This document shows, one piece after another, positions 1 to 38,246 of a DNA stretch of 38,246 bases (position 1 is its first letter; each line of letters opens with the position of its first letter). The DNA lies in NCBI GenBank assembly GCA_029560585.1, contig JAKQKQ010000001.1, forward strand, positions 1-38,246, given 5' to 3'. Origin of the DNA: Verrucomicrobiota bacterium. Its GTDB lineage: Bacteria; Verrucomicrobiota; Verrucomicrobiia; JADLBR01. Below the pieces are notes generated by a model. That model was given only the letters and a program-made list of their open reading frames with translations. It was not told the DNA's origin and did not search any database. The position numbers and the translations under genes are program-made.

Positions 1-1
1 C

Positions 2-3000
2 ATCTTCAAGATCGGCGGCAACACCCAGTACATCCGGAAGGACAACGACACCTTCCTGGGCGACGTCTTCATTCAGGGCGGGGAATGGGAGATGATCGAG
101 GCGAACGCCCGCATGCGCAACGCCACCTTCTACATCGAGAACGGGGGCACCCTAACCCTGAATAACAACAACGGAACCAGCCAGGGCAACGGCGATCGGC
201 TCGGCTCCAGCAAGATCATCAACTTCAATCGCGGGACATTCATCGCGACCGGCCTGAGGAACGGGCGCATCTCCGAGAACGCCGGCGCGTTCGAGTTCGA
301 TGGCGGCTACAACACCATCACCTTGGATGCCGCCGGGGCCACGACGGCATCCGACCCGACCCACGGGGACATACTCGTCGCCGCGGACAATCTCGTCCGA
401 CACAACCGCTCCACCGGCCTGCTGCGCGGCGATAACCTCGGCGAGGACCTGGCGCTCGCCGGCGCCGTGGGCCAAGCGCAGTTCACGCTCGACGCCATGA
501 GGGGCACCAACCTCCTCACCAGCCAGGCGTGGACGAATGGTGCCGGCACCACCGCCCTGCCGATCGTCCCATGGTTAACGGGCGGCGCGACCGCGGGCGA
601 CGGCGGCTCGACCTTCATCACCTATACCACCAACTTCGGGTTCAGGCCCCTGGACGAGACCACCGAGTTCGTGAACCAGATCTATGCGGTGGCCGGCGGC
701 ATCGACGCCGGAATCTCAAGCAACAACAACCTCCGCATCGGTTTCACGGCCAACAACTCGGACGCCACGCTCGCCGAGAACATGGCGGTCCTCGGTCTCC
801 TGCTGGACAACACGGGCGGCTCCGGCAGCGACGTGCAGATCGGCGCCAACACCCTCACCGTCGAGAGTGGCCTCATCCTCAGCACCGGCAGCGCGGACAA
901 CCAGATCGTCGGCGGGGCGGGAAGCGGCATCACCTTCGGTCCCAACGAGGAGACCGGCTTCGAGGGCCGCATCCACGGGGTGCGGCGCATCGACATCAAC
1001 GCGCCGATCGTGGACAACACCGCGGGCGGCATCACCAATGCGGTCTCGCTGACGACCGACGGCACCATCGTCATCAATACCATCGCTACCTACTCCGGCG
1101 ACACCGTCATCAACTCGGGCCTGCTCCAGACGGGGACCGGCAACAACCGCCTTCCGACGAACACCGTGATCACGGTCAACGGGAACGCCCGGCTGCAGCT
1201 GAACATCCGCGACCAGACCATCGGCGGTCTCCAGGGCATCGGGTTCGTCGAGAACGAGAACACCTCCAGCCCCGCCAACGACTCGATCCTGACGATCGAC
1301 GTGACCAACGCGGCGTCCAGCTACACCTTCATGGGCACCCTCCGCGACCGGAGCGTGAGGACGCCGACAAACGCGCCGCTGAGGCTGGTGAAGGCCGGCC
1401 CCGGCACCCAGTACCTCGGTGGCACCAACCTGTTTACGGGCGGCACCACGGTCAATGGCGGCTCGCTCATCGCGATGCACTCACTGGCGTACCCGGTGTT
1501 CTCGAACGCGGCGGACGTTGGCGTCGCACCCGCGGATTACTCGATGTGGCAGGCCATGACAGCCAACTCGAATGGAACCCTCGCGGTCCGCGCCGGCCGC
1601 ATCACCGAATGGCAGCCGGGCGAGATCGACATCTTCCTCACAAGTGCCAGTTTCAACACCGGCTCGTATTTCGGCATCGACGTGGATTCCGGCCAGACGT
1701 TCACCTACGGCACGGACATCTCCAATACGGTTGCCGCCCCGCTGTGGGGCTTCGCCAAGTCCGACGCAGGCGTCCTCAACCTCACCGGCGGAGTGAGTCT
1801 GCCCGGGGACGTCGAGGTCCGGGGCGGCCAGTTGAACCTGAGCGGGCCGCTGGTGCGCGGCGACCAGCTCCGCGTGCTCGCCGGCACCCTGCGATTCCTC
1901 GGACCCGACAACCTCTTCACCAACGCCGAGGTCAGCGCCGGCGCCACGATGATCGTCTCGAATACCGCGACGATGACGGCCTTCCTGACGCTCACGAACC
2001 GCGGCACCAGCACCATCGAGGGCAACACCACGCTGGTCGGCCTGATCGCCGGGGAATCCGGCACGATCAATGTCCGTGGCAACTACACCGGGATCTCGAA
2101 CGTGATCCTCAATGGCGGCGCCGACATCAACTTCGGCATCTCCAGCGATTCGGACGACCTGACGCAGATCGCCCAGGACATCCTCGTGATCCACGACGGG
2201 GTCAACACCTCCGCGGTGGCGTTCAACGGCGGTACCAACGAGGTGTTTGGGTCGGTGACGCTGGTCTCGGTGACCAACATCGGCCCGCCCAGCCTGAGCT
2301 TCTCGGCGCCCAAGACCATCGTCCACGGCGATGTGCTGCTGGTGCCCTCCAACGCCTCGGTGTTCGGCGCCGGGAGCCTCGACTTCGGCAACTCCTACGA
2401 CGACTCGACCGAGATCTATGGCAGCCTCATCATCGACACGCCCAACAAGCGCTCCAACACCGCGCAAGAGTTCTCGCGCGGCGATCTCACGGTCGCCAGC
2501 AATATCATCATCAACGCCTCCGGGCTCGACTTTCGAGCGTTTAACAACACCAATACGATCAACTTCTATGGCGGCAGTCGGCTGCTCATCGAGGCGGACT
2601 TCGACACCAACCACACCGACGGGATCGGCTTCCACGACCGCCTGGCGAGCGGCACGCTTGCCAGCGGCCCGGACGGCATCGTGATCCGCGACTTCGGCAA
2701 CCTGCGCATGGATTTCGTGCGGACCAACATGCCCGCCGCGGTGGATTACACGATCGCCCAGAAGATCACCATCGACACGACCGGGCCCAATTATTGGTAT
2801 GGTCCCGCTGGCGATGGCCGCACCCTTGAGATCATCGGCGACACGAACATCGTGTATGGCCGAACCGGCGCGGGCGACCCGACCATCCACCTCACCAATG
2901 TGTGGATGCGCGACGGCTCCTTCATGCGGGTGAACGTCAGCGGCACCACGGCCCGCCTCGGTCTCACGATCGACGGACCCGCCACCAACGGCGTCGCCAC

Positions 3001-3805
3001 CCTCAGCGACGGGGCCAGCGGCAACAACGATGCGTTTGACCTGCTCGACGTGCGCTCTGGCTCCCCCGGCATGGCCAAGATCCTCCAGATCGGCGCCACG
3101 AATGGGAGGCTCAACCCCGACGGCCTAACCTACTCCCTCGACGACATCCCGTTCACCAACAACCTCCGCGGCGCCTCAAGCCCCGATATCACACTGGATG
3201 TGTTCAACGGCCAGCTCACCGTCGATCAGGCCAACGGCGGCGACATCCAGGGCAGCGCGAGGGTCCGCGAGGGTTCCATACTGCGCATCGGGACCACGGG
3301 CGCCGGGACCGAGGAACTGTTGAATCTCGCGGGCAATGGGCTTGTCCTGGGCAACATGATCGTATCCAATACGCTCGCCCCCGGCATGGATGCCGCCGGG
3401 ACACTCTCGATCACCGGGAGCGCCGCTTTCGTCGCCACCAGCCTCTTCGATTTTGAACTCGATCTGTCCGACCAGACGGTCGGCGGTGGCGTCAATGACC
3501 TGTTAGTCCTGAGCGGCGGCCTCACCCTTGACGGGACGCTCAATGTCACCAACTACACGGGCGGCACGCCAGCCGCCGGGGACTATTGGACCCTGCTCAC
3601 CTATGATCCGCTCAGCAGCCTCACCAACAACGGTCTGGAATTCGGGACATTGCCCGATATCAGCGGCATCGGCGTCTGGGCGCTCAACCTCGCCACCGCG
3701 GGCGAAGTCCGCCTCGAGATACTCGTTCCAGAGCCGCGCGCCTGGATCGTGCTCTTCGTCGCCCTCGGCCTCATCGCCATCCTTGCGCGTAAACGCAGGG
3801 CCTAA
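2..3805 (+). CDS. PEP-CTERM surface protein with autotransporter-associated beta repeats (5' end outside window)
   Basis: The reading frame is open from the first bases of the window, so the N-terminus and signal peptide are missing; at least 1,267 residues remain. The protein is low-complexity, rich in Gly, Asn and Thr, and contains blocks of the type GPGTQYLGGTNLFTGGTTV and YSGDTVINSGLLQTG, which match the autotransporter-associated beta-strand repeat and suggest a long beta-helix. The C-terminus (3725-3802) is a textbook PEP-CTERM tripartite signal: VPEP, a hydrophobic stretch, then RKRR. Family knowledge: this signal is cleaved by an exosortase and directs the protein to the cell surface or extracellular matrix; the exosortase must be elsewhere. 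No catalytic domain is visible, so an adhesive or structural role is an inference. There is no outer-membrane barrel domain at the C-terminus, so it is not a true autotransporter. Confidence 0.88.
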   Translation: MFKIGGNTQYIRKDNDTFLGDVFIQGGEWEMIEANARMRNATFYIENGGTLTLNNNNGTSQGNGDRLGSSKIINFNRGTFIATGLRNGRISENAGAFEFDGGYNTITLDAAGATTASDPTHGDILVAADNLVRHNRSTGLLRGDNLGEDLALAGAVGQAQFTLDAMRGTNLLTSQAWTNGAGTTALPIVPWLTGGATAGDGGSTFITYTTNFGFRPLDETTEFVNQIYAVAGGIDAGISSNNNLRIGFTANNSDATLAENMAVLGLLLDNTGGSGSDVQIGANTLTVESGLILSTGSADNQIVGGAGSGITFGPNEETGFEGRIHGVRRIDINAPIVDNTAGGITNAVSLTTDGTIVINTIATYSGDTVINSGLLQTGTGNNRLPTNTVITVNGNARLQLNIRDQTIGGLQGIGFVENENTSSPANDSILTIDVTNAASSYTFMGTLRDRSVRTPTNAPLRLVKAGPGTQYLGGTNLFTGGTTVNGGSLIAMHSLAYPVFSNAADVGVAPADYSMWQAMTANSNGTLAVRAGRITEWQPGEIDIFLTSASFNTGSYFGIDVDSGQTFTYGTDISNTVAAPLWGFAKSDAGVLNLTGGVSLPGDVEVRGGQLNLSGPLVRGDQLRVLAGTLRFLGPDNLFTNAEVSAGATMIVSNTATMTAFLTLTNRGTSTIEGNTTLVGLIAGESGTINVRGNYTGISNVILNGGADINFGISSDSDDLTQIAQDILVIHDGVNTSAVAFNGGTNEVFGSVTLVSVTNIGPPSLSFSAPKTIVHGDVLLVPSNASVFGAGSLDFGNSYDDSTEIYGSLIIDTPNKRSNTAQEFSRGDLTVASNIIINASGLDFRAFNNTNTINFYGGSRLLIEADFDTNHTDGIGFHDRLASGTLASGPDGIVIRDFGNLRMDFVRTNMPAAVDYTIAQKITIDTTGPNYWYGPAGDGRTLEIIGDTNIVYGRTGAGDPTIHLTNVWMRDGSFMRVNVSGTTARLGLTIDGPATNGVATLSDGASGNNDAFDLLDVRSGSPGMAKILQIGATNGRLNPDGLTYSLDDIPFTNNLRGASSPDITLDVFNGQLTVDQANGGDIQGSARVREGSILRIGTTGAGTEELLNLAGNGLVLGNMIVSNTLAPGMDAAGTLSITGSAAFVATSLFDFELDLSDQTVGGGVNDLLVLSGGLTLDGTLNVTNYTGGTPAAGDYWTLLTYDPLSSLTNNGLEFGTLPDISGIGVWALNLATAGEVRLEILVPEPRAWIVLFVALGLIAILARKRRA

Positions 3806-3907
3806 TCACCACCACAGCATTGCCATTGGGCCCGTGAAAGCTTGATTCTTGGAGTCAGGTTTTCCCCGATGGCTCGCGTGAGTGAATGGGACGATCAATG
3901 CAAACCT

Positions 3908-4106
3908 AGCCCGGAATTTCACAGCCTGCCGGCTGTGAAATTCCGGGCTCTGGGAAAACCGCGCCATGAAAGCCATTTATTGGGAGAGGTCGGGCAATGA
4001 CTGGGTTTTTTCGCGGTTGCGGAGTGTGTCTCGCGGACTGGTGGCCCCAGACCCTTCAAAGTCGCGTTCTTCGGAGCGCGGTTTTCCTTTGAGCCTGCTT
4101 GCAGGC
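3908..4106 (+). repeat. Dispersed hairpin-flanked repeat, copy A
   Basis: Begins with a perfect 19-bp hairpin, AGCCCGGAATTTCACAGCC (3908-3926), loop TGCC, complementary arm 3931-3949. It is followed by GGAAAACCGCGC (3953-3964), whose exact inverse GCGCGGTTTTCC lies at 4076-4087. The right end is a short hairpin GCCTGC-TT-GCAGGC (4093-4106). The same element occurs at 20435-20658 (inverted) and from 38108 to the window end. The segment 4040-4098 (59 nt) is identical to copy B. No transposase and no obvious target-site duplication were seen. It could be a MITE-like element, a REP-type element or a structured RNA. Confidence 0.9.
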
Positions 4107-4137
4107 GATCCCATGTGCGAATCGCGCGCAAGCGCGC
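4093..4137. repeat. REP-like pair of short hairpins
   Basis: Two GC-rich hairpins with the same TT/AA loop lie next to each other: GCCTGC-TT-GCAGGC (4093-4106) and GCGCGC-AA-GCGCGC (4124-4137). Read on the minus strand the outer one gives GGAGCGCGCTTGCGCGCGAT, which resembles the REP sequences of Pseudomonas in form. The first hairpin doubles as the right end of the dispersed repeat, so an independent REP may have joined it. No RAYT transposase is in the window. Confidence 0.45.
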
Positions 4138-4173
4138 TCCTACGTCTCATTTTAACCCCGGTCGTGCCCCGAA

Positions 4174-4191
4174 TGCCCGCCGTCGGGCGGG
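4174..4191 (-). terminator. Possible hairpin terminator after the glycan operon
   Basis: GCCCGCC-GTCG-GGCGGGC forms a perfect 7-bp stem about 20 bp downstream of the last gene of the minus-strand operon. There is no U-run after the stem, so intrinsic termination is uncertain; it may only protect the 3' end of the transcript. Confidence 0.3.
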
Positions 4192-4212
4192 CGGCCGGGC
4201 ATGATGTCTGAC

Positions 4213-5589
4213 CTAAGAAACCGCCCACGGTCCCCGCACGGGCCGATCCAGCATCCGCGAGGCAGCCTCGTCGCCCACGATCTCCTCTTTCGCCGGATCC
4301 CAGGCTATTTTCCTTCCCGTGCGCACCGCGATGTCGCTCAGGTGCGATATGGTGTCCGACCGGATCGCAGCCTCCAGCGTGCAGATGGTCGGCCGCCGGT
4401 TCCGGATGCAATCGATGAAGTTCTGGTCGTGCCGCGGGCTCTCGTAGAGCCTCACTTCATCCGGCCCAGACCGCACCCGCAGCAGCGCCGGATCGCTCGC
4501 GTGCACCGCCTTTCTGTCCACGCTGACCCATCCCTCGGAGCCGAAGAACGTCGTGCCGTGGTCGCCGGCCGGCCGATATGCCGCGATCACCTCGCGCGCC
4601 GCGCGATGGTCCATGAAGCGCATCTCGACGCCATCGGCATACCGGCAGCGGATGTCCCACGAACTGACCGTGTCGTAGAGCCCCTTCGTGGGCAAGGTGC
4701 CGGTGCCCTCATATTCCACCGGACCTGTCGCGTCGGCGCCCTTGCCCCACTGCGCGATGTCGAGCGGGTGCGCCCCCCATCCGGCGATGAATCCGAGCGC
4801 GTAATCATACGTGTGCCACGCGCCGTAGCACGTGCACCGGTCCACGGTGTACGGCGCGACCGGCGCGGGCCCCAGCCACATGTCAAAATCAAATCCCTCG
4901 GGCACCGGCGCGGGTTCCGTCGAACCGAACTCCTTGACCTGAAACGCCCCGTACTGCGAGGAGATGTCCGCGCACCATGCCTCGATGCGCTTCAGTTGCC
5001 CGATGTGGCCGTTGCGCACCAGCTCACACGCAAACCGAAACTTCGTGTCCGAGCGCTGCTGCGTCCCGTACTGGAACACGTTGCCGCGACGCCGCACCTC
5101 ATCGCGCAGCACTTTCGCCCAGCGCAGGCTAACGCCCAACGGTTTCTCCACGTACATGTCCTTCCCCGCCCGCGCGGCCGCGATGGCTATGGGCACATGC
5201 CAGTGGTCCGGCGTGCACACCACGACCGCATCGATGTCGTCGCGGGCCAGCGCGTGGCGAAAATCCCCGTAGGATTTCGCCGCGGCCCCGTACTTCGACT
5301 GCCCGTCCAGCAATTGCACGAAGCGCTCGCGCCGATCCTTGAAGGGATCCACCGCCGCGAGATACTGCACCCCGTCCAGCGATGCCATCCCGCGGTGAAC
5401 GGCGCCCCCGCGCCCCCCGCAGCCGATCGCCGCGAGCGTGACCCGATTCGATGGCGCATCCGGGCCGCCGAGCACCCGTGCGGGAATGATCGACGGGAAA
5501 CCGATCGCTGCCGCGACGGCCCCCGCGCGCTCTATGAAATGGCGCCGGCTCACCGCCCCGCCCACCGCCCTGCCGCGCACTTGGTTCAT
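4213..5589 (-). CDS. Tat-exported Gfo/Idh/MocA family oxidoreductase (fourth gene of operon)
   Basis: 458 residues. The start is the ATG at 5589, which overlaps the TGA of the upstream gene (ATGA, 4-nt overlap) and has GGAGGA about 7 nt upstream; a longer in-frame start would lie inside the preceding gene. A twin-arginine signal (SRRHFIE, about residues 14-20, then a hydrophobic stretch) indicates export as a folded, cofactor-loaded protein. The Rossmann motif GCGGRGG (about 56-62), TPDHWH (about 126-131) and EKP (about 148-150, with the catalytic Lys) are typical of NAD(P)-dependent sugar dehydrogenases of this superfamily. The C-terminal half carries the alpha/beta domain that shapes the substrate pocket. 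Substrate is not predictable. Paralogous in type, but not closely similar, to the oxidoreductase at 10457-11764. Inference: oxidation or reduction of a sugar or glycoside at a ring hydroxyl in the periplasm. Confidence 0.9.
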   Translation of the reverse strand: MNQVRGRAVGGAVSRRHFIERAGAVAAAIGFPSIIPARVLGGPDAPSNRVTLAAIGCGGRGGAVHRGMASLDGVQYLAAVDPFKDRRERFVQLLDGQSKYGAAAKSYGDFRHALARDDIDAVVVCTPDHWHVPIAIAAARAGKDMYVEKPLGVSLRWAKVLRDEVRRRGNVFQYGTQQRSDTKFRFACELVRNGHIGQLKRIEAWCADISSQYGAFQVKEFGSTEPAPVPEGFDFDMWLGPAPVAPYTVDRCTCYGAWHTYDYALGFIAGWGAHPLDIAQWGKGADATGPVEYEGTGTLPTKGLYDTVSSWDIRCRYADGVEMRFMDHRAAREVIAAYRPAGDHGTTFFGSEGWVSVDRKAVHASDPALLRVRSGPDEVRLYESPRHDQNFIDCIRNRRPTICTLEAAIRSDTISHLSDIAVRTGRKIAWDPAKEEIVGDEAASRMLDRPVRGPWAVS

Positions 5590-8500
5590 GGCACTTCCTC
5601 CGCGTACGCTGAGACCGCGCGCTTCAGCGCGCCGGGATCCCACCTCCCCCCGTGCAACATCACGCGGTAGCGGAGCATCAACTTCCCGCCCGCCCCAACC
5701 CGTTTTGCCGAATCAAACAAAAAGGCGGGATTCACGTATCCGAAAGGCACCTGGGGGTTCATCATGAGAAACCACGGCGTCGGCGCGTTCGGGTTCTTGG
5801 GATGCTCCAAGATCGCGATCCCACACTCGCGCCCGCCGATTTTTCCGCTGAAGTCCGAGGCGGCCGCGCGCTTCCGGTGGCCATCCATCCCCTGAACCCC
5901 CTCGCTATTAACAACGGTCCAGTCCGTGAATTCCTTGGCAAAACGCACCGACAGCCCCGCGTAACCCCCGTGCGCTTTGCCATCCGGTTCACCGGGCGGT
6001 GGAGTCCGGTCAAGCACGACCGGTCCGTCGCCCGCCGTCCACTCCATGCGCCAATCGATCCGGTACTCCCCATTCGCCCGCGGCGCGGAGATATCCAGGA
6101 CGCGATCCTCGGACAACAGCGGTTTGCCCCCGGGCGGCGCATACGAGAGCTTCAATGCGATCCGAGCCGAACCGCCCGGCCGCGTCTCGGCCTTTACATC
6201 GGAACAGCGCGTCACGCCGACGGGGCGCCCCGTCGCCTTGTCGAACTCCCAGTAGTTCACCCCGTTGATGATCTTCCACGAAAACCAATGCGCGAAGTGG
6301 TGCGCGTGGTCCGGGGGGCTCTTCCACACGAGATTCTCGCCGCCTGCAAGCCCGAGAGGATCGAAGCAGGGAAAAGGCTGGTCGGCGCCGTGCAACAGAC
6401 GCCACACCACCTTGTCGCCGGATAGCAGCGCCACCGAACCCTCGCCCTTCTCCCATGAGAACCCCGCGGCAGTCGGCGCGACCTTCGCGCCCTTGCCCGA
6501 CCTCTCCCCGCCAAAGATCTCCAGTTCACGGATCGCCGGGCTGTCCCCGTAATAGCCCGTGATGACCAATTCTACCACGCGGCATCGGGTCGGGGGACAT
6601 TCCACCAACAGCCGATCACCGGCGTACTCGGCCCCGGTCACTTTCTTCGCCTCGCGACCATCGAACAGCACCGAAAAGTCCTTCGGGGCGAAGTCATGGT
6701 GCCTGTATCCAGTGATCCGCAGCCGCGAGGCGACCTCCTCTCTCTTGAGAGTGACCCGCAGGCGATATTCGGGCTGGCCGTTCTCTTCGTCCCAATAGGT
6801 TTTCGGATTGCCGTCGATGGCCGCAGCCGGTGGGCCTCCGGCACCATCCGGTTTGAGTCCCGTTGGACTCTCCGCCGCACCACCGATTGCCAGATTTCGC
6901 CCAAGGTTCGCCACGTCGGCCCCATCCAGCAGCGCTAGTATTTTTTCGATTGTCCCACGCCCGGACTCCGAAGCCACCTGCGTCGCCTCGGCCAACCGGA
7001 TCTTCGCCGCTTCGGGTTCCGCTCGCGCGATCCTCGCAAGGAGTTGCGCCGCGCTGCCCGCGGCCGGCCCACCCTTTGAAACGACATCGACCAATCCCGG
7101 GATCTCCGCGATTCCCCCAAGTTCGCCGATGGCCTTTACGGCCGCGCGCGCGCCATCGGCATCGGTGCCTCGCGCCACCCCCAGCAATGCCGGGATCGCC
7201 GATCTCGCGCCACGTCGCGCGAGCACATCGATCACCGCGGACACGGATGAAGCCGGCAGCGACGGCAATAACGCTATCAATCGCCCGTCGGTTGAACCCG
7301 CCCGCAGCCGCGCAAGCCCATCGGCCGCGGCCCCACGTTCCTCGACGGCATCTCCCGCCACCCACGAATACAGCAAGTCGAAATCCGGCTCGGAACCTAA
7401 GACCCCCAGCGCCCGCAGGCCCGCATGACGGACTGATGGATCGTCGGCCCCCGCCATCTCCCCGGCGAACATCGCCCCCGCACGGATCCCCAGCGCGCAA
7501 TATATATCCACCAATTCCTTCCTCACATTCGCCGACATCTCGGAAAACGCCTGGGCAATCACCTTGTGCCAAACCTTCAATCGGACACCGCCGTCCTCCC
7601 TCAGCGCGTCCAATGCGCCCCGCCGCGCGGCTTCGTCCTTGCCCCGCAAGGCTGCGACCACAATCGACGCACCACCTTGGCCCGCAATCCGAACCCGCGC
7701 CGAAACAGCCGCCGAGCGGATCGTCGCGGGCTGACCCGCCCCGACCAGCCGATCCAGGATCCGCCCCGCCCCCGCCAAGTCCCCGCCCGACGCGAACCCC
7801 TCGGCGCACGCCAGAAGCGCGCCGCCCCACTCGGGCTTCTGGGCGTCGCCCAATTTTGCTTCTGCGCCCAACAACGCACCGGCAGCCGCCTCGCCCCCGA
7901 TGTGGCCCAGCGCCACAAGGGCCGCCACCCGGAGCGCCGCATCGCCATCGCCCAGCGCAGCGGCCGCGAGTGGAACGGAATTGGTGTCCCTCAACTTCGC
8001 CAGGCTGCCGAGCAATCCCGCTCGGCGCGCGGGGGATTCCGCCTTCGCGTACGCGGCGCGCAACGCCGCAGCGGCCCCCTCACCACCAATCTGCTCAAGT
8101 GCGCCGCGCGCGGGCGTCTCCAGTGCGTCATCTTCCAAAAGGTTCGCCAGCGCCCCGATTTCCGGCTCCCCACCCACGATCGCAAGCTGCTCGCAAACGA
8201 ACTTCTTCACGGGCCCGGGCACCGGTTCGCCCAGCAGCGCCGCCAACTTCTTCGCCACCTCCGCGCGCCCCGACCCATCGTCGGCGACGGCCTGCACCGC
8301 GCGGGCCGCCTCGTTGAAAGGCGCCAGCCCCTGGTCAGGCGACCAATTGCGCAACGCGGGGACCGCCTTGCCCCCGGGAATCCACCGCTCGCACACGTCG
8401 TCGAACCACACCTCGTATTGGCGCCGCATCTTGCCCACGATCTCGGGATGCCCCGCGGCGACATCCTTGGCCTCGCCCGGGTCCTCATTGATCTCGTATA

Positions 8501-10460
8501 GCTCATGCCTCGGACCCCCCTCGATCGACCGCTCGCCCCGCCCCTGCAATCGGCACAGCTCGGCATACCGGCCTCGGATATGCTTCTGGTTCGGCGCATC
8601 CATCCCGGTGGGTTGGACCATCTTCCACTGTTCCGTCAGCACCACGTAGGCACTGCCGCGCCTCGGTTGCTGCCCGCTGTCCCATTGGAAAAACAGGGCC
8701 CTGTCCTCCCACGCGATCGAGGGCTGGCGAAGCAGAGGCATGAGGCTCCTGCCATCGAACCGCACGCCCGAGGGCACCTGCGCTCCACACGCCTCCAGCA
8801 CCGTGGGCATCACGTCGATGTGCGCGGTCTGCCGCTGCACTTTCGCCGGCGCCGCGAATCCCTGCGGCCACCGCACGAAACATGGCACGCGGATGCCATT
8901 GTCATAGACGGTGCCCTTCAGCCCGTGCAGCCCCGCCATGTGGCGATCCAGGGGCACCGACCCCGAGCAAGGCCCGTTGTCCGAGAGGAACATCAGCAGC
9001 GTGTTGTCCTCGATGCCCAACTCTTTCAACGCCGACCGCACCCTCCCGAAGGCCGCATCCAGGCTCTGGGCCATCCCGTACACCTTCGCGGTGCTCTCGC
9101 TCGCCCCCGCTTCAAAAAATGGCTTCGATAGCTCCTCCGCCACGACGAGCGGTGTGTGGATCAGGTTCGCGGGGAGATACACGAAGAAGGGCCGATCGCG
9201 GTTCTGCCGCATGAAATCGATCGCCGCATCGGCGAACACATCCATGCAGTAACCCTTGCGTGCCTCCGCCTGTCCATTGTGCTTGAGTTCCGGATCGAAG
9301 TACTGCTTGGGCCGCAACGCCGGGCCCGGCGCATAGAGCGCCTCCCCGAAACCCTGCGCATTCGGGGAATGGACCTCGTCGGCGCCCAGATGCCACTTGC
9401 CAAAGATCCCCGTCGCGTAGCCGGAGGCGCGCAGAGATTCGGCCAGCGTCACTTCCGCGGGATCCAGTTCGCAGGCCTTGCCGAACACGTCGCACACCCC
9501 GCCCCGAAAACTGTATCGGCCCGTGAGCAACGACGCCCGCGTCGGAGAACACACCGGGCTCACCCGAAACTGCGCCAGCTCAACCGCCTCCCGGGCGAAT
9601 GCATCTATGTTCGGCGTCCTCACGCGGCCATTTCCGTGGGCCCCGATGTCGCCGTATCCCAGGTCGTCCGCCAGAAAGAGAACGACGTTCGGAGACACGC
9701 CCTTGCCCGCCGCGACCTCCGCCCTGCCCGCGGCCGCCCATGCCACGCCACGTTGAAAGAGTTCCTTGAAACCGGCGTTCCCCATCGCCGCCTCATCATG
9801 CCCCAGCAGCAGCGCGTAACACCGGCCCCGCCCAAAGGAACCCACCATGGCCGCCGGCTCCCAATTGCCGGTGCCCTTCTTGTCCGCCGCGGAAAACGAT
9901 GACGCGATCACCCGGAAGCCCGGCTGCACCTTCGGCAGATTCCAGAGCTCGTCGGTCGCTCGGAACGGCCCCAACCCGCGCGTGATCGGATGCGACGGAT
10001 CATCGATCCGGACATCGAAATCGTGCGGCGGACCATGGTGGGTCTGCCCCTTCCCCCAGGTCGCCCCGCAGATCCTCTGGTACTCGTCCCATCCGTCGAA
10101 GGAAGAAGAACCGGCGTGCACCATCACGTGCCCGCCGCCCGCCGCCACGAAATCCACGTAGGCCTTCTTCAGGGGGGCCTGCCAATCCGCCACGGCCGCG
10201 GGCCCACCCTTCTGCCCCCACGCATTCCAGTTGCTGACGATCACATCAAACGTCTTCAACCGCGCCGGATCGAGCTTCTCCGGCGCCTCGGCCACCTCGA
10301 CGGCGTATCCCCCCGCACCGTCAAGGATCGCCTGCAGCACCGGTGTCGTCTTCTGCCACGCGTGGTTGTTCTGCCCGGAGAGGACCAGCACCCTCACCGG
10401 CGCCGCACCAGCCGCGGCCGCGAGCAGAAGAAACGCCAGGCCCAGCCAAGGCCTTCTCAC
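5586..10460 (-). CDS. Secreted ThuA-sulfatase-HEAT-discoidin-DUF6807 fusion protein (third gene of operon)
   Basis: 1,624 residues from the GTG at 10460, which overlaps the upstream TGA (GTGA) and immediately precedes a clear Sec signal peptide (residues 1-20, cut near GAA/PVR). The frame extends further upstream but only inside the neighbour. Domains in order: ThuA-like (about 22-242; VHAGSSSFDGWDEY and HPITRGLGPF); sulfatase (about 255-697) with metal ligands D265/D266, the CSPTR motif with the formylglycine Cys304 and Arg308, GKWH (K355, H357), H435 and SDNG (D494/N495), so the active site looks complete; a long alanine-rich HEAT-like helical repeat (about 712-1177); a discoidin (F5/8 type C-like) domain (about 1187-1332; AIDGNPKTYWD); and a DUF6807/PmoA-like domain (about 1333-1624; DHAHHFAHWFSW, NGVNYWE). 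Cys-type sulfatases need the anaerobic or aerobic maturase, not present here. The combination of three separate enzyme-like domains in one chain is unusual. Substrate unknown; a sulfated polysaccharide or glycoside is inferred. Confidence 0.88.
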   Translation of the reverse strand: MRRPWLGLAFLLLAAAAGAAPVRVLVLSGQNNHAWQKTTPVLQAILDGAGGYAVEVAEAPEKLDPARLKTFDVIVSNWNAWGQKGGPAAVADWQAPLKKAYVDFVAAGGGHVMVHAGSSSFDGWDEYQRICGATWGKGQTHHGPPHDFDVRIDDPSHPITRGLGPFRATDELWNLPKVQPGFRVIASSFSAADKKGTGNWEPAAMVGSFGRGRCYALLLGHDEAAMGNAGFKELFQRGVAWAAAGRAEVAAGKGVSPNVVLFLADDLGYGDIGAHGNGRVRTPNIDAFAREAVELAQFRVSPVCSPTRASLLTGRYSFRGGVCDVFGKACELDPAEVTLAESLRASGYATGIFGKWHLGADEVHSPNAQGFGEALYAPGPALRPKQYFDPELKHNGQAEARKGYCMDVFADAAIDFMRQNRDRPFFVYLPANLIHTPLVVAEELSKPFFEAGASESTAKVYGMAQSLDAAFGRVRSALKELGIEDNTLLMFLSDNGPCSGSVPLDRHMAGLHGLKGTVYDNGIRVPCFVRWPQGFAAPAKVQRQTAHIDVMPTVLEACGAQVPSGVRFDGRSLMPLLRQPSIAWEDRALFFQWDSGQQPRRGSAYVVLTEQWKMVQPTGMDAPNQKHIRGRYAELCRLQGRGERSIEGGPRHELYEINEDPGEAKDVAAGHPEIVGKMRRQYEVWFDDVCERWIPGGKAVPALRNWSPDQGLAPFNEAARAVQAVADDGSGRAEVAKKLAALLGEPVPGPVKKFVCEQLAIVGGEPEIGALANLLEDDALETPARGALEQIGGEGAAAALRAAYAKAESPARRAGLLGSLAKLRDTNSVPLAAAALGDGDAALRVAALVALGHIGGEAAAGALLGAEAKLGDAQKPEWGGALLACAEGFASGGDLAGAGRILDRLVGAGQPATIRSAAVSARVRIAGQGGASIVVAALRGKDEAARRGALDALREDGGVRLKVWHKVIAQAFSEMSANVRKELVDIYCALGIRAGAMFAGEMAGADDPSVRHAGLRALGVLGSEPDFDLLYSWVAGDAVEERGAAADGLARLRAGSTDGRLIALLPSLPASSVSAVIDVLARRGARSAIPALLGVARGTDADGARAAVKAIGELGGIAEIPGLVDVVSKGGPAAGSAAQLLARIARAEPEAAKIRLAEATQVASESGRGTIEKILALLDGADVANLGRNLAIGGAAESPTGLKPDGAGGPPAAAIDGNPKTYWDEENGQPEYRLRVTLKREEVASRLRITGYRHHDFAPKDFSVLFDGREAKKVTGAEYAGDRLLVECPPTRCRVVELVITGYYGDSPAIRELEIFGGERSGKGAKVAPTAAGFSWEKGEGSVALLSGDKVVWRLLHGADQPFPCFDPLGLAGGENLVWKSPPDHAHHFAHWFSWKIINGVNYWEFDKATGRPVGVTRCSDVKAETRPGGSARIALKLSYAPPGGKPLLSEDRVLDISAPRANGEYRIDWRMEWTAGDGPVVLDRTPPPGEPDGKAHGGYAGLSVRFAKEFTDWTVVNSEGVQGMDGHRKRAAASDFSGKIGGRECGIAILEHPKNPNAPTPWFLMMNPQVPFGYVNPAFLFDSAKRVGAGGKLMLRYRVMLHGGRWDPGALKRAVSAYAEEVP

Positions 10461-11764
10461 ATCACGATCTCCCGCTTGGCGGCATCGAATCTCGCCACCT
10501 TGCCCGCCTTGTGGGACAGCATCGCCATCTGGAGCATCGTCTGCACCCGGAATGCCAGATCCATGGGGCTCCAGAGCTCCTCCCGCTTTCGCGACCTGAC
10601 GCAATCGAGCAGGTTCTTCCAGTGGTCGCCAACGTTCTCGCCACCCTCGATCGGGATCCGCTGCGGCGGCTTGGCGCCCTTCTCCCGCACCGGCATGAAC
10701 ACGATCTCCTTGTTGCTCTCGTCTATGTACAGCGCCCCGTCCCAGCCCCGCACGATCGGCGTCCGCGCGCCCGCCCCTCGCTTCGTCGTGGCCGTGAAGT
10801 CATTGGCCTGCGTGCCCATGACAACCACGGTCACCTTTTCTGGATAATGCGCGATCAGCTGAAAACTATCCGGCACCTCGCGCAACTCGTATTCGTAGCG
10901 GTCGATCGACCCGATGCCGGTGACCTTCTCGGGAAAGCCCAGCCCCATGATGTCCACCACCTGCGTGATGCTGTGCGGGTACAGGTCCGTCACCGGCCCG
11001 CCCGCATAGTCCTCGAACAGCCGCCACCGGAAATACCGGTCCGCGCTGAACTCCCGCTTCGGGGAATCACCGAGGAACGCCTCCCAGTTCAGGTCCTCGC
11101 CCGGTTTCACATCCGCGTCATCGACCTTCATCCCGCGCTCGCCCCAATCCCCGGTCCGGAAGAAACCGCCCTCGGCGTGCACCGGCTGTCCGATGAGTCC
11201 CTCCTTCACGAGTTTCTTCATCTGCCGCCACACGGGATCGCTCATCGCCTGGGTCCCCAGCTGGAACACCCGATCCGATTTCGCCACCGCATCGGCCAGC
11301 TTCTTCGTCAGCTCGAACTGCCGCCAGTGCGTCACCGGTTTCTCGCAATAGACATCCTTGCCCGCCGCGATCGCGTCCAGGGCCTGATAGCCATGGATGT
11401 GGTCCGGCGTGGCGATGCAGACGACGTCCACGCTCAGGTCGGCCAGCAGCGCCTTGTGATCCGCGTAGGCCTTGGTGACTCCCAGGGCCTGCATCGCCCG
11501 CTCGCGCCTCGGCCTGTAGCTGTCGCAAACAGCCACCGGCTCCACGGGATAGCCCGCCTCCTGCAATTGCTTCACCAGCTTCATGTGCGCGCCCGCGCGA
11601 CCGCCGCACCCGATGAACCCCACGCCGATCTTCTCGTTGGCGCCCTTCGCCTCCTGGCCCATCACCAGAAAGGGCGCCACGCCCGCCGCGGCCGCCGCGC
11701 CGGCCTTCCCGATAAATCCGCGCCGCGTGAGCCCATCGTCCGTCACCACTCTGTTGTCGCTCAT
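10457..11764 (-). CDS. Tat-exported Gfo/Idh/MocA family oxidoreductase (second gene of operon)
   Basis: 435 residues from the ATG at 11764, preceded by AAAGGAG about 8 nt upstream; 11 further codons are open upstream but lack a ribosome site. A Tat signal is present (TRRGFIG, about 13-19, then an Ala-rich hydrophobic core). Rossmann motif GCGGRAG (about 52-58), TPDHIH (about 119-124) and CEKPVTHW with the catalytic Lys near 142 are intact. The C-terminal half (GGPVTDLYPHSITQVVDIM) resembles the secreted oxidoreductases abundant in Verrucomicrobiota and Planctomycetota. It lies 37 bp after the isomerase-like gene and its stop overlaps the start of the giant fusion gene, so the three are probably one transcript. 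Expected role: NAD-dependent oxidation or reduction of a sugar ring carbon outside the cytoplasm; substrate not deducible. Confidence 0.9.
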   Translation of the reverse strand: MSDNRVVTDDGLTRRGFIGKAGAAAAAGVAPFLVMGQEAKGANEKIGVGFIGCGGRAGAHMKLVKQLQEAGYPVEPVAVCDSYRPRRERAMQALGVTKAYADHKALLADLSVDVVCIATPDHIHGYQALDAIAAGKDVYCEKPVTHWRQFELTKKLADAVAKSDRVFQLGTQAMSDPVWRQMKKLVKEGLIGQPVHAEGGFFRTGDWGERGMKVDDADVKPGEDLNWEAFLGDSPKREFSADRYFRWRLFEDYAGGPVTDLYPHSITQVVDIMGLGFPEKVTGIGSIDRYEYELREVPDSFQLIAHYPEKVTVVVMGTQANDFTATTKRGAGARTPIVRGWDGALYIDESNKEIVFMPVREKGAKPPQRIPIEGGENVGDHWKNLLDCVRSRKREELWSPMDLAFRVQTMLQMAMLSHKAGKVARFDAAKREIVM

Positions 11765-11801
11765 CTTCCGCTCCTTTCGCCCCGCGTCCTGACGCACGCG
11801 G

Positions 11802-12626
11802 CTATATCAACTTCCTGAGATTCTCGATGCTCCGGGCCGCCTGGTCCACCGTCCCGCACTCCACCGACAGGACGATTTCGCGCGGCGCCCTCTTGCAGAT
11901 CGCTATCACCTTCTCCCAGTCGATGACCCCCTCGCCGCACGCGCAGCCAACCGGCGTGCCCGTCACCTTGCCGCGCTCGGCATCCGACTGCTTCACCGAT
12001 ATGTCCTTCGCGTGCAGGTGCACGAGCCGATCGCGCACCCGCTCCAGCCACGCGATCGGGTCGTGCCCCGACAGATAGCTGTTGCCCGTGTCAAAATTGA
12101 TCCCGACCACCGGGGACTTCACAAGGGCGTGGATCCGGTCCAGCCCCTCGGGTGTCTTGCTGTATTGCTGGTGCGGCTCGATGCCGATCAGGATCCCACG
12201 CGGCTCCGCCACCCGGGCCGCGCACGCGAGGGTGTACCCCATCAGCACGTGATCCTGCTCGGCGCTGGTCCACTCCGGCTTGGGCCCCTCGTCGGTGTTG
12301 ATCACCGGTGCCCCCGCCTCTGCCGCGAACCGGACTGCCTGCCTCAGATACTCCACCCCGATCTCCGGTTTGCACAGTGGGGTGTGCGCGCTCAAACCGG
12401 ACATCTTCACGCCGTGCCTCTCGCATGCCCGGCGCAGCCGAAGCGGGTCATCCAGCATGGAAACGCTGTGGAAATAGCCCGCCTCGCTGAGCAATTCCCG
12501 CCCCAGGTGGACCATCGGCTCGACATAAGCGTAACCCAACTCCGCGGCCTTCGCCACCCCCCACTCGAACGGCTTGTCGTCGTGCCGCACGAATTCCATG
12601 TTGATCCCGATCGAAACCTTCGCCAT
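11802..12626 (-). CDS. Sugar phosphate isomerase/epimerase-like TIM-barrel protein (first gene of operon)
   Basis: 274 residues. The ATG at 12626 is preceded by GAAGGAGAGG and begins the conserved barrel (MAKVSIGINMEF); the frame is open far upstream but that part is out-of-family. Metal-binding residues of the xylose isomerase-like/AP endonuclease 2 fold are visible: Glu150 (GIEPHQQY), Asp179 (NFDTGNSY), His205 (HLHAKD) and Glu256 (SVECG). There is no signal peptide, so it should act in the cytoplasm, unlike its two oxidoreductase partners. Relatives epimerise or isomerise keto-sugars or act as keto-glycoside hydrolases or lyases; which applies here is unknown. It is the promoter-proximal gene of the operon, 121 bp from the divergent AraC regulator. 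Confidence 0.85.
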   Translation of the reverse strand: MAKVSIGINMEFVRHDDKPFEWGVAKAAELGYAYVEPMVHLGRELLSEAGYFHSVSMLDDPLRLRRACERHGVKMSGLSAHTPLCKPEIGVEYLRQAVRFAAEAGAPVINTDEGPKPEWTSAEQDHVLMGYTLACAARVAEPRGILIGIEPHQQYSKTPEGLDRIHALVKSPVVGINFDTGNSYLSGHDPIAWLERVRDRLVHLHAKDISVKQSDAERGKVTGTPVGCACGEGVIDWEKVIAICKRAPREIVLSVECGTVDQAARSIENLRKLI

Positions 12627-12746
12627 GGCGCCTCTCCTTCGCTCCGGCAAGCCGACGCGGCCTGCCGCACGCCCGCAGTTTCCGCCCATCCCGCTTGCCC
12701 CGCCAGCCCCATTTGGTGCAATGTCGTTCACTGAAGGAATTTGAAC
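12627..12746. promoter_or_regulatory. Divergent control region between glycan operon and AraC regulator
   Basis: 120 bp separate two divergent starts. Both ribosome sites are recognisable (GAAGGAGAGG for the operon, GAAGGA at 12733-12738 for the regulator). The AraC-type gene next to an operon of catabolic type suggests that its operator lies here. I could not identify a convincing -35/-10 pair or direct repeats by eye. Confidence 0.5.
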
Positions 12747-13862
12747 ATGCGCGCCATGAACCGGAGAACCGTGCGCCGGGTCTTTCGGCCCATCGCACAA
12801 CCCGGGGGCCCGCCGCGAGCGGGGATCCGCGCGCCACACCGGCACGGCGCGGTTTATCGCGAGAGTGGCCATGCCTACGCCGCGGACGCGTGCGAGCCCC
12901 TCGCGCGCGCCGAGCGCGAGGGAGCCGTCAGACTCCGCGCCCTCGCGCGCTTCCAGTACCCCGGACGACGGTTGCCCGCCGGGCAATTGCGCGGAGTCTG
13001 TAGCATTGGTTACTGGGATGCCCCGGCACCTCAAGGCTGGGGGCTCGGCTGGCATCGCAACGAGGGACTCGAACTCGCCTTCCTCGAGTCCGGCCGCATC
13101 GCCTTTGCCGTGGAGGGCCACCGGCCAGAGATCCTGAGGCCCGGCGCCCTCACCATCACCCGCCCCTGGCAACCACACCGCGTCGGCGAGCCCCACGTCG
13201 GCGCAGGACGACTTCACTGGCTGATCCTCGATGTCGGTGTCCGCCACCCGAACCAACCGTGGCGCTGGCCACCGTGGATCGTGCTCACCCGGGAGGACCT
13301 CGCCGAACTCACCCGCCTGCTCCGCCAGCAGGAAATCCCCGTCTGGGCGGGCGGCACCGACATCCGACAATGCTTTGAGGGCATCGCGCGCGCCATCGAC
13401 ACGGCCACCACACCGCCCTGCTCGCGACTGTCCGTCCTCATCAACGAACTGCTCGTTCTCCTCCTCGAGCTACTCCGGCGGCACAGTCCCAGGCTCGACG
13501 AGTCGCTCACGTCCAGCGAGCGCGCCGTGGAGATCTTTCTCAATGAGCTCGCGCGCGACCCATCGCTGCTCGCGCGCCCGTGGAGTGTGCCCGATCTGGC
13601 CCGCCAATGCGGCCTCGGCGCCACGGCCTTCACCCAGTACTGCAGGGAACTGACGAACGCGACCCCGCTGGCCCACCTGAACCGATTGCGGCTTGACCAT
13701 GCCGCGCGCCTCCTCCGCGAGCGCGCCGACGCTCCGATCAAACAGATCGCCGCCCAGTGCGGATTTGCCACGGGCCAGTACTTCGCCACCGCCTACAGAC
13801 GCCAGTTCGGCCGATCACCAAGGCGCGAGCCGCCGCACGCAAGGCGGCAACCGCATGCGTGA
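12747..13862 (+). CDS. AraC-family transcriptional regulator
   Basis: 371 residues from the ATG at 12747 (GAAGGA 8 nt upstream; a second ATG lies three codons downstream). The N-terminal two thirds contain a cupin-like effector domain (GWGLGWHRNEGLELAFLESG, then PGALTITRPWQPHRVGEP), the pattern of sugar-sensing AraC proteins. The C-terminal about 100 residues form the double helix-turn-helix: WSVPDLARQCGLGATAFTQY for the first, and IKQIAAQCGFATGQYFATAY for the second, ending in the usual FGRSP. Divergent orientation to the four-gene operon argues that it is its regulator, activating on binding a sugar or intermediate; this is inference from position. Confidence 0.9.
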   Translation: MRAMNRRTVRRVFRPIAQPGGPPRAGIRAPHRHGAVYRESGHAYAADACEPLARAEREGAVRLRALARFQYPGRRLPAGQLRGVCSIGYWDAPAPQGWGLGWHRNEGLELAFLESGRIAFAVEGHRPEILRPGALTITRPWQPHRVGEPHVGAGRLHWLILDVGVRHPNQPWRWPPWIVLTREDLAELTRLLRQQEIPVWAGGTDIRQCFEGIARAIDTATTPPCSRLSVLINELLVLLLELLRRHSPRLDESLTSSERAVEIFLNELARDPSLLARPWSVPDLARQCGLGATAFTQYCRELTNATPLAHLNRLRLDHAARLLRERADAPIKQIAAQCGFATGQYFATAYRRQFGRSPRREPPHARRQPHA

Positions 13863-14058
13863 CTGCTTGGCGGCCGGAGCAGAGGCTGGCCCCGGCCGCC
13901 TCTCATCCGCCGCGAACGCCTGTCGGCGGTAATCCGCGCGGCACCTCCGGAGATGAGAATCCCCTGGGGCGTGGCGAGGGCAATCTTGCCCGCTGTGATG
14001 GCTTGGGGACGCGCCGGCAGACAGGATTGACTGCCCCACGGTTACGGGAATTCTCGAG
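13863..14058. other. Intergenic space between convergent genes
   Basis: 196 bp between the AraC gene and the ferredoxin oxidoreductase beta gene, whose 3' ends face each other. It is GC-rich with short imperfect inverted repeats. I see no coding potential, promoter or convincing terminator. Confidence 0.4.
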
Positions 14059-15012
14059 CTAGGACACCGCCACGGCCTTCGGTGCGGCGGCGCGCGCCTT
14101 GCCGGGCTGAAACAGTTCGAGGATCCTCTCGGGCGGCAGGGCGAGCGCGCCCTGTTCTTCCTGGCGGCGCCGCACCTCATCGCCGTACGTCGGAGAGGGC
14201 GAAGGATTGCGATAGAAAACGCCCACGTGCATTTTCTCTCCGCCGTATTCCTGCGCGATTGCCATGGCCTTCAGTTTGTCGGACGGGTCGTGGCCCATGT
14301 CCGAGAGCTTGACCATGCGGCCCTTCTGGTTCTTCAGCTGCGTCTCCGCCTGTCCGAACGTCACGCACGGCGACTGCACATTGATCAGGGCAAAGCCAGG
14401 ATACCGGATGCCCTCCTCGATCAACCGCACGAGCCCGTCGAGGTCCGAAGGCGCGCCCTGCGCGACGAAACCGGCGCCGTAGGCCAGGCAATACAGCAGC
14501 GGATTCACCGGATCCTCGAGACTGCCATACGAGGACGAGGCCGTGCGGCTGCCGCGCCGGGATGTCGGCGAGAGCTGACCCTTGGTCAACCCGTAGATCT
14601 GGTTGTCCATCACGATGTAGGTGAGATCCATGTTGCGCCGGATCGCGTGCGGGACGTGGCCGCCGCCGATCGAAAACCCATCACCGTCACCCCCCGCGAC
14701 GATCACGAGCAGATTTGGGTTGGCCAATTTGATCCCCTGCGCGATCGGGAGCGCCCTCCCGTGCACCGTGTTGAAACCATAGACGGTCGTGTAACCAGGG
14801 ATCCGACTCGAGCAACCGATCCCAGAGACCAGCGCAATCTCATGGGGCGGACGCCCGATGGCCGCCAGCGCCCGGTGCAGGGCCGTCAGAACCCCGAAAT
14901 CGCCGCAACCGGGGCACCAGATCGGCTTGAGGTCGCTGCGGTAGTCCTTGGAAGTAAATGTCGCTTCCGGACACTCGCAGCAGGAACCGTGATGCTCTTC
15001 TGTATCGCTCAT
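14059..15012 (-). CDS. korB: 2-oxoacid:ferredoxin oxidoreductase, beta (TPP-binding) subunit, 2-oxoglutarate type
   Basis: 317 residues. With the alpha subunit encoded just upstream it should catalyse CoA-dependent oxidative decarboxylation of 2-oxoglutarate (or a related 2-oxoacid) to the acyl-CoA with reduction of ferredoxin, or the reverse. The thiamine pyrophosphate/Mg motif GDGDGFSIGGGH lies at about 108-119, followed by NQIYGLTKGQ. Four cysteines positioned for a [4Fe-4S] cluster are visible: WCPGCGD (C33, C36), GIGCSS (C67) and QSPCVTFG (C216). The N-terminus carries an extra cysteine-rich stretch (HGSCCECPE) not needed by the core fold. The gene starts 9 nt after the alpha stop; GAGG overlapping that stop serves as ribosome site. 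Substrate is called from overall similarity to KorB/OorB; pyruvate or another oxoacid cannot be excluded. Confidence 0.9.
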   Translation of the reverse strand: MSDTEEHHGSCCECPEATFTSKDYRSDLKPIWCPGCGDFGVLTALHRALAAIGRPPHEIALVSGIGCSSRIPGYTTVYGFNTVHGRALPIAQGIKLANPNLLVIVAGGDGDGFSIGGGHVPHAIRRNMDLTYIVMDNQIYGLTKGQLSPTSRRGSRTASSSYGSLEDPVNPLLYCLAYGAGFVAQGAPSDLDGLVRLIEEGIRYPGFALINVQSPCVTFGQAETQLKNQKGRMVKLSDMGHDPSDKLKAMAIAQEYGGEKMHVGVFYRNPSPSPTYGDEVRRRQEEQGALALPPERILELFQPGKARAAAPKAVAVS

Positions 15013-15021
15013 GCCCGTGCC

Positions 15022-16797
15022 TCAGGAATCGCCGTTCCGGCCACCAACGCCCGACTGGGCCCTCGCCCGGATTGCAGAGACGATCTCCTCGGGCGAAAAC
15101 GGGTTGGCGCCATCTTTTGCCATCGATTCAAATGCGTCGGGTACCGGCGCCCACATCCGCAGCAGCTTGTGCAACTGCCCCTGGTGCGATTGCTCCACCA
15201 CGATGCAGCGCCCCGTGGACCGGAAAAACTCTTCGTAGATCGGAACCGCGATCGGATAAATCAATTTGGGCACCAGCAGCTTCACCGCGATGCCCTCGGC
15301 GTTCGCGCGCTCGACCGCCTCCCACGCCACCCCGGCAACGCTGCCCCAGGCGATGAGCCCCAGCGGCGCATCCGCGGGCCCCACGCGAAGGAAGAGATCC
15401 TCGCGCGCCTGCAGCGGCTCGAGCTTCTTAAAGCGCTTCTCGTTCATCGTCGCGTGGATATCGCCGTTGACCGAGGGCGCGCCCCTCTCGTCGTGCTCGA
15501 TCCCCGAGGCCAGATACTCTCCCCCGCGCATGCCGGGCTGACTGATCGGGCTCACCCCGCTCTCCGTCATCCGAAACCGCACGTAATCCCCCAGCTCTTC
15601 GCCTTTGGGCCGACGCCGCTCAACGACCCGAAACTTCCCGGTGTCGATTGGATCGATCGCCTCCTTGCGCTGCGATATCTCCTGGTCCGAAAGCACGATC
15701 ACCGGCGTCTGGTACTCCTCCGCGATATTGAACGCCTCCACGGTCACGCCAAACATGTCCTCGACGCCCACGGGCGCCAGGATCGGCCGCGCCACGTCGC
15801 CATGCGCCGAGAACGCCGCCGCAAAGAGGTCCGACTGCTCTGTCTTGGTCGGCAGGCCCGTCGAGGGCCCCCCGCGCTGCACGTTGACACACACCAGCGG
15901 CAACTCGGCGATCGTCGCGAGCCCAAGGATCTCCGTCTTCAGCGAAAGACCCGGCCCAGATGTCGCGGTCATCGCTTTCGCGCCCGCGAAAGAGGCGCCG
16001 ACCACCGCACCGATACCCGCGATCTCATCCTCGGCCTGGAGCACCGAGCCACCGTACTTCCAGACTTCCCGGTTGAAGAACTGCATGATCTCCGAAGAGG
16101 GGGTGATGGGATACCCGCCGAAGAAACGGCATCCCGCGAAAATCGCTCCGGCGGCGCAGATGTCATTCCCGTCCACCAGGATCTTCGCTGACCGCTGCCC
16201 CACCGGTTTCAGCCGACGGTTCTCGCGTAGGGGGGTCGACCTCGCAAAGCCGATGCCCGCCGAAAAGGCCCGCTCGTTCGCCTCAAGAATCTCCGCCCCC
16301 TTGGAGCCGAATTTCTTTCGCATGCCCTTGAGCACGCCCTCCTCGGCAAGGCCAAACCATCCGCAAAGGAGCCCCATGACGACGGTGTTCTTGGCGTGCA
16401 GTTTGCCGGACGACTCCGCCGCCATGCGATCGATCGGCACCGCCACCACCTCGGCCGGCCGCAGTCCCCCCAGCGGTATCTTGTCCGGGGCCACCCCCGT
16501 CGCCTCTTCGTAGATGACTATGGTCCGGGACCCCATGGGGATCTCCGGCCCAAATCTCAGGAAATGCTCCCAGTTGAATGCCACGGCCACGTCCACGACC
16601 CCGCCGGGGTTCAGGACGGGTCGCGTCGATACCCGCAGGCGACACGAAGATTCGCCGCCACGTATCTGCGAGCCGAAGCTTTTCGTCAGCATCGCCCCGT
16701 AGCCGTCCGCGGCCACCGCCGACAAAAGTGACTCTCCCGCGGACACCACGCCGTCGCCGCCGGAACCCGCCATCGCCAAAATGAGATCTTCAACCAT
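15022..16797 (-). CDS. korA: 2-oxoacid:ferredoxin oxidoreductase, fused gamma-alpha subunit, 2-oxoglutarate type
   Basis: 591 residues from the ATG at 16797, which begins the conserved MVEDLILAMAGSGGDG; 25 upstream codons are open but out-of-family, and no strong ribosome site precedes either start. The first about 185 residues form the gamma domain (GGDG..., SFGSQIRGGES), followed by the alpha pyrimidine-binding domain with GGYPITPSSE (about 228-237), QAEDEIAGIGAVVGAS, TATSGPGLSLKTE and RGGPSTGLPTKTEQSDL (about 308-324). The C-terminal domain contains SHQGQLHKLLR, as in KorA. No ferredoxin-like delta domain is present, which is normal for the two-subunit type. Forms a complex with the beta subunit and replaces or supplements 2-oxoglutarate dehydrogenase in the citric acid cycle. 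Confidence 0.92.
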   Translation of the reverse strand: MVEDLILAMAGSGGDGVVSAGESLLSAVAADGYGAMLTKSFGSQIRGGESSCRLRVSTRPVLNPGGVVDVAVAFNWEHFLRFGPEIPMGSRTIVIYEEATGVAPDKIPLGGLRPAEVVAVPIDRMAAESSGKLHAKNTVVMGLLCGWFGLAEEGVLKGMRKKFGSKGAEILEANERAFSAGIGFARSTPLRENRRLKPVGQRSAKILVDGNDICAAGAIFAGCRFFGGYPITPSSEIMQFFNREVWKYGGSVLQAEDEIAGIGAVVGASFAGAKAMTATSGPGLSLKTEILGLATIAELPLVCVNVQRGGPSTGLPTKTEQSDLFAAAFSAHGDVARPILAPVGVEDMFGVTVEAFNIAEEYQTPVIVLSDQEISQRKEAIDPIDTGKFRVVERRRPKGEELGDYVRFRMTESGVSPISQPGMRGGEYLASGIEHDERGAPSVNGDIHATMNEKRFKKLEPLQAREDLFLRVGPADAPLGLIAWGSVAGVAWEAVERANAEGIAVKLLVPKLIYPIAVPIYEEFFRSTGRCIVVEQSHQGQLHKLLRMWAPVPDAFESMAKDGANPFSPEEIVSAIRARAQSGVGGRNGDS

Positions 16798-16898
16798 TGG
16801 GTAGCAGAAGGGCTTATACGGCCCAAACCCCCGAACGCAAGCCACATTCTCGACGCGCCCATCTTGGCCCATTGCGCGGGGGCCAGGGGTCGCGCATC

Positions 16899-17369
16899 AT
16901 GTCCGCTATGGCAACCCTCCGCGCGGCCACGCTCGATGCTAAAACGCGTCGATCGCGGGCCGTGGCGCTGGGATTTGTCGCTGCGACCGTGGGCCTGCTG
17001 GTCGTTTTCGATCCCGGCGCCCTGCCGATGAATCGGATGACCTGTCCGTTTCTTTCGCTCATCGGCCTGCCGTGCGCCTTCTGCGGCCTCACGCGCGCGC
17101 TGCACCATCTCTTGCGGGGCGACTGGTCGTACGCCTGGTATCTCAACCCCCTTTCGATCCCAATCGCGCTCGCGTCCCTCGGCCTATTCGCGCGCACGGC
17201 GATCGAGGTCGCCACCGGCCGGCGGTCTCACCCTCTCCCTTGCCCTCGACGGGCCTGGCTGGTCGCGTTGGTCGCACTGTTCTTCGTTCATTGGGCTATG
17301 CACATCCGAGGGGCGGTCGCCACGCCCAAGCCCGAACTTCTGGCGGAGCGACTTGAACATGGGCGATGA
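16899..17369 (+). CDS. DUF2752 family membrane protein
   Basis: 156 residues. The family signature GLPCAFCGLTRALHHLLRGD, a Cys-x-x-Cys followed by Gly-x-Thr-Arg, is followed by the usual SYAWYLNPLSIP. Three hydrophobic segments are visible (about 25-40, 75-95 and 115-135). The biochemical function of the family is unknown. It is divergent from korA with 101 bp between them, and its TGA overlaps the ATG of the GH43 gene by 4 nt. Confidence 0.85.
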   Translation: MSAMATLRAATLDAKTRRSRAVALGFVAATVGLLVVFDPGALPMNRMTCPFLSLIGLPCAFCGLTRALHHLLRGDWSYAWYLNPLSIPIALASLGLFARTAIEVATGRRSHPLPCPRRAWLVALVALFFVHWAMHIRGAVATPKPELLAERLEHGR

Positions 17370-18415
17370 TCCCCCGCACAAGGGCATTGTCACTCGGCCC
17401 GCCCACCGCGCATGATGTCCCCGTGCTCTTGCGCACCCTCACGTTGGCGCTGGCCACCGCATCCGCCGCGGGACACGCCGACCCACCAGCGCCCATCGAT
17501 AGTGAAGTCAGCCTCCCCGACCCGACAGCCGCTATCGACGGCGGATGGATCTATGCGTTCGGGACGGGGAGGGGCATCGTCGTGCGCCGCTCCAAGAACC
17601 TCTATGACTGGGAGGATGCGGGGCGCGTCTTCAACGATGCCGCGCCAACCTGGGCGAAGGAGGCCGTGCCCAGAGCCAGCGGCGTCTGGGCACCCGACAT
17701 CAGCTTCCACGACGGCCTTTATTATCTCTACTACAGCGTATCGACCCTCGGCAGCCAAAGGTCGGTCATAGGCCTCGCCGTCAACCGGACCCTCGATCGC
17801 ACAAGCCCCCTCTATGCGTGGGAAGACCGCGGACTCGTCATGGGATCCGCCCCCAAGAAAAACAACTTCAACGCGATCGATCCCGCGCTGGTCGTTGAAC
17901 CGGATGGGCAGTGGTGGCTCTTCTTCGGCTCGTGGTGGACCGGCATCAAGGCCGTCCGCCTCGATCCGAAGACGGGAAAACCCCGGCCCGGCGCCGACAT
18001 CATCCCCATCGCCGCGCGCGCTCCCGGCGACCAGCCTTCGATCGAGGCCGCCTACGTCATCCGGCGCGACGGATTCTGGTACCTGTTCGTCTCGTGGGGC
18101 ACGATCCTGCCGCCCAGGGAGGCGACCTACGAGGTCCGCGTCGGCCGCTCAAGCAAAGTCGATGGACCCTACGCGGATGCCGCGGGGCGGCCCATGCTCC
18201 GGGGCGGCGGCACCCGGGTGCTCGGCAGCCGCGCGCCATGGCAGGCCCCCGGCCACAACGGCGTGCTGCACCACCGCGATCGGGACTGGATGATCCACCA
18301 CACGTTTGACCTGAGGGACCTCCGCGCCGGCCGCATCCTCCAAGTGCGTCCCATGCACTGGGTCGATGGCTGGCCCAGCGTCGGCGACCCGCTCACGGGC
18401 CCCGCCGACGAATAA
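17366..18415 (+). CDS. Secreted GH43-family glycoside hydrolase, probable arabinan endo-1,5-alpha-L-arabinosidase
   Basis: 349 residues from the ATG at 17366, which overlaps the DUF2752 stop. A second start, GTG at 17423, would put a hydrophobic signal peptide (LLRTLTLALATASAAGHA) right at the N-terminus and is a serious alternative; neither start has a strong ribosome site. The five-bladed propeller active site is complete: Asp52 (SLPDPTAA) as base, Asp172 (NAIDPALV) as pKa modulator and Glu227 (PSIEAAYV) as acid. GVWAPDISFHDGLYYLYYS and GHNGVLHHRDRDWMIHHTFD are characteristic of arabinanases. Expected to cleave alpha-1,5-arabinan outside the cytoplasm. No carbohydrate-binding module is attached. 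Confidence 0.88.
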   Translation: MIPRTRALSLGPPTAHDVPVLLRTLTLALATASAAGHADPPAPIDSEVSLPDPTAAIDGGWIYAFGTGRGIVVRRSKNLYDWEDAGRVFNDAAPTWAKEAVPRASGVWAPDISFHDGLYYLYYSVSTLGSQRSVIGLAVNRTLDRTSPLYAWEDRGLVMGSAPKKNNFNAIDPALVVEPDGQWWLFFGSWWTGIKAVRLDPKTGKPRPGADIIPIAARAPGDQPSIEAAYVIRRDGFWYLFVSWGTILPPREATYEVRVGRSSKVDGPYADAAGRPMLRGGGTRVLGSRAPWQAPGHNGVLHHRDRDWMIHHTFDLRDLRAGRILQVRPMHWVDGWPSVGDPLTGPADE

Positions 18416-18468
18416 CCCGATCGAATTCGGGTTGTGGTCCCGGGGAACCCGATGTTCACTCCCAGGTC

Positions 18469-18942
18469 GTGAATCCCCTTTCGATCGACCAGCTTGTCCC
18501 ACTGCTCCAGGTGTCCATCGGCCCCATGATCCTGGTCTCGGGGGTGGGCTTGTTGCTCCTGACCATGACGAACCGCCTGGCGCGGGTGGTGGACCGGGCG
18601 CGATCCCTGGGGCGCGAGGTGCGGGACGCGACCGATGCCGACCGCGGACGTCTGCGCGGCCAACTGGACATCCTGATGTCGCGGGCGCGTCTGATCCGGA
18701 GCGCGATTGCCCTGGCGGCCGTCAGCGTCCTGCTGGCTGGATTCCTGATCATCGCGCTGTTCCTGTCCAAGTTGCTGGGTTTTGAGGCGGGCTGGCTCAT
18801 CTGCACCCTGTTCATCGGATGCATGGCCTGCGTGGTGCTTGCGATGACCGAGTTCCTCCGCGACGTGAACCTATCCCTTTCGGCACTTCGGCTGGAACTT
18901 CGCGACACCGGCCGGAATCGGTTGCGGGTGCCGGAAAACTAA
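18469..18942 (+). CDS. DUF2721 family membrane protein
   Basis: 157 residues starting at a GTG. It has an N-terminal membrane helix (PMILVSGVGLLLLTMTNRLA), a charged stretch RVVDRARSLGREV characteristic of DUF2721, then two further helices (about 76-98 and 106-126). Function unknown. Starts 53 bp after the GH43 gene on the same strand and may be co-transcribed with it. Confidence 0.8.
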   Translation: MNPLSIDQLVPLLQVSIGPMILVSGVGLLLLTMTNRLARVVDRARSLGREVRDATDADRGRLRGQLDILMSRARLIRSAIALAAVSVLLAGFLIIALFLSKLLGFEAGWLICTLFIGCMACVVLAMTEFLRDVNLSLSALRLELRDTGRNRLRVPEN

Positions 18943-18997
18943 TGCCTTGTCCCGTTTGGTTCTAACCCATTCGCCGGAAGGGCCCGTGGCTTGAGGC

Positions 18998-19171
18998 TGT
19001 CTCAAAACTCAAACGCCCAACACGGAACACCCAACAATCAATGCCCATCTGATGATAGGGGGGACTTCCAATGGTGTGCGGCGCGCGACAACGCACGGCA
19101 TCTCACAGAGATGCCCTACAAAATTTGTAGGCCGCCTGTGCCAGGCGGCGCGGTTCAGAGGTTTTGAGACA
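18998..19171. repeat. Hairpin cluster bounded by 11-bp inverted repeats
   Basis: TGTCTCAAAAC (18998-19008) and its exact inverse GTTTTGAGACA (19161-19171) enclose three back-to-back perfect hairpins: GGCATCTC-ACA-GAGATGCC (19097-19115), CCTACAAA-A-TTTGTAGG (19115-19131) and GCCGCCTG-TGC-CAGGCGGC (19131-19149), each sharing one base with the next. No open reading frame fits. The architecture is that of a small non-autonomous mobile element or a REP/BIME-type structure. Confidence 0.7.
19003..19046 (-). repeat. Degenerate TTG-rich repeat, copy 1
   Basis: On the minus strand this reads GATGGGCATTGATTGTTGGG..., a run of imperfect 8-10 nt TTG/GTT units. A similar stretch beginning with GATGGGC follows at 31056-31097. 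It lies inside the hairpin cluster element. Confidence 0.4.
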
Positions 19172-19213
19172 CGCTCGTCTCGCGGGCCGGGTTTGCCCCG
19201 GTGCCGCGGGGCT

Positions 19214-19248
19214 GGTGGATCGCTGACGCCGAGGCCGGCGTCTCTCCC
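19214..19248 (+). repeat. Short hairpin repeat GGTGGATCGC...GGCGTC, copy 1
   Basis: GGTGGATCGC is followed by a GACGCC/GGCGTC hairpin and CTCTCCC. The same sequence with few differences is present inverted at 37978-38012. Both copies lie in intergenic space next to other repeats. Confidence 0.6.
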
Positions 19249-19325
19249 CCCAGCGGCCAATCAGAACACCATATTCAGCTTCATCTGCGGCGCAACGCTG
19301 GCACACACCCCGTCCGACACGGGAA

Positions 19326-20354
19326 TCAGCCATATATCCGCAACACCGCCCCCGCCGTGGCTCGGACATGCGCGCGCAGCGCGACCGGCGCCAGCACTTC
19401 GACCTCCGCCCCCCAGCTCAGAATCCACCGCCTGAGTTCGGGGGAATCCATCACTCTCATCAGTAGCTCGCAACCCCCGTTCTGCGATGCCTCAACCTTC
19501 TGCGACGCGTGCCACCGCCTCTCGCTCACCAGCCGAGCCACCGCCCGCGTGAACCGCAGCCGCACGGCCTGTGGCTTGCCACCGTGAAAGACGCCAAAGC
19601 TCGCCGCCAGCAGCGTCTCGATCGAGAAGCCCAGCGGCCGCAGGAATGGCTTCGCCAGTACCTTCAGCGCTCGCACCCGCGTCAGCGCAAACGTCCGCAT
19701 CTCGCCACGCACGAGATCGTGTCCGAACAGATACCACTGCCCATCGATGCAGGCGAGGTGATAGGGCTGCACGCGCCTTCGCTCCGGCGCCTCGGCCCGC
19801 GGCTTGAGATAATCGAACTCGATCTCGCGGGAGCGAAACACAGCCTCCCCCAGTTTCTCGAATAGCCTCAGATCCGGGACCGTCGTTCCCGATTGCCGAA
19901 ACGACACCGAGCCCTCCACGTGCGTCCACGAGAACGAGATCTTGTCGCTCAATCCGGCGGTGAGCTTCTGAAACGCGGCCTCCAAAGAACGCTCGAACGG
20001 CGTCCCCCGATACTGCTCCAGCGCTCTCTGCGCAACCGCCAGCGCCACGAGTTCCCCCTCCGTCACCTGCACGGTCGGAAACGCCGCCACCTCGCGGGAA
20101 TAGTAAAAACCATGGCGCTCCGCGTCGTACTCGATCGGCAGGTCCATCTGGTCCCTCATGAACTCGATGTCCCTCTGGATCGTCTTTGGGCACACCTCCA
20201 GTTTTTGCCCCAGCCCAGAGCAGTTCGGCAGGCGCCCGCCCTGCAGCGCGTCGTGGATTCGGAGCATCCGCGCCAGCGGCGGGCGCGAGACGGGGATCCG
20301 GGCCGCGGGGGCCTTGCGCGCCAGAGGGAGTTTGATCGCACGTCGGTTGGCCAT
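19326..20354 (-). CDS. WYL-domain transcriptional regulator (YafY/PafBC-like)
   Basis: 342 residues. N-terminal winged helix-turn-helix: PPLARMLRIHDALQGG, then SGLGQKLEVCPKTIQRDIEF, the DeoR-type recognition helix, followed by LPIEYDAERHGFYY. The central WYL domain is recognised from VQPYHLACIDGQWYLFGHDL, and the C-terminal WCX-like extension from SPELRRWILSWGAEVEVLAP. Such proteins sense small ligands or nucleic acid and control stress or metabolic genes; no target is evident because it stands alone, flanked by repeat elements on both sides. Confidence 0.88.
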   Translation of the reverse strand: MANRRAIKLPLARKAPAARIPVSRPPLARMLRIHDALQGGRLPNCSGLGQKLEVCPKTIQRDIEFMRDQMDLPIEYDAERHGFYYSREVAAFPTVQVTEGELVALAVAQRALEQYRGTPFERSLEAAFQKLTAGLSDKISFSWTHVEGSVSFRQSGTTVPDLRLFEKLGEAVFRSREIEFDYLKPRAEAPERRRVQPYHLACIDGQWYLFGHDLVRGEMRTFALTRVRALKVLAKPFLRPLGFSIETLLAASFGVFHGGKPQAVRLRFTRAVARLVSERRWHASQKVEASQNGGCELLMRVMDSPELRRWILSWGAEVEVLAPVALRAHVRATAGAVLRIYG

Positions 20355-20434
20355 GGGCCCAGCCTAGGACAAGCCATGTCCAAACGCCATCCTCAAATCC
20401 CTCGAAGGATGCTCGAGAATTCGGCTCCGCCAAT

Positions 20435-20658
20435 AGCCTGCATATTTCACGCTTCCGCGTGAAATATGCAGGCTCAAAGGAAAACCGCGCTCCGAAGAAC
20501 GCGACTTTGAAGGGTCTGGGGCCACCGGTCTGCGAAACACACCCCGCAATCGCGAAAAACCCAGTCTTTGCCTGACCTTTCCCAATAAATGGCTTTCACG
20601 GCGCGGTTTTCCCAGAGCCCGGAATTTCACAGCCGGCAGGCTGTGAAATATCTGGGCT
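20435..20658 (-). repeat. Dispersed hairpin-flanked repeat, copy B (complete, inverted)
   Basis: This 224-bp copy shows the full architecture. Its right-end hairpin is a perfect 18-bp stem (20435-20452 with 20457-20474, loop TTCC), its 12-bp internal inverted repeats are GGAAAACCGCGC (20479-20490) and GCGCGGTTTTCC (20601-20612), and its left-end hairpin (20616-20634 with 20639-20658) is nearly perfect. Compared with copy A the central part differs at about ten positions including a one-base deletion in a T-run, while the 59 nt next to the right hairpin are identical. Confidence 0.9.
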
Positions 20659-20700
20659 AAGCCCGGCCGCCCGGGTCGCGGCACACCCAGGGCACGCCCC

Positions 20701-22032
20701 TCATCGGCCAAACTTCTTCACCAGATCAATGTCCTTGATTCTCTTGGCCAGTTTGTCTCGCCGACTGGCGATGGCGATCTCGCTGGTGGACCTCCCCCCC
20801 GCGTCCCGGATGCCGGTGTCCGCTCCGCGGTCGAGGAGAAAATCTGCGAACTCTGGTGCATGCATGCACGCCAGCATCAGCGCCGTCTCCCCGGACCGAT
20901 TCTGCAAATCGAGATTCGCGCCCATTTCGACGAGCATCTGAGCGATGTACTCGCGGTCCTTCAGGATCGCGCGCATCAGAGGCGTCATGCCCTCGGCGTC
21001 GGCGGCGTTGACGTCGGCGCCCCCGTTCGCGAGGGCCGTGGCGACCTCGTCGAGGCCCTTGCCGATGGCGACATCCAGGGGCGTGCTGCCCGCCGAATTG
21101 GGGAGGTCGGGCGCCGCCCCCCGGGCCAAGAGCCACCCAACCACCTGCGCCTGGTTCTCCCCAACCGCCCAGTGGAGCGGTGTGTCGCCCGCATCGTCCA
21201 TCGCGTTGACGTCCGCCCCCTTCTCCACGAGCTTCGCGATGATCTCCCGGCGCCCGTAGCGAATGGCCGCGATCAGCGCCGGCTCGCCACGGTCCGCGCC
21301 CGCGTTGGGATCCACCCCCTCTTCAAGCATCCGTATGGCCCGGGCGCTGTCACCGCCCTCGATCGCTTTCAACAGCTCGTTCGCCCGTCCCGCATCGGCC
21401 GCCCCGGCCCCGGCCGGGCCCGCGTCTTTCCTCGCCGGTCGACTCCCGCCCGCCAGGCGCACCGCATCCTCCATCAGATCGACAAGCCGCTCTTGGCCGC
21501 TCTCGACCGCAATGCTGAACGCGCTGTCACCGTCCGCATTCTCAATCGATGCGTCGGCGCCGAGCTGGACCAGCTTCCGTGCCACCGCCTCGCCCTTCTG
21601 TCGGACCGCCAGCATCAGCGCCGTTTCACCCGATTCATCCTGCAGGTCAAGATTGGCCCCCAGCCTGACGAGCGCGCCGCACAGCGCCCCCAACCCCGAC
21701 GTCACGCACCGCATCAGCACCGTCCGGCGCGCCGAATCGCGCGCATTCACGTCCGCCCCCGCCCGAATCAGATTCAGGGCGACGCCCACCTGCCTCTTCT
21801 GGATGGCTAGCAGGAGCGCTGTCTCGCCCGCCTCGGACGCCGCGTTCACGTCCACCCCCGCCCGGATGAGATCCAGGGCGATCCCCCGCCTCTCCAGCAG
21901 GATGGCCCCCATCAATAGCGTGCTTCCGTCGGGCGCCCTGACGCCCACATCCACGCCGGACCCCACCAATCTGAGCACCTCGGTGCGCCTGCCAGCCTTG
22001 ATGGCCGAAAAGAGTTGCTGTTCGTTGCTCAT
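20701..22032 (-). CDS. Ankyrin-repeat protein
   Basis: 443 residues. The ATG at 22032 is preceded by GGAGGCGAT. Almost the whole protein consists of ankyrin repeats, about eleven or twelve, with units such as GETALLLAIQKRQVGVALNL and GDTPLHWAVGENQAQVVGWL. A less regular, Ala/Gly-rich linker around residues 190-215 divides the array into two blocks. There is no signal peptide or membrane segment, so it is probably cytoplasmic; the C-terminus is basic (RRDKLAKRIKDIDLVKKFGR). Ankyrin arrays bind proteins; the partner is unknown and neighbours give no hint. Confidence 0.9.
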   Translation of the reverse strand: MSNEQQLFSAIKAGRRTEVLRLVGSGVDVGVRAPDGSTLLMGAILLERRGIALDLIRAGVDVNAASEAGETALLLAIQKRQVGVALNLIRAGADVNARDSARRTVLMRCVTSGLGALCGALVRLGANLDLQDESGETALMLAVRQKGEAVARKLVQLGADASIENADGDSAFSIAVESGQERLVDLMEDAVRLAGGSRPARKDAGPAGAGAADAGRANELLKAIEGGDSARAIRMLEEGVDPNAGADRGEPALIAAIRYGRREIIAKLVEKGADVNAMDDAGDTPLHWAVGENQAQVVGWLLARGAAPDLPNSAGSTPLDVAIGKGLDEVATALANGGADVNAADAEGMTPLMRAILKDREYIAQMLVEMGANLDLQNRSGETALMLACMHAPEFADFLLDRGADTGIRDAGGRSTSEIAIASRRDKLAKRIKDIDLVKKFGR

Positions 22033-22163
22033 ATCGCCTCCGAGACCCTTGACCCTACGAGACGACTAGCCCCGGGCCACGCCCGGAGCGAGCCAAAAAA
22101 CGAGAGCCAGTCGGACGGCCCGGGGAACTCGCGGGCCTCGGCCCAACGAAACCGGGCGGGCGC

Positions 22164-22646
22164 TCACCGGCCGCCGTGCTTTGCCAGCGCGGTCATGTCA
22201 AAAACATCGCCGGGATCGATGCCCCGGCGCGCGAACCATCCCCGATTGACCTCGAGCGCGTACCGAACGGACGCGCTTTGGCTCGCGATCGGCGATCGGT
22301 CCAGCGGAAACATGTCGTGGATCTCGAGCACCTCTCCGTTATCTCCGAGATATGCGATCGACAGCGGGATGAGGGTGTTGTGCATCCAGAACGACTGCTG
22401 TCCCGAAGACTCGAATACAAATAGCATCCCGTGATCTTCGGCCATCTTGCGGCGCATCATTAGCCCGCGCTCGCGCTCTGCCGGTTCATCGGCAATCTCC
22501 ACCCAGACCGTCGCCCCAGAGCACCGCAATGGCACCCGCTCCGGACCCCTCTCCCGATGGCTGCAGCCCCACAGCAAAGCGCCGCACATCAAAAGCGACC
22601 ACGCCACGCGGAATCGGCCGAGATCCGGGAAACCCATGCCGCCCAT
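22164..22646 (-). CDS. DUF192 family lipoprotein
   Basis: 160 residues from the ATG at 22646; the ATG at 22637 is an equally good alternative. The N-terminus is a lipoprotein signal with lipobox LLWGC. The DUF192 domain follows with its typical RERGLMMRRKMAEDHGMLFVF, FWMHNTLIPLSIAYL and ALEVNRGWFARRGIDPGD. The function of the family is unsettled; members are small secreted or membrane-anchored beta-barrel proteins. Lies 55 bp downstream of the ExoD gene and probably shares its transcript. Confidence 0.87.
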   Translation of the reverse strand: MGGMGFPDLGRFRVAWSLLMCGALLWGCSHRERGPERVPLRCSGATVWVEIADEPAERERGLMMRRKMAEDHGMLFVFESSGQQSFWMHNTLIPLSIAYLGDNGEVLEIHDMFPLDRSPIASQSASVRYALEVNRGWFARRGIDPGDVFDMTALAKHGGR

Positions 22647-22701
22647 ATCCCGCAAGCCCGCATCCCGGTCAACGCAAAACTCTCCCATCCTGCCACCGCC
22701 G

Positions 22702-23355
22702 TCACCCCGGCGCGCCCGCCGGCCACAGGGTCTCCCACCCCAGTCTGCCCAGGAAAAACATCGCCCCGATGATGCCGCAGAACCCGGCCGCCGCAATGAA
22801 CCCGAGGACCACGAACAGCCCGTCCCCTTCCATGATGCCCAGCGCCAGCAGGATGATCGCCACTCCCACGATCATGTTCGTGAAGGGCACCGGCAGCATC
22901 AGCCCCAGACCGCACAGCGCGATCACCACGCCTATCGCGCAACGCATCCCCGGCCATCGGGTGAAATCCCATCGGCTGCGCACCACCCTCTCCATCCACC
23001 GCGCTACCCCCTCCCCACCCCGCAATATCCTCTCCAACACGTGCCCCGGGATCTTCTTTTCCAGCAGCCCGCCGGGCAACCACGGCCTGAGGCCAAAACC
23101 CAGCCGCACGCCAAAAAAGGCTATCGCCAGCCCAAAGGGAATCGTGAATCCCACTATCGGCACGGGCAGACAAAACGGCAGCGCCAATATAAAGATCAGC
23201 ATCGCCAGACCGCGTCCCCGCAGCGCCTCCTCGATCTCGTTGAGCGTCAGCGCGCCACCCCTCCCCCGCTCCAGCAGTGCGCGCAAATCTTGGCTCAGGC
23301 GCGAACCGCCACCATGTTCCCCCGCAACCCCCATCTCGACCGGCGACCCCGTCAT
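22702..23355 (-). CDS. ExoD-like membrane protein
   Basis: 217 residues from the ATG at 23355; an ATG 45 nt upstream would overlap the TerC stop. The conserved N-terminal motif is LTLNEIEEALRGRGLAMLIFILALPFCLPVPIVG, of which the run from ALRGRG to LPFC is diagnostic of the exopolysaccharide synthesis ExoD family. Four or more hydrophobic segments follow, including MLPVPFTNMIVGVAIILLAL. The original ExoD of Sinorhizobium affects exopolysaccharide production and alkali tolerance; the molecular activity is unknown. Follows terC on the same strand by 22 bp. Confidence 0.85.
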   Translation of the reverse strand: MTGSPVEMGVAGEHGGGSRLSQDLRALLERGRGGALTLNEIEEALRGRGLAMLIFILALPFCLPVPIVGFTIPFGLAIAFFGVRLGFGLRPWLPGGLLEKKIPGHVLERILRGGEGVARWMERVVRSRWDFTRWPGMRCAIGVVIALCGLGLMLPVPFTNMIVGVAIILLALGIMEGDGLFVVLGFIAAAGFCGIIGAMFFLGRLGWETLWPAGAPG

Positions 23356-23377
23356 GGCAAAGATCCCAGGAAAACCG

Positions 23378-24316
23378 TCACCGGCGGGCGCCCCTTGCAC
23401 CGCGACCCCGCGTCACGATCACCGACGTCACCACGGCCGTCGCCAGCACCGCGGCAATCACCATCAGCGATACCTCGACCGGAATCTTGTACAGGTCCGC
23501 GATCACCATCTTGATGCCGATGAACGTCAGTATGATCGACAACCCCGCCTTGAGAAAAATGAACCTGTGCATCGCGCCCGCGAGCATGAAATACATCGAG
23601 CGCAGGCCGAGTATCGCGCACACGTTGCTCGTATATACGATGAAGGAATCGCGCGTGATGGCGAAGATCGCGGGAATCGAATCCACCGCAAACACCAGGT
23701 CCGTCGTCTCCAGCATTATGAGCACGATGGCCAGCGGCGTCAGGAACACCCGCCCATCCCTGCGCACCGCGAAACGCCCGCCCTCGTATTTCTCGGTTAC
23801 CGGCAAGCACCGCCTGCAAAACCGGATGATCGGATTGTTCTGCGGCGCGAGTTCCTCCTCCTCCCGCTGGAAGAACATCTTGACGCCGCTCACGACCAGG
23901 ATCGCCCCAAAAATGTAGAGGACCCAATGGAACCTCTCCACCAAGAACAAACCCACCCCAATCATGGCGCCCCGCATCACCAGCGCGCCCAACACGCCCC
24001 AGAAAAGCACCCTGTGCTGCAACCTCTTCGGCACCCGGAAAAACGTCATGATCAGCACGAACACGAAAATGTTGTCCGCGCTCAGGCTGTATTCCACGAG
24101 ATAACCCGTCAGGAATTGAAGGCCCGAGTCCGGACCGCGCCAGCGCCAGACAAACGCGCAAAAACTCAGCGAGAGCGCCACCCACAGCGCCGAACCCACC
24201 GCCGCCTCCCTAAAGCTGATCTCGCGGATCTTCCGGTGAAGGACCAGCAAATCAAATGCCAGCAACGCGAGAATCCCCGAGTTGAAAGCTATCCAGAATG
24301 TGATCGGCGTCTCCAT
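23378..24316 (-). CDS. TerC family integral membrane protein
   Basis: 312 residues. The ATG at 24316 is preferred to a TTG 27 nt upstream. The sequence is highly hydrophobic with seven to nine membrane helices. Family hallmarks are visible: SADNIFVFVLIMTFF with paired acidic residue, and LETTDLVFAVDSIPAIFAITRD, both carrying the conserved membrane Asp/Glu residues thought to coordinate metal. TerC homologues are linked to tellurite resistance and, in several bacteria, to manganese export or metal loading of secreted enzymes. Divergent from the lipoprotein gene at 24446. Confidence 0.92.
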   Translation of the reverse strand: METPITFWIAFNSGILALLAFDLLVLHRKIREISFREAAVGSALWVALSLSFCAFVWRWRGPDSGLQFLTGYLVEYSLSADNIFVFVLIMTFFRVPKRLQHRVLFWGVLGALVMRGAMIGVGLFLVERFHWVLYIFGAILVVSGVKMFFQREEEELAPQNNPIIRFCRRCLPVTEKYEGGRFAVRRDGRVFLTPLAIVLIMLETTDLVFAVDSIPAIFAITRDSFIVYTSNVCAILGLRSMYFMLAGAMHRFIFLKAGLSIILTFIGIKMVIADLYKIPVEVSLMVIAAVLATAVVTSVIVTRGRGARGARR

Positions 24317-24445
24317 GGGATCGCCCAAGGCGAATATCGGCAATATAGGTTCGCGCCCACGAATTCAAGCAGGACCACCCCACTTGGCCCCCCATCTTGA
24401 AAATAATCGCTTGAGAGCCGCATGGGACGCAGTAGTCTGATAGCT

Positions 24446-25084
24446 ATGAAGGGTTGGTATCTAATCATCGCGGGGGCTCTCTTGGTCGGCTGTGCCGGAA
24501 TAGATGTCCAGAACGTCCGGACGGATCCCAACGCCGCCTTCGGACCCCCGGAAGCGTTCTACGTGCAGGACTTTTCCTACGACCGCGGCTTCAAGTCACA
24601 GGCCGCCGACACCACGAGCCGAGAGGACTATCTTGCCACTGCCCACAACCTCACCCGCAACCTGTCCGGGCGCCTGCGCACGGAACTCATGGACATGGCC
24701 CCCGTCTATGTCCTGAAACCGACCGACCCGCTGCCCCACAGCGGCTACATCGTCAAAGGCGATATCCGCATCCTCGATGCCGGCACGCCGACCGCCCGAT
24801 TCTTCGCCGGAATGGGGACCGGCCAGACGCGGTTTGTCGCCGACGTCCGCGTGTATCGTGGCTCCCCCGAGGTGCAGAGAGCGCCCGCCGATGCGAAGGG
24901 CCTCAAACAGGCCGGGGCCGAAAGCGCCCTGGGCCGCCCCGTGCTCGCCTTCACCGTGGCCGGCGGCAGCAAGATCAATTCTGGATTCGCCCAATGGGAA
25001 CATGGCCTGAAGGACGACGTCGAGGCCGCCGCCCGGAAGATCTCCTGGGAGATCCGCAAGCACCTGGGCTACGAGCGCAACTGA
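24446..25084 (+). CDS. Lipoprotein, DUF4410-like
   Basis: 212 residues. The ATG at 24446 sits directly before a lipoprotein signal peptide ending in the lipobox LLVGC; an ATG 24 nt upstream is less likely. The mature part has features of DUF4410 lipoproteins: FYVQDFSYD near the start, LRTELMDMAP in the middle, then GYIVKGDIRILDAGTPTARFF, GQTRFVADVRVYRG, and an amphipathic C-terminal helix. Function unknown. Its last 16 bases overlap the 3' end of the convergent CCA-adding enzyme gene. Confidence 0.7.
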   Translation: MKGWYLIIAGALLVGCAGIDVQNVRTDPNAAFGPPEAFYVQDFSYDRGFKSQAADTTSREDYLATAHNLTRNLSGRLRTELMDMAPVYVLKPTDPLPHSGYIVKGDIRILDAGTPTARFFAGMGTGQTRFVADVRVYRGSPEVQRAPADAKGLKQAGAESALGRPVLAFTVAGGSKINSGFAQWEHGLKDDVEAAARKISWEIRKHLGYERN

Positions 25085-26376
25085 TTCTTGAGCCAGGCGA
25101 GCGCCGCATCCCTGTCGCGCAGCTCGCCGTTGAGCTGTAGCTCGTACGCCTCCCGCAAGATCGCCCCCACGCGAGGCCCCGGCGCGATCCCCCGCTCGAG
25201 CACGTCCAGCCCCCGCAGCAGCGGATCGGGCCGCAGCGACTCGCCCGATAGCTCGGTGCGGCGCGCCACCAGAAAGTCGTAGATCGACAGATCGCCGTGT
25301 GAGGCCAGGCAATCGATCCGGTGCAGTTCCAATTCGTCGTCAAAGGTCTCCCGCGCCAGCAACCGCTTGAGCCTCGCGACGCGCATCTCGGGCGCATCCT
25401 TGAACGTCATGTGGTTTGCCACGCAGGCGCAAATGGCGTCCGCCTTCGCATTCGAGAATCGCAGCCTCGCCAGCAGATCCCGGGCCATCCGCTCGCCGAC
25501 CACCTCGTGCCCGTTGAATCGGATTCGCCCGTCCCGGTCCACCGAGCGCGTCACCGGCTTGCCGATGTCGTGCAACAGCACGCTCCACGCCAGCACCTCG
25601 CCAGCCCCCCGCAAACGCCCCAGCATGATCCTCACGTGAGTGAAGACGTCGCCCTCGGGGTGGAACTGCGGCGGCTGGTCCACGCCCTTCTGCGCCGCGA
25701 CCTCCGGCAGCAGCTCGGCGAGCAAACCCGAGCTGTCCATCAGATCGAGGCCCCTCGCCGGATCCGGCCCCGTCAACCAACGGCTCAGCTCATCGCGGAT
25801 GCGCTCGGCGCTCACGACCCCGATCTGCCCCGCGCGCTCTCGCAGCGCCCGCCACGTCTCGGCCTCAATCTCGAACCCGAGATTCGCCGCAAACCGCACC
25901 GCGCGCAGCAGCCGCAGCCTGTCCTCCTCGAATCGCCTGCCCGGATCGCCAACGGCCCGCAGCAACCGCGCCTCCAGATCCGCGCGCCCGCCCACGTAGT
26001 CCCGGATCTCCCCGCTCACCGGGTCCCAGAACAGCGCGTTCACGGTGAAATCCCGGCGCCCCGCATCCTCCCTCGCATCCGTGAATGTCACCGATGACGG
26101 GTGCCTCCCATCCAGATAGGGCCCGTCGCACCGGAACGTCGCTACCTCGATCGGATGGCCGCCCTCCCTGACGATCACAACCCCGAAGCTCTTGCCCACC
26201 AGATCGCTGCGCCCGGGAAATAGCGCCGCCACCCGCTCCGGCAACGCGTCGGTCGCCACGTCATAGTCATGGGGCTCTACCGCCCGCAGGTGATCGCGCA
26301 CGCAGCCCCCGGCAAAAAACGCCTCGTGGCCCGCCGCCCGCAGCCGCCTCACAATCTTTTCCGCTGCCGCCCTCAC
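25069..26376 (-). CDS. CCA tRNA nucleotidyltransferase / poly(A) polymerase family protein with HD domain
   Basis: 435 residues from GTG at 26376, preceded by GTGAGG and directly before the family start RAAAEKIVRRLRAAGHEAFF; a GTG at 26400 is possible. Adds or repairs the 3'-CCA of tRNA (or, in some homologues, part of it). Motifs in order: GGCVRDHL, then the metal-binding EPHDYDVATDA, RRDFTVNALFWD, and RRFEEDRLRLLRAVRFAANL, all of class II nucleotidyltransferases. The middle contains an HD domain (LLHDIGKP), giving possible phosphodiesterase or phosphatase activity. Separated by 10 nt from the upstream flippase-like gene. Confidence 0.9.
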   Translation of the reverse strand: MRAAAEKIVRRLRAAGHEAFFAGGCVRDHLRAVEPHDYDVATDALPERVAALFPGRSDLVGKSFGVVIVREGGHPIEVATFRCDGPYLDGRHPSSVTFTDAREDAGRRDFTVNALFWDPVSGEIRDYVGGRADLEARLLRAVGDPGRRFEEDRLRLLRAVRFAANLGFEIEAETWRALRERAGQIGVVSAERIRDELSRWLTGPDPARGLDLMDSSGLLAELLPEVAAQKGVDQPPQFHPEGDVFTHVRIMLGRLRGAGEVLAWSVLLHDIGKPVTRSVDRDGRIRFNGHEVVGERMARDLLARLRFSNAKADAICACVANHMTFKDAPEMRVARLKRLLARETFDDELELHRIDCLASHGDLSIYDFLVARRTELSGESLRPDPLLRGLDVLERGIAPGPRVGAILREAYELQLNGELRDRDAALAWLKNQLRS

Positions 26377-26386
26377 GCCATGCGCC

Positions 26387-27394
26387 TCACTCCGTCCCAC
26401 TGTCCCGCATCTCCCGCGCCGGAATCCTGTAAACGATATAGACCAGTCCGCCAACCAGCGCCATCGCCGCCATCAGGCCCCACACGGTGAGCGAGGTCGC
26501 CACCGCCTCCCCATTCCCAAGGCCCGCGCTCCGGAAAAACAGGCCCAGCACCGCCTCGCGCACACCGAATCCAGATACCGTCACCGGGATCGAAGTGGCC
26601 GTGTTGACGATGGGCACCATCCCCGCAACGAAACCAAAACCCGCGTTCAGCCGCAGCGCCCTCACCACGCAATACCACATCACCACGAACAGCGCGTGGA
26701 TCGCCGCGGACATCGCCAGCGCCAACCCCGTCGTCCGCCAATCCCGAAAATATGCCCCGAGCGCGCGCCCCAGCCGCTCCCGCCGCTCGCGGAACGGCAA
26801 CCGATCCATCACCGTCAGCCAGCGCCGCCATGGCCCCGGCATCTCCAGAAACAGCGGCACCAGACCCCCACCCAGCAGCGCAAGAATCGTCCACACCAGG
26901 GCCCGGGTCTCGCGGTTTGCCGTGATCAGCGCCCAGTTCATCGGAATGACGAGCAGCGCCACCACGCACAACCCCAGCACCCCGAGCACCCGGTCGGCCA
27001 CGATGCTCAGGATCGCCTCCGCCTTGCGCCCCGGTTGGTGCCGCACCACATAAACCACCCGCGCCAGATCGCCGCCCACCACCCCGATCGAAAATACGAT
27101 GAAGAAATTGCCAATCATGCCAATCGCGCACGCCTCCCAAAAAGGCACCTCCAACCCCCGCGCCCTCAGCAGAAGCCACCAGCGCACCAACCCCAGCACC
27201 GTCGCCAACGCCATGATGCCCCCCGCAAGCACGATCCACGCCGCCCCCATCCCGGACCACTGCCGCACGATGTCAGCGAAATCCACATCGCCCCGCCCAA
27301 AGAGCCACCACAGCAAACCCGCGGAAACGCCCGCCTTCGCGATCCCCGATAGCCAGCCCCGCCATCGGCCCCCCTCGCCCTCAGCGCCCGCCAT
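26387..27394 (-). CDS. Flippase-like membrane protein (lysylphosphatidylglycerol synthase TM-region / UPF0104 family)
   Basis: 335 residues. The ATG at 27394 has a GGGGGAG ribosome site and overlaps the end of the upstream TIM-barrel gene by 14 nt. About eight membrane helices are visible, with the family signatures WWLLLRARGLEVPFWEA, FSIGVVGGDLARVVYV, RVLGVLGLCVVALL and IPVTVSGFGVREAVLGLFF. Members include the flippase domain of MprF and AglD-like proteins; they move lipids or lipid-linked substrates across the membrane. No synthase domain is attached, so the substrate is unknown. Confidence 0.85.
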   Translation of the reverse strand: MAGAEGEGGRWRGWLSGIAKAGVSAGLLWWLFGRGDVDFADIVRQWSGMGAAWIVLAGGIMALATVLGLVRWWLLLRARGLEVPFWEACAIGMIGNFFIVFSIGVVGGDLARVVYVVRHQPGRKAEAILSIVADRVLGVLGLCVVALLVIPMNWALITANRETRALVWTILALLGGGLVPLFLEMPGPWRRWLTVMDRLPFRERRERLGRALGAYFRDWRTTGLALAMSAAIHALFVVMWYCVVRALRLNAGFGFVAGMVPIVNTATSIPVTVSGFGVREAVLGLFFRSAGLGNGEAVATSLTVWGLMAAMALVGGLVYIVYRIPAREMRDSGTE

Positions 27395-28310
27395 CGCTCC
27401 CCCCCAGCATCGTCGCCAAACGCTCCCGGCTCGCCACCACGTTGGCCGCCTCAACCCATGGGTTCATCTCCAGCACCAGCGGAATGCCCTCGGGCAATAG
27501 CGGCAACAGCCGCTCCCACGCCACATCGCCCACCCCCACCGGCCGATGATCCTTCAGCGGCCCGGCGTCATGCACGTGCGCCCCGAGTATCCGGGCGCGC
27601 TCTGCGGCCAATGACTCCCAATGATCCCCAAATGTCATGCCCTCTTTGCGCTGCATGTGCCCAAAATCGTGCCAGTACCCAAGATCCCCAACCGGATACT
27701 TGTCCCACAGCGCCGCCCATTCCGTCTCCAGCGGCAACTCGAAAATCGAGGACCGGCACTCTGCGGCCAAACGCACCCCGCGCTCCCGAGCGTAGGGCAC
27801 GATCTCGCCCAGACACTCGTGCACCCGCTCCCACGCAATGCCCGCCCCCAACTCCCGCCTCCTCAGCGCCGTCAGCTTCAGCGCCACATGCCGCCTCCCG
27901 TACACCCCACCCCCCCTCATCACACCCACCAACTCCCTCTCCGTCGCCGAACCCCTCACCGAACCCAAGTGCAACACCACCACCCCAGCCCCCAACGCCT
28001 TCGCAAAATCGATCGTCTCCCGCGTCATCCGCACCGCCCGACGCCGCTCCATCGAACTCCGCGAACTGAACTCCAGGCAGTCCGGATCCGATCGCAATAC
28101 CTCGATCGGCAACGGACAGAAATTGTGGAGGCTCGTCACACGCAATGTCCCGCGCTCCAGATACTTCACCACCCCTTCCACCAGGCTCTGCCGTATCCCG
28201 TGCCCCAGCTCCACCGCGGTAAAACCCATCCCCTCCAATTCCCCCAGCATCGCCCCACCATCGCGATGGCGATCCGAATTCCAACATGTGGAACAAGCTA
28301 TCAACACCAC
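27381..28310 (-). CDS. Sugar phosphate isomerase/epimerase-like TIM-barrel protein
   Basis: 309 residues from the GTG at 28310; a second GTG follows immediately and a TTG at 28346 is open but lies within the terminator T-run. Elements of the xylose isomerase-like barrel: GFTAVELGHGI, VTSLHNFCPLP, AKALGAGVVVLHLGSV, RLAAECRSSIFELP, LGYWHDFGHMQ, LGAHVHDAG and PLVLEMNPWV, containing the Glu, Asp/His, His and Glu expected to bind metal. No signal peptide. It overlaps the flippase-like gene; the role may be in lipid-linked or envelope sugar metabolism, which is inference only. It is not closely similar to the barrel protein at 11802. Confidence 0.82.
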   Translation of the reverse strand: MVLIACSTCWNSDRHRDGGAMLGELEGMGFTAVELGHGIRQSLVEGVVKYLERGTLRVTSLHNFCPLPIEVLRSDPDCLEFSSRSSMERRRAVRMTRETIDFAKALGAGVVVLHLGSVRGSATERELVGVMRGGGVYGRRHVALKLTALRRRELGAGIAWERVHECLGEIVPYARERGVRLAAECRSSIFELPLETEWAALWDKYPVGDLGYWHDFGHMQRKEGMTFGDHWESLAAERARILGAHVHDAGPLKDHRPVGVGDVAWERLLPLLPEGIPLVLEMNPWVEAANVVASRERLATMLGGSDGGR

Positions 28311-28343
28311 CCACTCTCTAGCCGCTCCCCCACTGCCACCCCA

Positions 28344-28375
28344 CAAAAAAAAGCCGGGCCGTCTCCGGCCCGGCT
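28344..28375 (-). terminator. Intrinsic terminator of rpsU
   Basis: On the minus strand AGCCGGGCC-GGAGAC-GGCCCGGCT forms a perfect 9-bp stem directly followed by a run of eight T. It sits about 20 bp after the S21 stop and just before the start of the TIM-barrel gene, so it should limit read-through from rpsU into that gene. Confidence 0.92.
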
Positions 28376-28395
28376 CTTGCCCATTGGCAAAAACT

Positions 28396-28584
28396 TTACA
28401 GCGAAAAACTACCCCAGTAATTCAACCGGGGCGTCTTCATCTTGCGGCGACGCCGCTCGCTCGGCTTCTCATACGCCCGACGCGCGCGCACCTCTCGCAG
28501 CGTGCCCTCGCGGTCCAGCTTCTTCTTCAACCGACGAAGCGCCTTCTCGACTGATTCTCCCTTCCGAAGTCTCACTTCCGTCAT
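28396..28584 (-). CDS. rpsU: 30S ribosomal protein S21
   Basis: 62 residues, the usual length. Begins MTEVRLRKGESVEKALRRLK and continues with a strongly basic tail including ARRAYEKPSERRRRKMK, the hallmark of S21, which binds near the 3' end of 16S rRNA and aids initiation. GGTGAGG lies upstream of the ATG. It has its own candidate promoter and a strong terminator, so it is likely a single-gene unit. Confidence 0.95.
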   Translation of the reverse strand: MTEVRLRKGESVEKALRRLKKKLDREGTLREVRARRAYEKPSERRRRKMKTPRLNYWGSFSL

Positions 28585-28630
28585 TATCCCTCACCTCACT
28601 TCCAAAAACTTGTCTCCTTCGACTCCTGCC

Positions 28631-28660
28631 ATATTCGACCCAAAACCTGCCCCCTGTCAA
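28631..28660 (-). promoter_or_regulatory. Candidate sigma70-type promoter of rpsU
   Basis: On the minus strand a perfect TTGACA (28660-28655) is followed after 18 nt by GAATAT (28636-28631). The region is AT-richer than its surroundings and lies about 47 nt upstream of the rpsU start. The -10 box is a weak match, so this is tentative. Confidence 0.4.
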
Positions 28661-28997
28661 AAACAAAGCCCAAATTTTTCCCCAAGTTATTCACAAAATA
28701 GTGATAATACGCTTCTTTCAACGTGTTGCTATTCTCACGCGGCTTGTCCGACCGCATCTGGAGGGCAATGATGAGCGGGAGAAAGCGGAGGTTTCGGAGC
28801 GCTCCGAAAGCGGCCGTCGAACTGCCGCAAAGAATTCCAGCGCGCCCAACGCCCGATCTATCGCCATCCTCACCCAGCGATGCGCCGCGGGAATCGGAAT
28901 CGGGCCACGCGCGCCATCAGGGGAAATCGATGACATCTTCTCACGGCTGCGCCCTTGCTCGACACCCCCGGCGCATGGAGGTATTCTTCGAATCCAT
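28661..28997. other. Leader region upstream of proB, no convincing gene
   Basis: The 413 bp between the divergent rpsU and proB starts contain an AT-rich part near rpsU and a GC-rich part near proB. Short open frames exist on both strands, but their composition does not look coding. A perfect palindrome lies at 28792-28809. Confidence 0.5.
28792..28809. promoter_or_regulatory. Perfect 18-bp palindrome upstream of proB
   Basis: TTTCGGAGCGCTCCGAAA is a gapless palindrome 188 bp before the proB ATG. It could be an operator for a dimeric regulator of proBA; a role is not proven. Confidence 0.4.
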
Positions 28998-29789
28998 ATG
29001 GCGACACGTTGGGTTGTGAAATGCGGGACCGGGATACTGACCCGTCCAAACGGGCAGTTGGACTCCGCCCAAATAACGCGCCTGAGCTCACAGATTGCCA
29101 CCCTGGTTCGTCGCGGCCATCAGATCGTGCTGGTGACGTCCGGCGCTGTCGGCGCGGGCATGCGGACGATGGCCCTGGGCCGACGACCCTCGCGGGTCAG
29201 CGAACTCCAGGCCTGTGCGACGGTCGGCCAACCGCAGTTGATGCTGGAGTACTATCGGCGATTCAAGCGCCATGGCCTCCAGCCCGCCCAGTTTCTTTTG
29301 ACCTACTGGGACATCGACAGCCGCACCTGCTACAGGAACGCCCAGGCCACCATCGAGCACCTCCTCTCCTTGCGCTCGTACATCCCCGTGATCAATGAGA
29401 ACGACGCCATCGCCGGTGACGAGCTGCGCGTCGGGGACAACGACCGCCTTTCCGCGCACGTCGCGGTCATGGTCCGGGCCTCCAGACTCATCATCCTCTC
29501 GAACGTCGATGGTCTCCTCGACATGTCGGACGGGGGCCGCGTCATCCCCGTGGTCCGCCGTATCGATGATCGCCTCCGCGCCCTCGCATCGGGCACCCAG
29601 AGCCAGTTGTCTGTCGGGGGGATGGCCACGAAATTGCTCGCCGCCGAGATCGCCGCCGAGGCCGGCATAGAAACGTGGGTGGCCAACGGCCGACGGCCCA
29701 GGATCCTGCTCGACCTCGCGCGGGGCAAAGGGCCCGGCACCCGATTCACCCTGCGTAAACCCAGAAGGAAAACCACCCATGTCCGATGA
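28998..29789 (+). CDS. proB: Glutamate 5-kinase (short form without PUA domain)
   Basis: 263 residues. Phosphorylates L-glutamate to glutamyl 5-phosphate, the first step of proline synthesis, in the cytoplasm. The frame is open far upstream, but homology begins at the ATG 28998 (MATRWVVKCGTGIL). Motifs: VVKCGTGIL (6-14), VTSGAVGAG (46-54), INENDAI (132-138), GDNDRLSA (146-153), NVDGLLD (169-175), and GGMATKL (207-213). The protein ends shortly after the amino acid kinase domain, so the C-terminal PUA domain of E. coli ProB is absent. A GGAGG lies 17 nt upstream, rather far. The 3' end overlaps proA by 11 nt. Confidence 0.93.
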   Translation: MATRWVVKCGTGILTRPNGQLDSAQITRLSSQIATLVRRGHQIVLVTSGAVGAGMRTMALGRRPSRVSELQACATVGQPQLMLEYYRRFKRHGLQPAQFLLTYWDIDSRTCYRNAQATIEHLLSLRSYIPVINENDAIAGDELRVGDNDRLSAHVAVMVRASRLIILSNVDGLLDMSDGGRVIPVVRRIDDRLRALASGTQSQLSVGGMATKLLAAEIAAEAGIETWVANGRRPRILLDLARGKGPGTRFTLRKPRRKTTHVR

Positions 29790-31041
29790 CGTCCAACGCA
29801 CCGTGCTGGACTGCGGTCGCCGGGCCCGCGCCGCCGCCCGCGCCCTCGTCCGCGCCACCACGACCGAGAAGAACCGCGCGCTCGATGCCATCGCCGCCGC
29901 GCTGGAAAGTTCCCGTCCGGGGATCCACTCGGCAAATCACGAGGACGTCCTCCGGTCCAAGCAATCCGGCCTGGCGCCCGCGATGGTCGATCGCCTGACG
30001 CTCACCGAAAAACGTTTCGAGGCCATGGTCCAGGGCGTCCGCGATGTCGCGGCACTCAGCGATCCCGTCGGCGAGATCATCCGTGAATGGACGCGCCCCA
30101 ACGGCCTGCGCATCATCAAGCGCCGATTCCCCATCGGGGTCGTTGGCATCATCTTCGAGTCTCGCCCCAACGTCACCTGCGATGCCGCCGTGCTCTGCCT
30201 CAAGACCGGCAACGCCACGCTCCTGCGCGGCGGCAAAGAGGCCTTTCTCTCGAACCGGGCCATCGTCACCGCCATGGCCGCCGGACTCACCTCGGCCGGT
30301 CTCCCCGCCGACTCGATCCAGCTGATCCCCACCACCGATCGCGAGGCCGTCCGCCACATGTGCGAGATGGATCAATTCCTCGACGTCATCGTCCCCAGGG
30401 GTGGCCCCGAGCTGATCCAGGCCGTCGTCCGCAACGCCCGGATGCCCGTCATCAAGCACTACAAGGGCGTCTGCCACGTCTACATCGACCGCGCGGCCGA
30501 CCTGGCCATGGCGGAGCGCATCGCGATCAACGCAAAATGCCAGCGCCCCGCCGTCTGCAATGCCATGGAGACGCTCCTGGTCGATGCCGCCATCGCCCCC
30601 GACTTCCTCCCGCTCATTTCCGCGCGCCTCGCGGAAAAGGGCGTCGAACTCCGCGGCTGCGCGCGATCCCGCGAACTCGTCGCCTCGATGAAGCCCGCCA
30701 CCGAGAACGACTGGTTCGAGGAGTATAATGACCTGATCCTCAGCGTCCGCATCGTCGATGGCATCGCCGCCGCGATCGACCACATCGAGCAGTACGGTTC
30801 GCGCCACTCCGACGCCATCGTCACCCGCGACCAGTCGGCCGCACGCCGCTTTCTCGAAGAGGTCGATTCCGCCACCGTCTACTGGAACGCCAGCACCCGC
30901 TTCACCGACGGGGGCGAGTTCGGCATGGGCGCCGAAATCGGCATCAGCACCGACAAGCTCCACGCCCGCGGCCCCATGGCACTCGAAGAGCTGACCACCT
31001 ACAAATACCAGATCATCGGCTCCGGCCAGATCCGCGAGTAG
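29779..31041 (+). CDS. proA: Gamma-glutamyl phosphate reductase
   Basis: 420 residues, full length. Reduces glutamyl 5-phosphate to glutamate semialdehyde with NADPH, following ProB. Evidence: IFESRPNVTCDAAVLCLKTG (125-144), LIPTTDRE, VIVPRGGPELI, and the catalytic-cysteine region NAKCQRPAVCNAMET with Cys260, then GGEFGMGAEIGIST near the C-terminus. AGAAGGA precedes the ATG, and the start lies within the last codons of proB, so the two are translationally coupled. Confidence 0.97.
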   Translation: MSDDVQRTVLDCGRRARAAARALVRATTTEKNRALDAIAAALESSRPGIHSANHEDVLRSKQSGLAPAMVDRLTLTEKRFEAMVQGVRDVAALSDPVGEIIREWTRPNGLRIIKRRFPIGVVGIIFESRPNVTCDAAVLCLKTGNATLLRGGKEAFLSNRAIVTAMAAGLTSAGLPADSIQLIPTTDREAVRHMCEMDQFLDVIVPRGGPELIQAVVRNARMPVIKHYKGVCHVYIDRAADLAMAERIAINAKCQRPAVCNAMETLLVDAAIAPDFLPLISARLAEKGVELRGCARSRELVASMKPATENDWFEEYNDLILSVRIVDGIAAAIDHIEQYGSRHSDAIVTRDQSAARRFLEEVDSATVYWNASTRFTDGGEFGMGAEIGISTDKLHARGPMALEELTTYKYQIIGSGQIRE

Positions 31042-31044
31042 CCC

Positions 31045-33390
31045 CTAGCCCGGCTGATGGGCGTTCGTGGTTGAATGTTGGTTGTTCGGCGTTGAAACCG
31101 GTTGCCGGACATCGCACCTGATCCTCTGAATAGAAATCCCCTCCCGCCGACATCGCACCAGCACCGCGCCCGTCTCGGAGAGATCCCATAGCGCCGCGCC
31201 CCTGTCCTCGATGCGTCGCCGCTGCCCGTCATCCGTCCGTTCGCTCGCCCGCCAGCCGGCATTGAATACCACGTGCCCCGGTCTCACGGCGTCGAGAAAC
31301 TCGGCCGTCAGACTGCCCTCCCGCGAGTGCCTGCCTAACAAGATCACATCGGCGCGAAGGTCTTCCCCAAGGTCCAGCAGCTCGCGCTCGACCGATGCCC
31401 CGGCGTCTCCCATGAAAAGCAGCGCGCCCCCATCCCACTCCAACCGGGCCACGATCCCACGATCATCGGCCAGTGATCCGCTGGCCGCGCGGTCGGGATG
31501 CAGGAGCCTCCAGCGAATGCGACCCGCGGAAATGGAATCCCCTCTCCTGACCACCTGGGCCCGCGTCCCATGCCTCTGCAGCGCATCCGCCAGGGCACCT
31601 CGGCGGATCTCTGACCCCGGCACCATCAGCCGCCCCACGGACCATGACGCCAAGATCGTTTCGGCCCCGCCCACGTGCGCCGCGTCGCCATGACTTAACC
31701 ACAGCCTCTCGATTCCGTTGATCCCATAGTACCTGAGCGCTGGCGCCACGATCCCGCGTCCCTGCCAGCCCTCGCCACAATCGAACATCTCGCATCGCCC
31801 GCCGCTCCGCACGATCACCGCCTGCCCTTCACCCACCGCCAGAGCGACCACCGTCGCCTCGGGGCCCCACGCGGGCGCGCCCACGTTGAAAGACGCCAGG
31901 GGCAGCGCCCCGGCAAATTCCACCAGGCCCACGATCATCGAGGCCACGAGCCAGTTCACCTTGTTGCAGGCCACCGCCAACAGCGGATGCACCGCCCCCG
32001 CCGCCAGCGACAGCCCCCCCGCGACGACAACGACCGATGCGAGCGGCACAACCACCACGTTCACCGCCACACTCACCGGTGAGAACATGTGAAAATACCA
32101 CGCCGTCAGGGGCGCGGAGCCAAGGTACGCCGCCAAGGACGCGGCAACCGTTCCTATCACCGCCCTCCTGACCTTCTCCCAGCCCCTGAGTCCGACGGAC
32201 CAGAGGCGCCGTGGGAGAAACGGGTCGGGCGCACCCAGCGGCAACAACTTCCCGTAGATCGGCGGCGTCAGCAGCACCAGGGCCAAGACCACCGAAAACG
32301 ACAGCTGAAATCCCACGTCCCACATCTGCGCCGGTTCCGCCAGCAGCATCACGAACGCCGCCCCGGCCAGCAACTGCCCGGCCGACACTGGCCGATCCAT
32401 CACCCATGCCAACAACACCAGCGCCGCCATCCCGAAGGCCCGGACGGCCGAGGCCTGCGCCCCAGTCGCCAGCGTGTACAGGCCCAACATCGGGGCCACC
32501 GACCAGCCCCAGCGCCACCGATTCAATCCAAGAAACCCGAGCCCCACGATGCCCGCCATCGCGATCACCCCCACGTTCTGGCCGCTCACGGCAAAAAGGT
32601 GCGTCGTGCCCGTCCGCCGAAAAGCCTCCACGAGGCGACCGTCAAACCCCGCCCGATCCCCGTATATCATTCCCGCGATCACCGCGGTTATCCTGCGATC
32701 ATCCGCGATCCCCAGCGCCAGCGTCTCCCTCATGTGTGCCCGCAACTTCGCGGCCGCCCTTTCCAGCCATCCCACCGCGCCCGCATCGACCGCAGCCACC
32801 CCGTCCATCCCCACCCGGCACTCCAGCATCACGTCCTTGCGCGCCCAGTACGCGCGCGCATCGAACTCCCCGGGGTTCATCGCCGTCCCCGGTCGCCTCA
32901 GCGCCCCGCGCACAAGGACCCGTCGACCCAGATCCACGCCCGCCGCAGCACCACCACGCACCAGAACCCGCACCCGCCCCGAGGACGATTCCCAATCGCC
33001 CCCGTCGCGTCGGATCCATTGCACATCCAACATGAACCCCAGCCGCGCCAGATCATCGCCCGCGCCGCGCAGTTCTGGCATGGTCGCCACTCGCCCCAGC
33101 AGTTGTGTCGCCCCCGCCCCCTCCAAGCCGAGACGGTGCACAGCGCGCGGATCGATATCCGTCCTCCGAACCCCCGCCAATGCCACGCCCGCCACCATGA
33201 CGCCCGCGAGCGCCACCACCTGCCCCGCCATCGCCGACCGCCGCGCCACGGCCAACCATCCCGCGCACGTCATGCAGTAGGCCAAAACCCAGACGGGCCA
33301 CCATCCCCACGGCAAAAGGCTCCCCAGGCCAACACCCGCGACAAGCGCGAGCGTCACCGGCACCAGCGGCCTGCGGCTCTGAAATCCCAT
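31045..33390 (-). CDS. ComEC/Rec2 family DNA-uptake channel protein with degenerate metallo-beta-lactamase domain
   Basis: 781 residues. Domains: N-terminal hydrophobic pair and OB-like domain DUF4131 (about 1-200), the polytopic Competence domain (about 215-490; GTTHLFAVSGQNVGVIA, and MWDVGFQLSFSVVLAL), then a metallo-beta-lactamase-like domain (about 520-765; LSHGDAAHVGG, LLFMGDAGASVERELL). Family role: channel for single-stranded DNA across the inner membrane in transformation. The lactamase metal site looks altered: HGDAAH in place of the usual HPDADH, and RHSREGS where HHGS is usual. The last about 16 residues are encoded by a simple repeat. Stop lies 3 nt from the proA stop in convergent orientation. 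Confidence 0.9.
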   Translation of the reverse strand: MGFQSRRPLVPVTLALVAGVGLGSLLPWGWWPVWVLAYCMTCAGWLAVARRSAMAGQVVALAGVMVAGVALAGVRRTDIDPRAVHRLGLEGAGATQLLGRVATMPELRGAGDDLARLGFMLDVQWIRRDGGDWESSSGRVRVLVRGGAAAGVDLGRRVLVRGALRRPGTAMNPGEFDARAYWARKDVMLECRVGMDGVAAVDAGAVGWLERAAAKLRAHMRETLALGIADDRRITAVIAGMIYGDRAGFDGRLVEAFRRTGTTHLFAVSGQNVGVIAMAGIVGLGFLGLNRWRWGWSVAPMLGLYTLATGAQASAVRAFGMAALVLLAWVMDRPVSAGQLLAGAAFVMLLAEPAQMWDVGFQLSFSVVLALVLLTPPIYGKLLPLGAPDPFLPRRLWSVGLRGWEKVRRAVIGTVAASLAAYLGSAPLTAWYFHMFSPVSVAVNVVVVPLASVVVVAGGLSLAAGAVHPLLAVACNKVNWLVASMIVGLVEFAGALPLASFNVGAPAWGPEATVVALAVGEGQAVIVRSGGRCEMFDCGEGWQGRGIVAPALRYYGINGIERLWLSHGDAAHVGGAETILASWSVGRLMVPGSEIRRGALADALQRHGTRAQVVRRGDSISAGRIRWRLLHPDRAASGSLADDRGIVARLEWDGGALLFMGDAGASVERELLDLGEDLRADVILLGRHSREGSLTAEFLDAVRPGHVVFNAGWRASERTDDGQRRRIEDRGAALWDLSETGAVLVRCRREGISIQRIRCDVRQPVSTPNNQHSTTNAHQPG
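31056..31097 (+). repeat. Degenerate TTG-rich repeat, copy 2, coding for the ComEC tail
   Basis: Starts with GATGGGCGTTCG and continues as imperfect GTTGAATGTTGG-like units. On the minus strand it encodes the last residues of ComEC (STPNNQHSTTNAHQPG), which look unlike the rest of that protein. A related stretch is at 19003-19046. Confidence 0.4.
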
Positions 33391-33605
33391 CCCCTGTCCC
33401 TCTGCTGCGCGACACAGATGCTATCCCCCCCGACACGCCATGTCAGCCCCGTTTCGCGCCCGATCCTCCTTCGAAATTCCCAATCCGGTAACGTTTGCGC
33501 CGGGCACCCTCGGTGCCCAGGGCCTTTGGTTCGCTCGACCGAAGCCGCCGTGTCCCGGTTGTGACTTCCCCACGCCCCCCATCTCTGCTACCCAATTCGC
33601 CTGAG

Positions 33606-35708
33606 ATGCCCCCTGCCATGAACTCCTTTCAACCCCGCCCCAACCACCCGTTCACGATCCTCCCCTTCCTGCTCGCCGCCGCACTGTCCCTCCGCGCGGA
33701 CGTCGTGCCGCACCCCCTGTTCACCGACAACATGGTGCTCCAGCGCGACATGCCCATCGCCATCTATGGCAAGGCCACCGAGGACGAACGGGTGACCGTC
33801 AACCTCGCCGGCCAAGAGGCTTCGACCATCACGAAGAATGGACGTTGGCGCGCCTCCCTCACGCCCCTCCGCGCCGGGGGCCCGCACACCCTCACGATCA
33901 AGGGCGCTAACACGATCACCCTCCAGAACATTCTCATCGGCGACGTCTGGCTCTGCACCGGCCAGTCAAACATGGCCGGTTCCCTCGATAGCTACATCAA
34001 GTACGGAAACGGCATGTTCCAAGAGTACAAGAACGTCCCCGGCGGCTACCGCAACGCCAACATCCGCCTCTTCAAGTGCGCCAATGTCGGATTCGACGCA
34101 CCCCAGACTGAACCGGCGACCGACTCCGCCTTCGGCCCGAGATGGCGCGAGTGCGATCCCGACGCCGCCGTCCTCTTCTCCGCCACCGGCTTCTTCTTCG
34201 GAAAAGCACTCCAGCCCGCGGCCGGTGTCCCCGTCGGCCTCATCTACGCCACCCTCGGCGGCACGCCCGCGGAATCATGGATGTCACCAGCAACGCTGCG
34301 CGCCACCCCCGACGCCAAACCCTATCTCGATGCCTACGAGAAGGCGGTCGCCAACCTGCCCGCCGCGCTCGAGGAACACAAGAAGCGCATCGACGCATGG
34401 GAGGCGAAGCGCAAGGCGGGGGCCCGCGCCGAAGAACTCGGCCGTCGGCCCGACGAGCCCATGGGCCCCCAACACATCAAGCGCCCATCGGCACTGTATC
34501 ACGGCGTCATCTGCCCGCTCCAGGGCTTCGCCATCAAGGGCGCCATCTGGTACCAGGGCGAAGGCAACGCCGGCCGCGCCAAGGAGTACCGAACCGTCTT
34601 CCCCGCCCTCATTCGCAATTGGCGAAACGATTGGAAACAGGGCGACTTCCCCTTCCTCTTCGTCCAACTGGCCGCATACCAGAAAGCCGAGCAGGATCCC
34701 ACCGATCCCCCCTGGGCCCACCTCCGAGAGGCGCAAACGCTGACGTGGAAGACCGTCCCAAATACGGGCATGGCGGTGGCAATCGATGGCGGCCTCGAGG
34801 ACAACATCCACCCGCCCTACAAAGAACTCGTGGGCAACCGCCTCGCCTCCGCCGCCCGCGCCGTCGCCTACGGCGAATCCCTCGTGTACTCGGGGCCCCT
34901 CTTCAAATCCATGCGCGTCGAGCGAGACAGGGCCGTGCTCACGTTCGAGCACGCCGGCTCCGGCCTCGAGACCAGAGAGATCACCCTCAACGCCTACGGC
35001 AAGACCCCCTACCACCTCCCGGCCAACGAACTCAAAGGTTTCTCGCTCTGCGGCGAAGATAGAAAATTCCACTGGGCCAAGGCCACGATCAGCGGCAAGG
35101 ACACGGTGGAACTCCAGTGCGATCAGGTGCCGAAACCCGTCGCCGCCCGCTACGCCTGGGCCAGTTTTCCCCTCTGCAACCTCTTCAACAAGGAAGGCTT
35201 CGCCGCGGGGCCATTCCGCACCGATGATTTCGAGCAGGGCTACGCCGAAAAGGTCGGGGGCGTCGCCATCGGAAAAAAACACGCCTCGTCCCACCCCAAT
35301 CCCAATTCGGCGAAAAACGGCTCGTGGGACGGGCTCACCGACGGCTCCCTCGCCGACGACGGCCGGGCCACCTACTCCACCGACGCGCGCATGACGTTCC
35401 CCAAGAGCGTCGTCATCGACCTCGAGCGACCCCACGCCATCGACACGGTCCGCCTCTTCAACTCCGCCAACGGAGGCACCAAGACCGTCGAGGCCCTGAT
35501 CTCGGCCGACGGCGCCACCTACGAGCCGATCGGGAAGACCGTCTTCGAGAACTACACGGCCGCCACATTCGACGCCAAACCCAAGGAACCAAGGATCGCG
35601 CGCTACGTGAAGATCATCTTTCACGACGTCCACGATCTATCATTCACAAAAAAGCCTAATGGATTTGTCTTTCTTCGTGAAGTCGAGGTCCTTGGAAAAC
35701 CGGAGTGA
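33606..35708 (+). CDS. Secreted sialate O-acetylesterase-like SGNH esterase with C-terminal discoidin-like domain
   Basis: 700 residues from the ATG at 33606; an ATG at 33618 is an alternative, and neither has a strong ribosome site. A signal peptide (FTILPFLLAAALSLRA) is followed by LFTDNMVLQRDMPIAIYGKA, typical of the N-terminal beta domain. The catalytic serine is Ser121 in TGQSNMAGS; AIKGAIWYQGEGNAG and GGLEDNIHPPYKE provide the oxyanion and Asp-His elements. The last about 150 residues (NGSWDGLTDGSLADDGRATY onward) resemble a discoidin-type binding domain. Removes acetyl groups from sialic acid or, as in many environmental homologues, from plant or algal polysaccharides. Followed after 4 nt by the PQQ-like protein gene. 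Confidence 0.9.
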   Translation: MPPAMNSFQPRPNHPFTILPFLLAAALSLRADVVPHPLFTDNMVLQRDMPIAIYGKATEDERVTVNLAGQEASTITKNGRWRASLTPLRAGGPHTLTIKGANTITLQNILIGDVWLCTGQSNMAGSLDSYIKYGNGMFQEYKNVPGGYRNANIRLFKCANVGFDAPQTEPATDSAFGPRWRECDPDAAVLFSATGFFFGKALQPAAGVPVGLIYATLGGTPAESWMSPATLRATPDAKPYLDAYEKAVANLPAALEEHKKRIDAWEAKRKAGARAEELGRRPDEPMGPQHIKRPSALYHGVICPLQGFAIKGAIWYQGEGNAGRAKEYRTVFPALIRNWRNDWKQGDFPFLFVQLAAYQKAEQDPTDPPWAHLREAQTLTWKTVPNTGMAVAIDGGLEDNIHPPYKELVGNRLASAARAVAYGESLVYSGPLFKSMRVERDRAVLTFEHAGSGLETREITLNAYGKTPYHLPANELKGFSLCGEDRKFHWAKATISGKDTVELQCDQVPKPVAARYAWASFPLCNLFNKEGFAAGPFRTDDFEQGYAEKVGGVAIGKKHASSHPNPNSAKNGSWDGLTDGSLADDGRATYSTDARMTFPKSVVIDLERPHAIDTVRLFNSANGGTKTVEALISADGATYEPIGKTVFENYTAATFDAKPKEPRIARYVKIIFHDVHDLSFTKKPNGFVFLREVEVLGKPE

Positions 35709-35712
35709 CCCC

Positions 35713-36939
35713 ATGCGCGCCCCCCTGCTCCTCGCCCTGGCAACGCTCGCGCTCTCCCTGTCGGCAGAGGACTGGCCCGCATGGCGTGGGCCCCGCGGCG
35801 ACGGCACCTCCACGGAAACCGGAATACCCATCCGATGGGACGCCGCCCAGAACATTGCGTGGAAGGTGCCCATCCCCGGCGTCGGCCATTCCTCACCCAT
35901 CGTGTTCGGCGACCGCGTCTTCGTCACCTCCTTCATCGAGGAGGGCGGCAAGCGCGCGCTGCTCTGCCTTGACCGCCGCACCGGCAAGACGCTCTGGGAG
36001 CGCGTCGTTCTCACCTCCCCGCCCGAGCGCAAACACAAGTTCAATAGCCACGCCAGTTCCACCCCGGCCACCGACGGCATACATGTCTGGGTGCCATTCC
36101 TTCAGGCCCCGGACATCCGCCTCGCCTGCTACGACATGGACGGCAATGAGGCCTGGCGCACCTCCCCCGGCACTTTCAAATCCGTCCACGGATTCTGCTC
36201 GTCGCCGCTCCTCTACAAGGATCTCGTCATCCTCAATTGCGACCAGGACGACGTTGCGTTCATCGTCGCCTACGAGAAGGCGACCGGCAAAGAGCGCTGG
36301 CGCGCCGACCGCCCCAACCGCACCCGCTCGTACTGCGCCCCGATCATCAGGGATGCCGCGGGCAAGACCCAGATGGTCCTCACCGGCAGCAAATGCGTCG
36401 CAAGCTATGACCCCGCCACCGGCAGACAGCATTGGATCATCGACGGCCCCACCGAACAGTTCGTCGCCAGCCCCGTGTTCGCGGAAAACTTGTTCTTCAT
36501 CACGGGCGGCTATCCCCAGCACCACTTCCTCGCCATCCGGCCAGACGGCTCCGGCAATGTGACCCAGACGCATGCCGCGTGGCACGACGACAGCGACTTC
36601 AAGGCGGTCTCTTACGTTCCCTCCCCCATCGCCCACGGAAAATTCCTCTTCGTGGTCTCCGACGTGGGCATCGCCAGTTGCCTCGAGGCCAAGACCGGGA
36701 AAAGGCTCTGGCGCGAACAGCTCGGCCGCCACCACTGGCCCTCCCCAGTCTCTGCCGAAAACCGCCTCTACCTCCTCGATGACGACGGAAATACCTTCGT
36801 GCTCGATGCGGGTCCCAAGTTCAATGTCATCGCAAAAAACCCAATCGCCGAGGAATGCTATGCGTCTCCGGCCATCTCCCATGGCCAGATCTTCATCCGC
36901 ACCATGACCAACCTCTGGTGCGTCGGCGCAGGGCGCTGA
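35713..36939 (+). CDS. Secreted PQQ-like beta-propeller repeat protein
   Basis: 408 residues. The ATG at 35713 is 4 nt after the esterase stop with GGAG 7 nt upstream. Signal peptide MRAPLLLALATLALSLSA is followed by EDWPAWRGPRGDGTS, the standard opening of the family in PVC bacteria. Propeller blades are marked by LDRRTGKTLWE, YDMDGNEAWR, YEKATGKERWR, YDPATGRQHW and LEAKTGKRLWRE. No PQQ ligand set can be assigned; most such proteins are not proven enzymes. Co-transcription with the esterase suggests a joint extracellular role. Confidence 0.9.
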   Translation: MRAPLLLALATLALSLSAEDWPAWRGPRGDGTSTETGIPIRWDAAQNIAWKVPIPGVGHSSPIVFGDRVFVTSFIEEGGKRALLCLDRRTGKTLWERVVLTSPPERKHKFNSHASSTPATDGIHVWVPFLQAPDIRLACYDMDGNEAWRTSPGTFKSVHGFCSSPLLYKDLVILNCDQDDVAFIVAYEKATGKERWRADRPNRTRSYCAPIIRDAAGKTQMVLTGSKCVASYDPATGRQHWIIDGPTEQFVASPVFAENLFFITGGYPQHHFLAIRPDGSGNVTQTHAAWHDDSDFKAVSYVPSPIAHGKFLFVVSDVGIASCLEAKTGKRLWREQLGRHHWPSPVSAENRLYLLDDDGNTFVLDAGPKFNVIAKNPIAEECYASPAISHGQIFIRTMTNLWCVGAGR

Positions 36940-36968
36940 TTCGAAAAGAGGGCGTATCGGTCGGGTAG

Positions 36969-36988
36969 CGAAGGGCTTGCGCCCTTCG
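36969..36988. other. Hairpin between convergent genes
   Basis: CGAAGGGC-TTGC-GCCCTTCG is a perfect 8-bp stem 29 bp after the PQQ-like gene and 70 bp from the convergent thiD stop. It has no T-run on either side, so it may be a REP-like palindrome or a weak bidirectional terminator. Confidence 0.45.
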
Positions 36989-37057
36989 GCGGGGGGCTAG
37001 CTCGAAAACACCGGGCGCACGCCCATTGCCGCGGCGACCGCGCGCCTCTTCCTCCCC

Positions 37058-37849
37058 TCAGCCGGAATACTCCAGCACCCGCCACTGGCCGATCGTCTTC
37101 GCGCCAGCGATCGCGCGCGTGACGAACGCCTTGCCCAGCCCGACCGCCTCGCGCATTGCCAGACCCTTCGCCAGCCCAGCCGTGATCGCCGCCGACAGCG
37201 TGCAGCCCGTCCCGTGCGTCTGGGCCCCCTTGACATACGGGGCCTCGAATACCGCCACGTCACCCCCATCCGCCAGCACGTCCATCGCCAACTTCCCGGG
37301 CATGTGTCCACCCTTCAGCAACACCGCGCAACCAAAACGCGCGCGGAGCGTCTCGGCCCCCTCCCTCATCGCCGCCACATTCGGCAACGGCTTTCCAAGC
37401 AGCAGCGCCGCCTCGTCCAAATTCGGCGTCATGAGCTCCGCCATCGGCAGAAGCCCCTCGCAGAGGGCCTTTATCGCGCTCGGCTTCAGTAACTCCGCCC
37501 CGCTCGTGGCGACCATCACGGGATCCACCACCAGTTTTGGCCGCCGCTTGGCCGATGACAGTGCGGCCACCACAACGCCGATGATCTGCGCCGAATACAG
37601 CATCCCCGTCTTGACCGCGGCCACGGGAAATCCCTCCAGATTGAGCCGGATCTGGTCGGCCAAGATCTCTGGCCTCACCGCCTGAATCGACACCACCTTG
37701 CCCGGATGCTCGGCAACCACGCACGTCACCGCACAAAGACCGTGAACGCCGTACACCTGAAACGTCTTCAAGTCGGCCTGCAGCCCCGCGCCCGACGAAC
37801 TGTCCGAGCCCGCCACCGTCATTGCCGCCGGCATGCTGTCACGCCTCAT
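37058..37849 (-). CDS. thiD: Hydroxymethylpyrimidine/phosphomethylpyrimidine kinase
   Basis: 263 residues. The ATG at 37849 has GGAGGGTGGG just upstream; the longer open frame upstream lacks homology. Phosphorylates HMP and HMP-P for thiamine synthesis or salvage. Motifs of the ribokinase-like fold: TVAGSDSSSGAGLQADLKTF (HMP binding), VKTGMLYS, VVDPVMVATSG, MTPNLDEAALLLGK, VLLKGGH and the anion hole THGTGCTLSAAI. It stands alone with no other thiamine genes and no TPP riboswitch that I can see. Confidence 0.94.
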   Translation of the reverse strand: MRRDSMPAAMTVAGSDSSSGAGLQADLKTFQVYGVHGLCAVTCVVAEHPGKVVSIQAVRPEILADQIRLNLEGFPVAAVKTGMLYSAQIIGVVVAALSSAKRRPKLVVDPVMVATSGAELLKPSAIKALCEGLLPMAELMTPNLDEAALLLGKPLPNVAAMREGAETLRARFGCAVLLKGGHMPGKLAMDVLADGGDVAVFEAPYVKGAQTHGTGCTLSAAITAGLAKGLAMREAVGLGKAFVTRAIAGAKTIGQWRVLEYSG

Positions 37850-38107
37850 CCCACCCTCCCCAGGGCCAGCGCGGCCCACGCCATGGGTTTGTTTCTCATA
37901 CCCAGAATCTTCCATAGCCCACCCCAGATTCCAATCGCCCATGACAACACCGCCCGCCACACCATCGCGATGGGCGCGGGAGGGACGCCGGCCCCGGCGT
38001 CCGCGATCCACCCGCGCACGTTGATCTCGCTTCCGTCGCCCTTGCGGCCCGCGAGGCCGCGGACCCTCCCGGTGGGGACTCGCGACGCGGACCCGTTTCT
38101 TCCCGCT
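37850..38107. other. Intergenic space before repeat copy C
   Basis: 258 bp upstream of thiD. It contains the second copy of the GGTGGATCGC hairpin repeat. No gene or clear promoter is seen. Confidence 0.4.
37978..38012 (-). repeat. Short hairpin repeat GGTGGATCGC...GGCGTC, copy 2
   Basis: Read on the minus strand it is GGTGGATCGCGGACGCCGGG followed by GCCGGCGTCCCTCCC; the GGACGCCGG/CCGGCGTCC stem is perfect here (37983-38001). Matches 19214-19248. Confidence 0.6.
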
Positions 38108-38246
38108 AGCCCGGATATTTCACAGCCTGTCGGCTGTGAAATTCCGGGCTCTGGGAAAACCGCGCCATGAAAGCCATTTATTGGGAAAGGTCAGGCAAAG
38201 ACTGGGTCTTTTCGCGGTTGCGGAGTGTGTTTCGCGGACCGGTGGC
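38108..38246 (+). repeat. Dispersed hairpin-flanked repeat, copy C (cut by window end)
   Basis: Left hairpin 38108-38127 with 38132-38150 (loop TGTC, one-base bulge), then TGGGAAAACCGCGCC and the conserved core up to the last base of the window. Same orientation as copy A. In the core it shares some bases with copy B (AAAGG, TCAGGCAAAGAC, GGACCGG-like end) and others with copy A (ATGAAAGCC, TCGCGGTTGCGGAG). Confidence 0.9.

Follow-up and report, generated by a model that had tools for sequence, protein, structure and literature searches.

Two insertion sequences (ISs) of the IS1182 family, IS1272 and TnSha1, attack stem-loops (PMC5678879, PMC4923244). As described in parts of these two sources, both delete the stem-loop and produce no target duplication; IS1272 may also replace the stem-loop and has no sequence preference. 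In a possible pathway drawn in PMC5678879, the element is joined on the 5' side of the loop, and the loop is duplicated. A fixed insertion point has also been described for ISs that target REPs, namely, ISPsy8, ISRm22, ISPpu9, IS1397, and IS621; as presented in part of PMC1525189, REP-targeting ISs are full ISs from families IS3, IS110, IS4, IS256, and IS5, and ISPsy8 and ISRm22 insert at the REP symmetry axis with a short direct repeat. GTAG beside a palindrome marks one REP super-family, which has been reported from Verrucomicrobia (Opitutus terrae) (PMC3733652), and the name REPIN is used for REPs paired in inverted orientation (PMC3116915). Bacterial MITEs such as RUP, NEMIS, ERIC, and Nezha are 70 to 300 bp long, with terminal inverted repeats (TIRs) and without coding capacity (PMC3733652). 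Prior work covers hairpin-directed IS1182 insertion, REP-targeting ISs, MITEs, and REP doublets one by one. Our literature search, with most subscription journals outside its scope, found no paper that joins these four in the way that they are joined in the element described here.

The locus lies in a 38,246-nucleotide stretch of DNA (the window) from the genome of a Verrucomicrobiota bacterium (G000; 7.06 Mb, a draft of 336 contigs). The original prediction was of three chained perfect hairpins lying inside 11-bp terminal inverted repeats, with stems of 8, 8, and 8 bp that share single junction bases. Our stem search returned this same chain, the shared bases being positions 19115 and 19131. 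Both repeats are also present exactly, with TGTCTCAAAAC at 18998-19008 and its exact complement at 19161-19171, but the ends reach 5 bp further on each side (GAG-NN) than had been proposed. We refer to the element as M1, and its parts are as follows.

18993-19176, plus strand: M1, probably a complete nonautonomous transposon, 184 bp, from GAG to CTC (41 complete copies compared)
18993-19008, plus strand: left TIR, GAG-GC-TGTCTCAAAAC (GAGNNTGTCTCAAAAC has 116 matches versus 125 for the 11-mer)
19161-19176, minus strand: right TIR, GAG-CG-TGTCTCAAAAC as read on the minus strand (from the sequence and the compared copies)
19097-19115, minus strand: hairpin 1, GGCATCTC-ACA-GAGATGCC, stem of 8 bp and loop of 3; read as REP-like, the GTAG head lying on the minus strand (stem search)
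19115-19131, no strand assigned: hairpin 2, CCTACAAA-A-TTTGTAGG, stem of 8 bp and loop of 1; two facing GTAG heads paired with each other (stem search)
19131-19149, plus strand: hairpin 3, GCCGCCTG-TGC-CAGGCGGC, stem of 8 bp and loop of 3; read as REP-like, the GTAG head lying on the plus strand (stem search)

Allowing up to one mismatch, TGTCTCAAAAC has two matches in the whole window versus 0.21 expected. The 11-mer end occurs 125 times in G000, and the same word read backwards occurs 0 times. GAG precedes the left 11-mer in 37 of the 41 complete copies, and CTC succeeds the right 11-mer in 36 of them. Because GAGNNTGTCTCAAAAC matches 116 times, we take the M1 end to be the 16-bp GAG-NN-TGTCTCAAAAC and the unit to span 18993-19176.

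The density of palindromes had been judged to be far beyond chance, and chance hairpins could indeed be rejected: a chain of three appeared in 0 of 60 windows simulated with the window's dinucleotide frequencies, and a chain of two appeared once. When folded as DNA, the M1 stretch had a z score of -5.5, with 0 of 200 shuffles equally stable; folded as RNA, it had a z score of -5.3. In the alignment of the 41 copies, every cell of hairpin 3 that holds letters is paired. One A-T pair of hairpin 1 is replaced by G-C on both sides in 7 of the 41 copies, possibly as one inherited event, and the other hairpin pairs of M1 gave no compensatory support in these copies. The heads that pair in hairpin 2 are CTAC (19116-19119) and GTAG (19127-19130). 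GTAG stands directly beside the palindrome in two units that are inverted relative to each other (19097-19149), and in this respect the M1 doublet is like a REP/REPIN (compare parts of PMC3733652 and PMC3116915). Unlike a REP/REPIN, the doublet is cargo between IS1182-type TIRs, and a simple scan around RAYT-type genes found no link to a RAYT.

Eight open reading frames (ORFs) of at least 20 amino acids overlap 18993-19176. One, of 22 amino acids, lies wholly inside, and another, of 58 amino acids, nearly fills M1, starting at a TTG two bases outside it. Since one base is lost (173 bp) in 5 of the 41 copies, no long frame is kept, in line with the earlier description of an element without a gene. 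M1 is short (184 bp), multicopy (41 complete copies), bounded by 16-bp TIRs, and free of genes, as are MITEs such as RUP, NEMIS, ERIC, and Nezha. It differs from these four in that it inserts mainly in a REP-like loop and carries a REP-like doublet as cargo.

A genome search for further copies showed a discrete, TIR-bounded, multicopy element, with far more than a second copy. The 174 bp that the 11-bp repeats bound, repeats included, gave at least 40 matches in G000 with identities of 94 to 100%, these figures being for the best 40 of 146 first-look candidates, a few of them cut by contig ends. The DNA retrieved from G000 holds 53 distinct M1 left ends. For the comparison of copies, 41 of 79 distinct matches were counted as complete, with at least 15 nucleotides (nt) on both sides; the rest were shortened, at contig edges, or partly retrieved. 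The 41 complete copies have a mean column identity of 94%. They are 41 distinct sequences with differing flanks, and duplication during assembly could be rejected as their source. M1 is also not the 224-bp repeat of the window, from which it had been called distinct: matches between the two are only 9 to 10 bp long. The idea of exchangeable hairpin modules fared less evenly. In all 41 complete copies the three hairpins occur as an unbroken set, so those of M1 are not freely exchangeable, but shorter elements with the same ends (L020, L105, and L107) combine a similar trio with another left part. Contigs of G000 (e.g., C17, C19, C41, C42, C43, and C223) break inside M1 copies, which may conceal the real number of copies as well as an autonomous partner, if there is one.

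A full M1 copy was absent from the 56 related genomes searched. G040 has a match of 26 bp, and a congener (G001) has the hairpin core alone (locus L009; 88% identity over 58 bp), with no M1-type end found within 1.5 kb of it. Scanning a collection of genome contigs with the hairpin core gave 0 matches, in a scan that may leave out near records. The window's own M1 lies between two convergent genes, one for a DUF2721 protein and one for a WYL/WCX-domain regulator. Gene neighbors were assigned for 40 of the 41 copies with a crude ORF caller, on which we do not build: 21 were tandem, 12 "inside," 5 convergent, and 2 divergent. Eleven of the "inside" ORFs have 96 to 171 amino acids and a GC3 of 0.58 to 0.70; the twelfth, at L094, has 352 amino acids and a GC3 of 0.73.

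Most copies of M1, in either orientation, interrupt another repeated palindrome, H1 (GGGAGGGCCCGCG-GCCT-CGCGGGCC), within its 4-nt loop. This enclosing hairpin target, together with the 16-bp ends, the 4-bp loop duplication, and the REP-like reading, had been missed in the original prediction. In the window, the target and its unoccupied counterpart are laid out as follows.

18989-18992, plus strand: left copy of the duplicated loop, GCTT (consensus GCCT; one base off)
19177-19180, plus strand: right copy of the duplicated loop, GTCT (consensus GCCT; one base off)
18981-18988, plus strand: left arm of the split H1, GGCCCGTG (arm pairing across copies)
19181-19188, plus strand: right arm of the split H1, CGCGGGCC (arm pairing across copies)
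18977-19248, no strand assigned: host palindrome pair of the GGGAGGG...CCCTCCC type, consisting of H1 split by M1 and a further palindrome, H2 (read by eye against other copies)
37978-38070, no strand assigned: unoccupied host palindrome pair, with H2 at 37983-38002 and H1 with an intact AGGC loop at 38048-38063 (H1 with up to one mismatch)

The core of the H2 next to the split H1 is GACGCCG-AGGC-CGGCGTC, at 19225-19242. On its own, the short pattern GGGAGGGNCG has one match in the window versus 2.1 expected, which is chance level. In the genome, unoccupied H1 cores (CCCGCG-GCCT-CGCGGG, up to one mismatch) number 113, versus 1 for the reversed-pattern control.

In 35 of the 41 copies, the H1 arms flanking M1 are complementary at no fewer than 7 of their 8 positions. 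An exact 4-bp direct repeat, as expected of a MITE target-site duplication, flanks 29 of the 41, and repeats of 2, 3, 5, 6, or 7 bp flank none. When left and right loops were shuffled among copies, 15.1 identical pairs were expected versus the 29 observed, and 0 of 10,000 shuffles reached that number, although hairpin orientation accounts for most of this excess. Among the 28 copies that share one orientation, loops are identical in 20 versus 16.6 expected (P = 0.02). Identical loops that depart from the consensus were seen in 2 of these 28 copies (GCCC in L049 and GTCT in L080) versus 0.36 expected (P = 0.04). The insertions look independent, since similarity between M1 copies does not track similarity between their flanks (Mantel r = 0.008 and 0.024; P = 0.46 and 0.41; 40 of the 41 copies, with 80-nt flanks required). 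The same near-zero correlation rejects flanks that were mobilized together with M1. The similarities of left and right flanks are correlated with each other (r = 0.19; P = 0.03).

The exact 4-bp repeat is missing from 12 of the 41 copies, the window's own among them, and L068 and L094 have arms derived from two different hairpins. We ascribe the copies without an exact repeat, apart from those with inverted loop copies, to decay and recombination. Tobes and Pareja likewise ascribed the hybrid repeats of ISRm22 to recombination between copies (part of PMC1525189). Inverted rather than direct loop copies (GCCT/AGGC) were seen at L118 (G000:C243) and L078 (G000:C256); at L118, the inversion extends over the entire flanking arms, each being the inverted repeat of the other.

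M1 resembles several systems in part. Like IS1272 and TnSha1, it belongs by its ends with the IS1182 family, for which the inverted repeats have been modeled as 16 bp, and its insertion goes by stem-loop structure (parts of PMC5678879 and PMC4923244). Unlike IS1272, M1 does not replace the stem-loop: in most copies the arms are kept and the 4-nt loop is duplicated, one repeat family is strongly preferred, and no transposase is encoded. The fixed insertion point is shared with the REP-targeting ISs, and we liken M1 in particular to ISPsy8 and ISRm22, given their position at the symmetry axis and their short direct repeat (part of PMC1525189). M1 differs from all of these full ISs in being a MITE with IS1182-type ends that itself bears REP-like hairpins.

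Next to the question of where M1 lands stands that of what moves it. G000 has 12 stretches matching IS1182-family transposases, and 2 loci score above the NF033551 cutoff. The ends of its complete IS1182 copy, GAGTC/GAGAC-TGTCGAAAAAC, differ from those of M1 at 2 of 11 end bases, and no clean loop duplication was seen at this copy. Among the IS1182 and DDE_Tnp_1 loci of G000 that were inspected, an end scan of 10 loci, with two mismatches allowed, found no transposase gene bearing TGTCTCAAAAC ends. As an observation apart, an IS1182-family gene at L163 (G000:C213) lies between 21-bp ends (CTAGCAGCCTGTCGGACTTTG) that are 95% complementary and 1.6 kb apart, with CTAG outermost; these represent another end type of the IS1182 family in G000.

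The near match in G000 is matched by an exact 16-bp end, GAGAC-TGTCTCAAAAC, in two relatives, G039 and G015. An open frame follows 38 to 39 bases in, and its start is near-identical in the two genomes (MASLIAPDYGQQFLLPPALEDWV in G039 and MAQPIAPDYGQQFLFPPALEDWV in G015). In G039, the NF033551 (IS1182) model matches the frame start (E = 4e-6; model positions 3 to 39 of 488). In G015, the model had no match at the end itself and matched only elsewhere, so the IS1182 link there depends on the similarity of the protein start. The IS1182 copies of these relatives run into contig edges, so a single end is visible and no full IS element was recovered from either genome. Flanks of 30 nt that match exactly indicate that G015 and G039 correspond to the MAGs JACRKA (Verrucomicrobia bacterium) and CAIQCK (uncultured bacterium), which makes the organism of the window, a member of the same class, verrucomicrobial. 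Searching 4 genomes for a guessed form of the unoccupied hairpin of these IS1182 copies, probably with too strict a pattern, gave no match, and a local hairpin scan of 76 kb of G015 and G039 DNA found no unoccupied target. Because the guessed hairpin was not found, we make no claim of loop targeting by the IS1182 of G015 and G039. Since related Verrucomicrobia have the same ends ahead of an IS1182-family transposase start, an IS1182-type MITE is the best reading of M1. M1 itself encodes no IS1182 DDE transposase and, having no gene, can only be a nonautonomous derivative of the family.

Judged from its sequence, M1 is probably a MITE with IS1182-type ends that is moved in trans into hairpin loops, with duplication of the loop. 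Across the copies compared, it appears as one 184-bp unit, placed mostly at the very same point, the 4-nt apex loop, and in both orientations, with the loop duplicated, the hairpin arms left on either side, and unoccupied targets common. A trans-acting IS1182-family DDE transposase would recognize the palindrome, which is probably extruded as a cruciform or single-stranded hairpin. Joining of the element's 3' ends would take place on the 5' side of both loops, with the loop then duplicated by repair. The flanks of M1 are those that the pathway drawn in PMC5678879 predicts. The cargo would be a head-to-head pair of GTAG-tagged REP-like hairpins, for which RNA stabilization or termination, or RAYT binding, are candidate effects.

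Three other explanations deserve mention. The GTAG doublet might be the real mobile unit, having captured IS1182-like ends secondarily and with the TIR element as its passenger. This reading is partly compatible with the one above and draws on the related doublet of the sister species, which has no such ends within 1.5 kb (L009), and on the shorter same-end elements that bear a similar doublet. We nevertheless find it unlikely, as in G000 both the duplication and the choice of target follow the TIR ends, and same-end elements with other cargo also lie in hairpin loops.

Quite unlikely in our view is that a RAYT (tyrosine) transposase moves M1 together with the hairpin arms as a single REPIN-like unit, M1 being the long loop of a REP hairpin. 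G000 does have six Y1_Tnp (RAYT-type) matches, and the inner hairpins bear GTAG heads while the host hairpins begin with GGGAGG; GGAG can be a REP head. Against such a unit stand the lack of correlation between M1 and flank similarity, the occurrence of M1 in both orientations, and the 4-bp duplication and the ends common with IS1182, which indicate a DDE transposase. In the five RAYT neighborhoods, a simple scan turned up only a single host hairpin pair and a single further GTAG stem, and L131 holds both. No GTAG-hairpin array was found in the 4 to 13 kb around RAYT-type genes when near-perfect GTAG/GGAG stems were sought, a search that would miss imperfect REPs.

Finally, the strong fold (as DNA and as RNA), the compensated pair in 7 of 41 copies, and the convergent genes around the window's copy would suit a conserved structured RNA or a bidirectional terminator with a cellular function and no mobility, but this is very unlikely given that no full-length copy occurs among the 56 relatives, that the copies are as similar as after recent spread (94%), that convergent ORFs flank only 5 of 40 copies (crude caller), that Rfam at the gathering score gave 0 matches in the window, and that the compensated pair may be one inherited event.

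Besides this IS1182-type MITE, further elements share its ends. The retrieved DNA contains 164 distinct ends (up to one mismatch), in a census limited to ends more than 25 nt from the near edge and more than 50 nt from the far edge of their retrieved piece, with hairpin arms assigned at up to 2 mismatches. M1 left ends lie in H1 in 44 of 53 cases and in H2 (GGACGCCG-NNNN-CGGCGTCC) in 4, with 5 assigned to neither. Right ends, including those of M1-like elements, are distributed similarly (H1, 48 of 56; H2, 3; neither, 5). The ends of other cargo types (F2, F3, and F4) lie mostly in H2 (19 of 24; H1, 1; neither, 4). Four ends of short M1-like elements divide into one in H1, two in H2, and one in neither. 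A mixed remainder of 27 ends, among them chance matches and a small number of M1 ends that the rules missed, has 9 in H1, 10 in H2, and 8 in neither. H2 sites number 154 in G000 (control, 4) and 47 in G001 (control, 0) and are at control level in G015 and G039.

Some of these elements are nested. An outer pair of ends encloses M1 in 3 of 40 copies (300 nt required on each side), with outer 4-mers GGGC/GGGC, GCCG/GCCG, and GCAC/GCCC, and 9 further copies have an outer end on one side only. No M1-type end was found inside M1 in these 40 copies. The enclosing ends indicate that palindromes carried inside one element can host another, here in a few outer elements and not in M1's own hairpins; palindromes carried by one same-end element may in this way serve another as a landing site. 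Tentatively, and with more doubt than belief, we suggest that IS1182-type MITEs and palindromic repeats breed each other: loop-duplicating landings, carried hairpins as the next sites, and nested stacks would add up to a target supply that enlarges itself and spares genes. Same-end elements could stay out of genes because their targets are repeated palindromes that look extragenic.

M1 offers dozens of natural, loop-duplicating, hairpin-directed insertions of an element with IS1182-type ends in a single genome, and it makes directly testable how IS1182-type transposases read DNA structure. It also links MITEs and REPs, repeat classes that are usually treated apart, and shows how one repeat class can feed on another.

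MITEs with the same ends in G015, which belongs to the same class and another family, carry an unrelated GTAG-tagged pair whose heads point outward, opposite to those of M1 (L184 and L196). Two G015 copies have both ends; L184 is flanked by the 4-bp repeat GGCG and L196 by inverted copies. The GTAG pair of L196 is AACGGATG-TCCA-CATCCGTT plus AACGGGCT-GCCA-AGCCCGTT. Elements of about 200 bp with M1-type ends and other cargo, containing GCGGCAGT..ACTGCCGC hairpins, were seen at L112 (G000:C170) and L182 (G001:C325) and are present in both species of the genus. The window also contains a second, unrelated repeat, present three times and in both orientations (3916-4098, 20468-20659, and 38107-38246, the third copy being cut by the window end). 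Its copies are 94 to 96% alike where compared and bear a hairpin of at least 11 bp of the type TTTCACAGCC..GGCTGTGAAA.
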